The translations under genes were made by a program, and so were the position numbers. Below the pieces are notes generated by a model. It searched no databases, had not been told where the DNA came from, and worked only from the letters and a program-made list of their open reading frames with translations. Below, piece by piece: positions 1 to 64,000 of a stretch of 64,000 nt of DNA (position 1 is the first letter of the stretch; every line of letters begins with the position of its first letter). Origin of the DNA: Aquimarina agarilytica ZC1 (GTDB lineage: Bacteria > Bacteroidota > Bacteroidia > Flavobacteriales > Flavobacteriaceae); the NCBI RefSeq assembly GCF_000255455.1, contig NZ_JH621256.1, positions 1-64,000 on the forward strand, given 5' to 3'.

Positions 1-98
1 GTCACTAATTCTTTGTATTTTCATAATTAACGATAAATTGAACCCCGTTTTTAGCTCCTTAAAGCTGTTTTCTGGGTTTTTATTTACATTAATTTACG

Positions 99-128
99 AC
101 AAAACCCTCATATTTACAAGGGTTTTGT
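99..128. terminator. Perfect 10-bp hairpin, possible terminator
   Basis: ACAAAACCCT and AGGGTTTTGT form a perfect stem around a 10-nt loop. The hairpin lies downstream of the leftward O-methyltransferase gene, so it could end that transcript or one entering from the left edge. There is no clean T-run on either side, so termination is only a suggestion. Nothing else is recognisable in bases 1-218. Confidence 0.4.
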
Positions 129-218
129 GTATTCTGAATGTGCCTTTTTTGTTAAATTCAATAATCAATTATATTTCAAGATCAATACTAATTTAATGAG
201 ATCATTTTAGATAAAGAA

Positions 219-860
219 TTAATTTACCCTACTAATAGTTAATCCGTCTCTTATAGGCAGTAATACCGTTTCAATTCTGGTATCTTCAGCCAATAACTTA
301 TTATATTCAATCAAAGCTTTGGTAGATTCATCGTTAGGTTGTAATTCCTCAATCACTTTTCCACTCCATAATACATTATCGGATAAAATAATACCACCGG
401 GATTCATTTTGTCGATAATTATATTAAAATAGTTGACATAATTAGGTTTGTCTGCATCAATAAATACCAAATCGAATTTAGTGGTTAGCGTAGGGATGAT
501 TTCAATAGCATTTCCAATATGCTGTTTAATATTTCTCCCGTAAGGGGATTTATCAAAATAAGAGCGTTGAAAGTCTTCTAACTCTTCATTAATGTCAATA
601 GTGTGTAACATACCATCTTTTTTTAAGCCTTCGCAAAGGCATAAAGCAGAATAACCAGTATAGGTGCCTATTTCTAAAATAGAAGTTGGATGAACAAGTT
701 TAGAAAGCATACTTAAAATACGTCCTTGATAATGGCCGCTAAGCATACGTGGTTGCAATATTTTTTGATAAGTTTCACGGGTTAGCTGTTGCAGTAATAG
801 TGGTTCTTTTTCGGAATGAGCTACTACATAGTCATCAAGCGCGTCGGGTATAAAATGCAT
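219..860 (-). CDS. SAM-dependent O-methyltransferase (caffeoyl-CoA/catechol OMT-like)
   Basis: A 213-residue cytoplasmic class I methyltransferase of the Methyltransf_3 family, which moves a methyl group from S-adenosylmethionine to a hydroxyl, often of a catechol. Motif I for SAM binding, LEIGTYTGYSAL, is at residues 62-73. The metal/SAM motif FDLVFIDADKPN follows near 129-140, with LSDNVLWSGKV after it. Length is normal for the family. The ATG start is followed by a soluble N-terminus without a signal. A strong hairpin at 888-916 separates it from the upstream OmpA-like gene, so it is probably transcribed alone. The substrate cannot be told from sequence. Confidence 0.88.
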   Translation of the reverse strand: MHFIPDALDDYVVAHSEKEPLLLQQLTRETYQKILQPRMLSGHYQGRILSMLSKLVHPTSILEIGTYTGYSALCLCEGLKKDGMLHTIDINEELEDFQRSYFDKSPYGRNIKQHIGNAIEIIPTLTTKFDLVFIDADKPNYVNYFNIIIDKMNPGGIILSDNVLWSGKVIEELQPNDESTKALIEYNKLLAEDTRIETVLLPIRDGLTISRVN

Positions 861-887
861 ATCAAAACAATTTTGTACAAAAATACA

Positions 888-916
888 CTATGCGTTAGTG
901 AAAAGCTAACGCATAG
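888..916 (-). terminator. Rho-independent terminator of the OmpA-like gene
   Basis: An 11-bp perfect stem (CTATGCGTTAG / CTAACGCATAG) with a 7-nt loop lies just past the stop of the leftward OmpA-like gene. On the minus strand it is followed by a T-rich stretch. It separates that gene from the O-methyltransferase. Confidence 0.7.
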
Positions 917-944
917 TAATAATGCTTGTAATACAAGTTGTTTT

Positions 945-2144
945 TTATTGTTTTAAAAACTCAACTCTTCGGTTATTGGCTTTGTCTTCAATACTGGCAT
1001 TAGCATCCGTAAATAATAGTTCGGTTTCTCCTTTACCTGTACAAGTAATGCGATCTTTTTTTATGCCTTGCTCTACCAAAGCCTTTTTTACAGCTTCGGC
1101 ACGCTTTTGAGATAAGTTGAGATTTTTTGCATTATCACCATCGCTATCGGTATGTCCAATAATTTGAAAATTCCAATCTTTGTTTTCTTTCATAATAGCA
1201 GCTATTTTGTTTATAATACCCAGAGATTGTGATTCCACATCGGCTTCACCAGATTTAAAATGAATACCATTGGTAGTGTATTTTCCTTCCGAAATGATAC
1301 GTTTGTATAATTGTCCTCCACCATTAGCAATACGGATATTCCGTATGCCATATAAAGCTTTTCCTGGAAAAGAACTATTTTGCTTAATGTCCATTTGTAT
1401 GCCAAAGGTATTAGGCGTAAAATTTAGCCTAGGTAAATTAGCAATGCGCTTTTCATCATAATACATTTTAAATTTTCCTTTGTTATAGGACATGGCAATA
1501 TGGTGCCACGCTTTTAAACGCCCTAGACTCACATTTTCTAATTGAAAATCATAGCTCCCAACTTGTCCAGTAGTTTTATCGGATCTTAATGAAAAGTCAA
1601 TATTAGGATTGTTTAAAGAATTACTACTTAGTATGATGTCGTAATTAGTCCAGTTGTTATAATATGATTTAGACATTTCATCGACATAAATATCAAATTC
1701 AATAGTAAATTCATCCGATAAATATTTTTTATTGTTGAATAAAGGTAAAATGGTATTTTCATATTGGGCTGTACCAATAATAACTTTATCACCATCAAAG
1801 GTAGCTACCTCGGCGCCTCCTTGACGTAAATCCCAACGCGAAGGGAATTCACCAACTTCTTCGTATTTTAAATCATCGTAAAAAATAACATCCTCACCAG
1901 GGACAAATTTGTAATTTCTCCAAACTTCGACAGGAGAAGTATTTACACCGCCCGAATAATCTTCGTCTGATAAAACACCTCCAGCTTTGGATTGTTCTTT
2001 CTTACTTTTTTTATCTCGTTTTTTTGTAAGTAACTCTTCCGCTTTTTCTTCAGCACGTTTTTTTATTTTATCCCAAATTTGAGCATTGCTAGGTATAGTG
2101 TAAAATAATGATAGTGTGGTGAGTAGAGTGGCTATTTTTTTCAT
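945..2144 (-). CDS. Secreted OmpA-family protein with LamG-like domain
   Basis: A 399-residue envelope protein. An N-terminal signal peptide ends near NAQ (residue 22), followed by a strongly charged Lys/Glu-rich helical stretch (about 24-60). Residues about 85-280 look like a jelly-roll LamG/concanavalin-type domain (FTIEFDIYVDEM, LGRLKAWHHIAMSYN). The C-terminal ~105 residues are an OmpA peptidoglycan-binding domain with the GHTDSDGDNAKNLNLSQKRA signature. The expected role is non-covalent anchoring to peptidoglycan in the periplasm. The ligand of the jelly-roll is unknown. The OmpA part is certain; the LamG assignment is by pattern only. Confidence 0.85.
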   Translation of the reverse strand: MKKIATLLTTLSLFYTIPSNAQIWDKIKKRAEEKAEELLTKKRDKKSKKEQSKAGGVLSDEDYSGGVNTSPVEVWRNYKFVPGEDVIFYDDLKYEEVGEFPSRWDLRQGGAEVATFDGDKVIIGTAQYENTILPLFNNKKYLSDEFTIEFDIYVDEMSKSYYNNWTNYDIILSSNSLNNPNIDFSLRSDKTTGQVGSYDFQLENVSLGRLKAWHHIAMSYNKGKFKMYYDEKRIANLPRLNFTPNTFGIQMDIKQNSSFPGKALYGIRNIRIANGGGQLYKRIISEGKYTTNGIHFKSGEADVESQSLGIINKIAAIMKENKDWNFQIIGHTDSDGDNAKNLNLSQKRAEAVKKALVEQGIKKDRITCTGKGETELLFTDANASIEDKANNRRVEFLKQ

Positions 2145-2294
2145 GAGTTAATTAGTTGGTTATTTTCTAAATTTACATTTTTTTTAGGAATTGTAAGAAA
2201 GTCTTTCTTTGAAGTGCTTTAAAATTAGTTAAGAAACATTTTTTTTAAGAAATAGGTGGTATTCAAATAAACATTTACCTTGTAGGGGTAAAAA

Positions 2295-3581
2295 ATGTTG
2301 TGTATGAGATTCGAAAATTCACTTGAATTTGCTAAAGTTTTAGATAAAAAAGACCCTCTAAATCAATATCGTGATCAGTTTCATTTTCCAAAACACAAAG
2401 GGAAAGATGTGATTTATTTTACGGGAAACTCCTTAGGCTTGCAACCCAAATTAGCGCGAACTTACATTGAAGAAATTTTAAAAGATTGGGAAACCTTGGG
2501 CGTGGAAGGGCATTTTGAAGCCGAAAAGCCTTGGTGGGATTATCACGAACGATTTGGCAAACAATTATCAAAAGTGGTAGGTGCTTTGCCCGAAGAGGTC
2601 ACGGTAATGAATACACTTACCGTGAATTTACACTTGCTTATGGTTTCTTTTTATAGGCCAACGGCAAAACGTTTTAAAATTATATGCGAAGAAAAAGCAT
2701 TTCCAAGTGATCAATATATGATTGCAAGTCAGGTTCGATTTCATGGGTATGACCCTAAAGAAGCTATTGTAACTTTAAAAAAACGTACTGGAGAGCATAA
2801 TTTTAGAACCGAAGATGTTCTTAAAACTATTGTCGAAGTTGGTAATGAATGTGCTTTAGTATTAATAGGTGGAGTAAATTATTATACAGGACAGGTATTT
2901 GATATGGAAACCATTACAAAAGCAGCAAAAGATCAAGGCGCTTTTGTTGGTTGGGATTTAGCGCATGCAGCGGGTAATGTGGACTTACAATTACATGATT
3001 GGGATGTTGATTTTGCGGCATGGTGTAGTTATAAATACATGAATAGTGGTCCGGGGAGTGCTTCGGGATGTTTTGTGCACAAAAAGCATCATGGGTTAAC
3101 GGATATTCCTAGGTTCGAAGGTTGGTGGGGACATCACAAAAAAGAGCGTTTTTTAATGGCGCCAGAATTTGTGCCTGAACCCGATGTTAATGCTTGGCAA
3201 ATTAGTAATGCTCCTGTATTAAGTATGGCACCCTATTTAGCATCCTTACAATTATTTGATGCCGTAGGTATGGAAGCAATTATTACTAAACGAGATTTAA
3301 TTGTGAGGTATTTGGAATTTATTTTGAATTCCGTATCCGACAAAATAGGGGCAAGTTTCGAGATTATTACACCTTCAAACCCAGAAGAACGCGGTACACA
3401 ATTATCGGTATTTTTGCATGGTTATGGAAAAAAAGTATTTCATTATTTAATGGAAAATGGGGTATTTGTTGATTGGCGAGAACCTAATGTAATACGTTTG
3501 GCTCCAGCTCCTTTATATTGTTCTTATACAGATATGTTTAATTTTGGATTAATTTTGGAGCAGGCAATTGTTTCGCAATAG
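2295..3581 (+). CDS. kynU: Kynureninase
   Basis: A 428-residue PLP enzyme that hydrolyses L-kynurenine (or 3-hydroxykynurenine) to anthranilate (or 3-hydroxyanthranilate) and alanine in tryptophan breakdown. Visible fold-type I landmarks are the PLP aspartate region GWDLAHAAGN and the Schiff-base lysine in CSYKYMNSGPGSASG. The family-typical RFEGWWGHHKKERF and WREPNVIRLAPAPLY are present too. Length matches the family. Two in-frame ATGs (codons 1 and 4) are both plausible starts; codon 4 (2304) gives MRFENSLEFA. No other kyn genes are adjacent, and the next gene starts 28 bp later. Confidence 0.95.
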   Translation: MLCMRFENSLEFAKVLDKKDPLNQYRDQFHFPKHKGKDVIYFTGNSLGLQPKLARTYIEEILKDWETLGVEGHFEAEKPWWDYHERFGKQLSKVVGALPEEVTVMNTLTVNLHLLMVSFYRPTAKRFKIICEEKAFPSDQYMIASQVRFHGYDPKEAIVTLKKRTGEHNFRTEDVLKTIVEVGNECALVLIGGVNYYTGQVFDMETITKAAKDQGAFVGWDLAHAAGNVDLQLHDWDVDFAAWCSYKYMNSGPGSASGCFVHKKHHGLTDIPRFEGWWGHHKKERFLMAPEFVPEPDVNAWQISNAPVLSMAPYLASLQLFDAVGMEAIITKRDLIVRYLEFILNSVSDKIGASFEIITPSNPEERGTQLSVFLHGYGKKVFHYLMENGVFVDWREPNVIRLAPAPLYCSYTDMFNFGLILEQAIVSQ

Positions 3582-3608
3582 TTTTATTAATTTTCAGTTT
3601 TTTAAAGT

Positions 3609-5006
3609 ATGATGTACCCCAATAGAAATACCCTATTTTTAGCATTGATCTCATTAGTAATGTTATCCTGTTCGGATAAAGAAAATGATGCAGATGTTAT
3701 TCCTAGCATTATTCAAGCGGACCCGGATAATCCAAACTCTGTAGTAGGACCCATGGCAGCCATTGAAAATTTACCTTATACTCAAATAGCGGATAAATCA
3801 TATACTATTGATGTTTCTGAGTGGGATATTCCTACTAATAGAACCGAACCAGTAAAAACAACAGATAATTTACAAGCAGCCATTGACTGGGCTTCCAAAG
3901 AAGGTTTTGGAAAAATCTTCCTTCCAAAAGGGCATTATTTGTTGGGTAAAGAAGGGAATGATATTTATCAGGCAGGTATTGTGTTAAAAAGCAATATGGC
4001 ACTGTTACTAGATAAAGAAGCCGTAATTGAAATGGCTAAAAATGATAAATGGAATTATTGCGCTATTTCCATTAATAACGAAAAAAATGTAGTAGTTTCT
4101 GGAGGAACCATTATAGGAGATCGTGATAATCATATATACACGCCTCGTAAAAGTGATGGTAGTGTGGTGCATGATGAAGGGCATTTGATTTGTATAAATG
4201 GTGAAAGTCAATTTGTAACTATTGAAAATACAGTGTTGGCAAAAGCCAATGGGGATGGTATTTTAATGGTAGGAAGTAAAAAAGGAAGTGCAGCACAAAA
4301 ATTGAAAAATATAGTTGTTAGGAATAATAATTTTTCAGAAAATAGAAGACAAGGGATCTCTTTGGTAGGCAGTTCGGATGTGCTTATCGAAAATAACGAA
4401 ATTCATCATACTAAAGGAACTTCTCCACAATTTGGAATTGATTTGGAAGGTGCTGGTAGGTTAAATCAGCATATTACTATACGTAGTAATTATTTTCATC
4501 ATAATACCGGAGGAGATATTGTAAATACCGATGGGAAAAATGTATTAGTGGAAGCTAATGTGTTACACCAAGGCGAAGGTAGTAAGTATATTGACGGCCC
4601 TATAGTGTATTGGAAAAATGCGGATTGGACTATTAAAAATAATGATATTACATTGCTAACGCCTACTGTGAACAATTGGAATGGAATTATTATGTATTCA
4701 AACGATAATCCTAAAAAGAATCCTGCAACAACTTATATAACTAATAATACATGTAATAACTGTGGGTTTTATATGTATAAAGGAGCTGATTTAGAAATAA
4801 AGGATAATGTTTTTAATAAAGGTCACTTGGCTTTTTGGCAAATGGAAAATTTAACCCTAGAAAATAATAAGGTCAATCACCCACAAAAATGTTGGGCATA
4901 TCGTTTTTTAGAAGTCAGCGGATTTGCAAAAGGGAATACCTATAATGGAGAAGCTTTTGATATACCATTAACTGATGATCCATGGAATGGATGTTGGATT
5001 AAATAA
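3609..5006 (+). CDS. Lipoprotein with right-handed parallel beta-helix
   Basis: 465 residues. A lipoprotein signal peptide with lipobox VMLSC (Cys near residue 21) is followed by a short Asp/Asn-rich linker. A pectate-lyase-3-like opening comes next (DNLQAAIDWASKEGFGKIFLPKG), then repeated beta-helix coils such as VVSGGTIIGDRDNH, IVVRNNNFSENRRQGISLVG and VLIENNEIHHTKGT. These folds usually bind or cleave polysaccharide at the cell surface. It may share a transcript with kynU (28-bp gap), but no functional link is evident. Catalytic residues cannot be assigned, so the substrate is unknown. Confidence 0.8.
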   Translation: MMYPNRNTLFLALISLVMLSCSDKENDADVIPSIIQADPDNPNSVVGPMAAIENLPYTQIADKSYTIDVSEWDIPTNRTEPVKTTDNLQAAIDWASKEGFGKIFLPKGHYLLGKEGNDIYQAGIVLKSNMALLLDKEAVIEMAKNDKWNYCAISINNEKNVVVSGGTIIGDRDNHIYTPRKSDGSVVHDEGHLICINGESQFVTIENTVLAKANGDGILMVGSKKGSAAQKLKNIVVRNNNFSENRRQGISLVGSSDVLIENNEIHHTKGTSPQFGIDLEGAGRLNQHITIRSNYFHHNTGGDIVNTDGKNVLVEANVLHQGEGSKYIDGPIVYWKNADWTIKNNDITLLTPTVNNWNGIIMYSNDNPKKNPATTYITNNTCNNCGFYMYKGADLEIKDNVFNKGHLAFWQMENLTLENNKVNHPQKCWAYRFLEVSGFAKGNTYNGEAFDIPLTDDPWNGCWIK

Positions 5007-5109
5007 GAATTAATAATTATTTATAAGATTAAATGTACTTTTTATTAAATAACTAGTTTCTTTGTAAGAATTCATGTAAAATTAGTGAGTTTGATTAATA
5101 ATGTGACTA

Positions 5110-5194
5110 CTTTTCGTACGCTCAAACTCATATTATGTATTAGAACTTTGATACGGAATAGATTTTTTAATGCATAATTCGGGTTAAAGGCACT
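5110..5194 (+). repeat. Internally shortened copy of the AACCCGAAT-ended MITE-like repeat
   Basis: The sequence runs from TATGTATTAGAACTTTGATAC through GGAATAGATTTTTTAATG to ATAATTCGGGTT. It matches both ends of the larger copies at 37438-37606 and 60670-60840 but lacks the ~100-bp middle. It lies in the 203-bp gap before the first SMP-30 gene. Confidence 0.6.
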
Positions 5195-5209
5195 AATCAA
5201 ATACTATTT

Positions 5210-7315
5210 ATGAATTATATAAAGTTTATGAAAATGAATGCGCTTGCATTATTTTCAATAAGTACTTACGCTCAAACACCCATAAAATTAAGTAACGATC
5301 AATTTAAATTTGTCGAAGGTCCGGTTTGGAATGGTAGCGATATTATCTACTTTTCGGATATACCAGACAATAAAATTGTTTCTTATAATATTGTAACAAA
5401 AACCTTTTCAGATGCTATTTTAAATGCAAACCGTCCAAATGGTTTAATGTTCACTAAGGATTATGATTTATTAGTTTGCGAAGGATCTTCGGGTAAAATA
5501 ACGCGCAGAAGTGTTGATGGAACTATACTAGAAACTGTAGCAGCTACTTTTAACGGAGTACGTTTAAATGATCCTAATGATTTATGTATAGATAAAAAAG
5601 GAGGAATCTATTTTACCGATCCTAATTTTGTGTTTACACATCAACCCGAAAATAGATTATATTATAGGGATGCTTCTGGAAATGTAACGTCACAAGATGC
5701 TTTTGGAAGAGGTAAACCTAATGGAGTAATTATTTCTCCAGATGGGAAACACTTATATTTGGATAATTCCGAAAGTACAGCTGTATATCGTTATGATATA
5801 GATACTGCTACTGGGAATTTATCAAACCGAATTCAGTATGGAACTTTGGCGGGAGCAAATGATTCTGGAGCAGATGGTATGGCTGTGGATACAGACGGGA
5901 GACTATATGTAACTTCTCGTTCAACGGTTCAGGTTTTTGATGGTTCACAATTGACGGCTATAAGGACGATCAATTTTCCCGAAAAGGCAACCAATTGTAC
6001 TTTTGGAGGGATAAATAAAGATATTTTATTTGTTACTGCTGGTAAAAACTTATATGAAGTTTCAGGACTTGGAGTAATAGGGGTACAACATCCATTCGAT
6101 TTAACAGAAAATACGGAGGAACCTGTTATAATTGACCCTGTGGATCCTATTGATACGATTCCAGATATAGTTCCACCAAATGATGATACTTATGTAATAC
6201 AAGCAGAAGATTTTAAAACTACTGGCGGAACTTTTGGAGGTTTTGAAACATATACTGCTAATGGAATAACAGCTATAAATTTTAACCAAACAGGTGATTG
6301 GGGAGAGTATGAAGTTGATGTAGCTTCTGATGGAGTTTACGAAGTGGGTTATGCAACCGCAACTCCAGTTAATGATACTGCTATTGAGTTGCAAGTAGGA
6401 AATCAAACCATAAAAGATAATGTGCCTAATAATGGTGATTGGAATGTGTTTCAGGAATTAAAAGCCACTAAAACTATTGAGTTGCGAAGTGGTTTACAGC
6501 GTATTCGTGTATTAGGGGCAGGGAATAATTCTGGTAAATGGGAATGGAATATGGATTTTTTTACGTTTACTAAAGTAGATGAGATTACAAAAGTAGTAGC
6601 ACCTGTACAACCAGTAGATCAGATTATACCAGTATCAAATATAGAAATTGTAGTTGAGGCCGAATCATTTACGCAAACTAATGGAGCTTTTAATGGTGTG
6701 CAGACTTATATTATAAATGGAGTAACAGCGACTAATTTTAATCAAACAGGCGATTTTGTAGAGTATACAGTAACTATTCCCGATACAGGTAATTATTACA
6801 TAACATATCATATTTCTACACCAGTAGATGATACAGCTGTAGAATTTTTAGTGGATGGAATTTCTCAATTAAAAAGTAAGGTGCCTAATAATGGGAGTTG
6901 GGATAACTTTACAGCACTAACAACCAGTCAACCTGTCAATTTAACCAAGGGAGAGCATACTATTCGATTGGTAGGAGTAGGGACTAATCCGGGGAAATGG
7001 GAATGGAATTTAGATCGTTTTGTGATTTCAAATACACAAGCTGGAAATAAAGTACTTATTAGCACTAATGATGATACTATTTTTGTAGCTCCAAATCCTG
7101 TACAAGATTCATTTAATATCTTAGGTTTATTGCCCAATGCTATATATACATTTGAAATCAATGACTTTTTAGGAAAAACTTTAATAGCAGGAAAAGTAAA
7201 TAGTGACGAAAATTCTATTCTAGATTTAGAGGTATTAAGCGCGGGAATTTATTTTTTACAAATTCATGATATGGAAGGATTAATGAATAAGACTATTAAA
7301 ATAAATAAGGAGTAA
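5210..7315 (+). CDS. Secreted SMP-30/gluconolactonase with two CBM6-like modules and T9SS signal
   Basis: 701 residues. A signal peptide ending near TYAQ precedes a six-bladed SMP-30/gluconolactonase/LRE-like propeller (about 25-300) with FVEGPVWNG, NGVRLNDPNDLCIDKKGGIYFTDP and GADGMAVDTDG type motifs. This family includes lactonases that open sugar lactones. Two CBM6-like beta-sandwich modules follow (about 330-455 and 480-620), each with NFNQTGD near its start and WEWN near its end. A T9SS type A sorting domain closes the protein (from APNPVQDSF). It should be exported to the surface or medium. The paralogue at 8083 has the same propeller without CBMs. A strong terminator follows at 7347. 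Confidence 0.88.
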   Translation: MNYIKFMKMNALALFSISTYAQTPIKLSNDQFKFVEGPVWNGSDIIYFSDIPDNKIVSYNIVTKTFSDAILNANRPNGLMFTKDYDLLVCEGSSGKITRRSVDGTILETVAATFNGVRLNDPNDLCIDKKGGIYFTDPNFVFTHQPENRLYYRDASGNVTSQDAFGRGKPNGVIISPDGKHLYLDNSESTAVYRYDIDTATGNLSNRIQYGTLAGANDSGADGMAVDTDGRLYVTSRSTVQVFDGSQLTAIRTINFPEKATNCTFGGINKDILFVTAGKNLYEVSGLGVIGVQHPFDLTENTEEPVIIDPVDPIDTIPDIVPPNDDTYVIQAEDFKTTGGTFGGFETYTANGITAINFNQTGDWGEYEVDVASDGVYEVGYATATPVNDTAIELQVGNQTIKDNVPNNGDWNVFQELKATKTIELRSGLQRIRVLGAGNNSGKWEWNMDFFTFTKVDEITKVVAPVQPVDQIIPVSNIEIVVEAESFTQTNGAFNGVQTYIINGVTATNFNQTGDFVEYTVTIPDTGNYYITYHISTPVDDTAVEFLVDGISQLKSKVPNNGSWDNFTALTTSQPVNLTKGEHTIRLVGVGTNPGKWEWNLDRFVISNTQAGNKVLISTNDDTIFVAPNPVQDSFNILGLLPNAIYTFEINDFLGKTLIAGKVNSDENSILDLEVLSAGIYFLQIHDMEGLMNKTIKINKE

Positions 7316-7346
7316 GAGATAATATAAAGCTCATTCAAACATTAAG

Positions 7347-7384
7347 CCTCAACATCAAATAAAGTAGATGTTGAGGTTTTTTTG
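7347..7384 (+). terminator. Rho-independent terminator
   Basis: CCTCAACATC / GATGTTGAGG stem (10 bp, perfect) with a 10-nt loop, followed directly by TTTTTTTT. It ends the SMP-30/CBM6 transcript. Confidence 0.9.
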
Positions 7385-7394
7385 TGTATAAATT

Positions 7395-7556
7395 ATACGA
7401 TTTGCTGATAATAATTTCGTATAAATATGCTGAATTATTTTTTGTTAGTCTAAGGCAAAAAAATCAAGCATAGCCTTAGTTACGATTGCTTTTTTTAACG
7501 CCAGAATAGTGAAAAAGAAACAGCATATATGCGAAATTTTTGTTAGTAAATCGTAT
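7395..7556. repeat. MITE-like element with ~37-bp terminal inverted repeats
   Basis: The left end (7395-7432, ATACGATTTGCTGATAATAA...) and the reverse complement of the right end (7521-7556, ATACGATTTACTAACAAAAA...) align over about 37 bases at roughly three quarters identity. Between them is an inner hairpin, CTAAGGC...GCCTTAG. There is no ORF. A single end-like copy lies at 46809-46838. It behaves like a non-autonomous inverted-repeat element; mobility is inferred only from the structure and the second partial copy. Confidence 0.6.
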
Positions 7557-8082
7557 TATAATATGAACAAGTAAATGAATTATCTCATTTAGATTACTTG
7601 AGTAGCAGCATCTCAAAAATGATAAATGGGCCTATATGTTCATAAAATTAGAAAACCCCAATTTTCAGGGGTTAAAACGTGTAAGTAATTTCCTAGTTTA
7701 GCAAAATGAAAATTGAAAATAAAAATCTATTATTTGATATATACCAATTCTGAAATAGTAGAAAAGACTTATTATTTTAACGATCATATTATTTCAGAAT
7801 TGGTATTATTAGCCATAAATGAGACTTTTTTATTTATCACGAATAATTAGAGAAATCCCCTTTAGTTACAAAATTGGCTTTTTATCAATAAATTCGGTAG
7901 TTCAGCACTATTTTAGTATAATGATGAAATTGAGTTTGTCCCATGAATAAGTACATGTGTCGACAATAATTATCATTATTAGTAGTAACTCAACATATCT
8001 GTAAGATTTTTAGTTTCAGGATTTTTATAATGACATTATAAATATATTTTGCAATTAGATAAAAGAACTAAACTAAATAACT
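7557..8082. other. Gene-free intergenic stretch between the two SMP-30 genes
   Basis: Besides the inverted-repeat element to its left, this AT-rich stretch holds a small hairpin (AACCCC at 7654-7659 with GGGGTT at 7668-7673) and the 66-bp hairpin at 7741-7806. I see no ORF or RNA gene. The promoter of the second SMP-30 gene must lie in its last ~150 bases, but no clean TAnnTTTG box was found. Confidence 0.6.
7741..7806. repeat. 66-bp inverted-repeat hairpin element
   Basis: ATACCAATTCTGAAATA (7741-7757) is perfectly inverted as TATTTCAGAATTGGTAT (7790-7806) around a 32-nt AT-rich middle. Short sequences resembling one end (TACCAAT, AATTGGTAT) recur near 13711 and 55835, so this may be one member of a dispersed family. 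Confidence 0.65.
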
Positions 8083-9303
8083 ATGATATATCGTAATCTA
8101 CTTAAAATTTCATTGCTAGCTCTAGCAAGTTTTGGTATAAACGCGCAAACAGTTGAAAAACTGAGTACTAACCAATTTGGATTTGTTGAAGGACCCGTTT
8201 GGAATGGAACAGATATTATATACTTTACCGACATACCAGCTAAAAAAGTAATGTCATACACATTAAGTACCAACTCTTTTACAGAAGCTTTTGCAAATTC
8301 TAATGGAGCTAATGGTTTAATGTTTAACAAGGACTTTGATTTAATTTCATGTGAAACCTCATCTGGACAAGTTACCAGACGAAATGTGAGTGGGGAAATA
8401 TTAGAAGTATTGACATCAGAATATAATGGAGTGCGTTATAATGAGCCTAATGATTTATGTATTGATAAAAAAGGGGGCATTTATTTTACGGATCCAAACT
8501 TTCAGAATACAAGTCAAGAAGCAAATAGATTGTACTATCGAAATAGTGCAGGAGAAGTGTCTATACAAGAAACTTTTGCGGCTAATGATACAAGTAATCC
8601 TGCCAATAGAGATAAACCTAATGGAGTTATCATCTCGCCAGATGGGTTAACATTATATGTAGATAATACATTTAGCAAAAATGTGTATAAATATGACATT
8701 GATCAGACAACTGGAGCGTTAAGTAATAAAACCCTTTTTGGTGAATTGCCGGATAATTCAGCAAATACAGGTGCCGATGGTATGGCTGTTGATACTGATG
8801 GGAAGTTATATGTTACCGCTAAAGCTGCTATTTATGTATATGATGGTTCTCAATTAGCTCCTATAAATACGATCACCGGTTTTAGTGAAAGTGTAACTAA
8901 TTGTACTTTTGGAGGAGCGGCTAAAGATATTCTTTTTGCAACTGGGGGTAATAACTTATACAGAATTACTGGTTTAGGTGTCACTGGAGTACAACATCCT
9001 TTTGATTTGCCTGAAGCTGGAACATTAAGTGTTAATGAGGTTGAGGAATTAGAAACTATTGATGCTATTTACCCAATGCCAGTTGTTAATGATGATTTTA
9101 CAGTGAAATTAACGAATAGTATCAATGTAGAAGAAGTTACTTTGTATTCTTTTACTGGGACTGAATTTCCAATTTTAGGATTTAATGTAATTAGTGGAAA
9201 AGAACTGAATGTAAGTTTAAATGAAGCACTTGTAAAAGGAACATATCTTCTTAATATTGGGACAACAAATGGAGTAATGAGTAAAAAGATTATGATTAAA
9301 TAA
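8083..9303 (+). CDS. Secreted SMP-30/gluconolactonase-like protein with T9SS signal
   Basis: 406 residues. The signal peptide ends near GINAQ. The SMP-30 propeller (about 22-310) has the same landmarks as the protein at 5210: FVEGPVWNGTDIIYFTDIP, NEPNDLCIDKKGGIYFTDP, GADGMAVDTDGKLYV and GVTGVQHPFDLPE. A short C-terminal T9SS type A domain (from IYPMPVVNDDF) ends in KKIMIK. It lacks CBM6 modules. The high similarity and tandem position indicate duplication, with either gain of CBMs upstream or loss here. Probable secreted lactonase-type hydrolase; substrate unknown. A terminator follows at 9329. Confidence 0.88.
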   Translation: MIYRNLLKISLLALASFGINAQTVEKLSTNQFGFVEGPVWNGTDIIYFTDIPAKKVMSYTLSTNSFTEAFANSNGANGLMFNKDFDLISCETSSGQVTRRNVSGEILEVLTSEYNGVRYNEPNDLCIDKKGGIYFTDPNFQNTSQEANRLYYRNSAGEVSIQETFAANDTSNPANRDKPNGVIISPDGLTLYVDNTFSKNVYKYDIDQTTGALSNKTLFGELPDNSANTGADGMAVDTDGKLYVTAKAAIYVYDGSQLAPINTITGFSESVTNCTFGGAAKDILFATGGNNLYRITGLGVTGVQHPFDLPEAGTLSVNEVEELETIDAIYPMPVVNDDFTVKLTNSINVEEVTLYSFTGTEFPILGFNVISGKELNVSLNEALVKGTYLLNIGTTNGVMSKKIMIK

Positions 9304-9328
9304 TCTCTTTAATATCATAAACTATTAT

Positions 9329-9361
9329 AAAGCCTACTTTTGTTGCAAAAAAGTAGGCTTT
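9329..9361 (+). terminator. Rho-independent terminator
   Basis: AAAGCCTACTTTT and AAAAGTAGGCTTT pair around a short loop 26 bp after the second SMP-30 gene, with a moderate T-rich tail. Confidence 0.75.
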
Positions 9362-9482
9362 GCCGTTTCTTTGCAGTTCCTAAATAAAGTGATTTATAGT
9401 TTAAAAAAAAATCACTAAATAGTTAGCTTTTTTAGTTTTTTGAGACTAATTGAAGTCACCTAAGGAATTGCGAAAGAAGCAT

Positions 9483-10472
9483 ATGAAGAATATTCAAGAC
9501 ATCTTAAAAGAACGTATCCTAGTCCTAGATGGAGCAATGGGTACCATGATTCAACAATACAAGTTTACAGAGGAGGATTACAGAGGAGAGCGCTTTAAGG
9601 ATTGGGGACAACCCTTACAAGGAAATAATGATTTATTAAGTTTAACCCAGCCCGAAGCCATTAAAGAGATTCATGGAAAATACTTCGAAGCTGGAGCAGA
9701 TATAGCAGAAACAAATACCTTTTCGGGAACAACGATTGCCATGGAGGATTATGGTATGGAGGATTTGGTATACGAATTAAATTATGAGTCTGCCAAAATT
9801 GCCAAAGAAGTAGCGGATGAATTCACGGCTAAAAATCCTGACAAGCCGCGTTTTGTGGCAGGTTCTATAGGGCCAACGAACCGAACAGCAAGTATGTCTC
9901 CAGATGTTAATGATCCTGGTTTTAGAGCAGTAACATTTGACGATCTGAGAGTAGCGTATAAGTTGCAAATAGAAGCCTTGTTAGATGGTGGATCTGACAT
10001 TCTTTTGGTAGAAACTGTTTTTGATACATTAAATGCCAAAGCAGCATTATTTGCTATTGAAGAGGTAAAAGATGAAAGAGGTATTGATGTTCCTATTATG
10101 GTGAGTGGAACAATAACCGATGCTAGTGGACGCACACTTTCGGGACAAACAGCCGAAGCTTTTTTAGTATCCATATCACATATTCCTATGTTGAGCGTAG
10201 GTTTTAATTGTGCTTTGGGAGCCAATCAATTAACACCTCACTTAGAGGTATTGGCACAAAAAGCGGAATTTAATGTTTCGGCACATCCAAATGCGGGTTT
10301 ACCAAATGCCTTTGGAGAGTATGACGAAACACCAGAACAAATGGCGGGGCAGATAAAAGAATTTTTAGATAAAAGTTTAATAAATATTATAGGAGGATGT
10401 TGCGGCACCACTCCAGCACATATTAAAGCCATTGCGGATTTAGCAACCCAGTATAAGCCAAGGCTTATTTAG
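9483..10472 (+). CDS. metH: Methionine synthase, homocysteine S-methyltransferase half (split MetH)
   Basis: This is the N-terminal homocysteine-binding module of cobalamin-dependent methionine synthase, encoded as a separate protein as is usual in Bacteroidota. Landmarks are [10 protein letters not shown] near the start, ETNTFSGT, and the zinc-ligand cysteines in GFNCALGA and [12 protein letters not shown] start at the ATG at 9483 ([11 protein letters not shown]); the frame stays open upstream to a TTG at 9450, which would add 11 residues unlike the family. It works with the 915-residue protein encoded from 10861. In many flavobacteria the two halves are adjacent; here a small foreign-looking gene lies between them. 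Confidence 0.95.
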
Positions 10473-10503
10473 TTGTCTGTTTTCAGTTGTGAGTTGTCAG
10501 TTA
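10472..10503 (+). repeat. GTTG-rich 7-bp repeat tract, left flank of the four-helix gene
   Basis: Degenerate heptamers (GTTGTCT, CAGTTGTGAGTTGTCAG) start at the metH stop codon. The complementary CAAC-rich tract lies at 10890-10921, so the two tracts form an inverted pair around the four-helix-bundle gene. Confidence 0.65.
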
Positions 10504-10510
10504 TACAGAT

Positions 10511-10867
10511 ATGAATTATAAAGAATTAGAAGTTTGGAAAGTATCTAGAAATCTAGTTAAACAGATTTATTCTATAACTAATAACTTTCCTAAGATGGAA
10601 GTTTATGGATTAATAAGTCAAATAAGAAGATGTTCAATATCAATACCTTCAAATATAGCTGAAGGTTGTGGTCGTAGATCTTCTAAAGATACATTACAAT
10701 TTTTATTTATTGCAAGGGGTTCGCTTTATGAACTCGAAACACAGTTATACTTGTCATTAGACTTAGAGTATTTAAATAATCAAGAATTTGAAAAAACCAT
10801 TGATAGCCTTATTTATTGCAGAAAGCTGCTAAATGGTTTCATCAATTACTATAAAACTAAATGTTGA
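10511..10867 (+). CDS. Four-helix bundle protein (S23/23S rRNA intervening-sequence type)
   Basis: 118 residues, all helical by eye, with the family hallmarks [39 protein letters not shown] and [11 protein letters not shown]. Relatives are encoded in intervening sequences inside 23S rRNA genes, resemble the accessory protein (Avd) of diversity-generating retroelements, and occur dispersed in Bacteroidota genomes. Molecular function is not established. It lies between the two halves of metH and overlaps the start of the second half by 7 bp, so it probably rides on that transcript. Inverted heptamer tracts on both sides suggest it entered as a unit. Confidence 0.88.
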
Positions 10868-13608
10868 TGATGGAAGAAAATAAAGAAAAACTCTCAACGC
10901 TTAACTCTCAACTCTCAACTGAAAAACGCTATTTGCGTTTATCAGGTTTAGAACCCATGATAGTTAATGAGAACATGAACTTTATTAATGTTGGTGAGCG
11001 TACAAATGTAGCGGGTTCACGTAAGTTTTTACGTTTAATAAAGGAAGAGAAATTTGATGAAGCCTTAGATATTGCGCGTCATCAAGTAGAGGGAGGAGCT
11101 CAAGTCATCGATATTAATATGGATGATGGTTTGTTGGATGGAAAAGAAGCCATGGTTCGTTACTTGAATCTTATTATGGCGGAACCAGATATTGCTCGTG
11201 TGCCAATAATGATCGATAGTTCCAAATGGGAAATTATTGAAGCAGGTTTACAAGTAGTACAAGGAAAATGTGTAGTAAACTCTATTAGTTTAAAAGAAGG
11301 GAAAGAAAAGTTCATAAACGAAGCAAAGTTGATTAAGCGTTATGGAGCGGCTGTAATTGTAATGGCTTTTGATTACGTTGGACAAGCAGATAATTATGAG
11401 CGTCGTATAGAAATAGCCGAACGCTCGTACCGTATTTTGGTGGATGAGGTTGATTTTGCTCCCGAAGATATTATTTTCGATTTAAATATATTTCCTGTAG
11501 CAACAGGAATGGATGAGCATAAATTAAATGCCATTGATTTTATTGAAGCCACACGTTGGGTACGTCAAAACTTACCACATTGTAGTGTAAGTGGAGGAGT
11601 AAGTAATGTTTCCTTTTCATTCAGAGGAAATAATCCTGTACGTGAGGCCATGCACTCCGTGTTTTTATTTCATGCAATCAAAGCAGGAATGAATATGGGA
11701 ATTGTAAATCCAGCAATGCTTGAGGTGTATGATGATATTCCAAAAGATTTATTGGAGCGTGTTGAGGATGTTATTTTAAATAGAAGAGACGATGCTACAG
11801 AACGATTACTTGATTTTGCCGAAACCGTAAAGGGTACAGGTAAAAAAGAAGCAGGTCAAGACCTTTCATGGAGAGAAGAGCCTTTACAGGATCGTATTAC
11901 ACGTGCTTTAGTAAAAGGAATTGATCAATTTATAGTTGAAGATGTAGAAGAAGCACGTCAAGCATCAGATAAGCCGATCGAAGTGATTGAAGGGCATCTG
12001 ATGACAGGAATGAACGTGGTTGGTGATCTATTTGGCGAAGGAAAAATGTTTTTGCCTCAGGTAGTGAAGTCGGCACGTGTAATGAAAAAAGCAGTAGCTT
12101 ATTTATTACCATATATTGAAGAAGAAAAACTTAAGAATCCTAAAGTAGAAGGGGCGTCGGATAATGCAGGGAAAATATTAATGGCCACCGTAAAAGGGGA
12201 TGTGCATGATATTGGAAAAAATATAGTTTCGGTAGTGTTGGCTTGTAATAACTACGAAATAGTTGATTTAGGGGTAATGGTACCACCTGAAAAAATTATT
12301 CAAGCGGCTATTGATGAAAATGTAGATGCTATAGGTTTGAGTGGGTTAATCACACCATCGTTAGATGAAATGGTGTATTTAGCTAAAGAAATGCAGCGTA
12401 AAGATTTTACAATGCCTTTGTTAATTGGAGGAGCAACAACGAGTAAGGCACATACAGCAGTTAAAATTGATCCTCAATATGAAGGTTCTGTGGTTCATGT
12501 AAATGATGCTTCACGTGCTGTTACAGTAGTAGGGGATCTATTGAAACCTGACACCAAAGAGGACTATATTAAATCGATTAAAGAGGATTATGATGTATTT
12601 CGAGAAAAGTTTTTAAAACGTACCAAAAAGAAAGAGTATTTATCTATTGCGGATGCCAGGGCTAATCATTATAAAATTGATTGGGAAACTTCAGAAATAG
12701 TAAAGCCAAATCAATTAGGGATTCAGGTGATCGAGAATCAAGATCTAAATGAATTAGTGGATTATATTGATTGGTCTCCATTTTTTAGATCCTGGGATTT
12801 ACATGGAAAATATCCGGATATTTTAGAAGATAAAGTAGTTGGTCCGCAAGCAAAAGAATTATTTGCAGATGCCAAAGAAATGCTGGATAAGTTATTGGCC
12901 GAAAAATGGTTGACAGCAAAGGCAATTTTTGGTTTATATGAAGCAAATACTGTAAATACAGATGATATAGAAATAAGTTTGAATGGTGAGCAAAAAGCAA
13001 CATTTAGAACCTTACGTCAACAATTAAAGAAGTATAAAGGAAAACCTAATTTTGCATTATCGGATTTTGTAGCACCAAAAGAGTCAGGTAAGCAAGATTA
13101 TATGGGCTGTTTTTGTGTAACTACAGGTTTTGGAACAGCAGCAAAGGCTAAAGAGTTTGAAGAGAATTTAGATGATTATAATGCCATTATGGTCAAAGCC
13201 CTAGCCGATCGTTTAGCAGAAGCTTATGCGGAATATTTACATAAAGAGGTACGTATGAAACATTGGGGATATGCAGCTAATGAAGGTTTAACTAACGAAG
13301 AATTAATTAAAGAAATTTATAAAGGTATTCGACCAGCGCCAGGATATCCTGCCTGTCCAGATCACTTAGAAAAATTAACTATTTGGGAATTACTTAAAGT
13401 TAAGGAAACGATAGGAGTGGAGCTTACCGAAAGTATAGCCATGTGGCCAGCGGCGTCTGTTTCGGGATATTATTTTGGAAATGAAGAGGCACGCTACTTT
13501 GGGCTAGGAAAAATAAAAGAAGATCAGGTAAAAGATTTTGCTAATCGAAAAGCAATTGACTTAGAACTTGCAGAAAAATGGTTAAGTCCTAATATTGCGG
13601 ATGATTAA
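10861..13608 (+). CDS. metH: Methionine synthase, folate/cobalamin/activation half (split MetH)
   Basis: 915 residues. The pterin-binding domain (about 35-300; [34 protein letters not shown]) binds methyltetrahydrofolate. A cap and B12-binding domain follow, with the cobalamin histidine motif DVHDIGKNI near residue 446. The C-terminal AdoMet-dependent activation domain (about 590-915) contains [12 protein letters not shown] near 823. It passes the methyl group to homocysteine together with the protein at 9483. The first ~20 residues (containing [10 protein letters not shown]) are encoded by a 7-bp repeat tract and are not family sequence. Starts at ATG 10861, 10867 or 10870 are possible; the first overlaps the four-helix gene. 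Confidence 0.95.
10890..10921 (-). repeat. CAAC-rich 7-bp repeat tract inside the metH 5' end
   Basis: CTCTCAA heptamers, repeated with drift, are the inverted counterpart of the tract at 10472-10503. They are translated as part of the N-terminus of the second MetH half ([10 protein letters not shown]). Confidence 0.65.
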
Positions 13609-13635
13609 CTATTGCTATGAGATTCATGATTTTTT

Positions 13636-13672
13636 TAGTGACCAATACTAATTTTTTTAGTCTTGGTCACTA
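13636..13672 (+). terminator. Hairpin after metH, probable terminator
   Basis: TAGTGACCAA / TTGGTCACTA forms a 10-bp stem around a T-rich loop of 17 nt, 28 bp after the metH stop. The T-run is in the loop rather than after the stem, so efficiency is uncertain. Confidence 0.5.
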
Positions 13673-13776
13673 ATTGAGTATGCTATTTTTAAGGTATTAA
13701 AATCATCTAATACCAATGGAATTCAAGCTCTTTTGTGAATATGATTTTATTATAGATTTTTTTATTTGAAAATTTT

Positions 13777-15021
13777 CTAAGGAATATATTGGTCTACTAA
13801 ATGTATTAATAACTCATTTAATTTTTGTACTTCATAATCTCCAATAGTAGGAGTAATATGAGGATTGCCAATACGGCTATCATCAGTAATAAAAACGTAG
13901 GTTCCATTGGTTAATATAGCAAAAGAGCGCATTAAATATTCGGTAGCCTTATCTATGCCAGAAGCAGAAATAGGAATTATTTTAATGCCTTGTTCAGCAG
14001 CTTTAATTAAGTTTTTTTCTAAACTAGAAATAACTTCTTGTGTATAGTGGGGTGGAGCATCAAGTAATAGAAAAATGATTCGAGATGAGGCATCATCATT
14101 CCATGAGTTTTGTGATATAGCAACATCTAAGGCATCATGTACAGCCTCTGGGAAATCACCGCCACCATTTGCAGACTGTTCTTTAATAAAAGAAACCAAA
14201 TTTGTTTCATTTTCAGTAAAGCTAAAATTTCGTGTTATATATTCATCTCCCTTATCTCTATAAAATACCGCACCTAAACGCATTTCTACTAATGGGCTTT
14301 TTTTCTTTATGCTTTCAATAACATAGTTCAATTCAGCTTTTAAATAATCTATTTCATCTCCCATTGAACCAGTAGTATCAATCGCGAAATAGATGTCTAT
14401 TATTTTTTTGTTAGCTATAGTTTTATTTAATTTTATTTCGTTTATACCTTGCGAGTGCTCTTTTACACTCGTTACAATTTCTTTGGTATCTTTAATAGTA
14501 ATTGAAGCAGTTAATTGATTAAATTCTAAATTCGACCATAAGGTGGCTTTTCCAGTATTATCTGTTTTTGTTTTCCATACTGTTGTTTGGTTTACTAAAA
14601 GCTTAATTTCTGCGTTTGCAACTGGCGATTTATTCGTGTCATATACCTGAAAGCTATACCTTTTAGTTTCTTTAAGGTTCCACTTGTTTACCCCTTCAAT
14701 GTATACTTGACTATCAATAAGACTTTTCCAAAACTCCCAATTATTAAGATCACTCCATTCGCCTGCGGTTAAAATTCCAGGTTCAATTTCATTAGTAGGA
14801 TAATGACTTCTGGAACCTAAGCTAGGTACATCTGAACTTGAGAAGGCTTCTAGTGATGCTTCTGAGCTAGAGTCTTCATTTACTTCAGGAGTGATAACTT
14901 TATTAAATAGGCTGGTCTTATTAATTTGATCAATAGCTTCATTTTCGTCATTTGAACAACTGCTTATTAATAAAGCTAAAGCAACTAAAATTAGTTTTTT
15001 TATAGGTCTCATGTCATACAT
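13777..15021 (-). CDS. VWA-domain lipoprotein
   Basis: 414 residues. A lipoprotein signal peptide with lipobox ISSC near residue 22 is followed by a Ser/Glu-rich linker, a small Ig/CNA-B-like region (YSFQVYDTNKSPVANAEIKLLVN), and a von Willebrand factor A domain from about 208 to the end. The MIDAS metal site starts with DTTGSMGDE, and GGDFPEAVHDAL is the typical VWA helix. Such proteins bind partners through a bound metal ion, here probably on the outer membrane or cell surface. Start codons 1 and 4 (15012) are both ATG. Partner and role are unknown. Confidence 0.8.
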   Translation of the reverse strand: MYDMRPIKKLILVALALLISSCSNDENEAIDQINKTSLFNKVITPEVNEDSSSEASLEAFSSSDVPSLGSRSHYPTNEIEPGILTAGEWSDLNNWEFWKSLIDSQVYIEGVNKWNLKETKRYSFQVYDTNKSPVANAEIKLLVNQTTVWKTKTDNTGKATLWSNLEFNQLTASITIKDTKEIVTSVKEHSQGINEIKLNKTIANKKIIDIYFAIDTTGSMGDEIDYLKAELNYVIESIKKKSPLVEMRLGAVFYRDKGDEYITRNFSFTENETNLVSFIKEQSANGGGDFPEAVHDALDVAISQNSWNDDASSRIIFLLLDAPPHYTQEVISSLEKNLIKAAEQGIKIIPISASGIDKATEYLMRSFAILTNGTYVFITDDSRIGNPHITPTIGDYEVQKLNELLIHLVDQYIP

Positions 15022-15062
15022 ATTTATGAATAAGATGGATCAAAAGTGTAAAGGTTGCGTAG

Positions 15063-15088
15063 TTTAATCCGAATTATGCATAAAAAAA
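15063..15088 (+). repeat. Solo end of the AACCCGAAT-ended repeat family
   Basis: TTAATCCGAATTATGCATAA matches the terminal inverted repeat of the family, with no second end nearby. It touches the hairpin at 15089. Confidence 0.45.
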
Positions 15089-15110
15089 GTCTTTAAAGTT
15101 AATTAAAGAC
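15082..15110 (-). terminator. Rho-independent terminator
   Basis: TTAAAGAC and GTCTTTAA pair (15089-15110), followed on the minus strand by a run of seven T. It ends the leftward lipoprotein gene at 15141. Confidence 0.75.
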
Positions 15111-15140
15111 CTTTTGTAACTTTAATTAATAAACGGTAAA

Positions 15141-15896
15141 TTATTTCTTTTCTAGGGTTATAAACCTTTCGCCAGAAATTACTTCATTTTCTTTACTTAA
15201 TTGTGATAAATCAAAGGAAAGTACCATTTTAGTATTGGTCATTTCAACTATTTTGTAGTTTGTTTTAACTCCGGAAAAACGATTAGTTATTGTTAAAAAA
15301 TTAGAGTCTAACATCCATGATTGTCCAAAAATATTGCTGTTTTCAGTAATTTTTTGAGTTATGTTACCTGTAGGTCTAATTGTGTTTCTAATATAGGTGA
15401 AATGACCACTGGTGTTAATAGAATTGTTTGCATTAATGTTTACATCATAGGTATGGTTGTTGCTAATCTCAGTGTAATTAGAGGCTATAACAAGTTTTCC
15501 TATGGTTCTTGTTGATTTTCCATTGTTTACTCTGTAATCAACTAATTTCCAGTTTCCAACTATGCTTGACTCAATTTGGTCAGTATTGTTAATTGGAGTA
15601 GTAGGCTGTTCTTCGTTTTCTTTGACAGGAGTATCTTCAGTATTAGGAGGAGTAGGTTTAGGTTCTTCGGATTCTTCTTTGTTATCTTCCGGAGTGTCTC
15701 CATCCTCATTATTTTTATCTTCTTCTGAAGAAGGTTCAGGAGTGTCAGTTTCGGAATTCTCTATATCAGTTTTTTCTTCGTTAATGTTTTCCGAATTTGT
15801 TATAGGATCTTCTGTGGTAGTAGCTTCATCTTTTTCACATGAAAAAAGACTTAACAACAGTAAAAGCGAAATGAAAAAGTAGTTTATTCTTTTCAT
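15141..15896 (-). CDS. Lipoprotein with lipocalin-like C-terminal domain
   Basis: About 251 residues from the ATG at 15896; a TTG three codons further upstream is less likely. A lipoprotein signal peptide with lipobox LFSC is followed by an 80-residue low-complexity linker rich in Glu, Pro, Thr and Asn. The C-terminal ~140 residues begin SSIVGNWKLVDYRVNNGKS and end FITLEKK, a beta-rich stretch resembling the lipocalin-like domains common in Bacteroidota lipoproteins. The Asp/Glu-rich linker probably lifts the domain off the membrane. No function is recognised. It is transcribed alone, with its own terminator. Confidence 0.75.
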   Translation of the reverse strand: MKRINYFFISLLLLLSLFSCEKDEATTTEDPITNSENINEEKTDIENSETDTPEPSSEEDKNNEDGDTPEDNKEESEEPKPTPPNTEDTPVKENEEQPTTPINNTDQIESSIVGNWKLVDYRVNNGKSTRTIGKLVIASNYTEISNNHTYDVNINANNSINTSGHFTYIRNTIRPTGNITQKITENSNIFGQSWMLDSNFLTITNRFSGVKTNYKIVEMTNTKMVLSFDLSQLSKENEVISGERFITLEKK

Positions 15897-16060
15897 ACAA
15901 AACAATTTTATTTTCTCACAAATATAAAATTATTTAATAGAAGACTTATTTGTTGTCGGGTAATGAAAGCATAATTCAATCTGTTTTTAAGTGAGATTTC
16001 TTGTTATTTATTTGTATATTAGTGGGTTAATTTTATTTTGTTAAAATTCTAAAAAAATTA

Positions 16061-16096
16061 AAAAGCGAGAATATTCGTATGGATATTCTCGCTTTT
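16061..16096 (-). terminator. Rho-independent terminator of the DUF4197 gene
   Basis: AAAAGCGAGAATAT and ATATTCTCGCTTTT form a 14-bp perfect stem with an 8-nt loop, followed on the minus strand by TAATTTTTTT. Confidence 0.9.
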
Positions 16097-16119
16097 AATG
16101 AGGTAATGTAAGTGTACTA

Positions 16120-16842
16120 CTACTTTAATTTGTCTTGCAAAGCAAACACCTTACGTAGTACGTCCGATGTTCTTGAACTTAATTGAGTTCTTATCTTTTT
16201 TTCTTCGACACCAATCATGGTGTAAACACCCGTTAAAGCTTGTTTAGTTACGTAATCGGTTAGGTCAGGATTTACTTTATTTGTTAGGGGTACCGCATTA
16301 TACCTATTAATAATGTTTGACCAAATTTCAGTGGCACCAACCTTACTCAATGATTTTGTAATCACTGGACTAAATTTTTGATAAAGCGCCGTGTTTGTTT
16401 TTCCGTCTAAATATTGCGTAGCAGCATTATCGCTTCCTAAAAGAATATTTTTAGCATCAGCAAAAGTAATGCCTTTTACTGCATTTATAAATATAGGTGT
16501 TGCTTGTCCAACGGCGTCTTCAGCAGCACGATTTAGTACTTTTAATCCTTCATCTGCCATTTTACTTAATCCGATTTTACGTAAGGTGTTATCCACTTTT
16601 TGTAGTTCTTCGGGAAGAATAATTTTCACCAATTCGTTTCTAAAAAATCCATCTTTTTGAGTCAATTTAGTCACTTGCGTAGAAATCCCTTTGTCCAAAG
16701 CTTCACGTAGTCCACTAGCAATGTAATCATTACTTAAGCCCGTTGAACCAGTTGTTCCTTCTGGTAAACTATTAATTACTTGTTGTAATTCGTGACAATT
16801 ACAAAATAATAATACTATAGATAGGTAAATAAGTTTTTTCAT
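16120..16842 (-). CDS. DUF4197 domain lipoprotein
   Basis: 240 residues with a short lipoprotein signal (MKKLIYLSIVLLFCNC, Cys near 16). The rest matches the DUF4197 pattern: GLREALDKGISTQVTKLTQKDGF, VKIILPEELQKVDNTLRKIG, GITFADAKNILLGSDNAATQYL and ALTGVYTMIGVEEKKIR. The family is widespread in Proteobacteria and Bacteroidota as a periplasmic or lipid-anchored all-alpha protein of unknown function. It has its own terminator. A heptamer-repeat region separates it from purU. Confidence 0.9.
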   Translation of the reverse strand: MKKLIYLSIVLLFCNCHELQQVINSLPEGTTGSTGLSNDYIASGLREALDKGISTQVTKLTQKDGFFRNELVKIILPEELQKVDNTLRKIGLSKMADEGLKVLNRAAEDAVGQATPIFINAVKGITFADAKNILLGSDNAATQYLDGKTNTALYQKFSPVITKSLSKVGATEIWSNIINRYNAVPLTNKVNPDLTDYVTKQALTGVYTMIGVEEKKIRTQLSSRTSDVLRKVFALQDKLK

Positions 16843-16870
16843 GAGTTTTTAAATTTTTGTTTTCGTTTAT

Positions 16871-16926
16871 TTGTTGTCAGTTGTCAGTTGTCAGTTGTCA
16901 GTTGTTGGTTGTTGGTTGTCAGTTGA
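16871..16926 (+). repeat. GTTGTCA heptamer tandem repeat
   Basis: Four exact GTTGTCA units are followed by GTTGTTG variants. It is the same motif as next to the four-helix gene at 10.5 kb, but no such gene is present here. Confidence 0.85.
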
Positions 16927-16943
16927 TTAATATTTTATAATAT

Positions 16944-16981
16944 TATCTTCTATCTTCTATCTTCTATCTTCTATCTTCTAC
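16944..16981 (+). repeat. TATCTTC heptamer tandem repeat (five units)
   Basis: Five exact head-to-tail TATCTTC units occur about 18 bp after the GTTGTCA tract. This gives two different 7-bp arrays back to back in the gap between the DUF4197 and purU genes. Confidence 0.9.
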
Positions 16982-17040
16982 ATTAAATAATTCCAAATTT
17001 AAGATTAAAAATAGTAAAGGAGGAACAAGAATATCATTTA

Positions 17041-17895
17041 TTAATCAAAGACTACGGTTTTGTTATTGTATACTAAAACTTTACGGTCTACATGGTGTTT
17101 TATAGCTCTTGAAAGTACAATTTTTTCAACATCACGGCCTTTGGCAATAAAATCTTGAATACTGTGGGTGTGAGAAACATTTACAACTTCTTGTTCAATA
17201 ATTGGTCCTTCGTCCAAATCAGAAGTCACGTAGTGTGAGGTAGCTCCAATAATTTTAACACCACGTTGGTGGGCAGAATGATAAGGTTTAGCACCAGGAA
17301 AAGCAGGTAAAAATGAATGGTGGATATTTATTACTCGGTGAGTAAATTGGTCCACAAAGTCTGCAGATAATATTTGCATATAGCGAGCAAGTACAACAAA
17401 GTCCACTCCGTAATCCGTCAAGGTTTTAATTTGTTCGGTTTCCGCTGCTGCTTTAGTTGTTTTTGTAACTGGGATATGTTTAAAAGGAATATTAAAGCTT
17501 TTTGCCACCACTTCCATATCATTGTGGTTACTAATAATAACAGGAATTTCGACACCTAGCTCACCAGCGGCGTAACGTCCTAAAATATCATATAGGCAAT
17601 GCGAATATTTAGAAACAAAGATTCCCATTTTAGGTTTTATAGCAGGGTCAAATAATTGCCATTCCATTTTAAATTCGGAAGCAATTTCGTTAGCAAAACG
17701 AGTTTTAAAAATTTCGATAGCATCGGTTTTTTTTTCAAATTCGCATTCCAAACGCATAAAAAAAGCACCTTCATCGGTGTCTACATGTTGTTCCAAATAA
17801 ACGGTATTTCCGTTATTTTGAGCAATAAAATTAGTGACTTTAGCAATGATTCCCTGTTGGTCAGGGCAATGTATAAGTAATATGATTTTTTTCAT
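17041..17895 (-). CDS. purU: Formyltetrahydrofolate deformylase
   Basis: 284 residues. An N-terminal ACT domain (IILLIHCPDQQGIIAKVTNF, about 1-80) precedes a formyltransferase fold with VINIHHSFLPAFPGAKPYH and SHYVTSDLDEGPIIEQE. These carry the Asn, His and Asp of the catalytic triad typical of formyl-transfer and deformylase enzymes. It hydrolyses 10-formyl-THF to formate and THF, balancing one-carbon pools and often supplying formate to PurT. The length is typical. It is monocistronic here; metH and metF, which also use folate, are elsewhere in the window. Confidence 0.95.
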   Translation of the reverse strand: MKKIILLIHCPDQQGIIAKVTNFIAQNNGNTVYLEQHVDTDEGAFFMRLECEFEKKTDAIEIFKTRFANEIASEFKMEWQLFDPAIKPKMGIFVSKYSHCLYDILGRYAAGELGVEIPVIISNHNDMEVVAKSFNIPFKHIPVTKTTKAAAETEQIKTLTDYGVDFVVLARYMQILSADFVDQFTHRVINIHHSFLPAFPGAKPYHSAHQRGVKIIGATSHYVTSDLDEGPIIEQEVVNVSHTHSIQDFIAKGRDVEKIVLSRAIKHHVDRKVLVYNNKTVVFD

Positions 17896-18014
17896 TTATG
17901 TTGTTCTTTTGTCATGCAATAAAACTAACAGTAAACATAAAAAAAATAAAAGAAACTCATCGGGTATTTAAAGGAGTACTTGTAGTAAGTTGTTTAAATA
18001 AGTTACAAGATAGT

Positions 18015-18336
18015 TCATACAACGAGTTCTTGATACATTTTCTCTCCGCTATCGCTACGGAAAAACACTCGAACCAGTCAGCGTGTTGTATTTAAGTTTA
18101 GTATAAAGCTTCGTACTGCTTCGAATGATTTGCGCAATGGAATGGAGTAAATAGTATCGAGAAGTGTTTGTTCGTGTAATGAGTTCTCGATACATTTTTC
18201 CTTCGCTATCGCTACGTTAAAACACTCGAACCAGTCAGTGTGTTTTATTTAAGTTTGGTATCCAGTTTAGCATTGTTTCGAGAGATTTGTGTAATGGAAT
18301 GGAGTAAATAGTATCGAGAAGTGCTTAGCTGTTACA
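18015..18336. repeat. Palindromic repeat array R1 (two units)
   Basis: Two related units start at about 18027 and 18184 (TTCTTGATACATTTT, TTCTCGATACATTTT). Each goes through GCTATCGCTACG and CACTCGAACCAGTCA to a closing GTATCGAGAAGTG. The opening TTCTCGATAC is the reverse complement of the closing GTATCGAGAA, so a whole unit can fold back. It is non-coding, and the same family forms the larger array at 21871-22745. Confidence 0.85.
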
Positions 18337-18713
18337 AAATTTAATTTATAATTCAAATAAATAGTAGGAGTATAATAGGTTATGTAAGAAAATAAAGGTG
18401 AACATATTGTTAATCTTATTGTAATAATTTTTGTTATTATTTTTGAAATAAGACTATCGATAATTTTTTTGTTAAAAAATAGATAATAGTAACAAAAGTA
18501 GTTTCTAATTATAAGTAATACATAATGATTAATGCTAATTATTATTTTTAAGTGTTTGATAATTATCTATTTAAATGGATTTTTAGCGATATATGGTCGT
18601 TATTTATAATTTAATAGTAAGAATGTCTTTTCTATAACGTTTAAGTGGTTTTTTTTAGTTTTTTTAAATAGTTGATTTGATTTACATTAGGTGAATAATT
18701 TAACCAATTAAAT
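18337..18713. other. AT-rich gene-free upstream region
   Basis: About 380 bases, extremely AT-rich, between the R1 repeats and the frameshifted T9SS gene. I see no ORF, hairpin or known RNA. The promoter for the gene at 18714 should be here. Confidence 0.5.
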
Positions 18714-18917
18714 ATGAAAAAATTAGCATTACTAGTAGTAGTATTTTTAAGCCTTGTAGGTTATTCACAAGGATGTTTTGACCCCAATTGGAATTGGGAA
18801 AATCCAAAAGAGTGGAAAGTTTATTATCCCGATGGTGTTTTTAATTACAGTCCGTACACTAATTTGAATAGTGCCGATATTAAAACCATTATTGAAGGTG
18901 ATGATTTAAAAAAATAA
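18714..18917 (+). CDS. 5' part of frameshifted T9SS-exported protein
   Basis: 67 residues: a signal peptide (MKKLALLVVVFLSLVGYSQG) and the first mature residues (FDPNWNWENPKEWKVYYP). It stops at TAA right after an A-AAA-AAA run (18908-18914). Shifting one base back at that run opens 35 sense codons (starting INGWVVLDKQLG) that lead without a stop into the 701-residue ORF at 19019. The two ORFs are therefore one gene of about 803 codons. The cause may be programmed -1 frameshifting, a true one-base deletion, or a sequencing error in the homopolymer. Alone, this fragment is not a meaningful protein. Confidence 0.8.
   Translation: MKKLALLVVVFLSLVGYSQGCFDPNWNWENPKEWKVYYPDGVFNYSPYTNLNSADIKTIIEGDDLKK
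18908..18914 (+). other. A-AAA-AAA slippery heptamer at the frameshift point
   Basis: Seven A in the zero frame read TTA AAA AAA TAA, which is the canonical X-XXY-YYZ slippery form. A -1 slip re-reads one A and continues ATA AAT GGT TGG into the downstream ORF, bypassing the stop. No strong downstream stem-loop or Shine-Dalgarno stimulator is obvious by eye. Confidence 0.7.
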
Positions 18918-19018
18918 ATGGTTGGGTAGTATTAGACAAACAATTAGGTTGTGCTAGTATTCCAGTTGAACAGCCTCATGTTATTTTTTACAACAAATTT
19001 ACAGGCATTGTTCGAGTA

Positions 19019-21124
19019 ATGTCGATCAATACATCGGGCGGTAGTAGCTCACATGGTTTTTTAGCTGTTGATTGGGGGAGCTCACTTAATCATTCCTCTT
19101 TATTGACTCATACAAGTGCTTTTTCTCGACCAAATAGTGAATATCCAGAACGTAAACAAGACAAAGTTACCAATGTAATTGATTTTTTTGCCAATCAGCG
19201 TAATGCTTGGTGGACTACAGAGTTTCAAGTAGCCTTTGATCATCGCACTAAAGCATCACAACAAGGATCATTTTTACATTTTAGGGTGTTTAACGTTGTA
19301 GAATCTGATATTCAATTAGAAGGAGATATTGATTTATTATCACAATCTGTACAACTAAAAGGAGCGGCTGAAAAAGTAGGAACCAGTAAGTCTACAAAAG
19401 ATTGGATACTTGCGGGGGCAAGTGCTGTAGAAAAATTAGAACCAGGAGAGTGGAGTAAGCATATTAAAAATGCTGATAAAGCAATACGAAAAATACGTGA
19501 TAAGGCCATTAAAAATTCCCATGAAAATAAAGCATGGAGTGTACTTGCCGATGCTACTACTAATTTAGCATCTATAACAGGTGGGCCAACTAAAGCAAAT
19601 CAAATATTAAAATCATTTGCAAAAAATGCAGGAGTAGTGGGTAGTATTGTAGGTGTGGCTTCTGATTTGTTTGGGTTCTCTGGTAAAGGTTCAAACACAC
19701 CCTCACCAGTTCAAATTACTCCTTTTAGAACTACGGGAACCATAAAACAGTCTGGGACTATTAAAACGAGTACACAAAACGCCAATTTTGTGATGAATTT
19801 ACCTGGTATTAAACCAACCAATCAAACCTATTATACTTGCCCAATTGGTGTAATGAATATTGAGAATGATTTGCGAATTGATAAGCGTTCTTGGAAGGAA
19901 GAGAAATTTGAATTAGAAAATTATAAAATTTCTAATAATGCAGTTTTCAAGACAGAAAAGCAATTTGTATTTTCAAAACCTAAAAAAGTACCAGTTCCAG
20001 CATTAGTTTTTAATTATTCAAAAAAAGTTGGATCTGAATTAAGATCAGTAGCTGATGTAAAACTATTTGAAAGGGATAGAGAAACTTGGTGGCATCGATT
20101 TATAAAAACAAGAAGAGAAAATTGGAAATCTATTAGGTTAAGAAATAACATCTCATTAGCAGTAAATAGTGCTTCAGAATTAGAGTTAGTTTCAGCAGTA
20201 GTTTCATTTCAAGGTAAAGTAAAATCAATTAATGATAAAGGAGTACCAGTTTATAAGCTTTTTGATGAATATAATAGATTACCGAAAGAATATTTAGACA
20301 ATCCAGATATGCCAGTTAGGATGGGGATTTATAATCTACCTTTTTATTCATTTCGGAAGAGGACAGTTTATACAGATGAATATTTAACTTTAAATGACCG
20401 TTGGATCAACAAAACCTCAAAGGCTTTAAATGATGGTAGGTATCAAATGATAAGTGGTGGCGAAGATTTGGGGAATGCTAAAGTCAATGAATTGTATAAA
20501 TTCAGAACTAAATACGTAGATATTGCCAATGCTCGAGATTTAATTTTTGATGTGCGCGAAGAAACTGAGGTAAGCCTTAAAATTATAGCTACATTCAAAG
20601 AAAAAAATAACCCGAGTGCTACCCATGTAGTATTGACTAATGAGTATATAATTGATGAAGGTGCAGCAGTAAAATCAACTACCGCTGAGCCATTTGAAAG
20701 AGGGGCAAATTGGACAAGAAGAAGAAGAAGAAGAAGATGGAGACAAATTTCTAATAATGAGTTAGATTTAAATTATTACAAAGATGGCGTAGCTTATGAT
20801 AGTCCTCAAGACTGTAATTGTACACCTAATCGTACAGGAGGGAAACAATTAACAGCTATTACCGAGGCTGAAAAATTAGATTTAAAAAGTAGATTCACCC
20901 TATACCCTAATCCAGTATTTGATAAATTAGTGGTTAACTATACTAAAATAGGTGATGCTTTACCAAGTATACTTGTTTCGGATGCCGCAGGAGCGATTTT
21001 AGTTAATGATACGCTAATGTCTGATGAAGAAACTATTGATTTTTCGACATATCCTCAGGGAACTTATTTAATTACTATTGTTGATGATGGAAAATTCATC
21101 TCAAAAAGAGTAATTAAAGACTAG
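19019..21124 (+). CDS. Main part of frameshifted T9SS-exported protein, unknown function
   Basis: 701 residues from the first ATG, but the frame is open back to 18914 and joins the signal-peptide fragment at 18714. No family is recognised. The mature part has a Ser/Gly-rich start, an Ala/Lys-rich helical middle (AVEKLEPGEWSKHIKNADKA) and an Arg-rich patch of about seven consecutive AGA codons near 20717-20737. A cysteine pair follows (DCNCTPNRTGG), then a T9SS type A sorting domain (TLYPNPVFDKLVVNY, ending SKRVIKD). The intact export signals at both ends suggest the gene is or was recently functional. It lies between two arrays of the same palindromic repeat, next to a toxin-antitoxin pair. 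Confidence 0.8.
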   Translation: MSINTSGGSSSHGFLAVDWGSSLNHSSLLTHTSAFSRPNSEYPERKQDKVTNVIDFFANQRNAWWTTEFQVAFDHRTKASQQGSFLHFRVFNVVESDIQLEGDIDLLSQSVQLKGAAEKVGTSKSTKDWILAGASAVEKLEPGEWSKHIKNADKAIRKIRDKAIKNSHENKAWSVLADATTNLASITGGPTKANQILKSFAKNAGVVGSIVGVASDLFGFSGKGSNTPSPVQITPFRTTGTIKQSGTIKTSTQNANFVMNLPGIKPTNQTYYTCPIGVMNIENDLRIDKRSWKEEKFELENYKISNNAVFKTEKQFVFSKPKKVPVPALVFNYSKKVGSELRSVADVKLFERDRETWWHRFIKTRRENWKSIRLRNNISLAVNSASELELVSAVVSFQGKVKSINDKGVPVYKLFDEYNRLPKEYLDNPDMPVRMGIYNLPFYSFRKRTVYTDEYLTLNDRWINKTSKALNDGRYQMISGGEDLGNAKVNELYKFRTKYVDIANARDLIFDVREETEVSLKIIATFKEKNNPSATHVVLTNEYIIDEGAAVKSTTAEPFERGANWTRRRRRRRWRQISNNELDLNYYKDGVAYDSPQDCNCTPNRTGGKQLTAITEAEKLDLKSRFTLYPNPVFDKLVVNYTKIGDALPSILVSDAAGAILVNDTLMSDEETIDFSTYPQGTYLITIVDDGKFISKRVIKD

Positions 21125-21155
21125 TTTTTTTAGAGTAAAAAGAGTTTTTTAAAAC

Positions 21156-21197
21156 AAAAAAGAGTAATAACGAAAGTTGTTGCTCTTTTTTTTTTGT
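21156..21197 (+). terminator. Rho-independent terminator
   Basis: AAAAAGAGTAATAAC pairs, with G-U wobbles, to GTTGTTGCTCTTTTT around GAAA and runs into a long T-tract. It ends the T9SS gene before the toxin-antitoxin operon. Confidence 0.85.
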
Positions 21198-21207
21198 TTT
21201 ATTTTTA

Positions 21208-21228
21208 GTAACTTTTAAGTTACCTTTG
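21208..21228 (+). promoter_or_regulatory. Toxin-antitoxin promoter with palindromic operator
   Basis: GTAACTTTTAAGTTAC (21208-21223) is an inverted repeat (7-2-7) overlapping TACCTTTG (21221-21228), an exact Bacteroidota -7 box TAnnTTTG. The start GTG follows 5 bases later, so the transcript would be nearly leaderless. Operators of this kind are usually bound by the antitoxin for autorepression. Confidence 0.65.
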
Positions 21229-21233
21229 GTTCC

Positions 21234-21578
21234 GTGGGAAAAGTTAGAGAAGTCATAGCGTATAAAAACTATTTTGAAGATTTTTTGAAAGAACAACCTG
21301 TAAAAGTTCAAAATAAAATATATAAAGTAATTGAAATAATAGAGACTTATGAAAGAGTACCTGAGACATATTTAAAAACTATAGTAGGGGTAAAAGGACT
21401 TTATGAAGCTAGAATAAAATTGGCTTCTAATATATGGCGTGTTTTTTGTTTTTTTGATAAAGGGAAGCTCGTCATTTTGTTAAATGGATTTACGAAGAAA
21501 ACTCAAAAAACACCTAAAAAAGAAATTGATAAAGCGATAGGCTTAATGAATTTATATTTTGAAGAAAAAAATAAATAA
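21234..21578 (+). CDS. HigB/RelE-superfamily toxin
   Basis: 114 residues resembling the phage-derived Gp49-like/HigB branch of RelE toxins, ribosome-dependent mRNA endonucleases. Visible features are KVREVIAYKNYFEDFLKEQP, VKGLYEARIKLASNIWRVFCFFDKGK and the closing NGFTKKTQKTPKKEIDKA helix. The start is GTG; family-like sequence begins directly after it, which supports this start. The antitoxin follows with a 1-bp gap, the toxin-first order typical of higBA. The operon has a palindrome over its -7 box. It sits in the repeat-bounded island at 18-22.8 kb. Confidence 0.88.
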   Translation: MGKVREVIAYKNYFEDFLKEQPVKVQNKIYKVIEIIETYERVPETYLKTIVGVKGLYEARIKLASNIWRVFCFFDKGKLVILLNGFTKKTQKTPKKEIDKAIGLMNLYFEEKNK

Positions 21579-21579
21579 T

Positions 21580-21870
21580 ATGGAAACGAAAAGTTGGAAA
21601 GAAATAAAAGATAGTGTTTATGGGAAAAAGGGAACAACTAGGCGTGATGAATTAGATAGGGATTTTGAATCATTCAAAATAGGTCTTTTGTTAAGGCAAG
21701 CCAGAGAAGAAAAAGAATTAACCCAAGAGCAATTAGGGAAGTTGATCGATAAAAAACGAACTTATATTTCAAGAATTGAAAATAATGGCAGTAACCTTAC
21801 TTTAAAAACACTTTTCGATATTGTAGAAAAAGGTCTTGGTGGTAAAGTTAATATTTCGATTGAAGTTTAG
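21580..21870 (+). CDS. HigA-type XRE-family antitoxin
   Basis: 96 residues from the ATG at 21580; a longer frame from 21559 overlaps the toxin and adds only KKKINN. A helix-turn-helix (LLRQAREEKELTQEQLGKLI, then KKRTYISRIENNGSNLTLKT) spans about residues 35-80. The N-terminal part (TKSWKEIKDSVYGKKGTTRRDELDRDFESFKI) probably contacts the toxin. It should neutralise the toxin and repress the shared promoter through the palindrome at 21208. The palindromic repeat array begins right at its stop codon. Confidence 0.9.
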   Translation: METKSWKEIKDSVYGKKGTTRRDELDRDFESFKIGLLLRQAREEKELTQEQLGKLIDKKRTYISRIENNGSNLTLKTLFDIVEKGLGGKVNISIEV

Positions 21871-22745
21871 CACTGCTTCGAGTGATTTGTGTAATGAAAT
21901 GGATTAAATTGTATCGAGTTTAGCACTGCTTCGAGTGATTTGTGTAATGGAATGGAACAAATAGTATCGAGAAGTAGAGTCATGACAACGAGTTCTCGAT
22001 ACATTTCCTCTCCGCTATCGCTGCGGTAAAACACTCGAACCAGTCACTGTGTTTTTTTATTCAATTTTAGTGTAAAGCTTCGTACTGCTTCGAGTGATTT
22101 GTGTAATGGGTTCTCGATACATTTTCCCTCCGCTATCGCTGCGAGAAAACACTCGAACCAGTAATCGTGTATTATTTAAGTTTAGTATAAAGCTTCGTAC
22201 TGCTTCGAGTGATTTGCGAAATGGGTTCTCGATACATTTCCTCTTCACTATCGCTGCGTGAAAACACTTGAACCAATCAACGTGTATTATTTAAGTCTTA
22301 GCACTGCTTCGAGGAATTTGCGCAATGGGTTCTCGATACATTTCCTCTTCACTATCGCTGCGTGAAAACACTCGAACCAATCAGCGTGTTTTATTTAAGT
22401 CTTAGCACTGCTTCGAGTGATTTACGTAATGGAATGGAGTAAATTATATCGAGAAGTGGTTATTAAGTTATAGTAACGAGTTCTCGATACATTTCCTCTC
22501 CGCTATCGCTACGAGAAAACACTCGAACCAGTAATCGTGTATTATTCAATTTTAGTATAAAGCTTCGTACTGCTTCGATTGATTTATGAAATGGAATGTA
22601 GTGAATTGTATCGAGTTCAACACTGCTTCGAGTGATTTGTGTAATGGAATGGAACAAATAGTATCGAGAAGTGTTTGTTTGTGTAATGGGTTCTCAATAC
22701 ATTTTCTCTCCGCTATCGCTACGTGAAAACTCTCAAACTAGTCAT
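21871..22745. repeat. Palindromic repeat array R2 (six or more units)
   Basis: Openings TTCTCGATACATT (or a one-base variant) occur at 21993, 22111, 22226, 22330, 22481 and 22691, so units are 104-210 bp apart. Each has GCTATCGCTRCG, ACACTCGAACCAG, then CTTCGTACTGCTTCGAGTGA and AATGGAATGG. Some close with GTATCGAGAAG. The inner parts ACTCGAA and TTCGAGT, and the ends TTCTCGATAC and GTATCGAGAA, are mutual reverse complements. Units of differing length suggest internal deletions. It is the same family as R1. Short ORFs here are by-products of the repeat. Confidence 0.88.
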
Positions 22746-22759
22746 GTCTCTATAAAACA

Positions 22760-22788
22760 ACAACACCCACGCTTTGCGTGGGTGTTGT
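22760..22788 (-). terminator. GC-rich Rho-independent terminator of the porin gene
   Basis: ACAACACCCACGC / GCGTGGGTGTTGT is a 13-bp perfect stem with a TTT loop, followed on the minus strand by TGTTTTAT. Confidence 0.9.
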
Positions 22789-22837
22789 AATATATTGTAA
22801 TCGTAACTTTTCTAAAGTCTGTAATATGTTATTTAGA

Positions 22838-23953
22838 CTAGAAAGAGTAGATAGCACCTAATACGAAAGAAGCTAAAGATTTACCAACATCTCCATTAGA
22901 ATCTTCTAAGAAAGTATCTTCAGAAGTTGAATCTAAACGTAATTCAGGTTTGATTGTTAAGTTTCCTGCAGTATAAGAACCAGTCAAAGTTGTAGCAAAA
23001 ACAGAACCATTTCTTTCATTGTCTAATCCAAAAGCTTCTGCTAATCCACCTTTAAAAACTTCAAAATATTCACCTCTTAAACCTAATGTAAAAGCGTCTG
23101 ATATAGCATATTGTGGGTATAGTGCAGCACCATAGAATCCAGCATCGTCAACATTACCTTCAAAGGAAGTAGTATTGTAAGTAGCATTTACTCCTAAATA
23201 AAACTCTTCTGATATATCCCATCCAGTGGTTAAATCAATCTGGAAAGTTTCATTTTGTAAAGCTTGCGCATCGAAATCAGCTTGATTTCCATACAATACA
23301 TTTAAATAAGCACTACCGGCATCATTTGAATATCCAACCTGTAAACCACCAGAGTATTTTCCGGCTAAGTTGTTATTTGTAAAATCAGTTGCATTAAGTA
23401 TAGCTGCCATAACAGACCAGTTATCGTCAATTGCAAAGTCAGCTTTCAATCCAGTATGAGAAAATGGTCCGTTCGAAAACATATACGATGTAGAATAGTT
23501 AAAGTTACCTGCAGGTGAGATTACTTCATATCCTAAGAAAGTGTTAAAGTTACCAAAAGTTAAAGTAACGGCATCAGATGCAGCATAAGTAACAAACAAT
23601 TGATTCACGATATTTGAAGATCCCGTAGTGTTTAAAACTGCGTCTGTTCCTCTGGGTCCAAAAACTAAATCAGCTACAAATCCAACTTTTCCTATTTGCT
23701 TACTAGCAATAAGATTAGCCATACCTAAAGCAAAACCATCTGCATTTGCAAAAGCACTGCTTGGAGCAATTAAAGCACCATTTCCAGTATTGTTAGCATT
23801 TTTTCCACCGATGTTAGTTCTAAAGTAAGTATCAACAGATCCGCTTAATTCAAAAGTAGATTCTTTTACAGTTTCTTCTTCCTGAGCAATAGCAGTAAAA
23901 CCTACTAAAGATAATGCAGCTAAAGCTGCTCCTTTAAAGAAATTTTTTTTCAT
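22838..23953 (-). CDS. Outer-membrane beta-barrel porin (BBP2/OmpL-like)
   Basis: 371 residues. A signal peptide ending near FTAIAQ is followed by a short acidic stretch and then alternating beta-strand sequence to a C-terminal phenylalanine (FVLGAIYSF), as outer-membrane barrels require. FELSGSVDTYFRTNIGG opens the barrel; GNFNTFLGYEVISPAGNFNYSTSY resembles the bacterial beta-barrel porin-2 family. Presumed role: passive or selective diffusion channel in the outer membrane. The permeant is unknown. It is monocistronic, with a strong terminator. The 293 bp upstream is AT-rich and holds nothing else I can identify. Confidence 0.82.
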   Translation of the reverse strand: MKKNFFKGAALAALSLVGFTAIAQEEETVKESTFELSGSVDTYFRTNIGGKNANNTGNGALIAPSSAFANADGFALGMANLIASKQIGKVGFVADLVFGPRGTDAVLNTTGSSNIVNQLFVTYAASDAVTLTFGNFNTFLGYEVISPAGNFNYSTSYMFSNGPFSHTGLKADFAIDDNWSVMAAILNATDFTNNNLAGKYSGGLQVGYSNDAGSAYLNVLYGNQADFDAQALQNETFQIDLTTGWDISEEFYLGVNATYNTTSFEGNVDDAGFYGAALYPQYAISDAFTLGLRGEYFEVFKGGLAEAFGLDNERNGSVFATTLTGSYTAGNLTIKPELRLDSTSEDTFLEDSNGDVGKSLASFVLGAIYSF

Positions 23954-24246
23954 AATAATAGTTAAATAGTTAATAAACTTTTACTCGTTATAAAATAAGT
24001 ATTGCTACTTAATTCGGTGTCAAAAATAATTTATAGTTGGAGAGGTCGCAAGAAAATTAACTTAAAAAACGGAATTTTTGCGAAAAGCGTATTTAAAAAC
24101 GATTTTTTTAATATTATATTAATATATGTGGGTGATTATCTATTTTTTTAATGTTATTTTATAGTGTTTTTTGGTATTTCATCAGAATATATTAAAAAAT
24201 AATAGAAATAATAGGTATGTGTAATGTTAAATTACAGTGAAATTAC

Positions 24247-25317
24247 TTAGTTAATACTACTATTTTTAGATACATAGGTAATGCTGTCATTTTTTGAACT
24301 TATAGTGGGTTTTATACCCCAGACAAGCTGTTTTTTCCATTTTGTGTAGTTATCTGTGCTGTTTTGGTCAATTTCATAAATTTCAAAACGCTGTTTACTC
24401 ATATCGGATAAGGTGGTTTGCTTTGTTTTTTTGAATGTCTCCCATAATACTTTTGTCGATTTTGGATTTCCTATAATATTCATTTTATATACGGATAGGC
24501 TGTCTATGTATCCATAGCGTATAGCCAATTCACTTGGGATTAGAATTTGTGTAGCTATAGGTATACCCGTTGAAAAAATTAAGTCACCAGTGGTTTCATT
24601 ATAGTCATTATATATAGTAATGGGTTTATGGGCACTTTTTACATTATGCTCGGCTAGGTATTGTTCTAAAGCAGTAATGTGTTTTTGCGTATAGTTAGCT
24701 ATATTATTCACATGTCCCGATGCACTTAAATAGACATAATGAAAGGGGCCAAAGGTTCCTTTACTACTATAAGTAATACTATAGTCCGAGGCACGCTTGT
24801 TTAATTGCTGTTGTAATAAAGGCAATCGGGTATGCAAATGCTGTAACCAAATACGCTTATTATTTTTCCATTTAAAAATATCGAAGATTTTGTCTTTAAA
24901 ACTTAATTCTTCTTCTAGCGTAAGTGACATACCGTTAACTACCTTTTGTTTCCCTAAATTCCAAGCTAATGATTGTATGCCTCGTTCTTTTTTAGTGTAT
25001 ACCTTTTGTAGTACTAAGGAATCTAGTACAAGCTCATTTTCAATTTTAAAAGCATTTTCTTTAGGTAATGCTATTTGTAATTTACTTAAAAGGGGATCAA
25101 CATTTTGATTTATATTTAAATGAGAAGTATCCGTAATAGCCCAATTAAGCCAATTTTCAAAATGGATTAATTGATTTTGAATCATTTTTTTAGGCACATT
25201 GTCAAAATTGATGTCATAATTATAGGTGTGTTTAGATGGGATTGTAGCCAAATAGACACAACTACCTATAAATAATAAAGCAATACTATAAAAAAGGAAC
25301 TGTAAAACTTTAAACAT
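24247..25317 (-). CDS. Membrane-anchored protein, possible SRPBCC plus GyrI-like domains
   Basis: 356 residues. An N-terminal membrane segment (VLQFLFYSIALLFIGSCVYLA, about 4-25; the Cys could be a lipobox) is followed by a periplasmic part. Residues about 30-180 could be a degenerate SRPBCC/polyketide-cyclase-type fold (NFDNVPKKMIQNQLIHFENWLNW). Residues about 195-340 resemble GyrI-like effector-binding domains (KGTFGPFHYVYLSASGHV, ITIYNDYNETTGDLIFSTGIPI). These domain calls rest on weak patterns, and a protein of unknown family is also possible. The neighbours are a porin and a tiny membrane protein, which give no clue. Confidence 0.55.
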   Translation of the reverse strand: MFKVLQFLFYSIALLFIGSCVYLATIPSKHTYNYDINFDNVPKKMIQNQLIHFENWLNWAITDTSHLNINQNVDPLLSKLQIALPKENAFKIENELVLDSLVLQKVYTKKERGIQSLAWNLGKQKVVNGMSLTLEEELSFKDKIFDIFKWKNNKRIWLQHLHTRLPLLQQQLNKRASDYSITYSSKGTFGPFHYVYLSASGHVNNIANYTQKHITALEQYLAEHNVKSAHKPITIYNDYNETTGDLIFSTGIPIATQILIPSELAIRYGYIDSLSVYKMNIIGNPKSTKVLWETFKKTKQTTLSDMSKQRFEIYEIDQNSTDNYTKWKKQLVWGIKPTISSKNDSITYVSKNSSIN

Positions 25318-25400
25318 ATATGATTTGATTTTGTTGTTAATACTATCCTCTCATTTAATAAGGATATATAATTATTCCCTTTAAATAACCTCAATGAGGT

Positions 25401-25589
25401 TTAAAAATTTAAATAGGTTTTAAGGATGAATAAAAATAAGATAAAACCTACAAAAAACACTAAAATCCAAAAACTTCCTTTGTAATTTTTTTTATGGATA
25501 GGAATATCTTTTCGATAGCTGAATATCATAAAAATGACAAATGCAATAAAAAAACAAATAGCAAAAATAAGTTGATTTTGACTGAACAT
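25401..25589 (-). CDS. Small two-helix membrane protein, conserved in flavobacteria
   Basis: 62 residues with two hydrophobic helices (about 6-24 and 39-60) separated by a basic loop, SYRKDIPIHKKNYKGS. The pattern (MFSQ.QLIFA, MIFSYRKDI..HKK.YKGS.W) is one I associate with a small membrane protein found in many Flavobacteriaceae, with no known function. It is separate from the gene at 24247 by ~80 bp on the same strand and could be its transcript partner. Confidence 0.65.
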   Translation of the reverse strand: MFSQNQLIFAICFFIAFVIFMIFSYRKDIPIHKKNYKGSFWILVFFVGFILFLFILKTYLNF

Positions 25590-25640
25590 AAGTGTGTTGT
25601 TTATTATAGCTGAGTTACTATAATATCAATTTGTATATTT

Positions 25641-25749
25641 AACCCGAATTATGCATTAGAAAATCTATTATGGCTGCAATCTACTTTAAACACTAGTATT
25701 TATGGTACATCACAATCTTATAGCGAAGTTCCAATACAGAATTCGGGTT
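25641..25749 (-). repeat. MITE-like AACCCGAAT-ended repeat, inverted copy
   Basis: It begins AACCCGAATTATGCATTA and ends in CAGAATTCGGGTT. Read on the minus strand it has GAACTTCGCTATAAG after the first end and AATAGATTTTCTAATGCAT before the second. These match the left and right arms of the copies at 37438 and 60670. The middle differs and is shorter. Confidence 0.7.
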
Positions 25750-25774
25750 TAGCAAAATTACAAAAACAATTTTC

Positions 25775-26161
25775 ATGAAGGATAAAATTAATGCAGTTAA
25801 AGAATTTCATACTGCTTTTAAAATTGGTTATAAAGAAGCTCCAATAGCAGATTTAGGAGCTGCAAAAAACACCTTGCGTTTTAATTTAATGAAGGAGGAA
25901 AATGAAGAATATTTAGAAGCTGCTCAAAATAATGATTTAGTTGAAGTGGCCGATGCACTTGGTGATATGCTTTATATTTTATGTGGTACCATTATAGAAC
26001 ATGGAATGCAACATAAAATTGAAGAAGTTTTTAATGAAATACAACGTAGTAATATGAGTAAGTTGGGAGCCGATGGAAAACCTATTTATAGAGCGGATGG
26101 GAAAGTATTGAAAGGCCCTAATTATTTCAAGCCTAATATAGAAAGTATTTTAAAAGCTTAA
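25775..26161 (+). CDS. MazG-like nucleoside triphosphate pyrophosphohydrolase
   Basis: 128 residues, all-alpha NTP-PPase fold. The metal-binding motifs are FNLMKEENEEYLEA (ExxE) and EVADALGDMLYILCGTIIEHG (ExxD). A C-terminal segment MSKLGADGKPIYRADGKVLKGPNYFKPNI is a clear marker of the single-domain MazG/HisE-like proteins of Bacteroidota and Firmicutes. It would hydrolyse (d)NTPs to NMP and pyrophosphate as house-cleaning; the preferred nucleotide is not deducible. It stands just after a MITE-like repeat, so its promoter may partly lie in the repeat. Confidence 0.9.
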   Translation: MKDKINAVKEFHTAFKIGYKEAPIADLGAAKNTLRFNLMKEENEEYLEAAQNNDLVEVADALGDMLYILCGTIIEHGMQHKIEEVFNEIQRSNMSKLGADGKPIYRADGKVLKGPNYFKPNIESILKA

Positions 26162-26224
26162 TTTTGTTGGTTAAGTTGTTGATATTGATTAATTTAATAG
26201 TTGTTTAACCAATAAAATTTAATC

Positions 26225-26479
26225 ATGGAATTAATTATTAGTCTACTTACAGGTGCTGTAGGTGGTAATTTGGCAGGAGCATTATTGAAAAAATATTCAA
26301 TGGGAACACTATGGAATTCTGTTATTGGAATTTTAGGAGGTGGTTTAGGAGCTCAATTATTGGGTATGTTAGGTATTGATTTAGGTGGAATAGTAGGCAG
26401 TATAGCAGGCGGTGGAGTAGGAGGAGGAGTTTTAATGGCCATTATTGGTGTAATTAAAGGAGCAATGAATAAAAATTAG
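26225..26479 (+). CDS. Small glycine-rich membrane protein
   Basis: 84 residues with about 30% glycine. Hydrophobic glycine-zipper stretches (LLTGAVGGNLAGALL, VIGILGGGLGAQLLGMLG, LGGIVGSIAGGGVGGGVLMAIIGVIKG) indicate two to three closely packed membrane helices. There is no signal peptide cleavage site. I do not recognise a named family. It follows the MazG-like gene by 63 bp on the same strand and ends at a strong bidirectional terminator. Confidence 0.65.
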   Translation: MELIISLLTGAVGGNLAGALLKKYSMGTLWNSVIGILGGGLGAQLLGMLGIDLGGIVGSIAGGGVGGGVLMAIIGVIKGAMNKN

Positions 26480-26500
26480 TGATATTCACTAAAAGAGCAA

Positions 26501-26533
26501 AAAGAGGAGTTCTATTTTTTGGAACTCCTCTTT
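26501..26533. terminator. Bidirectional Rho-independent terminator
   Basis: AAAGAGGAGTTC / GAACTCCTCTTT stem (12 bp) with A-rich left and T-rich right flanks. It sits between converging genes ending at 26479 and 26547 and can serve both. Confidence 0.92.
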
Positions 26534-26546
26534 TTTAATCAATAGT

Positions 26547-28472
26547 TTAAATTCCTTTGAAAATTTTTACCGTTTTTCCTTTACTGTAAAATAAATCTTT
26601 AGAAACGGAATCATAATCATATACAGGCTTGTTATTTTCAACGGTAATTTTATCTAATTCTTTACCTGTTTCTTTATCAATACGCACTAAAAGCTTTTCA
26701 CTATTTTCTCCTTTAGCAAAAATAATAGCATACTTGTCGGTTTGTTTTAAGGCATTGAAACGTTCTTTTACGAGCGCTTTACCAATTGAACCAGCAAAAT
26801 ATCCAGCTTCTCCAATTTGTCTTGTTTTTTCATCAAAACCGATTTCGCCTATTTTTTGATAAACTTTATTCCCATTGGTATCACGATGTACTGTATATAC
26901 TTCAATTTTGGTGGCAGCTACGGCAGAAGCAAAGGTTCCGACAGCTAAACCAGCTTTTAAAAACTTACGTCCTAATTCACCAGGTTGACTATATTTATTA
27001 TGAAAAACAACCTCTCCAGCATCATTAATTCCCACTACCTCACTTTGTCCAGAAATAGAAACATTATTTTTGAAGATATCCATACTAGCAATACTTTTCT
27101 CATTTTTAAGCTTTAGCTTGGCATAGGGTTTTGGTTTGGCTTCACTATTTTCATTAAAACGATACATTTTTTCATCGTTATACACTACAAAATCACCAGA
27201 GTTTTCATCAAACTTAGCAAAAGTGGGTCTTTTTTCATTTAATTTTAAATTTCCTTTCCATAATTTTTTTCCGGTATTATAGTCCACAAGATTCGCATAT
27301 GTAGCAGTTACATAAAGTACTTTACCACTTTTTGTTTTTTCTAAAAAGAAGATTGGATCCTCTTCATCATCACAAATTTTGACATCTTTTTTCCATTTCT
27401 TTTGTCCATCCTTGTCAATAAGCATCATTTCATCATCGTACACATATAAAAAATCGGTATCCTGCGGAATTACGGATTTTATATTTTTCCCTTTAGGATC
27501 TTTTTTCCAGGTTTTTTCTCCTGTTTTATAGTCGTAAAAATTGAAGCCCTTGTAATGAGCAATAAGCATTCTATTTTGCCAATCTTCGACTAATACTAAG
27601 CGTTTCGTTTTAACAGGGTCTTTCCATAAAGAGGAGCCATCATTGGCATTTTTTAAGTACAAAAGTTCTTTGCCTGCAAAAAGTCCTTTACTCTCAGTAA
27701 GTAATACATTGCTGGCATCTTGATTGGCATAAAAATTCTTGTAATTTACATCTTCTGCTTTCCAAAGTAATTTTCCACTTTGTTTGTTTAGTGCGTAAAA
27801 TTTAGATTTAGCCAGTACAAAAACTTTATCAGCGATGGACTGCATTTGATCTCTACCTACAGTAGGATCATCACCAACTAAAGATGAAATTTTAGAAAGT
27901 GTATTACCGAATTTTTCAGACACTGAAGTTTTCCATAGGTACTTTTTGTTCTTCAAGTCGTATTTAGCAATAATTAAGGCATCATTTTCCATACCTCTTA
28001 GTAACAAAGCATTTTCGTCAAATAAATAATCTGATTGATAAAAAAATATGTTCTCTTCCGTAGATTCAAAAATGAATTCACCAGTAAAACTATTAATGAT
28101 ATACAATCTATTATCAAAAAATTTTATAAGAAAAGGAGTATCGGGAATAGCATCAAAACCGGAGCCTTTACCACTGTTGCTCATACTTAAAATAGCATCG
28201 GGTGTTATTCCGTTTGAAAAAGTACTGTTAAGTGTAGTAACTGTTGATAACGAGCTCGCTTTTGGAATAGGAGTTGTCCAGACAATTTTTTTGTCGTTTG
28301 GATTGTAACCATGCAAATTTATTCCATCAGAAATAGCAACCATTCCATTGAAAGGAACAATGATTAAATCATTGACTTTATTGTCAAATTCAAGAACACT
28401 ATCTGGAGCCCTTTGAGCAGAAAGATAAAGTGTAAAAAAAAGGGCACAAACGTAAAAAATATTTTTTTTCAT
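26547..28472 (-). CDS. Exported PQQ-like beta-propeller protein
   Basis: 641 residues. The signal peptide ends near LYLSAQ. It is followed by a chain of PQQ/quinoprotein-type beta-propeller blades, seen as repeated Trp-containing motifs: KKIVWTTP, KKYLWKTSV, SGKLLWKAEDV, GSSLWKDP, GEKTWKKDPKG and TGKKLWKGNL. No dehydrogenase active-site residues are evident, so it is more likely a scaffold or BamB-like repeat protein than an enzyme. A glycine/alanine-rich segment (GRKFLKAGLAVGTFASAVAATK) interrupts the last blades. Predicted location is periplasm or cell surface; partner unknown. Confidence 0.8.
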   Translation of the reverse strand: MKKNIFYVCALFFTLYLSAQRAPDSVLEFDNKVNDLIIVPFNGMVAISDGINLHGYNPNDKKIVWTTPIPKASSLSTVTTLNSTFSNGITPDAILSMSNSGKGSGFDAIPDTPFLIKFFDNRLYIINSFTGEFIFESTEENIFFYQSDYLFDENALLLRGMENDALIIAKYDLKNKKYLWKTSVSEKFGNTLSKISSLVGDDPTVGRDQMQSIADKVFVLAKSKFYALNKQSGKLLWKAEDVNYKNFYANQDASNVLLTESKGLFAGKELLYLKNANDGSSLWKDPVKTKRLVLVEDWQNRMLIAHYKGFNFYDYKTGEKTWKKDPKGKNIKSVIPQDTDFLYVYDDEMMLIDKDGQKKWKKDVKICDDEEDPIFFLEKTKSGKVLYVTATYANLVDYNTGKKLWKGNLKLNEKRPTFAKFDENSGDFVVYNDEKMYRFNENSEAKPKPYAKLKLKNEKSIASMDIFKNNVSISGQSEVVGINDAGEVVFHNKYSQPGELGRKFLKAGLAVGTFASAVAATKIEVYTVHRDTNGNKVYQKIGEIGFDEKTRQIGEAGYFAGSIGKALVKERFNALKQTDKYAIIFAKGENSEKLLVRIDKETGKELDKITVENNKPVYDYDSVSKDLFYSKGKTVKIFKGI

Positions 28473-28562
28473 TGAGTAATAATTAAGTAGTTTTCGTAAA
28501 TATAGTCTATTAGTTTTTTAACCCAAAGTGCAATTGTTTAATTACTAAATATTTATAAATAA

Positions 28563-28597
28563 AAAATCGTCTAGAAAATTACTTTCTAGACGACTTT
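28563..28597 (-). terminator. Rho-independent terminator of the agarase-like gene
   Basis: TCGTCTAGAAA / TTTCTAGACGA, an 11-bp perfect stem around a short loop with T-rich flanks, lies 30 bp past the stop of the gene at 28627. Confidence 0.85.
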
Positions 28598-28626
28598 TTA
28601 AAAATTAAGTTTTACTACTGAAGAAT

Positions 28627-31449
28627 TTATTCAATAATTAACTTTTTGCTTAGTTTTCTTTCATTAGTCCTTATAACAACAAAGTACACACCTGCTGTTA
28701 GGTTTGAAACGTCAAATTTATCAGTCCCATTGGTGAAATTTTGTGTACTAATTACTGCTCCATTAATATCAATTAATGAAATACGGGCCACAGCATCAGA
28801 AAAAAGATCATTTAACTTAACTGAAACAACCTCATTTGCTGGATTAGGATATAAAATTACCGCATCTGAATTTTGATCAATAATATTCTTTGCACCAGAA
28901 TTTACAGGTATAAATGCCCATTGTGTCCAAAATCCATTAAACGAAGTTGGTCGTTGTTCAATTTGGTAAGTACTCCCAGTGTTGGCTCCAGTATCGTCCT
29001 TAGTCCGTGGTCTAATATACATGTCACTTTCTTTATTTTCAAGATAGAAAAACCCATCGGTAGCATTTACTATTTTCCATTGAGCGATATCTCCAGAATT
29101 GTTTTCTTGCTTTAACCAACTTCCAGAAAATTCATTAAAAGGAATAAAATTCTTTCCAGAGGAAACATTTTGTAAATAAAAGTAACCGTTACTTAAATCA
29201 ATTTTTTTCCACTGGCTTTTAGTGTTTGTTGTATTTGACGGTGTTTGCACTACTAGTGCGCCTTTAGCATCATTAATAACTCCTACTTTTTTTCCAGTTA
29301 AACGATTTTGTAAATAATAAATGTTAGCATTTGTGTTTACTGTAGTTGGATTATTCGGTACTACATTAGCTCCAGTATTAGGTGAAGCTTTTCCAATAGT
29401 AACATTAGATGTATCGGTAAAACCACCATCCATTGATGTTGCAGTAATAATTACTGTTCCGTTTTTAATACCTGTAACTTCCCCAAGTTGATTTACTGTA
29501 GCTATACTAGTATTGCTTGAGGTAAATAGTACCCTTTTGTCTTTAGCAGTATTAGGTTGCACTTTCCCAGCAAGTTGTTTTGTTTGTCCAACAGCTATAT
29601 TTAGTTTGGCAGGAGTTAAAACAACTGCTGAAACTTTTGTATTATTTACAACAGGGGATGGGGCTGTAGTATCTAAAATAACCGAAGTAATAGTAGCACT
29701 ATCTTTAAAATTACCATCTGTAGAAGTGGCAGTAATAGTAACCACACCTCTTTTTAAGGCTTTTACTTGACCGGCTTGATTCACGCTTGCAACGGCAGGG
29801 TTGCTAGAGGTAAATACCATAGTATTATCGGTTGCATTAGCAGGAGAAACACGTCCAGCTAATTGTTTTATTGAACCAATTTGAATACTCAGGTTTTTAG
29901 GGGTTAAAGCAATTCCTTTTACAGGAATGGCATTGGCCGGCTTAGGAGCAGCTACAACAGGTGTGTTAATTACTGCTTTTCCTGTTACTGTAATATCAGC
30001 AGCAACGGTAAAAAAACCATCAATAGCAGTTACAGTAATGGTAGTTTTTCCTGGATTTATACCCGTTACAATCCCAAGTTGATTCACCGTTGCAATTGAG
30101 GTATTTTGAGATACAAAGTAAACAGATTTATCTGTAGCTTCAGTAGGAGTAACTCTGCCCGCTAATTGCCTTGTTCCACCTACACCAATTTGTACATTGG
30201 CAGGTGTAATGGTAACACCCGTTACAGCAACTTGTGGTTTATTAGATTGTTTTACTCTAACTTGACATTGTCCTACATAACCACCATCGGTTGTTTTTCC
30301 CCAAATAGTAGCAGTTCCTTGTGAAACTCCAATAATAGCTCCATTGTTATCTACTGTTGCTACAGCAGGATTACTTGAAGCAAAACTTACCGTTTGATCA
30401 GTAGCAAAGGCAGGAATAACAGCTCCGCCAACGAATTTTTTTTCGCCAGTAAGCATGCTTATTTCAATAGGAGTAACGGTGATTCCTTTTACTGGAACTT
30501 TTGTACTCGAAAATATATTTTTTGGAGCGGGTGTTCCTTGACCATTTACAGGCTTATATACACGTACCCAATCTACGTACATTTTATTTTTTGATTCATC
30601 ATTAAGCTCTTTAACCGTAGCAATATGACCAGCATCAGATCTCCAAGAGTGATCTTCTACATCTAAAATCAAAAACATTTCTTCGTAAATCCCCTTGTTT
30701 TGAAGTGGGTCTTTAATTACATCATTGGTACCTGGAGCAATTCTTCTAACTAATTTTCCATCTAAGTACCAATCTACATTCCATTCATCAATCCAGTGAA
30801 TAGCATAGTTATGAAATCCATTCCTTAAAGCAGGTCTGTTTTTTAAAGGTTGATGATCGGTTACATAATGATCCCTTTGCCAAGTGTTATCATTAATAAT
30901 GGTATTATCATTAGCATTTCGATCAAAAATATGGTAATTGGAATTCATGTGTCTTGAATCAAAAACATGTTCATCACCAAAACTAGAACGATCACTACCA
31001 TAACTTTCAACAGCATCTAATTCTTGACGGTCATTTTGACTTAACATCCAAAAGTTAGACGATAATGTTTGGTTCATGGTTTGTAGTCGGGCTTCCATGT
31101 AAATAGGAAACTTTACTTTAGTTTTTGAAGTAACTACTCCGCAGTACACTCTGTTTTTTCCGTTTGGAGAAGCTTTAATGATTAAGTTTCCATCGGCTAC
31201 ATGTGAGTTGGCACTACTAAAATTACTAAGTCCGGGACCTGTCCAAGCATTAAAATAACGATCATTCCAATTTTTGTAGAACTTGTTATTTTTTCCTTGA
31301 TAGTTAAAGTCATCAGAATGTTGATTTTGTAATTTCCAAACCTTTCCCGGGCCAGGATACGCGGGGATTGGAGTAGATGACCAATCTTGTCCATTCATCG
31401 CTAAACTTGCTAAGCCTATTAGTGAGCTTACTAAAAGTCTTTTTTTCAT
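28627..31449 (-). CDS. GH16 beta-agarase-like hydrolase with four Big2 domains, beta-trefoil and T9SS signal
   Basis: 940 residues, in order: signal peptide (to about 20); GH16 catalytic domain (about 20-305) with active site E-L-D-A-V-E near 142-147; four Big2 Ig-like domains (about 315-690); a RICIN/CBM13-like beta-trefoil (about 705-855); a T9SS type A domain (from ILYPNPANEVVSV). SSNFWMLSQNDRQELDAVES, HWIDEWNVDWYLDGKLVRR and DHSWRSDAGH are close to the beta-agarase subgroup, which cleaves beta-1,4 links in agarose. A related porphyranase-type activity cannot be excluded. No SusC/SusD or other glycan genes are nearby, so it is an orphan, secreted outside a polysaccharide utilisation locus. 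Confidence 0.88.
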   Translation of the reverse strand: MKKRLLVSSLIGLASLAMNGQDWSSTPIPAYPGPGKVWKLQNQHSDDFNYQGKNNKFYKNWNDRYFNAWTGPGLSNFSSANSHVADGNLIIKASPNGKNRVYCGVVTSKTKVKFPIYMEARLQTMNQTLSSNFWMLSQNDRQELDAVESYGSDRSSFGDEHVFDSRHMNSNYHIFDRNANDNTIINDNTWQRDHYVTDHQPLKNRPALRNGFHNYAIHWIDEWNVDWYLDGKLVRRIAPGTNDVIKDPLQNKGIYEEMFLILDVEDHSWRSDAGHIATVKELNDESKNKMYVDWVRVYKPVNGQGTPAPKNIFSSTKVPVKGITVTPIEISMLTGEKKFVGGAVIPAFATDQTVSFASSNPAVATVDNNGAIIGVSQGTATIWGKTTDGGYVGQCQVRVKQSNKPQVAVTGVTITPANVQIGVGGTRQLAGRVTPTEATDKSVYFVSQNTSIATVNQLGIVTGINPGKTTITVTAIDGFFTVAADITVTGKAVINTPVVAAPKPANAIPVKGIALTPKNLSIQIGSIKQLAGRVSPANATDNTMVFTSSNPAVASVNQAGQVKALKRGVVTITATSTDGNFKDSATITSVILDTTAPSPVVNNTKVSAVVLTPAKLNIAVGQTKQLAGKVQPNTAKDKRVLFTSSNTSIATVNQLGEVTGIKNGTVIITATSMDGGFTDTSNVTIGKASPNTGANVVPNNPTTVNTNANIYYLQNRLTGKKVGVINDAKGALVVQTPSNTTNTKSQWKKIDLSNGYFYLQNVSSGKNFIPFNEFSGSWLKQENNSGDIAQWKIVNATDGFFYLENKESDMYIRPRTKDDTGANTGSTYQIEQRPTSFNGFWTQWAFIPVNSGAKNIIDQNSDAVILYPNPANEVVSVKLNDLFSDAVARISLIDINGAVISTQNFTNGTDKFDVSNLTAGVYFVVIRTNERKLSKKLIIE

Positions 31450-31924
31450 AAAAAAAATATTATATGTTGAGTTTTTCTGTTAAAAGTTTTTCCTTTTAAC
31501 GAGGTCGAAGGTAAATTAGAAAATGGAAGATTTTTTATTCAACTAGGTAGTATCATTAGTACATAAGAGTTTGTTAAAAAAGCTAATGATACCTATAAAC
31601 TGATAAAAGAATGTCTTTATTTATTTAAAACGTTTTAGTGCGGTTTGTTTATTGAATAAGTAATATTTGGCTTACGCTATTTGCCGAATAACTAGATTAA
31701 ATGTTTTTTTGGAAAATGATTTTCGTTAATAGCTTAATTAGTAGCTTTTTTTAATTTAAGAAGCTTTATTGGGAGTAGTTGTATTGTGTAAGAATACCTA
31801 TGCTTGAAAGTGTTTTGTAATCAAGAAAAAAATATTAGTAAAAAATTAACAAATACTAACAGCGACTGAGTTTACAGTATTTTTGAATAGAAACTATTCA
31901 TTTAGCAGAAACAAAAACAAGTGC
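31450..31924. other. AT-rich intergenic region with one hairpin
   Basis: 475 bases between the agarase start and the ABC exporter stop, both leftward. GTATCATTAG (31550-31559) is inverted as CTAATGATAC (31583-31592), a possible terminator or operator. TGTGTAAGAATA near 31785 recurs near 49712, with a similar word near 54897. There is no ORF. Confidence 0.5.
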
Positions 31925-33661
31925 TTATATTTTTGCTTGATAGGTGTATAAATCAAAATAACGTCCTTGTTTGGCTATAAGTTCATCATGATTTCCTTGT
32001 TCCGCGATATGCCCTTGTTCAATAACTAGAATTTGATCAGCTTTTTTTATGGTACTCAAACGATGAGCAATAACAAGTGTGGTGCGACCTGCCATTAGGT
32101 TCTCTAAACTTTTTTGAATTAAGGTCTCACTTTCTGTATCCAGATTTGAAGTGGCTTCATCTAAAATTAAAATTTTTGGATTGGCTAAAATAGCACGAGC
32201 AATAGCAATACGTTGGCGTTGCCCACCAGAAAGTTTTACACCGCGCTCTCCAATTAAGGTTTCTAAACCCTTTTCAAAACGATCGGTAAATTCGGTGACA
32301 TAAGCTGCTTTAATGGCTTCTTGAATTTCATTTTCTGTGGCATTAGGTTTTGCAAATAGAATATTTTCTCTAATGCTACCTTCAAATAAAAATTCATCTT
32401 GTAAAACAACACCTAAGTTTTTTCGGTAAGAACTTAAAATAACTTTACTTAAGTCTGTACCATCAATAGTAACTTCTCCGCTTGACGGATTTAAAAAAGA
32501 AGCCGCTAAACCAGCAATGGTTGATTTTCCAGAACCGGAACTGCCAACTAAAGCAGTGACACTTCCTTTTTTGGCTGTAAATGAAATATGATGAAGTACT
32601 TCTTTTTTTTCTTCGTAAGCAAAGGATACGTTGTTAAATTCAATAGTTCCTCTAATAGTTTCTAATTCAAAGGAGCGGCCAGGAAGCTCATCTTCGGCTG
32701 TCATGTTCATCAACTCTTCGGTACGATCAAGACCTGCTAATGCTTCGGTGATTTGACTTCCAATATTACTCATTTGCACAATAGGAGCTACCATAAATCC
32801 TAGCAAAAGTGTAAAGGATAAAAAATCACCCGTAGTTAAATTTCCATCAATAATAGCGTTACCACTAAATCCCATTATTCCGGTAGTTGCTATACCTAAC
32901 AAAAACGTAGCAGAACTACTCATAAAAGCTGTTGCAGTTAAACTGCGTTTAACGTTATCAAAAATGCGGTGTGCTCCTTTTTCAAAAGTTATGTTTTCTT
33001 GGTCTTCGGCATTAAAACCTTTAATAACACGTACACCAGCGAGTGTTTCGGTTAGACGACCTTTAACTTCGGCATTAATTTTTGCTCGATTTTTAAAAAT
33101 AGGTCTAATGTATTTAAAGGCTTTTAGGGCAATGATTCCAAAAACTGAAATTGGAATTAATATAAAAAGCGTTAACGGTATACTAATACGGAACAAAAGA
33201 ATCAAAGAAATTATAGCGGTAAATGTACCACCGATTAACTGGACCAAACCAGTTCCAATTAAATTGCGAACACCTTCAACATCACTCATAATACGAGACA
33301 CTAATCCGCCAGATTTTTGGTTGTCAAAAAATGAAATAGGTAAGGATAGTACCTTTTTTTGTACTTTAATTCGAAGCTCTGAAATTAAAAATTGAGCTTG
33401 TACACTTAAAATTTTAGTTAACAAAAATGACATGCTTGCTTGAATAATGATAGCGGTAATGACACCAATAACCAACCATTTGAGCATTTCTTTATCTTTA
33501 TTAGCAATTACATCATCAATTAAGTATTTACTAGCCAAGGGGAGCACCAGACCAGCCAATCTACTTACAATAATTAAAAATAAACCTATAAAAACAAGTT
33601 TTCGGCGAGGCCAAATAATGGTTTTAAATGCAGTACGGAGGTTTATTTTTTGTTTTTTCAT
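31925..33661 (-). CDS. MsbA-like ABC transporter (fused permease-ATPase)
   Basis: 578 residues, a half-transporter exporter. Six membrane helices fill about residues 1-320, then a nucleotide-binding domain has Walker A GSSGSGKST, Q-loop VVLQDEFLFEGSI, signature LSGGQRQRIAIARAIL, Walker B ILILDEATSNLD and the switch His in IAHRLST. It should work as a homodimer in the inner membrane. Lipid A/phospholipid flipping or multidrug export are the usual roles; the substrate is not evident. Its start overlaps the stop of the upstream aldose epimerase gene by 4 bp (ATGA), so the two are translationally coupled. Confidence 0.92.
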   Translation of the reverse strand: MKKQKINLRTAFKTIIWPRRKLVFIGLFLIIVSRLAGLVLPLASKYLIDDVIANKDKEMLKWLVIGVITAIIIQASMSFLLTKILSVQAQFLISELRIKVQKKVLSLPISFFDNQKSGGLVSRIMSDVEGVRNLIGTGLVQLIGGTFTAIISLILLFRISIPLTLFILIPISVFGIIALKAFKYIRPIFKNRAKINAEVKGRLTETLAGVRVIKGFNAEDQENITFEKGAHRIFDNVKRSLTATAFMSSSATFLLGIATTGIMGFSGNAIIDGNLTTGDFLSFTLLLGFMVAPIVQMSNIGSQITEALAGLDRTEELMNMTAEDELPGRSFELETIRGTIEFNNVSFAYEEKKEVLHHISFTAKKGSVTALVGSSGSGKSTIAGLAASFLNPSSGEVTIDGTDLSKVILSSYRKNLGVVLQDEFLFEGSIRENILFAKPNATENEIQEAIKAAYVTEFTDRFEKGLETLIGERGVKLSGGQRQRIAIARAILANPKILILDEATSNLDTESETLIQKSLENLMAGRTTLVIAHRLSTIKKADQILVIEQGHIAEQGNHDELIAKQGRYFDLYTYQAKI

Positions 33662-34527
33662 GCAGTAGTGATTTGATAAGCTACGCTAAAGGTTTCATTT
33701 GAGGCTAAAGACTTACTTCCTTCTTTAGAAAATAAATCTTGATTGGTATCTATGTGATCAGCATGACCAATCCAAGGTTCAATACATACAAATGGGGCTT
33801 TTGGTGCCGCCCAAATTCCTAAAAAAGGAAAGTCTTTAAAGCTAAGACTAAGTATTTTTTTTGAAGCTTTAAATAAGGATACTTTTTTTGATTTTAAATT
33901 TTTAAAAACCAATGCATCATTATTAAATAAGTCTTCGGATAATTGAAGTGTATCAGTATTATTTAGCGTTAATTCGGTTTGGTCATTAAAAAGTCCGTCT
34001 TTATTGATAAAATGTCTATGAGCTATTTCTGTAGTTTCAAATTTTAATGAATAATCATTGTAAGTTGAACCAGCATCAGACAAACAGTTAAAAGCAGGAT
34101 GGGCTCCAACAGAAAAAGGCATCGTTTTTTTACCGTTATTGGTTACATTATGTTCAATGCTTAAGTTATTTTTATTAATAGTATAAGTAACTACCAATGT
34201 GAAATCAAAAGGATAAACATTAAGTGTAGCTTCATTGGCAGTTAATGTACACTGGATGCAACTTTTATTTTTTTGTTCAATTTTCCAATCCTTGCTTCGA
34301 CGGGCAAACCCATGTCTATTTAATTGGTATTTTGTGTTGTTATGGATATGAGTGTTTTCTTTTAGTCCGCCAACGATCGGAAATAAAATAGGAGCTTGGC
34401 CACTCCAAAAAGTAGCATCGCCTTGCCAAAGTAATTCCGTGTTCGATTTTTTATTGTATAAACTACTTAATTCTGCTCCGGTATTTTTTATAGTTATTTT
34501 TAAGTATTCGTTTTCTATGGAGGTCAT
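33658..34527 (-). CDS. Aldose 1-epimerase family protein (LacX/YeaD-like)
   Basis: 289 residues, a cytoplasmic beta-supersandwich of the galactose mutarotase superfamily. Visible landmarks are SGQAPILFPIVGGLKEN, RHGFARRSKDW with the catalytic-type histidine, VGAHPAFNCL with the second histidine, and FVCIEPWIGHADHIDT near the C-terminus. The family interconverts sugar anomers; this subgroup may act on hexose phosphates. It forms a 4-bp-overlap operon with the downstream ABC exporter, an arrangement whose meaning is unclear. Confidence 0.9.
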   Translation of the reverse strand: MTSIENEYLKITIKNTGAELSSLYNKKSNTELLWQGDATFWSGQAPILFPIVGGLKENTHIHNNTKYQLNRHGFARRSKDWKIEQKNKSCIQCTLTANEATLNVYPFDFTLVVTYTINKNNLSIEHNVTNNGKKTMPFSVGAHPAFNCLSDAGSTYNDYSLKFETTEIAHRHFINKDGLFNDQTELTLNNTDTLQLSEDLFNNDALVFKNLKSKKVSLFKASKKILSLSFKDFPFLGIWAAPKAPFVCIEPWIGHADHIDTNQDLFSKEGSKSLASNETFSVAYQITTA

Positions 34528-34642
34528 TACTTATAATTGTCGGTTATAGGTGAATTAAAAAATAAATTTATGTATTTTTTTATGTAATTAGTTCGTAAAA
34601 AAATCACAAAATAACAATACTATGATTCTAGGTTAGTTGAAC

Positions 34643-34670
34643 TATATCAGATATCAGATATCAGACATCT
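34643..34670 (-). repeat. ATATCAG heptamer tandem repeat
   Basis: Three consecutive 7-bp units of the ATATCAG type plus a degenerate one abut the stop codon of the DEAD-box helicase gene. It is the fourth distinct heptamer array in the window. Confidence 0.75.
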
Positions 34671-36027
34671 ATTTCTTTTTATTTCTAAGATTGTAATTTT
34701 TATCTCCTTTTGTTTTGGGCTTTTTGTATTTTTTGGCAATTTCTCTACGGTAAGATCCTCCTTGGTTGGTTTTACTATTTTTTTGGCTTTTTTCATGAAA
34801 AGCAGCGCCGCTTTCTTCAATTTCTTGGTTTTTACGTCGTCGAGTAGTGTCAATTTCGACAACTTTAGGACGTTCTTCTGGGGTGAGCTCGGTTGAAACT
34901 TCGACATTTTCAGGAAAAGGAAGTTCATCAATCTTAATTTTCATTAAGTGTTCAATTTTTTCTAAGTAGCCCAACTCATTAGGAGTACTCATTAAAATGG
35001 CATTTCCTTTTTTCTCGGCTCTACCCGTACGACCAATTCGGTGGATATAGTTTTCGGGATAATCGGGTGTATCCAAACTAATGACTTGTGACACGCTATC
35101 AATATCAATTCCACGGGCCATAACATCGGTGGCAATAAGTATACGGTTATCACCTTCTTCAAATTGGCGAATACTACGTAAACGGTAATTCTGAGTTTTG
35201 TTGGAATGAATTACACAGGATTCACCGGCAAAGGTTTCTTCTAAAAAATCATAAATACGATCTGCCATTCGCTTATTACGGGCAAAAATGATGGTTTTGT
35301 AAAAAGTTTCGTAATCATCAAGTAAATTGCCTAATAAATTAAGTTTGGTATAAAAATTAGGAACATTATAACGTGTTTGCGTTATGTTCTCTAATGGAGT
35401 TCCACTTACTGCTACAGAAATAGTAGTGGGATTTATAAAGGAATCATCAATAATTTTGGTAACCTTATCGGTCATTGTAGCCGAAAAAAGGATTCCTTGT
35501 CGCTGTCGCGGAAGTAATTCAATAATATTCTCTATCTGGAATTTGAAACCTAAATCAAGCATTACATCTACTTCATCAATAACTATTTTTTGAATAGATT
35601 TTAAAGCAATTGCTCTAGCCAAGGCCAAATCATATAACCTTCCGGGAGTAGCTACAATAATATCAGCACCTTCGGCAACAGCCTTTTTTTGAGTATTAAT
35701 ATTTGTACCCCCGTAAATACCTATAATTCGATTATTTATATAAGCACTCAATTTTTCAAGTTCGCCAACTACTTGTACAACTAATTCACGTGTGGGAACA
35801 AGAATAAGTACTCTTGGATTTAATTGTTTACTAAAAGGGAGCACACGTAAAATAGGAAGTAAATAAGCTAATGTTTTTCCAGTTCCAGTTTGAGCAATAC
35901 CTACCATATCTTTTCCAGACATAATTACCGGAAATGATTGGGCTTGTATTGGAGTTGGAGTGTCAAAGCCTAAATCAGTTAAGGCATTTGTAAGTGGGGT
36001 GTTTAGATTAAGATCAGTAAACTTCAC
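34669..36027 (-). CDS. DEAD-box RNA helicase
   Basis: 452 residues with all core motifs in order: Q motif (FDTPTPIQAQSFP), motif I AQTGTGKT, Ia PTRELVVQV, motif II DEVD in place of DEAD, motif III SAT, and motif VI HRIGRTGRA. The basic C-terminal tail (RREIAKKYKKPKTKGDKNYN) probably binds RNA. It unwinds short RNA duplexes in ribosome assembly, mRNA turnover or cold adaptation; it resembles the RhlE/CshA group. The second residue change in motif II (Ala to Val) is conservative and occurs in active helicases. A heptamer repeat touches the stop codon. Confidence 0.93.
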   Translation of the reverse strand: MKFTDLNLNTPLTNALTDLGFDTPTPIQAQSFPVIMSGKDMVGIAQTGTGKTLAYLLPILRVLPFSKQLNPRVLILVPTRELVVQVVGELEKLSAYINNRIIGIYGGTNINTQKKAVAEGADIIVATPGRLYDLALARAIALKSIQKIVIDEVDVMLDLGFKFQIENIIELLPRQRQGILFSATMTDKVTKIIDDSFINPTTISVAVSGTPLENITQTRYNVPNFYTKLNLLGNLLDDYETFYKTIIFARNKRMADRIYDFLEETFAGESCVIHSNKTQNYRLRSIRQFEEGDNRILIATDVMARGIDIDSVSQVISLDTPDYPENYIHRIGRTGRAEKKGNAILMSTPNELGYLEKIEHLMKIKIDELPFPENVEVSTELTPEERPKVVEIDTTRRRKNQEIEESGAAFHEKSQKNSKTNQGGSYRREIAKKYKKPKTKGDKNYNLRNKKK

Positions 36028-36160
36028 GATGTATCAAATTTAGCGCAAAGGTACGTTATTTGTGCAGGCTTTTATGCAATACAATTTTTATAGGTAATCA
36101 TTTATTAGAAGTGTTGCTTTTTTTGTTGTATTACACCAAACGTAGTATATACAAATAAAA

Positions 36161-36193
36161 AAATCCGAAGCCATTCTAGATGACTTCGGATTT
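36161..36193 (-). terminator. Rho-independent terminator
   Basis: AAATCCGAAG / CTTCGGATTT stem around a 13-nt loop, with A-rich left flank (T-rich on the minus strand), 20 bp after the leftward T9SS gene. Confidence 0.88.
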
Positions 36194-36212
36194 AATCAAG
36201 AGTTAAAGGATA

Positions 36213-37133
36213 TTATTTAACTGATAATTTGATTGCTTTTTTGTCAGTTTTAACAATGTACAATCCAGTTGATAAACTTTGGATGTTAGCTTCTATTTTT
36301 CCATTTTCGTCAGCTTTTAAGTCCATTACTTTAGCACCGTTGATGTCTAAAATAGCAGCACTACTTAATGGTGTAACATTTTCTAAAAATAACTCAACAG
36401 AAGCAGGGTTAGGGTATAAAATAGTAGTTTCTTGAGAAATGATGTCAAGTTCTATTAAGTTTACACTTTCAGTTAAAAACTTAGCTCCAGTTTCTTCTTC
36501 ATTTTCTACTACAGTATTTGTTCCACAAGCACCTTCAGCAAATGTAAAGTATTCTCTTTGTACAAAACAATTACCTCTTCTGGCAGCAATAAAATACTCT
36601 ACACCTTCCTCTATAACGTTGCTAGCTTGTGATGCACCAGAAAGTTGAACTTGATTTAATACATCTATCGATCCATCTTCTTTTTCTCTTGCTAATGCGA
36701 TACCACCTGGAGCAAAACTGTTAGAAGCAAAACCGTAGTTCACAGATAATTCTCCATTGTTACATCTGCCTGAGATGTTGATAAAAGAAGTTCTTACAGT
36801 AACAGGTTTAGTTATAGCACAACCATCATTTGATGTAATCTCAATGTTATATCTTCCTGAATTTGCAGCAAATGCAAATGCATTTGGTACGCTTGCAGCA
36901 CTACCTAAAAGATCACCAGTTTTAGCATTGTATAATTTAAGACTATGTGGTCCATTATTACTACTGATGTCTATTCTAATTCTTCCATTTGTTCCGTTAC
37001 AATCTGATTTAGCTGAATTTGAAGCATCAAAAGTTACAGAGTCACATTGAGAAGTTTGAGCATTCATAGCTAAACTTCCTGTGAATAATAAGGCTAATGC
37101 ACTCAATTTTAGATTGTTAATTTTTGTTTTCAT
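36213..37133 (-). CDS. Secreted protein with T9SS sorting domain, unknown function
   Basis: 306 residues. The signal peptide ends near LAMNAQ. The mature part is beta-rich with six or so cysteines (QCDSV, SDCNG, DGCAI, GRCNNG, GNCF, GACG), suggesting disulphide-stabilised surface repeats. No enzymatic motif is seen. A C-terminal T9SS type A domain starts at ILYPNPASVELF and ends KAIKLSVK. A short AT hairpin lies 68 bp upstream (ATTACATTAAAA at 37201 and TTTTAATGTAAT). Confidence 0.8.
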   Translation of the reverse strand: MKTKINNLKLSALALLFTGSLAMNAQTSQCDSVTFDASNSAKSDCNGTNGRIRIDISSNNGPHSLKLYNAKTGDLLGSAASVPNAFAFAANSGRYNIEITSNDGCAITKPVTVRTSFINISGRCNNGELSVNYGFASNSFAPGGIALAREKEDGSIDVLNQVQLSGASQASNVIEEGVEYFIAARRGNCFVQREYFTFAEGACGTNTVVENEEETGAKFLTESVNLIELDIISQETTILYPNPASVELFLENVTPLSSAAILDINGAKVMDLKADENGKIEANIQSLSTGLYIVKTDKKAIKLSVK

Positions 37134-37200
37134 GTTAATTTTTTTTATTGATTAATGTTAACATTAGTAATACGCTTGAACTTAGGTTTACCCTACCCCT

Positions 37201-37238
37201 ATTACATTAAAAAAAATGATTTTTTTTTTTAATGTAAT
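37201..37238. other. AT-only hairpin upstream of the T9SS gene
   Basis: ATTACATTAAAAAAAA pairs with TTTTTTTTAATGTAAT around a few bases. It could be part of the promoter region of the leftward gene at 37133 or a degenerate terminator. The rest of 37134-37430 is AT-rich and shows no ORF. Confidence 0.4.
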
Positions 37239-37437
37239 GTATTAGGGCTGTACTCATAAGGCCTCACGAGTGATCAGAGCCTATCGGTGTTGATTTTTTT
37301 AAAACTTATTAAAAATTAATGATAAAATTTGTTGAATGAGTCTGCGGTAGAATAAGCATGGGAAAGACTTAGGTATTTATTTTATGTCACTATTCATAAT
37401 TAAGTTAGGCTTCATGCAACAAGTTTGAATAGGATCA

Positions 37438-37606
37438 CAACAAATCATGCATTAGCACTTTGTTATGAGTATTGAAAGCTCAATAAAATAAAGTCTTTCC
37501 TTGATTTTAGTGTAGCACCGTTATGGTTAAATAAAAAAATGCAGCGAAGGGTTTGGTTTTGCAGAGATTTAGATACGGAATAGATTTTTAATGCAAAATT
37601 CGGGTT
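37438..37606 (+). repeat. MITE-like AACCCGAAT-ended repeat, full-length copy
   Basis: About 169 bp. A degenerate left end (AACAAATCATGCATTAG) leads into TTATGAGTATTGAAAGCTCA, GATTTTAGTGTAGCA, GCAGCGAAGGGTTTGG and GATACGGAATAGATTTTTAA, closing AAAATTCGGGTT. It aligns along most of its length with the copy at 60670-60840. Like that copy it lies immediately beside a promoter region (pabB here). Confidence 0.75.
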
Positions 37607-37622
37607 AAAGCAAACTAAGATT

Positions 37623-37630
37623 TATATTTG
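37623..37630 (+). promoter_or_regulatory. -7 promoter box of the pabB-like gene
   Basis: TATATTTG matches the Bacteroidota consensus TAnnTTTG. It overlaps the apparent TTG start at 37628, which argues for translation starting further downstream at the GTG at 37655. Confidence 0.6.
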
Positions 37631-37654
37631 GAGTCCAAAACAAGAAAGCTTAAC

Positions 37655-38971
37655 GTGCGCATTACCCAAACATTTATTATTGATATTGATAAGGTCGAAA
37701 GTGTAAAGTTTCAATTATTAGATTGGGCACAACAGTTTGATGAAGTTGTTTGGCTGGATTCCAATAAACACCAGCAAAAATATAGTAATTTTGATGCGCT
37801 ATTAGCAGTGGAGGCATTTACAAGTATTACTACTGATTTTGTTGATGCTTTTGAAAAGTTAAATGAATACCAACAAGAAACTAAAGATTGGTTATTTGGT
37901 TATTTAACTTATGATGTAAAAAATGCTACAGAAAATTTAGTTTCCCAAAATAGTGATGGATTAGAATTTGCGGATGTATCTTTTTTTCAGCCTAAAAAAA
38001 TTATCCTATTAAAGGAGGATAAATTAGAATTTCACTATTTACGAATGGTAGATGATGAAATAGATTTTGATTTTAATGAAATTTTTAAAATTAAATCCAA
38101 AACAAAAAGAGAATTAAAAGCGCAGAAAATTAAAATACGAGTAAAATTAACTCATGATCAATATAGAGAAAGAGTTAAAAAAATGAAACAGCACATTACT
38201 CGTGGTGATATTTACGAAGCTAATTTTTGTCAAGAGTTTTTTGTTACAGAAACGGCTATTGATCCTTTAGCTACTTATCGAGCTTTAAATGATATTTCAC
38301 ATGCTCCATTTGCAACTTTTTTGAAATTAGATGATCGATATGCTTTATGCGCTTCGCCAGAGCGTTATATATTAAAAAAAGGTAAACAATTACTATCACA
38401 ACCAATAAAGGGTACAGCCAAACGTTCCTCTGATAGTATTCAAGATGCTCAATTAGTAAAAGAATTGGAACAAAGTGAAAAAGAACGTGCCGAAAATATA
38501 ATGATTGTAGATTTAGTACGTAATGATTTATCAAAAACTGCAGAAAAAGGAAGTGTAAAAGTGTCTGAGCTATGTAGGATTTATTCTTTTTCGCAAGTAC
38601 ACCAAATGATATCTACTGTCCAAAGTGTAATGAAAAAAGAGTACACACCAGTAGATGCGCTACGAACTACTTTTCCAATGGGAAGTATGACGGGTGCACC
38701 AAAGGTTTCGGCAATGCAAATTATTGAAAATTTAGAAGAGACAAAACGCGGTTTATATAGCGGAAGTATCGGCTATTTTACACCCGAAGGAGATTTTGAT
38801 TTTAATGTGGTTATTCGAAGTATTTTATATAATGAACCGAAAAAATATGTTTCCTATTCTGTAGGGAGTGCCATTACGGCAAAGTCGGACATAGATGCAG
38901 AGTATGAAGAATGCCTTTTAAAAGCGAAAGCTATGCGTCAAGTATTAGAAAATAAAAAAGGATTTAATTAA
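37655..38971 (+). CDS. pabB: Chorismate-binding aminodeoxychorismate synthase component I (PabB-like)
   Basis: About 438 residues of the anthranilate synthase/ADC synthase component I family. It aminates chorismate to 4-amino-4-deoxychorismate for folate synthesis. Visible chorismate-site motifs are GDIYEANFCQEFF, SPERYILKKGKQLLSQPIKGTAKR, MIVDLVRNDLSKTAEKGSV, PMGSMTGAPKVSAMQIIE and YSGSIGYFTPEGDFDFNVVIRS. Lack of trp neighbours favours PabB over TrpE. I choose GTG 37655 (MRITQTFII): the frame is open to a TTG at 37628, but that lies in the -7 box. tilS follows two genes later. Confidence 0.88.
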   Translation: MRITQTFIIDIDKVESVKFQLLDWAQQFDEVVWLDSNKHQQKYSNFDALLAVEAFTSITTDFVDAFEKLNEYQQETKDWLFGYLTYDVKNATENLVSQNSDGLEFADVSFFQPKKIILLKEDKLEFHYLRMVDDEIDFDFNEIFKIKSKTKRELKAQKIKIRVKLTHDQYRERVKKMKQHITRGDIYEANFCQEFFVTETAIDPLATYRALNDISHAPFATFLKLDDRYALCASPERYILKKGKQLLSQPIKGTAKRSSDSIQDAQLVKELEQSEKERAENIMIVDLVRNDLSKTAEKGSVKVSELCRIYSFSQVHQMISTVQSVMKKEYTPVDALRTTFPMGSMTGAPKVSAMQIIENLEETKRGLYSGSIGYFTPEGDFDFNVVIRSILYNEPKKYVSYSVGSAITAKSDIDAEYEECLLKAKAMRQVLENKKGFN

Positions 38972-38979
38972 AATTAAGA

Positions 38980-39594
38980 ATGTATACTAAAATTAAAGAC
39001 TTAATAAAGTCATTACCTACAGATTCAATTTCGGAGGAAAGAAAAGAGTTATTACAAACCTTATCGGAATATATCCAAAGTAAACTAACGAATAATCAAG
39101 AGATTCGGTTGAATTTTATTTGTACTCATAATTCACGTCGTAGTCATTTATCGCAAGTATGGGCGCAAGCTATAGCCTATTATTACAATATAAACAATGT
39201 GTTTTGTTATTCAGGAGGAACGGAAGCTACAGCTATGTTTCATATGGCGGCTAAAACATTAGTAAATCAAGGTTTTGCTATTACTCAAATTTCCGAAGGT
39301 GAAAACCCAATACAGAGTATAAAATATGCTCAAGATAAACATGCTATTATAGGTTTTTCAAAAACTTTTGACGATACCTTTAATCCACAGTCGGGCTTTG
39401 TAGCTATAATGACATGCTCAAGTGCCGATAAAGGATGTCCATTTATTGCTGGGGCCGAAAAAAGAATTCCTATGACTTTTGAAGATCCTAAAGCTTTTGA
39501 TAATACGCCCCAGCAAGCTGAAAAATATGAAGAACGCAGTGTGCAAATTGCTACGGAGTTAAAATATGTGTTTAGTCTTATAAAAGTTTGCTGA
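38980..39594 (+). CDS. LMW phosphatase/arsenate reductase-like protein
   Basis: 204 residues. The catalytic loop FICTHNSRRSHLSQ carries the Cys-x4-Ser-Arg type P-loop of low-molecular-weight protein tyrosine phosphatases and ArsC-type arsenate reductases. A distal CSSADKGCPFIAGAEKRIPMTFEDPKAFD holds two more cysteines and the Asp loop (EDPK). It could dephosphorylate proteins or reduce arsenate; the second cysteine pair favours a redox role. It begins 8 bp after pabB, so the two are probably co-transcribed. No arsR or arsenite exporter is nearby. Confidence 0.8.
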   Translation: MYTKIKDLIKSLPTDSISEERKELLQTLSEYIQSKLTNNQEIRLNFICTHNSRRSHLSQVWAQAIAYYYNINNVFCYSGGTEATAMFHMAAKTLVNQGFAITQISEGENPIQSIKYAQDKHAIIGFSKTFDDTFNPQSGFVAIMTCSSADKGCPFIAGAEKRIPMTFEDPKAFDNTPQQAEKYEERSVQIATELKYVFSLIKVC

Positions 39595-39715
39595 AAAAAA
39601 ATGAAAGCGTTACATGAAATATTTTGGTTAGTAGCTATAAAATTTCTAGATAAAAGTAGCGTTCCATATTAAATCGTTTGCTAATTCTTATCAAACACCG
39701 ATTACTTGTAATTTT

Positions 39716-40168
39716 ATGAAAAAGACATTTTTAATAGTAACATTCTTATTTAGTTTCACTTTTTGTAATGCGCAAAAATGGTTGACCGATTTGGACGAAG
39801 CCAAAAAAGTAGCTGCAATAGAAAATAAAAAAATTGTAATGGTTTTTATGGGCTCCGATTGGTGTCCACCCTGTAAAAGGTTAAATTCGAATATTTTAAG
39901 TTCAAAAGAATTTAAGTCACATGCCGATCGTAATTATGTGATGGTGAAAGTGGATTTCCCTAAAAAAACACCTAATTTATTATCGGAAAACCAAACGGCA
40001 TACAATCTAGAATTAACAAAAAAATACAATCCATCCCGAAAGTTACCTCGAGTAATAGTGATGGATAAAGAGGCTGAGGTATTAGGGATGGCGGGTTACA
40101 AACGAATGAAGCCTATGCAATATATTAAATTATTATCTTCCTTTTCAGGGTTAGTATTTGGTTGGTGA
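39716..40168 (+). CDS. Exported thioredoxin-like protein
   Basis: 150 residues. The signal peptide ends near FCNAQ. A thioredoxin fold follows (Thioredoxin_7-like) with active site SDWCPPCKRLN near residue 45. VDFPKKTPNL and the cis-proline region SRKLPRVIVMD are visible. It probably acts as a periplasmic disulphide reductase. It lies 48 bp before the DsbD-containing stretch (tilS then dsbD); DsbD is the natural electron donor for such proteins, so a functional link is plausible. Confidence 0.88.
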   Translation: MKKTFLIVTFLFSFTFCNAQKWLTDLDEAKKVAAIENKKIVMVFMGSDWCPPCKRLNSNILSSKEFKSHADRNYVMVKVDFPKKTPNLLSENQTAYNLELTKKYNPSRKLPRVIVMDKEAEVLGMAGYKRMKPMQYIKLLSSFSGLVFGW

Positions 40169-40174
40169 TCTTAG

Positions 40175-40182
40175 TATATTTG
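40175..40182 (+). promoter_or_regulatory. -7 promoter box of tilS
   Basis: TATATTTG, an exact TAnnTTTG match, lies 7 bp before the tilS ATG, so the transcript would have almost no leader. Confidence 0.5.
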
Positions 40183-40189
40183 GAGTGTT

Positions 40190-41515
40190 ATGCTCAATCA
40201 ATTCACATCACATTTTAGCACTCATTTTGAAGACTATTCAAAAAGCACCATTGGAGTAGCCATAAGTGGAGGAGTTGATAGTGTAGTATTGGCATACCTG
40301 CTAAAACAATCTGGGAATGATATAGCACTGTTGCATTGTAATTTTCAATTGAGAGGAATTGCTAGTAATGGGGATCAAGCATTTGTTAAGCGCTTAGCCG
40401 ATCAATGGAAGGTGCCTTTAGTTACTACGGAGTTTAATACAGCTGCTTATGCGGAAATTCATAAAACATCAATTCAAATAGCCGCTAGAGAATTGCGCTA
40501 CCAGTGGTTTGAAAAAATGGCAAAGCTTTACCATTTAGGAAGCATTGCAACAGCACATCATGCCGATGATAATTTAGAAACTTTTTTAATTAATCTTTCG
40601 AGAGGAACAGGTTTAGAGGGTTTAACAGGGATTCCTGAAAAAAATGGAATATTTATACGCCCTTTATTACATTTTTCTAAAAATGCATTGTTGGCCTTTG
40701 CAAAGCAAGAAGATTTGCATTGGAGAGAAGATTCTAGTAATTCGGATACAAAATATTTGAGAAATCAATTACGTCATTTAGTGATTCCAAATTTTAAGAA
40801 TACAAATCCTAAATTGCTAACCAACACCACACAGACTTTAACATATTTAAAACAAAGTCAATCTATTGTAACATCATATGTTAATAAGTTAAAAGAAAAA
40901 GTAGTTGTTGATGATACGACAACTGGAGGTCTTAAATTGAATATCTCAATATTGAACAAAGAACCTCAATTAGAATTGATATTATTTGAATTACTGAAGG
41001 ATTATGGTTTTACGGCATGGAATGATATAAAAAAAATGCTAAAAGCACAGTCTGGTGTAAAAGTATATTCTAAAACACATGTATTGTTAAAGGATAGGGA
41101 GTATTTATTGTTATACAATGTTGATTTTGAAAGTGCAATTAATACTCCGATTTACTTTATAGATAAAATAGGAGAAACATTAGTTACTTCTAACGGGAGC
41201 TTTATGGCATTGGAGTCCAATACACAAGATTTTAAAGTATCTATTGAAGTAGACGCAGCTATAATTAAGTTTCCTTTGACTGTAAGAAAAAGAGAAGAAG
41301 GCGACTATTTTTACCCGAAAGGGATGCAGGGCAAGAAAAAGTTAAACAAATATTTTAAAGATGAGAAGCTATCTTTTCCAGAAAAGGAAAATGTTTGGTT
41401 AATTTGCTCACAAAATGAAATAGTTTGGGTGGTAGGTAAAAGAGCAGATAGACGCTTTTCGGTAACAGAATCAACTCAAACTAAGGTGGTATTAATATTT
41501 GAAGGTGATTTGTAG
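40190..41515 (+). CDS. tilS: tRNA(Ile)-lysidine synthase
   Basis: 441 residues. An N-type ATP pyrophosphatase domain holds the PP-loop IGVAISGGVDSVVLAYLL (about 22-39), HCNFQLRG, and the ATAHHADDNLETFLINLSRG motif. The C-terminal part includes the TilS C domain (PLTVRKREEGDYFYPKGM, KKLNKYFKDEKLSF). It modifies C34 of tRNA-Ile(CAU) to lysidine so that it reads AUA, and is essential in most bacteria. Length is as expected. A -7 box sits right before the ATG. Confidence 0.96.
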   Translation: MLNQFTSHFSTHFEDYSKSTIGVAISGGVDSVVLAYLLKQSGNDIALLHCNFQLRGIASNGDQAFVKRLADQWKVPLVTTEFNTAAYAEIHKTSIQIAARELRYQWFEKMAKLYHLGSIATAHHADDNLETFLINLSRGTGLEGLTGIPEKNGIFIRPLLHFSKNALLAFAKQEDLHWREDSSNSDTKYLRNQLRHLVIPNFKNTNPKLLTNTTQTLTYLKQSQSIVTSYVNKLKEKVVVDDTTTGGLKLNISILNKEPQLELILFELLKDYGFTAWNDIKKMLKAQSGVKVYSKTHVLLKDREYLLLYNVDFESAINTPIYFIDKIGETLVTSNGSFMALESNTQDFKVSIEVDAAIIKFPLTVRKREEGDYFYPKGMQGKKKLNKYFKDEKLSFPEKENVWLICSQNEIVWVVGKRADRRFSVTESTQTKVVLIFEGDL

Positions 41516-41557
41516 ATCCAAAAAATATTAGTCAAAACAACGATAACAGCGTAACAT

Positions 41558-43546
41558 ATGAAAGTATACATTAAGTTCTTAATAAAATTTCTATTTCTTT
41601 TTTTAATTTTTAATGCTTCAGCACAAGTTTTTAATCCAGTTAAATGGACTACTTCTTCTAAAGAATTAGGTAATAATGAATATGAAATTCAATTTAAGGC
41701 GAGTATTGAAAAAGGCTGGCATATTTATAGTCAGCATTTAAAAGGAGATGAAGGACCTTTACCAACAGAGTTTAGTGTAAATGCTAAAAATATCAATCTA
41801 GAGGGAAATGTTGTTGAGCCAAAAGGGATAGAAGGTTTTGATAAAACTTTTGAAATCAATATTAAATATTTTGAAAATTCAGCTGTTTTTACTCAAAAAT
41901 TAAAATTACTTGACGGTTACCAAGATCCGATTAAGGCATCGGTATTATTTATGGTGTGTGATGATGAACGTTGTTTACCACCTGAAGAAAAAGAGTTTTT
42001 GATCCATTTAAAAACCTTAAAATCACAAGCAGGAGCTATAAGTGCCTCAATTTCAGAAAAAGATAAGCTGTTGTCAGAGCAATTACGTCTTCCTGTTAAA
42101 TCAAATGGGGCATACAAATTGTCAGTCACAGAGAAAAAAGGTTTATGGAAATTATTTTTTTTAGGTTTTCTTGGGGGATTAATCGCTTTATTAACACCAT
42201 GTGTGTTTCCAATGATCCCTTTAACAGTATCTTTTTTTTCGCATAGTTCGGGGAGTTCCAAAGAAGGAATAATGAAGGCATTGTTATATGGCTTGTTTAT
42301 ATTAACCATATACATATTAGTAAGTGTTCCTTTTCATGTAATGGATTCTGTAAATCCGGATATGCTTAATAATGTATCCACAAATACTTGGTTAAACGTA
42401 TTATTCTTTGTCATTTTTGTAGTGTTTGCTATTTCATTTTTTGGCTATTTTGAAATTACATTGCCTTCAAAATGGAGTAATGCCATGGATTCAAAAGCTA
42501 CAAAGTTGGGTGGTGTACTTGGAGTGTTTTTTATGGCATTAACACTAACCTTAGTATCTTTTTCTTGTACAGGTCCAATTTTGGGATCATTGCTTGGTGG
42601 ATCATTATCTAATGATGGTGGAGCTATTCAATTAACATATGGTATGGCAGGTTTTGGATTAGCCTTAGCATTACCTTTTGCATTTTTTGCATTGTTTCCT
42701 AATTTATTAAATAAGTTACCCAAAAGCGGAGGGTGGATGACTACGGTAAAAGTAGTTTTAGGATTTATTGAGTTAGCCTTTGCTTTAAAGTTTTTATCAA
42801 ATGCTGATTTAGTAGAACATTGGGGATTATTAAAACGAGAAGTATTCGTAGGTCTTTGGATTATAATTTCATTGGGTCTAGCAGCTTATTTATTTGGAAT
42901 ATTCCGTTTTCCGCATGATGCACCTAATCAAAAAATAAGTAATACTCGAAAAGTATTAGGGGTAATAGCCTTTGTTTTTGCAGGATATTTAGTACCCGGA
43001 ATATTGCCAGCAAAAGAGCCTAATCTAAAATTGTTGAGTGGATTTCCTCCTCCTATTTTTTATAGTATTTATAATGATTCAACAGAAAGTTCACATGCTT
43101 TTGGAAAACATGTGTATACCAATTTTGAAGAAGGTTTTGCAGCTGCGCAAAAAATGAACAAGCCTATATTAATTGACTTTACAGGGTGGGCATGTGTGAA
43201 TTGTCGAAAAATGGAAGAGCAAGTTTGGAGTATTCCTAATGTGAAAAAAATATTAGAGGATGATGTAGTGTTGATTTCTTTATATGTTGATGATAGGGAA
43301 AAACTAAATGAATCCGATAGATTTACATATCAATTCCCTAATTCTAAAAAGCAAAAAAAAATAAAAACAATAGGAGATAAATGGGCGACCTTTCAAACTA
43401 TAAATTTTGTAAACAATTCCCAGCCTTATTACGTATTAATGGATACGAGCTATAATTTGTTGCAAAATCCTATAGGATATACACCAGATGCCGATATTTA
43501 TTATAATTGGCTTAAAGAAGGAGTAAATAAAAGCGGGAAAAAATAA
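41558..43546 (+). CDS. dsbD: Thiol:disulphide interchange protein DsbD
   Basis: 662 residues. A signal peptide (to about residue 22) precedes an N-terminal DsbD domain (about 25-160, with the cysteine pair in MVCDDERCLPPEE). A membrane domain of about eight helices carries cysteines in LTPCVFPMIPL and VSFSCTGPILG. A C-terminal thioredoxin domain has WACVNCRKMEEQVW. Electrons from cytoplasmic thioredoxin pass through the membrane to periplasmic reductases, one of which may be the thioredoxin-like protein at 39716. Architecture and length are normal for Bacteroidota DsbD. Confidence 0.95.
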   Translation: MKVYIKFLIKFLFLFLIFNASAQVFNPVKWTTSSKELGNNEYEIQFKASIEKGWHIYSQHLKGDEGPLPTEFSVNAKNINLEGNVVEPKGIEGFDKTFEINIKYFENSAVFTQKLKLLDGYQDPIKASVLFMVCDDERCLPPEEKEFLIHLKTLKSQAGAISASISEKDKLLSEQLRLPVKSNGAYKLSVTEKKGLWKLFFLGFLGGLIALLTPCVFPMIPLTVSFFSHSSGSSKEGIMKALLYGLFILTIYILVSVPFHVMDSVNPDMLNNVSTNTWLNVLFFVIFVVFAISFFGYFEITLPSKWSNAMDSKATKLGGVLGVFFMALTLTLVSFSCTGPILGSLLGGSLSNDGGAIQLTYGMAGFGLALALPFAFFALFPNLLNKLPKSGGWMTTVKVVLGFIELAFALKFLSNADLVEHWGLLKREVFVGLWIIISLGLAAYLFGIFRFPHDAPNQKISNTRKVLGVIAFVFAGYLVPGILPAKEPNLKLLSGFPPPIFYSIYNDSTESSHAFGKHVYTNFEEGFAAAQKMNKPILIDFTGWACVNCRKMEEQVWSIPNVKKILEDDVVLISLYVDDREKLNESDRFTYQFPNSKKQKKIKTIGDKWATFQTINFVNNSQPYYVLMDTSYNLLQNPIGYTPDADIYYNWLKEGVNKSGKK

Positions 43547-43729
43547 ATTTAGACCGTTATTTTAAGGTGCTTTTTTAAGTGGTTAATAATACAAAAAAAT
43601 TCTGTCGGACAATTTAGTTATTTGTTGAGTTTCTTTTAACGAAAAGCTTAATTTATTAAAAAATACACAATTTATTAGCCGAAAACGTTTTAGTTTTTTG
43701 CTAGATTAGGTTATTATATTCATTTAAAA

Positions 43730-43737
43730 TACTTTTG
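43730..43737 (+). promoter_or_regulatory. -7 promoter box of pfkA
   Basis: TACTTTTG fits TAnnTTTG exactly and ends 7 bases before the ATG at 43744. It overlaps the TTG at 43735, which therefore cannot be the translation start. Confidence 0.6.
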
Positions 43738-43743
43738 GACTCA

Positions 43744-44730
43744 ATGACTAATAAAATTACAAAAATAGGAGTATTAACATCCGGAGGTGATGCTCCAGGG
43801 ATGAATGCTGCTATAAGAGCAGTGGTACGTGCTTGCGTGCATTATAATATAAAGTGTGTAGGTATTTATGAAGGTTATAAGGGCCTTATAGAGAATAATA
43901 TGGTGGAGCTTGATGCTCGATCTGTAGCAAATACAATTAATAGAGGAGGAACCTTTTTAAGGTCGGCACGATGTTTAGAGTTCATTGAGCCCGAAGGCAG
44001 AAAAGTTGCCTATGATAATTTAGTGAAGGAAGGAATAGATGCCTTAGTTGTTATAGGTGGTGACGGAAGTTTTACAGGTGCATTAAAATTAAATAATGAA
44101 TTTAATTTTCCTGTAGTTGGAATACCAGGAACTATTGATAATGATATTAATGGAACTGATTACACTATAGGATATGATACTGCTTTAAATACTGTTGTTG
44201 ATGCTATTGATAAAATACGTGATACCGCAAGCTCGCATAATAGATTATTTTTAGTTGAGGTTATGGGACGTGATGCTGGTGATATTGCAATTAGTGCAGG
44301 TATTGGAGGTGGAGCCGAAGAGATTTTGATTCCAGAAAAAGATGACTTTAGTATTGATCGATTAATGGAATCATTAGCGCATAGTAGAAAAACAGGAAAA
44401 ACATCAAGTATAATTATTGTTGCCGAAGGTAAAAAAGGAATGAATATTTTGGAAATGCGTGATTATGTGCATAAGCATAGACCAGAATATGATGTACGTG
44501 TTTCTGTGCTAGGACACTTACAAAGAGGAGGAGCTCCAAGTTGTACAGACCGAGTGTTAGCAAGCAAACTAGGAGTAGGCGCAGTTGATGCCTTAATGGA
44601 AGGTTTGTCCAATGTAATGATTGGAGTAAGTCACCGTAAAGCGGTCACTGTTGATTTAAACATTGCACTTGATAAAAATAGAAAGTTAGATAGAGATTTA
44701 CTGCGTGTAGCAGATATCGTTTCTTTATAA
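43744..44730 (+). CDS. pfkA: ATP-dependent 6-phosphofructokinase
   Basis: About 328 residues, normal for bacterial PfkA. It phosphorylates fructose-6-phosphate to fructose-1,6-bisphosphate. Signatures are GVLTSGGDAPGMNAAIRAVVR, VIGGDGSFTGA, the active-site PGTIDNDINGTDYTIGYDTA, EVMGRDAGDIA and LGHLQRGGAPSCTDR. I start at ATG 43744 because the upstream TTG at 43735 lies in a -7 promoter box. gapA follows 31 bp later in the same direction, so two glycolytic steps are probably co-transcribed. Confidence 0.96.
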   Translation: MTNKITKIGVLTSGGDAPGMNAAIRAVVRACVHYNIKCVGIYEGYKGLIENNMVELDARSVANTINRGGTFLRSARCLEFIEPEGRKVAYDNLVKEGIDALVVIGGDGSFTGALKLNNEFNFPVVGIPGTIDNDINGTDYTIGYDTALNTVVDAIDKIRDTASSHNRLFLVEVMGRDAGDIAISAGIGGGAEEILIPEKDDFSIDRLMESLAHSRKTGKTSSIIIVAEGKKGMNILEMRDYVHKHRPEYDVRVSVLGHLQRGGAPSCTDRVLASKLGVGAVDALMEGLSNVMIGVSHRKAVTVDLNIALDKNRKLDRDLLRVADIVSL

Positions 44731-44758
44731 TAAAATTAAATATTAAACTAAAATTTGA

Positions 44759-45763
<1,005 letters not shown>

Positions 45764-45771
45764 CATATTTT

Positions 45772-45801
45772 AAAAGCCCTGTACAAATTTGCAGGGCTTT
45801 T
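45772..45801 (+). terminator. Rho-independent terminator of pfkA-gapA
   Basis: AAAAGCCCTG / CAGGGCTTTT, a 10-bp stem with a 10-nt loop, followed by TTGTATTTTA. Confidence 0.9.
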
Positions 45802-45848
45802 TGTATTTTATTTATACAAATAAATCATTAATTACTAATACATATTCT

Positions 45849-46703
45849 ATGATTTTACTTGCTGATGGGGGATCAACTAAGTGTGATTGGATTCTTTTAG
45901 ATCACAATGGTGAACAAGTGCTTAAAACGAGAACAAAAGGACTGAATCCTGCTGTTTTTAAATCAGATATTCTTGAAACTAGACTTTTTGCTAACGAAGA
46001 TTTAAAAGATTATAAGTCACAAGTTAAAAGTGTACACTTTTATGGTGCTGGTTGTGGTACTCCAGGTCCAACTAAAATTTTAGAAGATATATTGGCAAGT
46101 TACTTTGTAGGTGCAGAGATAATGGTTAAAGAAGATATGGTTGCAGCTGTTTTTGCGGCAACTACAGAGCCTGGAATTGTATGTATTTTAGGAACTGGAT
46201 CAAATAGCTGTTATTTTGATGGTGATAATATTCAAATGGAAGTAGAATCCTTAGGTTACGTACTTATGGATGAGGCTAGTGGAAATTATTTTGGGAAACG
46301 ATTAATAAGAGATTATTATTACAAGCGTATGCCTAAAGTAATTGCTGATGAATTTGAAAAACGCTATGATCTTTCTCCCGATGCTATAAAGGAGAATGTA
46401 TACAGAAATGAAAACCCAAATACTTATTTAGCAAATTTTGCTGAATTCATTTTTACTAGTGAAGAACGTAATGGCTATTTCTATTTATTGATTACCGAGG
46501 GAATTAAAAAGTTTATTGAAAATAGAGTGATGTGTTTCCCAGAAGCTCAAAACGTACCTATACATTTTATAGGGTCTATAGCTCACTTTAGTCAAGATAT
46601 TATTAAAGATGCTTTATTACCTTATCATTTAACTATGGGAAATATAGTTAGAAGACCAATTGATGGTATTATTGATTACTATCGAAATGAAATTCTTTCG
46701 TAA
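45849..46703 (+). CDS. BadF/BadG-type ATPase, N-acetylglucosamine kinase-like
   Basis: 284 residues from ATG 45849 (MILLADGGSTKCDWILLD); the frame extends 20 codons upstream into the gapA terminator, which is not credible coding. An actin-like ATPase fold has phosphate-1 DGGSTKCDW, phosphate-2 GIVCILGTGSNSCYFDG and an adenosine-type motif IHFIGSIAHF. This branch phosphorylates amino sugars such as GlcNAc, often from cell-wall recycling; glucosamine is an alternative. It is separate from gapA by the terminator and ends in its own terminator at 46731. Confidence 0.88.
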   Translation: MILLADGGSTKCDWILLDHNGEQVLKTRTKGLNPAVFKSDILETRLFANEDLKDYKSQVKSVHFYGAGCGTPGPTKILEDILASYFVGAEIMVKEDMVAAVFAATTEPGIVCILGTGSNSCYFDGDNIQMEVESLGYVLMDEASGNYFGKRLIRDYYYKRMPKVIADEFEKRYDLSPDAIKENVYRNENPNTYLANFAEFIFTSEERNGYFYLLITEGIKKFIENRVMCFPEAQNVPIHFIGSIAHFSQDIIKDALLPYHLTMGNIVRRPIDGIIDYYRNEILS

Positions 46704-46730
46704 AAAGAGCTAAAATATCCCATCATTCTT

Positions 46731-46768
46731 AATACTTTTCTAGGCTCTTTAGAAAGGTATTTTTTTTA
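46731..46768 (+). terminator. Rho-independent terminator of the BadF-type kinase gene
   Basis: AATACTTTTCT / AGAAAGGTATT (one G-T pair) with a 9-nt loop, then eight T. Confidence 0.9.
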
Positions 46769-46773
46769 TAAAA

Positions 46774-46808
46774 AAAGCCACCTTAAACGCGAATTATAAG
46801 ATGGCTCT
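46774..46808 (-). terminator. Terminator of the M43 protease gene
   Basis: AGCCACCTTA and TAAGATGGCT pair imperfectly, with A-rich sequence to the left that is a T-run on the minus strand. It serves the leftward gene ending at 46860. Confidence 0.7.
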
Positions 46809-46838
46809 TATACGAAATTCTTATCAATAAATCGTATT
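46809..46838 (-). repeat. Single end of the 7395-type inverted-repeat element
   Basis: TATACGAAATTCTTATCAATAA plus ATCGTATT matches the reverse complement of the left arm of the element at 7395 (TATACGAAATTATTATCAGC...). There is no partner end nearby. Confidence 0.5.
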
Positions 46839-46859
46839 AAATGATAAAATTGAACTTTT

Positions 46860-49445
46860 TTATTCTTTTACAATGCTTGAAGTGAAAATTTCGAGATCAG
46901 TCTGAATAGTAGCAATATAAGTTCCTTTTTTTAAGGCGCTTAAGTTTAATGTTAGGAGGGGAGTATTATTACCGTTAAAGCTTCCTATAAAATTACCAGA
47001 AGTATCAAACAAAATTATTTTTGTAATATTATGTGGTGCTTTGATAACCGCATCAGTAATTACTGGATTAGGATATACTGTTATTTTAGGTTGGATAAGG
47101 TTATGATCACTTACCAATGTTAATTGCGAAGACGAACTTTCCGCATTAATATCTATTTTATTAATATTAAAACCACCAGTTAGTGATGTTAACCTAAGCA
47201 CTTTTTGACCTGCCGTTAAATAAATATTATTTTGTGTACTAGTCTGAAAATTTTCCCAGTTTTCGGTATTAGGGACAGAAAATTGTTGACCAATAGTAGT
47301 ACCATCAATAGATAATTCAAATGATCTATCTGCGAAAATTGATGAAACTAAAGCGTTAATAGTGTAGGAGCCCGTTTGCTCAACAGTAATTGTATATTCC
47401 AACCATTCATCTTTTTGAATCCAAGCCACAATACCGTTGTAGATATCCACATCATCAGTTCTTAAGTAATTACCGTTATTTCCAGTGTCTTTATCATTAT
47501 AAGCTACATCTTGTCCGCCAAGGTCATAAAATTCCATTTCAATACTACCAGGGACAGTTTGAGCGATACCATTATAGGGAGATTGTGTTGGGGTTGTAGG
47601 AGTTAATGTAAAATTAATTTTATCTAAGTTGAACTTCCCTGTATTTGTTTCAAATCGTAATACTTTTGTCCCTGCAGTTAAAGTTATATTTGATTGCGAA
47701 GTTTCTTTATATTTTTGCCAGTTACCAGTATTGGGTACACTAAACAATTCTCCAATGGTAGTTCCTTCTACCGCAAGGGAAAAAGTATTATTAGCTGTTA
47801 TCGAAGCTACATTAGCAGTAATAGTATAACTTCCTGTTTGTTTAATGTCAACAGTATATTCTAGCCATTCTGAAGCGCTTATCCACCCTACGTTTCCGTT
47901 TACAGCACCTTTTTGAATATCTACATCATCAGTTCTTAAATAATTACCATTATTACCCTTACCAGTATCATTGTAAGCTATATTTTGACCACCAAGATCA
48001 TAAAATTCTGCTTCAATACTACCCGGAATAGTTTGTGCGACTCCATTATAAGGTGTTTGAGTTGTGGCTGGTAAATCAAAATTTATTTTGTCAATATTAA
48101 AACCTCCAGTAATACTGGTAAATCTAAATGTTTTTATGCCTGCTCCAAGTGGAATAGCTATTTGTGAGACAATTTCGTAAGTTTCCCAATTTCCGGTGTT
48201 CGAAACATTAAAATCTTGCCCAATTTTAACTCCATCAATACTTAATGAAAATCGGCTATTTGTAAAAATAGAAGCAATATGAGCTTCAATAGCATAGTTT
48301 CCAGCTTGTTTAATGTCAATAGTGTATTCAAGCCATTCATCTTTTTGAATCCAAGCTATATTTCCACCAACAATATCTACATCATCAGTTCTTAGAGAAT
48401 TACCATTATTTCCTTTGTCGGTATCATTGTAGGCTACATCTTGACCACCAAGATCGTAAAATTCCATTTCTATAGTTCCTGGTACCGTTTGGGCAACACC
48501 ATTATAAGGAGATTGGGCAATACTTGTAAATTGTTTTAAATCTGCTCTGTAGTTTTCGGCAGTAAATCTAGCCTTTTCTATTTGCATAGGTGATAATTCT
48601 GTTCTGCAGCTATGTCTAGAATAGCTCATAACATTGTTGGTGTTTGGAGTATAAGTATCACCATTTATATCCATTTGCGCATCTGTATAATTACAATCAA
48701 AATCAACAACAGAGTAAGATAATTGAGGGTCGGCAGGAGTATCACAAATTAAATCACCTGTACTACTACAATTGGAGCCATTTACATATTCGTTTCCAAA
48801 GAAGGTTTCATGAGTGTGAAACAGGTTGAGGTAATGACCAATTTCATGGATAAAAGTGGTTTCTGGAAAACCGCCCATGCAATCATTATCCATAAAAATA
48901 CGATCTAAATCATTTTCAAGATCTTGCGGATCGGGAAAATAGGCGTAGCCACAATAAGTCCCCCCATTTGAATTTGTTATATTATTTACAAAATAAATAT
49001 TGAGTACTTTATCAATTTCATTTTTACTCGTTATTGATGCTTCATCACTTTGAAGAAATTCAAAGAAAATATCCGAATTAATATACCGCGGGCTTTGGTA
49101 CTCCTTTAATTCAATGTCGAGATTAAGATCTTGATAAAATTGATTTGCATATCGGATTCCTTCATTAATTTTTTCAATAGTGATTCCGCCAGTTCCATCG
49201 GTTCTAGTTACAATTTGTGCAACATAAGGTATGGTAATTTTTTTCCGAGCTAAAGCATTAGTATTACTTGCTGTTTTTTGGTTTAATTTTTCCAGAGCCA
49301 TACTAGCATTGATAGCCATAGTATTGTCAAAATCTTTTTGAGTGACTTGTACAGCACAGCCTTGTCCGTAGGTAAAGTTTAGAGTATTCAGCAGTAGACA
49401 AATAAGAGTAATTTTTTGCAATAGGTGTAATTTTAAATTTTTCAT
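46860..49445 (-). CDS. Secreted M43-type metalloprotease with three CBM6-like modules and T9SS signal
   Basis: 861 residues. The signal peptide ends near TYGQ. The peptidase domain (about 60-300) has the zinc site FIHEIGHYLNLFHTHE near 198-210 and a Met-turn VMSYSRHSC, as in pappalysin/cytophagalysin-like M43 proteases. Three tandem beta-sandwich modules follow (about 305-455, 460-625, 630-775). Each opens SPYNGVAQTVPG or a near match, then EFYDLGGQ, RTDDVDI, a WLEYT motif and FNxDKINF or a similar end. A T9SS type A domain closes it (VYPNPVITDAVIK). A secreted protease that also binds polysaccharide is the likely reading; the protein substrate is unknown. Confidence 0.87.
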   Translation of the reverse strand: MKNLKLHLLQKITLICLLLNTLNFTYGQGCAVQVTQKDFDNTMAINASMALEKLNQKTASNTNALARKKITIPYVAQIVTRTDGTGGITIEKINEGIRYANQFYQDLNLDIELKEYQSPRYINSDIFFEFLQSDEASITSKNEIDKVLNIYFVNNITNSNGGTYCGYAYFPDPQDLENDLDRIFMDNDCMGGFPETTFIHEIGHYLNLFHTHETFFGNEYVNGSNCSSTGDLICDTPADPQLSYSVVDFDCNYTDAQMDINGDTYTPNTNNVMSYSRHSCRTELSPMQIEKARFTAENYRADLKQFTSIAQSPYNGVAQTVPGTIEMEFYDLGGQDVAYNDTDKGNNGNSLRTDDVDIVGGNIAWIQKDEWLEYTIDIKQAGNYAIEAHIASIFTNSRFSLSIDGVKIGQDFNVSNTGNWETYEIVSQIAIPLGAGIKTFRFTSITGGFNIDKINFDLPATTQTPYNGVAQTIPGSIEAEFYDLGGQNIAYNDTGKGNNGNYLRTDDVDIQKGAVNGNVGWISASEWLEYTVDIKQTGSYTITANVASITANNTFSLAVEGTTIGELFSVPNTGNWQKYKETSQSNITLTAGTKVLRFETNTGKFNLDKINFTLTPTTPTQSPYNGIAQTVPGSIEMEFYDLGGQDVAYNDKDTGNNGNYLRTDDVDIYNGIVAWIQKDEWLEYTITVEQTGSYTINALVSSIFADRSFELSIDGTTIGQQFSVPNTENWENFQTSTQNNIYLTAGQKVLRLTSLTGGFNINKIDINAESSSSQLTLVSDHNLIQPKITVYPNPVITDAVIKAPHNITKIILFDTSGNFIGSFNGNNTPLLTLNLSALKKGTYIATIQTDLEIFTSSIVKE

Positions 49446-49797
49446 TTTAAAGGTGGTTATAATTAATTTCCAGCCTTTTCATAGCAAAATAAAACTACTT
49501 TTTTTGTGCGTTTTTCAGGATTTAATATGTGTTATGAAATGTCATTTTATTGATTTGTTAAAAGGTGTTAAAAAACGTTAAAAAAGAAATCGTTTGAATG
49601 ATTTGATGATTGTGAATTTTTTAATTTTTTAATTAAAAAGTTACTTACTTTGTTTAAAGTAATTTCCTACATTAAATAAAAAAAGGGGTTAATGTTAATT
49701 TAAGATTACTTATTGTGTAAGAATAAGAGTACTTAAAATGCTTATTTGGAGTTTTTTAATGAAGTTATTTGCTTTAGAATGTCTTATGCAATAGAAG
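49446..49797. other. AT-rich gene-free region upstream of the protease
   Basis: Very AT-rich sequence with no ORF. TGTGTAAGAATAAGAGTAC near 49712 resembles words near 31785 and 54897. The promoter of the leftward M43 gene lies in its left part but no clear TAnnTTTG box was found. Confidence 0.45.
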
Positions 49798-49820
49798 TTT
49801 AATCCCGTATTATGCATTAG
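49798..49820 (+). repeat. Solo end of the AACCCGAAT-ended repeat family
   Basis: TTTAATCCCGTATTATGCATTA is a diverged single terminal repeat, 40 bp past the stop of the leftward sensor kinase gene. Confidence 0.45.
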
Positions 49821-49858
49821 TTATGAATGTAATTTTACCCAGAAATATAGTATGTTTT

Positions 49859-51658
49859 TTATTCAGCAATGGGATAATTAATTACCACACGGGTTCCACT
49901 ACTAGGAGTTGAATTTAAAAATACTCGGCCGTTAATATACTCCATTCGTTCTTTCATAAAAAATAAGCCCATACCTCCTTCTGAAGTATCTTTAGGTGTT
50001 TTTGGCATTTTTGAAGGATCAAAACCTTTACCATTATCGGTGATTGATATACTTAATAATTGATCAGTTTTTTTCATAGAAACTAAAATATAAGTTGCTT
50101 CAGCATATTTAATGGCATTATTTATAGACTCTTGAGTAACTCGATATAAGTTTGTTTCTACTAATGTTTCAAACCTTAAATTATCTTCAACATTATTTTC
50201 AAAAATAATTTCGGTTTTAGTAAACTTATTAAGTTGATTGGTCATTTTTTGAATAGCCGTAATTACACCATAATCCAGTAATTCAGGTGGTGTCAAATTA
50301 AAAGTAGCCATGCGAACGCCTAAAATAATATTTTTAGTCTGCTCTTTTAAAACATCAACTTTATCAATAAATTTTTCATTTTGAGTTGGATCAAGGGATT
50401 CGATATTAAATTTTAATGCCGTAAGCATTTGACCAATGCTATCGTGTATATCTTTGGCAATACGTTTACGTTCCTCTTCTTGCGCTTCAACAATTAAGCT
50501 AGCTTTCGATTTTTGAATGGCGGATTCAGTTTTAATTTTATCCTCTCTAAGAATATCTATTTTGTTTTGAGCCTTTTTTCGTTTAGATATATCTAAACAC
50601 ACAATTAAGTATTCAACAATTCCTTTATTTTTATTGATAGGAAAAATAGAGATATCCATCCAGTCGATTGGAGTATGTTTAAAGGAAACTTCAAATTCAT
50701 GATTTAAAATAGTGCCTTTTTGCGAATTAATAAGTTGCTTTAATTCTTGTTGTTGAAGGATATTTAAGCCTAAATTTTCGTAAATAATATGTTTTAAATT
50801 ACTCTTCTCTCTATTGATAATTTCTTGCATTTTTTTTCCGCTTGAAATTATAGTGCCATCTTGATCAATACGAGCAAAAAATAAATTTTGATTTATAGCT
50901 TTTTGAAGTACTTGTAGCTCTTCTAAGGTTTCATTTTTTTGTTTTACGGCAGTGTTGGCCTTTTCAGCCATTTTAACAGCGTTATCTTTGGATAGAATAA
51001 GTTCCGAAATAGTCGTTTTAATTTTACTAGTTGCTGGTCTAAATAGTAAAAAGAATTCAGCTAGTAGGAGTAGAAATAATAAAGCAAAGGCAATATATTC
51101 AATTCGTTTTATAGTATTAATTTTTTCCGAGGCATAGGCTTCATAAGCATATACATAGTCATTCATTTTATTTAAAAATGCGGGTTCTTTTTTTATAAAA
51201 GCAGTAATCCATTTGTTTGCCTCTATTTTATCACTGTGAATAGAATTTTGAATTTTTTTACTTATGACTAACAACTCATTAATTTCAAGATTCACTTCAA
51301 AAAAAAGGTTTTCAAGAGTTGTTTTTCGGGATGATTTAGGTAAGGTATTTAAATTATTTTTTAAAAGTGTGTGTGCTTCAGACCATTCTTTTAATGAATT
51401 GTTTAATTCATTATTATTATCCCTTGTTATTTGAAGCGGTGAATTCCAAAGCAAAATAGTTTTGCTTATTTTTTGACTCAGCATGCGCTGTTTTCCCGCA
51501 ATATTAATTATTTGTGCATCAAAGTCATTATTAGCCAAAGCTCCTTGAATAAATACTTGTGTCACTATAACTAAAAAAGCAATAAAGCCTAAAGCAATCA
51601 TGTAAACTTTACTTAATGTGCTAAAGGTTTTGTCATCTAAGGATTCTTTACTATTCAT
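49859..51658 (-). CDS. NarX/PilJ-like sensor histidine kinase with PAS domain
   Basis: 599 residues. Membrane helix ~16-36; periplasmic sensor (about 38-180) with DAQIINIAGKQRMLSQKI, which resembles the nitrate-binding P-box of NarX and PilJ-type domains; second membrane helix ~188-206. A helical linker, a PAS domain (~258-370), HisKA_3 with the phosphorylatable His in RKRIAKDIHDSIGQML (~401), and HATPase with NAIKYAEA and GGMGLFFMKERM complete it. Its start overlaps the stop of the DUF4202 gene (TAATG), so both are translated together. NarL-type regulators pair with HisKA_3 kinases; the regulator at 62722 is the obvious candidate partner. Nitrate or nitrite as signal is inferred. Confidence 0.88.
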   Translation of the reverse strand: MNSKESLDDKTFSTLSKVYMIALGFIAFLVIVTQVFIQGALANNDFDAQIINIAGKQRMLSQKISKTILLWNSPLQITRDNNNELNNSLKEWSEAHTLLKNNLNTLPKSSRKTTLENLFFEVNLEINELLVISKKIQNSIHSDKIEANKWITAFIKKEPAFLNKMNDYVYAYEAYASEKINTIKRIEYIAFALLFLLLLAEFFLLFRPATSKIKTTISELILSKDNAVKMAEKANTAVKQKNETLEELQVLQKAINQNLFFARIDQDGTIISSGKKMQEIINREKSNLKHIIYENLGLNILQQQELKQLINSQKGTILNHEFEVSFKHTPIDWMDISIFPINKNKGIVEYLIVCLDISKRKKAQNKIDILREDKIKTESAIQKSKASLIVEAQEEERKRIAKDIHDSIGQMLTALKFNIESLDPTQNEKFIDKVDVLKEQTKNIILGVRMATFNLTPPELLDYGVITAIQKMTNQLNKFTKTEIIFENNVEDNLRFETLVETNLYRVTQESINNAIKYAEATYILVSMKKTDQLLSISITDNGKGFDPSKMPKTPKDTSEGGMGLFFMKERMEYINGRVFLNSTPSSGTRVVINYPIAE

Positions 51659-52242
51659 TAACCTAAGGCTTTTTGAATTAAAGATAATCCTTTGTCGGAA
51701 TAATTTATTTTTAATGCAGCTTCATGACCAGCATCAGACATTTTTTTCCAGGTTTTTTGTACAATATCAATAACCTTTTCATCGGTATGTTTTTTTCTAA
51801 AAGTTTCGTAGTAATATTCAAGAAACACTAGACAAATTACATCCTCTAAGGTTTGGGTATCCGCATCTTTTTTTAAGCGTTTTTTTTCTAACAAAAATGC
51901 AACACGCTCAATAGTTTCGGAATCAAAATTTAAACGATTTAAAATATCGGAGGCTGTTTTAGCATGAAACCTTTTTAATTCGGTACGCCAAGTTAAGTAA
52001 CCTACCCGATTCATTTCATATGCATTTCGAGGGATCTCCCAACGGCAAATATGTTGGCACCTTGCGGCCAATTGTAACGCAATAGGAGCGTTTGGAGCAA
52101 ATTGTGATAAAACTTTGGTCATGCGTTGACCGTAAATCAATTCTTTTGGAATAGGGGTGTTATTAACAATTTCAGTATTAGGATCTTTTGAATTGGCATG
52201 ATCGAATGCTTCGTAAGCTTTGTTAATTTGTGGTGTATTCAT
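51658..52242 (-). CDS. DUF4202 domain protein
   Basis: 194 residues, predominantly helical and soluble. DUF4202 landmarks are QINKAYEAFDHANSKDPN, ELIYGQRMTKVL, LAARCQHICRWEIPR, YLTWRTELKRFHA and LEDVICLVFLEYY. The conserved His, Arg, Glu and Asp residues suggest an enzyme-like or metal-binding site, perhaps HD-like, but no activity is known to me. It is translationally coupled to the NarX-like kinase and close to nitrite reductase, which points to a role in nitrate/nitrite signalling. Confidence 0.85.
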   Translation of the reverse strand: MNTPQINKAYEAFDHANSKDPNTEIVNNTPIPKELIYGQRMTKVLSQFAPNAPIALQLAARCQHICRWEIPRNAYEMNRVGYLTWRTELKRFHAKTASDILNRLNFDSETIERVAFLLEKKRLKKDADTQTLEDVICLVFLEYYYETFRKKHTDEKVIDIVQKTWKKMSDAGHEAALKINYSDKGLSLIQKALG

Positions 52243-52320
52243 GCGTGTAAAAGTATATGAAATTGATTTTAAAATGAAACTTTATTAGGTTTTACAGTAT
52301 TTTTTGTAAACGGAATAATT

Positions 52321-52366
52321 TTATTTTATTCAGGTATTTTTTTATAAGAATACCTGAATAAAATAA
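52321..52366 (-). terminator. 18-bp AT-rich terminator hairpin
   Basis: TTATTTTATTCAGGTATT is perfectly inverted as AATACCTGAATAAAATAA around a 10-nt loop. It lies after the leftward SRPBCC gene and before the DUF4202 operon. Confidence 0.8.
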
Positions 52367-52401
52367 ATAGATGACCGTAATTACTTACAATATAGTTGAT
52401 A

Positions 52402-52941
52402 TTATTTTTCCAAAAGGTGTTTCAGATTATTCAAACCTTCAGAAAAATCGTCACCAATCATTTTTTCAAATTTCATAAGTGGTATTAAAATATTAGAAGG
52501 ATAATCCATATGGCCATCAAAACCCCAAGTTACCTTGGTTTGGTTAGCAGATATAGCATTTGTTAGTAAATAGCCATGATCATTAGCCGTAAATGGTTCA
52601 AAAAACCGAAGTTTAAAATCAATACTTTCACCATCGACAATTTTTTCAATTTCTTGTTCGCCCACACCAACATCTTTGTTTTCACTGGACCATGAGGAAA
52701 CAAAACCTTCGGTACCATCAGTACCTCGATATGATTTTTTCATATTTGGATCAATTTTTGCCCAAGGGCTGTAATTATCCATATTTTTTAATAGCTTAAT
52801 ATAATCAAAGACTTCTTGTTTAGGTTTATTAACTGTAATTGATTTTTGAACTTTGTAATCTTTTTTTAAAAACAATGCCACAATAAGTGGAAGTGCTATT
52901 ATTAGGGCAATAAGGACGAGAATTTTTTTAATGATTTTCAT
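52402..52941 (-). CDS. SRPBCC family protein, membrane anchored
   Basis: 179 residues. An N-terminal hydrophobic helix (ILVLIALIIALPLIVALFL) is followed by a START-like SRPBCC fold: KSITVNKPKQEVFDYIKLLKNMDNYSPW, a middle VGVGEQEIEKIVDGESI, and a long C-terminal helix (IGDDFSEGLNNLKHLLE). These domains form a hydrophobic pocket for lipids or polyketide-like molecules. Ligand is unknown. It is transcribed alone, between its own terminator and the divergent membrane protein gene. Confidence 0.85.
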   Translation of the reverse strand: MKIIKKILVLIALIIALPLIVALFLKKDYKVQKSITVNKPKQEVFDYIKLLKNMDNYSPWAKIDPNMKKSYRGTDGTEGFVSSWSSENKDVGVGEQEIEKIVDGESIDFKLRFFEPFTANDHGYLLTNAISANQTKVTWGFDGHMDYPSNILIPLMKFEKMIGDDFSEGLNNLKHLLEK

Positions 52942-53123
52942 AATGTTGAGTTTTAAGGTGAGTTCATATAGAAATTCTGATAAAGATTCGTATTCCTTTT
53001 AGATAAGTTGGCTATTCTTATAAAATTACGAAAAAAGTTAAAAAAATATAGAATATTTAATTTTATTCTATATTAATGCGAATAAGATATAATATGGGGT
53101 ATTGCTTTTATAGTCAGGCTTGA

Positions 53124-53131
53124 TATATTTG
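53124..53131 (+). promoter_or_regulatory. -7 promoter box of the membrane protein gene
   Basis: TATATTTG matches TAnnTTTG. It places the transcript start near 53137, downstream of the frame's TTG codon at 53136, and so supports translation from the ATG at 53160. Confidence 0.55.
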
Positions 53132-53159
53132 TGTTTTGTTTTTATTAACAATTACTTGG

Positions 53160-53795
53160 ATGAGCTTAAAATTATTTTTAACATTATTTTGTGGTATTTG
53201 TTGGACCATAACATATGTTGAATGTATACGTATAGGTTTTAAATATAAAATACACACCATGCCTTTTTTAGCTTTGGTGTTAAACATTACATGGGAAGCT
53301 TTTAATACCTATCAAGGAGGCCTATTAGCGGGGTGGACACATGTTTCCACAGTGTTCGATGGAGCTTGGCTTTTACTTGATTGTATTATACTTTATATTT
53401 ATTTAGTGTATACAAAAAGTGAGTCTACCTCTAGTTTTGTGTTTTATGGTAAGGTCATAAGTTTGTTAGTGTTAGGGAGTGTTTTTCAATATATTTTTGC
53501 GCAACAATTAGGGCTTATTCCTGGAGCGGTGTATTCAAGTTCTGTAATGGGATTAATCATGTCATCTTTATTTATCAAAATGTATTATGATAGGGGAGGA
53601 GCCTATGGACAATCATTAAGTATAGCAATAAATAAATGTTTAGGTACAGCCGCAGCAAGTTTATTAGTAGGCTTGGTAGGAGTAAATAGTTTAGGTGGGG
53701 CACATCCTATGGTACTTTATGTAGGGATATTTATTTTTTTTATTGATCTATATTATATTTTTTTATTGTGTAAAAAAAGTAGCACTATAACGTAA
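53160..53795 (+). CDS. Seven-helix membrane protein resembling Pyr4-type terpene cyclases
   Basis: About 211 residues from ATG 53160, about seven membrane helices and no signal peptide. Helix 3 carries LVLNITWEAFNTYQGG, like the N-x-x-W-E motif of fungal Pyr4/PaxB membrane terpene cyclases. Helix 4 carries FDGAWLLLDCIILYIYL with an acidic residue, and the last helix FFIDLYYIFLL has another. Acidic residues at these places are thought to start cyclisation in that family. The match is by pattern only and distant, so a different transporter-like role remains possible. No prenyltransferase or oxygenase gene is adjacent; metF follows independently. Confidence 0.55.
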   Translation: MSLKLFLTLFCGICWTITYVECIRIGFKYKIHTMPFLALVLNITWEAFNTYQGGLLAGWTHVSTVFDGAWLLLDCIILYIYLVYTKSESTSSFVFYGKVISLLVLGSVFQYIFAQQLGLIPGAVYSSSVMGLIMSSLFIKMYYDRGGAYGQSLSIAINKCLGTAAASLLVGLVGVNSLGGAHPMVLYVGIFIFFIDLYYIFLLCKKSSTIT

Positions 53796-53862
53796 TTTCT
53801 TGGGCTAATTATTAGCAATGTTCAACTCTTCAAGTTATTTTTGTGTTCGTTTAAAAGTATAG

Positions 53863-54816
53863 ATGAAAGTAACTGAGCACATTGAGAAAGCGGCGGGTAA
53901 AACCTTGTTTTCCTTCGAAATAGTACCACCGCAAAAAGGAAGTAATATAAATGATTTATATGCCAATATAGATCCTTTAATGGACTTTAATCCGCCATTT
54001 ATTGATGTAACTACCTCCAGAGAAGAGTATGTATACATTGAAAAAGATGGATTGTTTGATCGAAAAATTACACGTATGCGTCCCGGAACAGTAGGGATTT
54101 GTGCTTCATTACAACACAAATATGGAGTAGATGCCATTCCACATGTGCTATGTGGTGGTTTTACTAAAGAAGAAACAGAATACCTATTAGTCGATTGTCA
54201 TTATTTAGGAATCGATAATTTGGTCGCTTTGCGAGGAGATCCAATGAAAGGGGAAAAATATTTTGTACCAGCCAAAGGAGGAAACACCTACGCTATTGAT
54301 TTGGTAAAACAAATTAGACAGATGAATGAAGGTAAATTTTTGCATGGAAATGCTGAAATGAAAAAGAAACCTGATTTTTGTGTTGGTGTTGCGGGCTACC
54401 CGGAAAAGCATATTGAAGCACCAAGTATGGAAGCTGATTTAAAGCGTTTAAAAGAGAAAGTAGATGCTGGGGCGGATTATGTAGTGACTCAGATGTTTTT
54501 TGATAATCAGCGTTATTTTAAATTTGTTGAAGCGGCACGAAAAATTGGAATCACTGTACCTATTATTCCAGGGATTAAACCAGTGGCAGTGAAAAGACAT
54601 TTACAAATATTACCACAAGTATTTTGGTTGGATATGCCACAGTCTTTAATTACTGAAATTGAACAAGCTAAAGATAATAAAGCAGTACGCCAAATAGGTA
54701 TTGAATTTGGGATCCAACAATCTAAAGAATTATTGGATTATGGTGTGCCCTGTTTACATTATTACTCCATGGGGAAATCAGATAATGTAAGAGCTATTGC
54801 TGAAGGAGTTTTTTAA
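53863..54816 (+). CDS. metF: 5,10-methylenetetrahydrofolate reductase
   Basis: 317 residues, a FAD-containing TIM barrel that reduces methylene-THF to methyl-THF, the methyl donor for split MetH encoded at 9.5-13.6 kb. Visible: LFSFEIVPPQKGS near the N-terminus with the catalytic Glu, VDVTTSREEYVY-like strand (FIDVTTSREEYVY), LRGDPMKGE, GVAGYPEKHIEAPS, DYVVTQMFFDN and PIIPGIKPV. A TATTTTTG -7 box lies at 53836-53843. Unlike in many relatives, metF is 40 kb from metH. Confidence 0.96.
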   Translation: MKVTEHIEKAAGKTLFSFEIVPPQKGSNINDLYANIDPLMDFNPPFIDVTTSREEYVYIEKDGLFDRKITRMRPGTVGICASLQHKYGVDAIPHVLCGGFTKEETEYLLVDCHYLGIDNLVALRGDPMKGEKYFVPAKGGNTYAIDLVKQIRQMNEGKFLHGNAEMKKKPDFCVGVAGYPEKHIEAPSMEADLKRLKEKVDAGADYVVTQMFFDNQRYFKFVEAARKIGITVPIIPGIKPVAVKRHLQILPQVFWLDMPQSLITEIEQAKDNKAVRQIGIEFGIQQSKELLDYGVPCLHYYSMGKSDNVRAIAEGVF

Positions 54817-55057
54817 ATGATATAGATATAGTCAAATGAAAATGTTTTTTGACATCATCTTTAGGAGTTATTATATAATCTAATTTAATGCAGTTATGTA
54901 AGAATAAAGTGTATTGTTGTGTTTTAAAGTGCAGTATATTAATGTTTTAGAGTTTTTTTTGATTTAAAATTTACACTTTATCGATTTAATTGGTATTTAA
55001 ACGATTAAATTATAGTTATTTCTATTGGTATTCAAGGTTTTACGTGTTGAGTATGCT

Positions 55058-55065
55058 TAGTTTTG
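55058..55065 (+). promoter_or_regulatory. -7 promoter box of the chalcone-isomerase-like gene
   Basis: TAGTTTTG, an exact TAnnTTTG match, lies 31 bp before the ATG at 55097. Confidence 0.55.
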
Positions 55066-55096
55066 TAGTCCCAAAATTAAATTAATACGTAATTAC

Positions 55097-55780
55097 ATGA
55101 AACATTTTTTTCTATTACTTATTTTAACAAGTTATTGTTCTTTAGCTCAAACAAGAGTGAAACGAATTATTTCGAAAACAGCACCAAGCACTCAACATCA
55201 AGAGCTAAATAATAAGGATATCAACCGACTAAATTTAGAATCAAAAATTGTTGGAAAAGCGGCACTGCCAATTTTGTACAGATTTAAAAATAAACAATTA
55301 ATTTTAAACGGTGCGGGACTTAGAGAACTGCTTTGGGTAGATATATATGCCTGTGGTTTATATATGAATAAGCCTAATTCTAATGCTAAGGATATTATTG
55401 AAAAAGATGAAGCGATGATTGTCCGCATGGATATTATATCAAAAGCGGTATCACATGATAAAATGGTAAAAGCTTTTCGTAAAGGTTTTATTGATGGAAA
55501 TGATAAAAATATCATTACTAAATATGGTAGCGAAATTGATGAGTTTTTAAAACATATTGAAGGCTTAGTACTTAAAATTGGAGATAAAATTGATGTTGTT
55601 TATGAGCCCAATTTAGGTGTTTCTCTTTATATTAATTATGAAAAATTAGGGACTGTAGGTGATCTTGGATTTAAAAGAGCAATATTTAATATATGGTTAT
55701 CGAAAAACCCAGTAGATAAAAGTTTACGAGGTGAATTATTAGAAGGAGCTACAGTTTATCTTGCTGCGGATAATAGATGA
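55097..55780 (+). CDS. Exported chalcone isomerase-like protein
   Basis: 227 residues. The signal peptide ends near CSLAQ. Residues about 55-227 follow the bacterial chalcone-isomerase-like fold: LILNGAGLRELLWVDIYACGLYM, then VRMDIISKAVSHDKMVKAFRKGF, VLKIGDKIDVVYEPNLGVSLYIN and FKRAIFNIWLSKNPVDKSLRGELLEG. In bacteria this fold is usually non-enzymatic or of unknown function and may bind fatty acids; flavonoid isomerisation is unlikely. It has its own promoter and terminator. Confidence 0.87.
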   Translation: MKHFFLLLILTSYCSLAQTRVKRIISKTAPSTQHQELNNKDINRLNLESKIVGKAALPILYRFKNKQLILNGAGLRELLWVDIYACGLYMNKPNSNAKDIIEKDEAMIVRMDIISKAVSHDKMVKAFRKGFIDGNDKNIITKYGSEIDEFLKHIEGLVLKIGDKIDVVYEPNLGVSLYINYEKLGTVGDLGFKRAIFNIWLSKNPVDKSLRGELLEGATVYLAADNR

Positions 55781-55849
55781 TGCGTTGTACTCGTTAAAAT
55801 CCAATTTTAATTTTTGAACAATCATGCTAGTTCGAATTGGTATGGTATA

Positions 55850-55900
55850 AAAAGAAGCCTATTGAATTTTAAAAGTTTTAATATTCAATGGGCTTCTTTT
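55850..55900 (+). terminator. Rho-independent terminator
   Basis: AAAAGAAGCCTATTGAAT / ATTCAATGGGCTTCTTTT, an 18-bp stem with one G-T pair and a 15-nt loop, followed by a T-rich stretch. Confidence 0.9.
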
Positions 55901-55950
55901 TGTAATATTGATCATCAAACTTTACGACTTTTGTAATAAATATATAAGTC

Positions 55951-56003
55951 TCTAGGGTTAAAAAAAATGATAAAAGAAGGTCGCTACAAAGTAACGACCC
56001 TAG
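55951..56003 (-). terminator. Terminator of the nirBD operon
   Basis: On the minus strand GGTCGTTAC / GTAGCGACC (55979-55999) forms a hairpin with a TTT loop followed by TTCTTTTATC and a T8 run. An outer pair, TCTAGGGT / ACCCTAGA, encloses it. Confidence 0.8.
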
Positions 56004-56050
56004 AAAAACAAAAATCAAAATTAATTGATTATTTACGAATTTGCTAATGG

Positions 56051-56428
56051 CTATTCAGCAAATCCAATAAATACATTATCCCCTTCAATTTTAACAGGGT
56101 ACGTGGCAATAGGATCAATATCACCATTAAGGTTTTCTCCATTTTCTAATGAAAATGTTTTTTTATGTAGTGGGCAAGCAACTTTTGGAGTTCCTTTGTC
56201 ATCACCAATCATTCCACGGCTTAATACCATTTCCATTTTATGTGGGCATACATTTTGACATGCATACCATTTTCCTGTTCTGGCAAAATTAAATACAGCT
56301 ATTTGTTTGTTTTTATACTTAACACAAGCACCTCCATCGGCAGGAAAATCATTAATACTAGCGGCTTTAAACCAAACTTTTACTTCTTCTATCGAAGTAC
56401 TATTATATCTATCTAGAATTGCTTCCAT
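56051..56428 (-). CDS. nirD: Nitrite reductase small subunit (Rieske-type NirD)
   Basis: 125 residues, the small subunit of cytoplasmic NADH-dependent assimilatory nitrite reductase. The Rieske-like fold keeps a full cluster-ligand pattern: C-P-H in NVCPHKMEMVLSRGM and C-P-L-H in VACPLHKKTFSLENG. GDIDPIATYPVKIEGDNVFIG closes the domain. Some NirD proteins lack these ligands, so a [2Fe-2S] cluster may be bound here. It follows nirB on the same strand with a ~100-bp gap and ends in the terminator at 55951. It should be controlled from the nirB promoter. Confidence 0.93.
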   Translation of the reverse strand: MEAILDRYNSTSIEEVKVWFKAASINDFPADGGACVKYKNKQIAVFNFARTGKWYACQNVCPHKMEMVLSRGMIGDDKGTPKVACPLHKKTFSLENGENLNGDIDPIATYPVKIEGDNVFIGFAE

Positions 56429-56527
56429 AATCGTTTCTTGTTAATTTATTTTTCGCGTAAGCAAAAAATCTATATACTATTTTTGAATGTTTTTTGGTGA
56501 GACATTGTTGAAGTAATCAATACTAAA

Positions 56528-59047
56528 TTACTTCCAATGCTCTGGCATTTTTTGTTCTCTTAACGGAACAAAAACCAAGTTATCATCATCATCATCACTA
56601 TTTACAAAATGACTAAAACGTTTCATCATTTCAGGATCTTCAATAGCTTGTTTCCACTCACATTCAAATTTATTTACAAGAGTTTGCATCTCTTTATCTA
56701 AATCGGCAGCAATACCTAATTTATCGTTAATTATGACCTCTTTAAGGTGTTCAATACCGCCTTCTAAACGATCTTGCCATGCAGCTGTACGTTGTAAAGG
56801 TTTTGCAGTACGCATGTAGTACATTAAATAACGATCCAAGTATTTAATAACCGTTTCATTGTCTATTTGCTCGGCAAGTAATTCGGCGTGACGTGGAGTA
56901 GCTCCTCCGTTTCCACCAACGTATAAATTCCATCCACCATCAACGGCAATTAAACCAAAATCTTTCCCACGCGCCTCTGCACATTCACGGATACATCCCG
57001 AGACTCCACCTTTGATTTTATGAGGAGAACGCATGCCTCGGTAACGATTTTCAAGTTCAATACCAAAGCTTACACTTTCGTCCATTCCGTACCTACACCA
57101 TGTAGAACCTACACAAGTTTTTACAGTACGTAATGATTTTCCGTAAGCGTGACCACTTTCAAAACCATTCTCAATTAATTCTTTCCAAATTAAAGGCAAT
57201 TGATTTAGCGTAGCTCCAAAAAAGTCAATACGAACACCACCAGTAATTTTGGTGTATAAGTCATATTTTTTGGCAATTTCTCCTAACACAATTAATTTTT
57301 CTGGAGTAATTTCTCCACCAGGAATACGTGGAACTACAGAATAAGTTCCATTACGTTGTATATTGGCTAAAAATCGATCATTAGAATCTTGAATAGCATA
57401 TTCTTTATTAGCTGTGTCGGCGTGTATGGTTGCCATTAATGAAGCTACTAAAGGCTTACATAACTCACATCCATGACCTCCATTTCCATGAGTATCTAAG
57501 ACTTCATTGAATGTTGTAAAACCTTTTACTTGGATAATGTCGTATAATTCCTGACGGTTATAATCAAAGTGTTCACACACATTGTCCTTAACCACACGTC
57601 CTAATGACTTTAAAGTAGCGTCAACCAAATCTTTAACCATTGGTTTACAGCCACCACATCCTGTTCCTGCTTTTGTACAGCTAACCACATCGCCTAAATC
57701 ATTGGCTTTACCGCTTTCAATGGCATTACATATTTGTCCTTTGGTAACGCTTTCGCAAGAACAAATTTGAGCATCATCAGGTAAATCCATTACGTCACCT
57801 AATAATGAGCCACCTTCGCCACCACGACTACCTAAAATTAAATCTTCAGGATCTTCAGGTAACTTCATACCATTACTATAAATTTGGAATAAGGAGTTGT
57901 AGTCAGAAGAATCACCAACTAAAATACCACCTAATAATTTTTTTCCATCTTTAGTAACGTTTATTTTTTTATAAATACCATTACGTTTATTCACGTAAGT
58001 GATTTCGTCTAAATCTTCTTTAGCATCATTTAATGCGTCACCAAAACTAGCAACCTCAGTACCAATAAGCTTTAATTGAGTAGACATGTCAATATACTCT
58101 GGCATTTCATCGGTACCCCCAGTTAATTGATCAACTACTACTTCTGCCATGTCATAACCTGGAGCCACCAAGCCATAAATCATACTGTTTAAAAGGGCAC
58201 ATTCACCAATAGCATAAATATTTGGATCCGAAGTAAGCATGTTTTGGTTAACCAAAATACCACCACGTGTTCCTACTTCAAGTCCACACTCACGTGCTAC
58301 AGCATCGCGAGGACGTATACCTGCTGAAACAACTAGCATGTCTACTTTTAATTCAGTGCCATCAACATATTGAAGACCTTCAATAGCTTTGTCACCTTGT
58401 ATATGCTGTGTTTGTTTAGATAAGTGTACCTTTAAACCAAGGCTTTCTATTTTAGCCTGTAACATATCACTAGCACCTTTGTCCAATTGTCTTGGCATAA
58501 GCCTTGGAGCAAATTCAACAACATGTGCGTTTAAGCCTAAATTTTTAACCGCATTCGCAGCTTCCAAACCTAAAAGTCCACCACCAAGAACAGCAGCTTC
58601 AGTTTTACCTGCAGCTTTTAATTTTTTAGCGTAAGCCTCAGTAGCCTCTAAATCTTCAATGGTACGATAAACAAAAACACCTTCTTTTTCCACACCTGGA
58701 ATTGGGGGAACAAAGGCAGACGAACCTGTTGCTAATACTAAATAGTCATAAGAATATTTATCACCACGGTGGTTAGCTACCGTTTTATTTTCACGATCAA
58801 TTTCGGTAATCATTTCCGAAATATGAAGATCGATGTTGTTTTCTGTGTACCAAGTTGCTGAGGACATACTTAAATCTTCAGCAGTTTTACCGTCGTAAAA
58901 TTCACTTAAATGTACACGATCATAAGCGCGTCTTGGTTCTTCTCCAAATACGACAAGCTCAAATTCAGAATAGTTTGGGTGTGCTGCAAGTTTTTCACAA
59001 AACTTATAACCTACCATACCATTTCCAATTACAATTACTTTTTTCAT
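56528..59047 (-). CDS. nirB: Assimilatory nitrite reductase large subunit NirB
   Basis: 839 residues; reduces nitrite to ammonium with NAD(P)H. Order: FAD/NAD-binding reductase (GNGMVGYKFCEKL, ATGSSAFVPPIPG, VLGGGLLGLEAAN), two BFD-like [2Fe-2S] segments (CSCESVTKGQI with TGCGGC; then HGNGGHGCELC), and a ferredoxin-like domain. The sirohaem/[4Fe-4S] site has C-x5-C in TCVGSTWCRYG and C-x3-C in SGCIRECAEARGKD. Length and architecture are standard. Upstream are two tandem TAAGTA-N4-TACKTA palindromes at 59074-59109 touching a -7 box. nirD follows. Nitrate reductase is not in the window. Confidence 0.97.
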   Translation of the reverse strand: MKKVIVIGNGMVGYKFCEKLAAHPNYSEFELVVFGEEPRRAYDRVHLSEFYDGKTAEDLSMSSATWYTENNIDLHISEMITEIDRENKTVANHRGDKYSYDYLVLATGSSAFVPPIPGVEKEGVFVYRTIEDLEATEAYAKKLKAAGKTEAAVLGGGLLGLEAANAVKNLGLNAHVVEFAPRLMPRQLDKGASDMLQAKIESLGLKVHLSKQTQHIQGDKAIEGLQYVDGTELKVDMLVVSAGIRPRDAVARECGLEVGTRGGILVNQNMLTSDPNIYAIGECALLNSMIYGLVAPGYDMAEVVVDQLTGGTDEMPEYIDMSTQLKLIGTEVASFGDALNDAKEDLDEITYVNKRNGIYKKINVTKDGKKLLGGILVGDSSDYNSLFQIYSNGMKLPEDPEDLILGSRGGEGGSLLGDVMDLPDDAQICSCESVTKGQICNAIESGKANDLGDVVSCTKAGTGCGGCKPMVKDLVDATLKSLGRVVKDNVCEHFDYNRQELYDIIQVKGFTTFNEVLDTHGNGGHGCELCKPLVASLMATIHADTANKEYAIQDSNDRFLANIQRNGTYSVVPRIPGGEITPEKLIVLGEIAKKYDLYTKITGGVRIDFFGATLNQLPLIWKELIENGFESGHAYGKSLRTVKTCVGSTWCRYGMDESVSFGIELENRYRGMRSPHKIKGGVSGCIRECAEARGKDFGLIAVDGGWNLYVGGNGGATPRHAELLAEQIDNETVIKYLDRYLMYYMRTAKPLQRTAAWQDRLEGGIEHLKEVIINDKLGIAADLDKEMQTLVNKFECEWKQAIEDPEMMKRFSHFVNSDDDDDNLVFVPLREQKMPEHWK

Positions 59048-59067
59048 TTTGATTTGTTTTTCCGGGA

Positions 59068-59109
59068 CAAAAATAAGTATTTATGCTTATTTTTAAGTAC
59101 AAATACGTA
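59068..59109 (-). promoter_or_regulatory. nirB promoter with two tandem TAAGTA-N4-TACTTA-type palindromes
   Basis: -7 box TATTTTTG (minus strand, 59068-59075). Palindrome 1 TAAGTA-TTTA-TGCTTA at 59074-59089 overlaps the box by 2 bp. Palindrome 2 TAAGTA-CAAA-TACGTA at 59094-59109 starts exactly 20 bp further. The latter is centred about 40 bp upstream of the expected transcript start, a classic activator position. Confidence 0.7.
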
Positions 59110-59124
59110 ATTTTTTGTTAATTT

Positions 59125-59154
59125 AAAAGGACTATCTAGCTAGATAGTCCTTTT
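59125..59154 (-). terminator. Rho-independent terminator of the NarK-type transporter gene
   Basis: AAAAGGACTATCT / AGATAGTCCTTTT around AGCT; both flanks suit a terminator. It separates the transporter from nirB, so the two are independent transcripts sharing one operator type. Confidence 0.88.
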
Positions 59155-59206
59155 TTAAAATTATTATAAATAAATAATTTAGTGATTTACTAAGGAAATG
59201 TGTTAA

Positions 59207-60568
59207 TTAAGCTAATGCTGTTGCTGTTGACGCATCAATTTCTCGTTGTAAATCTTCTAATTTTTTTTGTTCATCTTTTGCAAGTTGTTCTTCTTGAGGA
59301 GTGAATCTAACCAGTAAACCTAAGAAACCTACTGCGGCTACGATAAATCCAAAAGCAAAGAATGCTTCTTGTAAACTAGAGCCACTTCTCAATAAATATT
59401 GAGCATATAATACGGCACCAACATTACCACCAGCACCAACGATACCAGCAACTGCTCCTAAAGCTTTTCTGTTTATAAATGGAACTACAGAATAAGTGGC
59501 ACCTTCTGCCATTTGAACAAATAATGAGAAGAATACCATAGAGGTAACTGCTAGGCTTAATGAATTCATTTGAGAGAATAATAATAAGGCTAAACCTTCA
59601 GCAACAACTACGTATACTAGTATTTTTACCCTGCCGTTTAATCCAGAGTTTTTTCCAAATTTATCTGCAATCCAACCCCCAGTTGAACGGGCAAATAAGT
59701 TCATTGCTCCAAAGAATAATACGATAAATCCAGCAGTCTGTTGACTTAGGCTAAATTTTTCTTGATAATAAGTAGAAGCTTTCCCGGTAACAAATAATTC
59801 CATACCGAAACATCCTGCGTACATTAAGAATAAAATCCATACTCTTTTATCCGAAGCCGCAGTCATGAAAGAACCTTTTTCTCCTTTTTTAGTTTGTGGT
59901 CTTTCTTCTGGAAGGTCTTCATAATTACCTTTTGGGCAATCTGTTGTGTATTTCCAGTATAAAAATGCAACTAGTAACATAATTGCAGCAGGGACATACA
60001 TCGCAATTCTCCATGATGATGTAGCTTCAGCAAAACCGAAAGCGGTTACACCGGCTGCTATTAATGGCATGGTAGCATTAGTAACACCACCTCCTAAGTT
60101 ACCCCAGCCTGCGGTAGTTGCATTAGCTATACCTATAACGTTTGGAGCAAACATAACAGAGGTGTGGTATTGAGTGATCACAAAAGATGCGCCAATAACC
60201 CCTATGGCTAAACGCGAAAACAAGTAAGTTTCCCAAGTGTTTGCAAATGAAGATCCTGCAACTGCTAAGGCTCCAAAAATTAATAAGTATACATAACTTT
60301 TTCTTGGTCCAATCTTATCACATAAAGGGCCAATAAGTAAACGAGCAAAAATGGTAACTCCTACCGATGCAATAAAAGCCAAAGTAGTTTGCGCTTTGGT
60401 TAATGCTAAATCTGGTGCGATAGTGGATTTCATTAATGGCGCATGAGAGAACCATCCGAAGAAACACAAAAAGAAAGCGATCCAGCTCAAGTGGAAGGTT
60501 CGCATTTGTACGCTTTTAAAATCAGTAAGCTTTATTTTCGTAGCCTTACTAGTACTTAAATTATTCAT
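59207..60568 (-). CDS. narK: MFS nitrate/nitrite transporter (NarK/NasA family)
   Basis: 453 residues, twelve membrane helices. Family signatures are LLIGPLCDKIGPRKSYVYLL (MFS motif between helices 2 and 3), nitrate signature 1 TAGWGNLGGGVTNATMPLI, and signature 2 GIVGAGGNVGAVLYAQYL. It imports nitrate (and possibly exports nitrite) to feed the nirBD pathway. A short acidic/helical C-terminal tail follows the last helix. It is transcribed alone from a promoter with TAAGTA-N4-TACTTA operators and ends at the palindromic terminator at 59125. narK versus nasA naming cannot be decided. Confidence 0.93.
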   Translation of the reverse strand: MNNLSTSKATKIKLTDFKSVQMRTFHLSWIAFFLCFFGWFSHAPLMKSTIAPDLALTKAQTTLAFIASVGVTIFARLLIGPLCDKIGPRKSYVYLLIFGALAVAGSSFANTWETYLFSRLAIGVIGASFVITQYHTSVMFAPNVIGIANATTAGWGNLGGGVTNATMPLIAAGVTAFGFAEATSSWRIAMYVPAAIMLLVAFLYWKYTTDCPKGNYEDLPEERPQTKKGEKGSFMTAASDKRVWILFLMYAGCFGMELFVTGKASTYYQEKFSLSQQTAGFIVLFFGAMNLFARSTGGWIADKFGKNSGLNGRVKILVYVVVAEGLALLLFSQMNSLSLAVTSMVFFSLFVQMAEGATYSVVPFINRKALGAVAGIVGAGGNVGAVLYAQYLLRSGSSLQEAFFAFGFIVAAVGFLGLLVRFTPQEEQLAKDEQKKLEDLQREIDASTATALA

Positions 60569-60599
60569 AATTTCTAGGAAGTATTAAATTAATCGACTG

Positions 60600-60642
60600 C
60601 GAAAGTAAGTATTTTTTTTAAATACGTAAGTAATTATACTTA
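60600..60642 (-). promoter_or_regulatory. Nitrate-transporter promoter with TAAGTA-N4-TACTTA operator
   Basis: -7-like box TACTTTCG (minus strand, 60600-60607), with a TAAGTA half site at 60606-60611 overlapping it by 2 bp. A perfect palindrome TAAGTA-ATTA-TACTTA lies at 60627-60642, 21 bp away. Confidence 0.65.
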
Positions 60643-60669
60643 TTTATTTTGAATTACATAATTTATTAT

Positions 60670-60840
60670 TTAATCCGTTTTCTATATTAGAACTTCGTTA
60701 TAAGTATTGAAAGCTCAATAAAATCAAGTGTTTTTTTGATTTCAGCATAGCATGGTTTTGGTTAAATCAAAAATTGAGCGAAGCCTTTGATTTTGATAAA
60801 TTTCGATATGGAATAGATTTTTTAATGTATAATTCGGGTT
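60670..60840 (+). repeat. MITE-like AACCCGAAT-ended repeat, full-length copy
   Basis: About 171 bp: degenerate left end (TAATCCGTTTTCTATATTAG), AACTTCGTTATAAGTATTG, AAGCTCAATAAAAT, GATTTCAGCATAGCA, GAGCGAAGCCTTTGATTTTG, ATGGAATAGATTTTTTAATG and a right end ATAATTCGGGTT. It lies just upstream of the transporter promoter region and next to the porin terminator. Confidence 0.75.
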
Positions 60841-60846
60841 TAATGC

Positions 60847-60881
60847 AAAAAAAGCTTGCCGATTGATCGACAAGCCTTTTT
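60847..60881 (-). terminator. Rho-independent terminator of the porin gene
   Basis: GCTTG...CAAGC core with inner CGAT/ATCG pairing, A-run on the left and T-run on the right. It ends the leftward gene at 60919. Confidence 0.85.
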
Positions 60882-60918
60882 TATAATAAAGTTAGTATTC
60901 AGTTAAGTATTTTGTATA

Positions 60919-62247
60919 TTATTTAGCTTCTGGAGCAGCTTCTTTTTTCCATTTGAATAAGTTTGGTTTAATGGTTAACATTACCCATCCCCAACTTTGG
61001 TTACTGTCAGGATTACCCCCAGTTCTTGCATCTGCAAAGTCATCACCTAAAAATGATTGTGAGTATCCAACTTTAACATTGGCATAAGGAGTGATACCTT
61101 GTGCATATACTAAATCGACAGCAGTTCCTAAATTTTTGTCGAAACCGCTTGGTGCGTCAGCAGCACTAAAGTTATGAACAAAACCAATTAATTTTGATTT
61201 AGCTCCAGTTTTAATAACTGTTTTTAAATGTATATCAATAAGTCCAACATTATTAGCATGTCTTCCTACGTAAAAGAAATCTTGGAAACCATTAAATTTG
61301 TGGTTGGTACCAAATAAAGGGAAGAAAGCTTTGGTCTCTCCGCCGCCTGTACCGTCTTCATCACCGCTAAGTATTTCTGCTCCTAATCCGATCAATTTAA
61401 AAGCACCACTTGAAGGTTTATAACCTGCAAATAATGAAGCTTGAAAAGCATTGATATCTACAGCATCATTAAATTGTCCAAATTGATAGTAACCACTACC
61501 AGTTACAGTAAAGCTACTATCGCTGTAATCAAAATATATACCAGTTGTTTGTCTAGAAGATGTTCCAGGTGTTGAATCTCCTTCAACTAAAGGATTTTGA
61601 AAAGTATTGTTTAAGAATAAAAAGCTTCCTTTGAAGTTTTCAGATAATTTTCCAGAGGCATGTAAAAGTTGCATGGCTTTGTATTGGAATATTGGTGCAC
61701 CAAGACCTCTTGAAGAAAATTGAGTGTCAAAGTTGTTTCCTCCATCTCTTTCTTGATTAAACGCAAAACCTAGATCTAATTTAAAGCTAGATTTTTTATA
61801 TCTTAACAAAGCAACATCGTGAGTTCTTTGTTGTTGAGCCCATCCAAGACCACCTAAAATACGTTGATCATCATAACTTAATAATTGACGACCTACTTTT
61901 GTAGAAAAACCATTTCCTAATTTGATTTCTGCCCATGCTTGATTAACTAAAAAACCTGTCTGGTTAGCGACATCATCATTAGCAGATAGTTGTGGGCGAT
62001 CTCCCCATACGCTTACATCTTGAAAATCTAAAAAAGCGGTGATTTTTGAATCTGTATATTTTAGTAATAAAGATGATCTTTGCGATACGAAAGCAGCAGG
62101 TTCTGCATCTTTAGGAGCTACATCTTGAAATCCATTACGGAATTCAAAACGAGGTCTAATCATTGCATCAACCGATAATTCTTGTGCAGTTGCACTATAA
62201 AGCCCTAATCCTAATAGCGCGCTAGTAAGTAAATGTGATTTTTTCAT
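60919..62247 (-). CDS. Outer-membrane porin, alginate-export (AlgE-like) family
   Basis: 442 residues. The signal peptide ends near SATAQ and alternating beta-strand sequence follows throughout. RPRFEFRNGFQD, SQRSSLLLKYTDSKITAFLDFQDVSVWGDRP, QAWAEIKLGNGFSTKVGRQLLSYDDQRILG and HDVALLRYKKSSFKLDLGFAFNQE are typical of the family. In this setting, between a nitrate transporter and a response regulator and with the same operator, it most likely lets nitrate or nitrite cross the outer membrane; alginate export is not implied. It is transcribed alone, with promoter at 62281. Confidence 0.87.
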   Translation of the reverse strand: MKKSHLLTSALLGLGLYSATAQELSVDAMIRPRFEFRNGFQDVAPKDAEPAAFVSQRSSLLLKYTDSKITAFLDFQDVSVWGDRPQLSANDDVANQTGFLVNQAWAEIKLGNGFSTKVGRQLLSYDDQRILGGLGWAQQQRTHDVALLRYKKSSFKLDLGFAFNQERDGGNNFDTQFSSRGLGAPIFQYKAMQLLHASGKLSENFKGSFLFLNNTFQNPLVEGDSTPGTSSRQTTGIYFDYSDSSFTVTGSGYYQFGQFNDAVDINAFQASLFAGYKPSSGAFKLIGLGAEILSGDEDGTGGGETKAFFPLFGTNHKFNGFQDFFYVGRHANNVGLIDIHLKTVIKTGAKSKLIGFVHNFSAADAPSGFDKNLGTAVDLVYAQGITPYANVKVGYSQSFLGDDFADARTGGNPDSNQSWGWVMLTIKPNLFKWKKEAAPEAK

Positions 62248-62280
62248 ATAATTTAGTTATGATTATAAATAACAACGAGA

Positions 62281-62317
62281 CAAATATAAGTATTAATACT
62301 TAGTTTATATCTAAGTA
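62281..62317 (-). promoter_or_regulatory. Porin promoter with TAAGTA-N4-TACTTA operator
   Basis: -7 box TATATTTG (minus strand, 62281-62288). The perfect palindrome TAAGTA-TTAA-TACTTA (62287-62302) overlaps it by 2 bp, the same geometry as nirB. A further half site TAAGTA is at 62312-62317. Confidence 0.7.
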
Positions 62318-62648
62318 TTTTTGATTTTTTTGTGATTAGTTGGATTATTGTTTATTCCTTAAAAAATGGAACATGTTTAACATATAACCTTATAGTTTAC
62401 TTGGTTAAAAGTAAGTTAAAATTATAAATATTTGATTTTTAGAAATTTATATTTTTTTGTATATAATTTGTATGGATAATTATTACTTCGATTTACGGAG
62501 ATTTTTATACTTAAAATAGAAAATACAATAGTTGTAAAGTTAATTTTTAATTATAAAAAATATTAAAACTACGTATTATAAATAAGTATTACCTATGCAT
62601 AATATGTCTAAAAATTATTTTTTTTTAGGTATTGTTACTTTTTTAGAT
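62318..62648. other. AT-rich divergent intergenic region
   Basis: Between the porin and response-regulator promoters. It has a TACGTA at 62570-62575 and TAAGTA at 62583-62588 but no full palindrome. I see no ORF or RNA gene. Confidence 0.45.
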
Positions 62649-62696
62649 TACTTATAAAGAAAGAATTTTGTATATTTCATTACTTAGTTATTTTTG
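62649..62696 (+). promoter_or_regulatory. Response-regulator promoter with TACTTA half sites
   Basis: TACTTA at 62649-62654 and 62681-62686, the second ending 2 bases before the exact -7 box TATTTTTG (62689-62696). The layout TACTTAGTTATTTTTG is nearly that of the globin promoter, TACTTAGTTAATTTG. This may allow autoregulation. Confidence 0.5.
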
Positions 62697-62721
62697 TACT
62701 TTTTATAAATCGAAAAATTTA

Positions 62722-63414
62722 ATGCATATACATAAAATTCTACTTGTTGATGATCATTCTTTAGTACGTGATGGAATCAAATCTTTATTAGAAAATGAAT
62801 CTGATTTAGAGGTGATTGGAGAAGCATCTAATGGGGAAGAGGCTATTACACGAACAAATAATTTGCAGCCAGATTTAGTGATTTGTGATATTAGAATGCC
62901 TAAAAAAACAGGTATCGAAGCTGTTTCAGAATTAGCAAAACAACATCCTACTATAAGGTTTATTATGCTTTCGATGCATGATTCGGAAGAGTATATTTTA
63001 CAATCAATTCAAGCTGGGGCACATGGTTATTTGTTGAAAGATGCAGGTAAAGATGAAGTGCTTAAAGCTATTCATTCTGTGCTCGAAGGCGGGAAGTATT
63101 TTAGTGGAGATGTGTCATCAATATTAGTAAACAACCTAGTTAGTGGGGGCTTAGGAGCTAAAAGTGTAAGTGCGCCTTTGCATAATGATATTAATTCCGA
63201 AGGAGGAGGTGTCGCAAACTTTAATCTGACTAAACGTGAAAAGCAAATATTAGAAAAAGCAGTTGCAGGTTTGAGTAATAAAGAAATTGCAGAAGAGTTA
63301 GGTATAAGCAAACGTACAACCGAAGTGCATCGTTTTAACTTAATGAAAAAATTAAATGTAAAGAATATCCTTGATTTAAGTAACAAGGCACGTAAATATG
63401 ATTTGTTAGATTAA
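62722..63414 (+). CDS. NarL/LuxR-type response regulator
   Basis: 230 residues from ATG 62722 (MHIHKILLVDDHSLVRDG); the frame runs 18 codons upstream across the -7 box, so that part is not translated. The receiver domain (about 4-120) has acidic pair VDD, phospho-Asp in LVICDIRMPKKTG, and the Lys in YLLKDAGKDE. A Gly/Ser-rich linker leads to a LuxR-type helix-turn-helix (LTKREKQILEKAVAGLSNKEIAEELGISKRTTEVH). It is flanked by nitrate genes with shared operators, so it is the best candidate activator. The HisKA_3 kinase at 49859 is the likely phosphodonor, though unlinked by ~11 kb. Confidence 0.9.
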   Translation: MHIHKILLVDDHSLVRDGIKSLLENESDLEVIGEASNGEEAITRTNNLQPDLVICDIRMPKKTGIEAVSELAKQHPTIRFIMLSMHDSEEYILQSIQAGAHGYLLKDAGKDEVLKAIHSVLEGGKYFSGDVSSILVNNLVSGGLGAKSVSAPLHNDINSEGGGVANFNLTKREKQILEKAVAGLSNKEIAEELGISKRTTEVHRFNLMKKLNVKNILDLSNKARKYDLLD

Positions 63415-63438
63415 ATAATCAATCTAAAGAGAATTTAC

Positions 63439-63470
63439 AACTCAAAAGCTATTAGTTTTTGAGTTTTTTT
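63439..63470 (+). terminator. Rho-independent terminator of the response regulator gene
   Basis: AACTCAAAA / TTTTGAGTT stem with a ~9-nt loop followed by a run of T. Confidence 0.85.
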
Positions 63471-63575
63471 ATGCTTAAGCTTTAATTTTTTTTCTAATTT
63501 TTCAATATTTTATTATTAAAAGCTCTTTATTCATATTTTTTTGTTTTCATATTTCTATGATTAATAAAAATGAGA

Positions 63576-63626
63576 TACTTAGTTATAATACTTAAATTAA
63601 CTAAGTATTTATACTTAGTTAATTTG
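63576..63626 (+). promoter_or_regulatory. Globin promoter with TAAGTA-N4-TACTTA operator
   Basis: A near-perfect extended palindrome, CTAAGTA-TTTA-TACTTAG, lies at 63601-63618 (core 63602-63617), followed 1 bp later by a -7-like TTAATTTG (63619-63626). TACTTA half sites at 63576-63581 and 63589-63594 may form a weaker second operator. Confidence 0.65.
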
Positions 63627-63664
63627 TAAATTGCTGGCATTGTTTAATACTAAAGTCAACAATT

Positions 63665-64000
63665 ATGGATAGTAAAACTAAAGAGTTAGTACAAGGAACA
63701 TTTGGTCAAGTGGCACCTATTGCTGATAAAGCTGCTGAAATTTTTTATACTAAGCTTTTTGAAAAAGATCCTTCATTAAAACCCATGTTTAAGGGAGATA
63801 TGAAAGATCAAGGCGCTAAACTAATGGCAATGATCGGTACTGCTGTTAATGGTTTGGATAATTTAGATGCTTTAATACCTGCAGTGCAGAATTTGGGTAA
63901 GGGACATGCGGGTTATGGTGTTGAAGATAAGCATTACGATACGGTTGGAGCGGCATTATTGGAAACCTTGGAGGTAGGTTTAGGAGATAAGTTTACGGCA
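63665..64000 (+). CDS. Globin-family protein (truncated by window end)
   Basis: The first 112 residues are visible; the gene runs off the window. It starts MDSKTKELVQGTFGQVAPIA. The globin fold is clear: helix A/B, AEIFYTKLFEKDPSLKPMFKGDM, and the proximal-His region NLGKGHAGYGVEDKHYDTVG, ALLETLEVGLGDKFTA. It could be a single-domain globin or the N-terminus of a flavohaemoglobin (Hmp) that detoxifies nitric oxide. Its promoter carries the same palindrome as nirB and the transporter, which fits protection from NO formed during nitrate use. Confidence 0.88.
   Translation, partial: MDSKTKELVQGTFGQVAPIADKAAEIFYTKLFEKDPSLKPMFKGDMKDQGAKLMAMIGTAVNGLDNLDALIPAVQNLGKGHAGYGVEDKHYDTVGAALLETLEVGLGDKFTA

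Follow-up and report, generated by a model that had tools for sequence, protein, structure and literature searches.

A palindrome at nitrate-gene promoters of Flavobacteriaceae as the probable DNA site of a nitrate-type two-component system

The response regulator FixJ of S. meliloti recognises the site TAAGTAATTTCCCTTA, and one of the two classes of sequence obtained for it by SELEX is GTAMGTAG; FixJ motifs vary, and a common consensus has been said to be lacking (PMC4999443). The E. coli systems NarXL and NarQP share with the locus described here a PilJ-type sensor domain, a HisKA_3 kinase and a NarL-family regulator. In Bacteroidetes, the narHK/narRR pair has the same kinase class, its regulator gene lies nearby and the pair is labelled in a gene-order figure, but no DNA site or regulon is given and neither nasA nor nirB is mentioned in the main text of that report (PMC8199190). 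In the open-licence literature examined, we found no DNA site or regulon for a Bacteroidota nitrate two-component system, and how Flavobacteria decide on nitrate use has not been worked out there. Flavobacteria are abundant marine bacteria.

Here, we analysed a window of 64,000 nucleotides from Aquimarina agarilytica ZC1 (contig NZ_JH621256.1, positions 1 to 64,000), in which the palindrome TAAGTA-N4-TACTTA recurs in front of nitrate genes. The palindrome looks regulatory and is a real site in this window, and it turns out, judging from its distribution, to be a putative control site common to nitrate-using members of Flavobacteriaceae. We consider it likely that it is the DNA site of a Bacteroidota nitrate-type two-component system and that the regulator encoded at 62722 is its binder, with the PilJ-HisKA_3 kinase encoded at 49859 as the most likely sensor. 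The motif makes nitrate control testable wherever nirB occurs. It would pair DNA recognition of the FixJ type with a sensor of the nitrate type and, through its spread, provides an example of a regulon growing within a single set of closely related bacteria.

Occurrence of the palindrome in the window and among relatives

The sites and genes of the window are collected in Table 1. The palindrome proposed in the initial annotation is exact at 60627, 62287 and 63602, while the sites at 59074 and 59094 each carry one mismatch. The regulator promoter (62500-62721) contains half sites and no full palindrome, as had been reported. The exact copy in front of the BBP2 porin gene was absent from the initial list and is identical in 3/3 close relatives; a nitrogen role for this porin is a guess.

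Table 1. Palindromic sites and associated genes in the window
Feature	Positions	Strand	Remarks
BBP2 porin gene below the 23996 site	22838..23953	-	PF07642
BBP2-porin site TAAGTATTGCTACTTA	23996..24011	-	exact; 42 bp upstream of gene 22838-23953
PilJ-HisKA_3 histidine kinase, NarX/NarQ-like, candidate cognate kinase (narHK)	49859..51658	-	PF13675, PF07730, PF02518
DUF4202 protein	51658..52242	-	Pfam match
nirD, Rieske-type small subunit of nitrite reductase	56051..56428	-	PF13806
nirB, nitrite reductase large subunit	56528..59047	-	TIGR02374 and NF011565 above cut-off
nirB proximal site TAAGTATTTATGCTTA	59074..59089	-	one mismatch; abuts -7 box TATTTTTG on minus strand
nirB distal site TAAGTACAAATACGTA	59094..59109	-	one mismatch; 20 bp (about two turns) from proximal site
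NarK-type MFS transporter	59207..60568	-	PF07690; TIGR00886 303 bits, slightly below cut-off 311.7
narK site TAAGTAATTATACTTA	60627..60642	-	exact; half site TAAGTA at 60606
Outer-membrane porin, Alginate_exp family	60919..62247	-	PF13372
Porin site TAAGTATTAATACTTA	62287..62302	-	exact; abuts -7 box TATATTTG on minus strand
NarL/FixJ-family response regulator, candidate binder	62722..63414	+	PF00072, PF00196 (receiver and GerE HTH)
Globin site TAAGTATTTATACTTA	63602..63617	+	exact
Globin gene start	63665..64000	+	63665-64555 on the contig; two globin stretches

Matches with at most two mismatches number 23 in the window, against 10.1 +/- 3.0 expected and 19 in the largest shuffle, and the exact palindrome occurs at seven places in the genome, five of them on the window's contig. 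The whole-genome scan by which the motif's specificity was to be judged gave a divided answer. At a tolerance of one mismatch, the plain motif showed no genome-wide enrichment (42 places, the reversed control having 63); it was too loose for this test and was replaced by a motif whose degenerate half site was taken from nirB promoters, TA[A/C]GTA-N4-TAC[G/T]TA (TAMGTA-N4-TACKTA). In the genome of 4.25 Mb, this refined motif has 15 occurrences and the reversed pattern 3. Six of the 15 lie in the nitrate cluster at 59-73 kb and five more at nasA, gltB/P-II, glutamine synthetase, a Nit1C-like nitrilase cluster and the BBP2 porin, so that 11/15 belong to the nitrate cluster or to genes whose nitrogen role is known or suspected.

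The degenerate half site was derived from relatives of the nirB promoter, and counts at narK, nasA and nrtA and in the window's own genome are independent of this training. The nirB counts with the refined motif are partly circular. The strict form is present at 77/79 nirB promoters and the relaxed form before nirB in 79/79 testable loci (L030-L109) and in 23/26 further loci, no relaxed site being found at nirB in L110 and L118 and the spacer in L112 being 5. In the 80 loci, 250 matches were obtained against none for the reversed pattern, alternative spacers (N2, N3, N5, N6, N8) gave 2-15 matches, and 240 of the 250 lay no more than 300 bp upstream of cluster genes. No motif was seen in these loci upstream of nirD, nrtB-D, the kinase gene or the DUF4202 gene, the last of which is present in 76/80 and in relatives usually separates nirD from the kinase gene. 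Where the gene is present, the motif precedes narK in 27/31 loci, the porin in 28/37 and the globin in 5/8, and only 20/61 regulator promoters have one separate from that of the divergent porin. The prediction that the motif is conserved in front of nirB and narK orthologues is thus borne out, and porin, globin and nasA, which has a site of its own, keep their place as putative regulon members. A cytochrome-operon gene (Tll0287-like) has a site in the genome of the window but in none of the six other loci that contain it.

Across the family, nirB occurs in 56 of 236 genera sampled, and nirB and kinase matches coincide in the same 67 of 299 genomes. All 67 carry at least two motif matches, with a median of 7 against 1 in the other 232, of which 92 have two or more. 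High counts in three genomes with no nirB match (G520, G581, G586) come mostly from another element, TACGTAG-N2-CTACGTA and alike, with many intergenic copies; none was seen at nitrate genes in 15 loci examined.

Promoter register and sign of control

Among 315 promoter sites in relatives, 175 stand at offset 0, with a 2-bp overlap with the -7 box, against 2.75 expected from shuffles, and the overlap described in the initial annotation is well supported by these figures. Minor peaks at 8-12 and 20-24 place other sites about one and two helical turns upstream, and part of the 10-bp peak is due to an additional half site, degenerate in sequence, which likewise borders on the -7 box. Offset 0 is found at 77/100 nirB, 27/30 porin, 24/38 nasA, 20/36 narK and 21/43 nrtA promoters and is rare at those of the regulator (4/48), the free PilJ protein (1/15) and the globin (1/5). 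A TTG at -33 is present in 4/111 offset-0 promoters against 23/116 others. In the window itself, the geometry said to be shared by four transcripts holds for nirB (TACT-TATTTTTG) and the porin (TACT-TATATTTG) and not for the other two: at the transporter a one-mismatch box, TACTTTCG, is abutted by the 60606 half site and not by the palindrome, and at the globin a clean TAnnTTTG is absent from the expected place.

In the arrangement that we propose, the gene-proximal half site would run into the sigma-A -7 box as TACKTA-n-TTTTG, its final TA doubling as the TA of TAnnTTTG, in most nirB and porin promoters and in about half to two thirds of those of narK, nasA and nrtA. With the half site merged in this way the palindrome would cover about -26 to -11, which is an unusual position for an activator. 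The bound regulator could contact RNA polymerase and replace the missing -33 contact. The fixed register, the missing -33 TTG and the positions one and two turns upstream together suggest activation by polymerase contact, which we favour over simple occlusion.

Candidate binder and competing readings

The regulator at 62722, put forward from the beginning as the best candidate binder, retains that position: it is present in all 31 whole genomes searched (13/13 and 18/18), it has a FixJ-like helix, and the published FixJ site agrees with the palindrome in half site and spacing; in G566 and G614 its gene lies away from nirB, elsewhere beside DUF4202. Its domains (PF00072, 8.7e-31; PF00196, 1.5e-20) place it in the NarL/FixJ family. 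The best PDB match of the full-length protein is NarL (1a04, E 3.8e-33), whereas for the HTH part FixJ (1x3u, E 3.8e-11) comes third after 1yio and EsrB, and the recognition helix reads RT.EVHR.N.M, as in FixJ. The protein scores below the NCBIfam equivalog cut-offs for NarL (NF007935, 155.1 bits against 250) and for FixJ (NF006900, 96.4 bits against 255), and its resemblance to FixJ is confined to the DNA-reading part. The kinase has the domains of NarX/NarQ-like proteins above cut-off and is a predicted nitrate sensor, with no HAMP among its Pfam matches. Six of the 67 kinase matches are without the sensor part, and four scanned kinases of this type gave no PilJ match while motif sites were still present; therefore nitrate need not be the signal everywhere. 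A phosphorylated regulator dimer would occupy the two half sites, and the core targets would be nirBD, narK, nasA, nrtABCD and the porin, often with the regulator and the free PilJ protein.

The half site also varies with the recognition helix, E[V/T]HR, since TACGTA halves make up 130/452 with V, 121/170 with T and 4/16 with A in a set that excludes L039, L108 and L131, for which there is no regulator sequence with the helix. The V/T test excludes the three Ala genomes, and its nirB-site version also L112 and L118, which have no nirB site. Fisher tests on raw counts gave 1e-11 and 3e-15, and the nirB tree yields six independent V/T pairs, with 5.3-5.5 on average in the same direction. When mapped on the tree of the regulator itself, the change between V and T provides only one independent pair. 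The covariation is thus nearly one event there, any co-inherited factor would give the same pattern, and it is kept as supporting evidence only.

The initial view of a local regulon is not supported, since the set reaches nasA, which lies on a different contig, and in this lineage also glutamine synthetase, gltB/P-II and the nitrilase cluster. The sites at glutamine synthetase and gltB/P-II, which are core genes of ammonium assimilation, occur in the window's genome and in 3/3 close relatives, where the gltB/P-II site has kept its halves and changed its spacers. The window's genome, like its closest relatives, would have gained sites at these two places and at the Nit1C-like cluster, and such gains would tie the nitrate switch to central nitrogen assimilation. 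It is a tentative possibility that in the A. agarivorans-like group the switch has come to control central nitrogen assimilation (glutamine synthetase, glutamate synthase with P-II and the nitrilase cluster), acting through a half site that merges into the -7 box and takes the place of the missing -33 element, an architecture that would be peculiar to the Bacteroidota sigma factor.

Other readings of the same sites have to be weighed against regulation by the NarL/FixJ-family regulator. The same protein could bind and mainly repress, covering the edge of the -7 box and blocking polymerase until nitrate relieves the block, a reading that differs from the preferred one in sign alone, as the likelihood we give to the latter covers site and binder. 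The 2-bp overlap in 175/315 promoters would suit repression, and E. coli NarL represses frdA through near-start sites (PMC4549865), but the fixed register, the upstream peaks at about 10 and 20 bp and the depleted -33 TTG fit an activator better; this argument is weakened because the degenerate half site explains part of the 10-bp peak, and we regard repression as doubtful. The sites at glutamine synthetase and gltB/P-II could also mean that a global nitrogen regulator of Flavobacteriaceae, an analogue of NtcA or NtrC, binds the motif, with the nitrate genes only part of its set. However, no glutamine synthetase match (at most one mismatch) was found in 29/30 loci, the 30th being the window's own, or in 800-bp stretches from 20 kinase-positive and 19 kinase-negative genomes, and in 30 loci (15 other Aquimarina; 30 of the 63 matches listed) the 500 bp preceding P-II contained none. 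A family-wide nitrogen motif was dropped on account of these absences outside the close relatives, and a global regulator seems very improbable.

A different protein could be the binder, namely a Crp/Fnr-family regulator (cNMP_binding and HTH_Crp_2; PF00027 and PF13545 above cut-off), whose gene some members of the family carry within the nitrate cluster, with tblastn matches in 20 loci. Proteins of this class bind short-gap palindromes, a description that a 4-bp gap would suit. Yet no tblastn match at E <= 1e-8 was obtained in Aquimarina (L030-L060), the window or the stretches of its own genome examined, where the sites are the same, while the response regulator is present in 31/31 genomes searched, the published FixJ site agrees with the half site and Crp/Fnr helices with an E...R pattern recognise TGA-like cores, which makes a Crp/Fnr binder unlikely. 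That the motif is an AT-rich coincidence or a repeat element could be argued from the unenriched one-mismatch plain motif and from the element that inflates counts in the three inspected nirB-less genomes. This is refuted by placement and conservation (79/79 nirB, 240/250 upstream, 175/315 at offset 0); the counts against the reversed pattern (15 against 3 genome-wide, 250 against 0 in 80 loci), the 67-genome median of 7 against 1 and the double nirB sites 20-22 bp apart in L030, L031, L032 and L037 leave it a negligible probability.

Relation to NarL, SsrB and FixJ

The 7-2-7 sites of E. coli NarL, TACCCCT-AA-AGGGGTA, face the opposite way (PMC4549865): their TAC stands at the outer ends of a 2-bp-spaced pair, an arrangement not found in the palindrome, where GTA-N4-TAC has its TAC inward. 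This part of the initial reading stands, and its description of the arrangement as specific to Bacteroidota does not, because it is contradicted by the S. meliloti FixJ site, which has the same TAMGTA half site and 6-4-6 spacing, by the SELEX class GTAMGTAG (PMC4999443) and by the 7-4-7 site of SsrB (PMC2837388). The system also differs from NarXL and NarQP in that Bacteroidetes kinases are without HAMP and GAF-like parts (PMC8199190) and in that the targets here look assimilatory. SsrB is likewise a NarL/FixJ-family regulator, with tail-to-tail heptamers and a 4-bp spacer, but its site is degenerate and flexible and its targets are unrelated (PMC2837388). With a TAMGTA half, a 4-bp spacer and palindromic symmetry, the site is of FixJ type, the FixJ consensus itself being unsettled (PMC4999443). 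The likeness does not extend to the circuit, as FixL is a haem-based oxygen sensor and the targets of FixJ are fixK and nifA (PMC4999443), whereas here a PilJ kinase is associated with nitrate genes, and footprints at fixK cover -69/-44 and -57/-31 (PMC4999443), in contrast to the near-perfect palindromes merged with the -7 box found here.

The palindrome in the window and its own genome

Among named contigs, the closest nirB loci to the window come from an uncultured Aquimarina sp. and A. agarivorans, with 95-99% identity (L030-L032). The initial annotation had proposed that TAAGTA-N4-TACTTA marks a local nitrate/nitrite regulon, but a genome scan upheld a regulon only for a refined form. With one mismatch, the plain motif was not enriched genome-wide (42 places, against 63 for a reversed control), because the third half-site base may be A or C, as seen in nirB promoters of relatives, whereas TAMGTA-N4-TACKTA, the strict form, occurs at 15 places, nasA included, against 3 for the reversed pattern.

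Sites in the window and its genome (bare numbers, contig NZ_JH621256.1; C, numbered contigs of the genome, C11 being this contig; L, extracted stretches)
Feature	Position	Remarks
Exact TAAGTA-N4-TACTTA	60627, 62287, 63602, 23996	Genes flanking exact copies and variants: nirB, nirD, NarK-type transporter, Alginate_exp-family porin, NarL/FixJ-type regulator, globin
One-base variants	59074, 59094	
Strict form, nitrate cluster (six places)	59094, 60627, 62287, 63602, 71693, 73016	
nasA site	C8:19472	25 bp before gene, touching TAGTTTTG
nasA gene	L020:4514-8035	
gltB/P-II site	C24:42786 (L022:4287)	Divergent promoter
Glutamine synthetase site	C17:74663 (L202:4001)	
Nitrilase-cluster site	C9:93463	Cluster with MSMEG_0572/Sll0783-family nitrogen-starvation protein and Nit6803-family nitrilase
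BBP2 porin site	C11:23996 (the exact copy at 23996)	
Strict form, no assigned meaning	C6:57977 (L200:4001), C25:55599	
Strict form, inside reading frames (two)	C13, C54	
Free PilJ-domain protein	71976-72812 (L016:11977-12813)	Adjoins nrtA
One-mismatch site	78253-78268 (L016:18254)	Touches perfect -7 box (TAATTTTG)

NCBIfam cut-offs are passed by the nitrilase and the nitrogen-starvation protein. Pfam cut-offs are passed by glutamine synthetase, P-II and GltB, of which the first two fall below the NCBIfam ones. For the nitrate reductase, every NCBIfam score shown is under its cut-off, the best being formate dehydrogenase alpha with 620.8 against 666.25. The name nasA was given because relatives of this protein are encoded in the nirB cluster; it is a molybdopterin nitrate-type reductase whose C-terminus carries, as a fusion, a reductase part resembling NirB (residues 708-1170). 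A nitrogen role for the BBP2 porin is a guess. The C6 motif (TACGTATAAATACGTA) has counterparts in 3/3 close relatives. On one side of it is a frame that by eye resembles dihydrolipoyl dehydrogenase, on the other a protein of 523 residues that matches nothing in Pfam.

The globin carries two globin stretches in one protein. Past the window, the contig encodes a cytochrome operon (first gene Tll0287-like), the free PilJ-domain protein and nrtABCD, a name that draws on gene position and on matches to NMT1_2, permease and ATPase families rather than on a nitrate-specific model. The free PilJ-domain protein has a P-box-like stretch and is possibly a periplasmic nitrate binder. The one-mismatch site is directed into the space that separates nrtD from the end of moeA, in which no gene was seen.

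Conservation and distribution of the sites

Conservation at orthologous nirB and narK genes, on which the regulon proposal depended, was confirmed. Named contigs supplied 80 nirB loci, all but one with a nirB start, and the relaxed motif TA[AC]GT[AG]-N4-[TC]AC[GT]TA was present within 200 bp of this start in 79/79, mostly 38-52 bp ahead of the start codon, with the strict form within 300 bp in 77/79. Among 27 further, mostly more divergent loci, 26 have nirB and 23 of these the relaxed motif, which is absent at L110 and L118 and has a 5-bp spacer in L112; L113, with a partial kinase match, has neither nirB nor motif. Over the 80 loci (1.66 Mb) the strict form gave 250 hits. Two scrambled controls gave 0, versions with other spacers gave 2, 3, 8, 9 and 15, and an everted version gave 28, a number that may reflect third half sites.

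Of the 250 hits, 240 fall in the 300 bp ahead of a nirB, narK, nasA, porin, regulator, nrtA, free PilJ or globin gene. No hit precedes nirD, DUF4202, the kinase or nrtB-D; the Tll0287-like gene had none in 6 loci. Per loci with the gene, the motif is upstream of nrtA in 34/34, narK in 27/31, porin in 28/37, nasA in 24/37, free PilJ in 15/22, globin in 5/8 and the regulator in 45/61, in only 20 of which it is not shared with the divergent porin.

Within the family, nirB (E <= 1e-100) was found in 67/299 genomes, which are also the 67 with a kinase match (E <= 1e-40); six kinase matches lack the sensor part. A class-wide sample had the kinase in 8/395. Every one of the 67 family genomes has 2 or more motif hits (median 7); for the other 232 the median is 1, with no hit in 93 and at least 2 in 92. 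Three genomes without a nirB match (G520, G581, G586) yet have 18-19 hits, mostly another element, TACGTAG-N2-CTACGTA; it and similar elements have many intergenic copies there (L185-L199).

In the window's genome and 3/3 close relatives (G703-G705), both glutamine synthetase and gltB/P-II have their site, the latter with its halves kept and differing spacers (TACA, GATA, TCCA, TGCT); the same 4/4 carry the nitrilase-cluster and BBP2 sites. Allowing at most one mismatch, glutamine synthetase had no match in 29 other loci or in two further sets of 20 and 19 stretches, and none preceded the 30 P-II genes looked at, 15 of them in other Aquimarina. It therefore appears that central nitrogen genes were added to a nitrate regulon in one lineage. 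In the part of their 15-16 hits inspected, the close relatives also have sites at genes without known nitrogen role. Those at an M1 peptidase (15-16 bp upstream; L211, L213) and a 434-437-residue protein (59-60 bp upstream; L210, L217), each in two of the three, count against a nitrogen-only reading.

Promoter register and sign of control

A passage of PMC9723704 gives the flavobacterial sigma-A -7 box as TAnnTTTG, at -12 to -5. In 175/315 promoters, against 2.75 expected, this box begins precisely with the palindrome's final TA (offset 0), with further peaks at offsets 8-12 (35 counts) and 20-24 (8) and 2 counts between; the 10-bp peak is partly a third, degenerate half site also touching the box. 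Offset 0 holds for nirB in 77/100, porin in 27/30, nasA in 24/38, narK in 20/36, nrtA in 21/43, the regulator in 4/48, free PilJ in 1/15 and globin in 1/5. The motif, its positions, this register and the co-occurrence are direct observations. A -33 TTG, counted 17-22 bp before the box, is present in 4/111 offset-0 promoters against 23/116 others of the same loci. Both register and TTG counts argue for activation from a polymerase-facing position, which we consider appreciably likelier than repression.

The candidate binder and its likeness to FixJ

A kinase-regulator pair of the kind encoded here (49859 and 62722) bears the labels narHK/narRR, assigned by gene order, in a 2021 review (PMC8199190), and the portions of the open-licence literature covered gave no DNA site or regulon for it. 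The regulator is present in 13/13 and 18/18 genomes searched for it, and in G566 and G614 lies apart from nirB, beside DUF4202. The nirB-cluster kinases of four loci (L119-L122) have PAS, HisKA_3 and HATPase and no PilJ match, and the sites remain there; a change of signal is possible. Of the protein families that 8 or more of the 74 loci beyond the main Aquimarina set have in common, only two were recognised by eye as DNA-binding: the regulator, in 55 loci, and a Crp-type protein. This second protein, a Crp/Fnr-family regulator (cNMP_binding and HTH_Crp_2), lies in the nitrate cluster of 20 loci (L132:11609-12376 and 19 others) and had no match in Aquimarina loci L030-L060. N-terminal cysteines were noted in it by eye.

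TACGTA halves make up 130/452 where the regulator has EVHR and 121/170 where it has ETHR, the V/T residue being, we assume, that of NarL Val189. On the nirB tree (103 loci), 5.3-5.5 of 6 independent pairs agree on average with this covariation (sign-test medians 0.03-0.06); the regulator tree offers one independent pair only. The two trees conflict, the ETHR type requiring 11 changes on the first and 3 on the second, which suggests that nirB was transferred between lineages, its promoter changing later. We infer that the regulator binds the palindrome, in a phosphorylation-dependent manner and with nitrate as the signal.

Structure matches of the regulator HTH were, in order, 1yio, EsrB and FixJ 1x3u (E 3.8e-11), and the helix RT.EVHR.N.M is common to the regulator and FixJ 1x3u. 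FixJ motif studies vary, according to PMC4999443, which also gives TAAGTAATTTCCCTTA as a FixJ site of S. meliloti and GTAMGTAG as a FixJ SELEX class. The palindrome is like these in half site, A/C freedom and spacing; its site class is FixJ-like.
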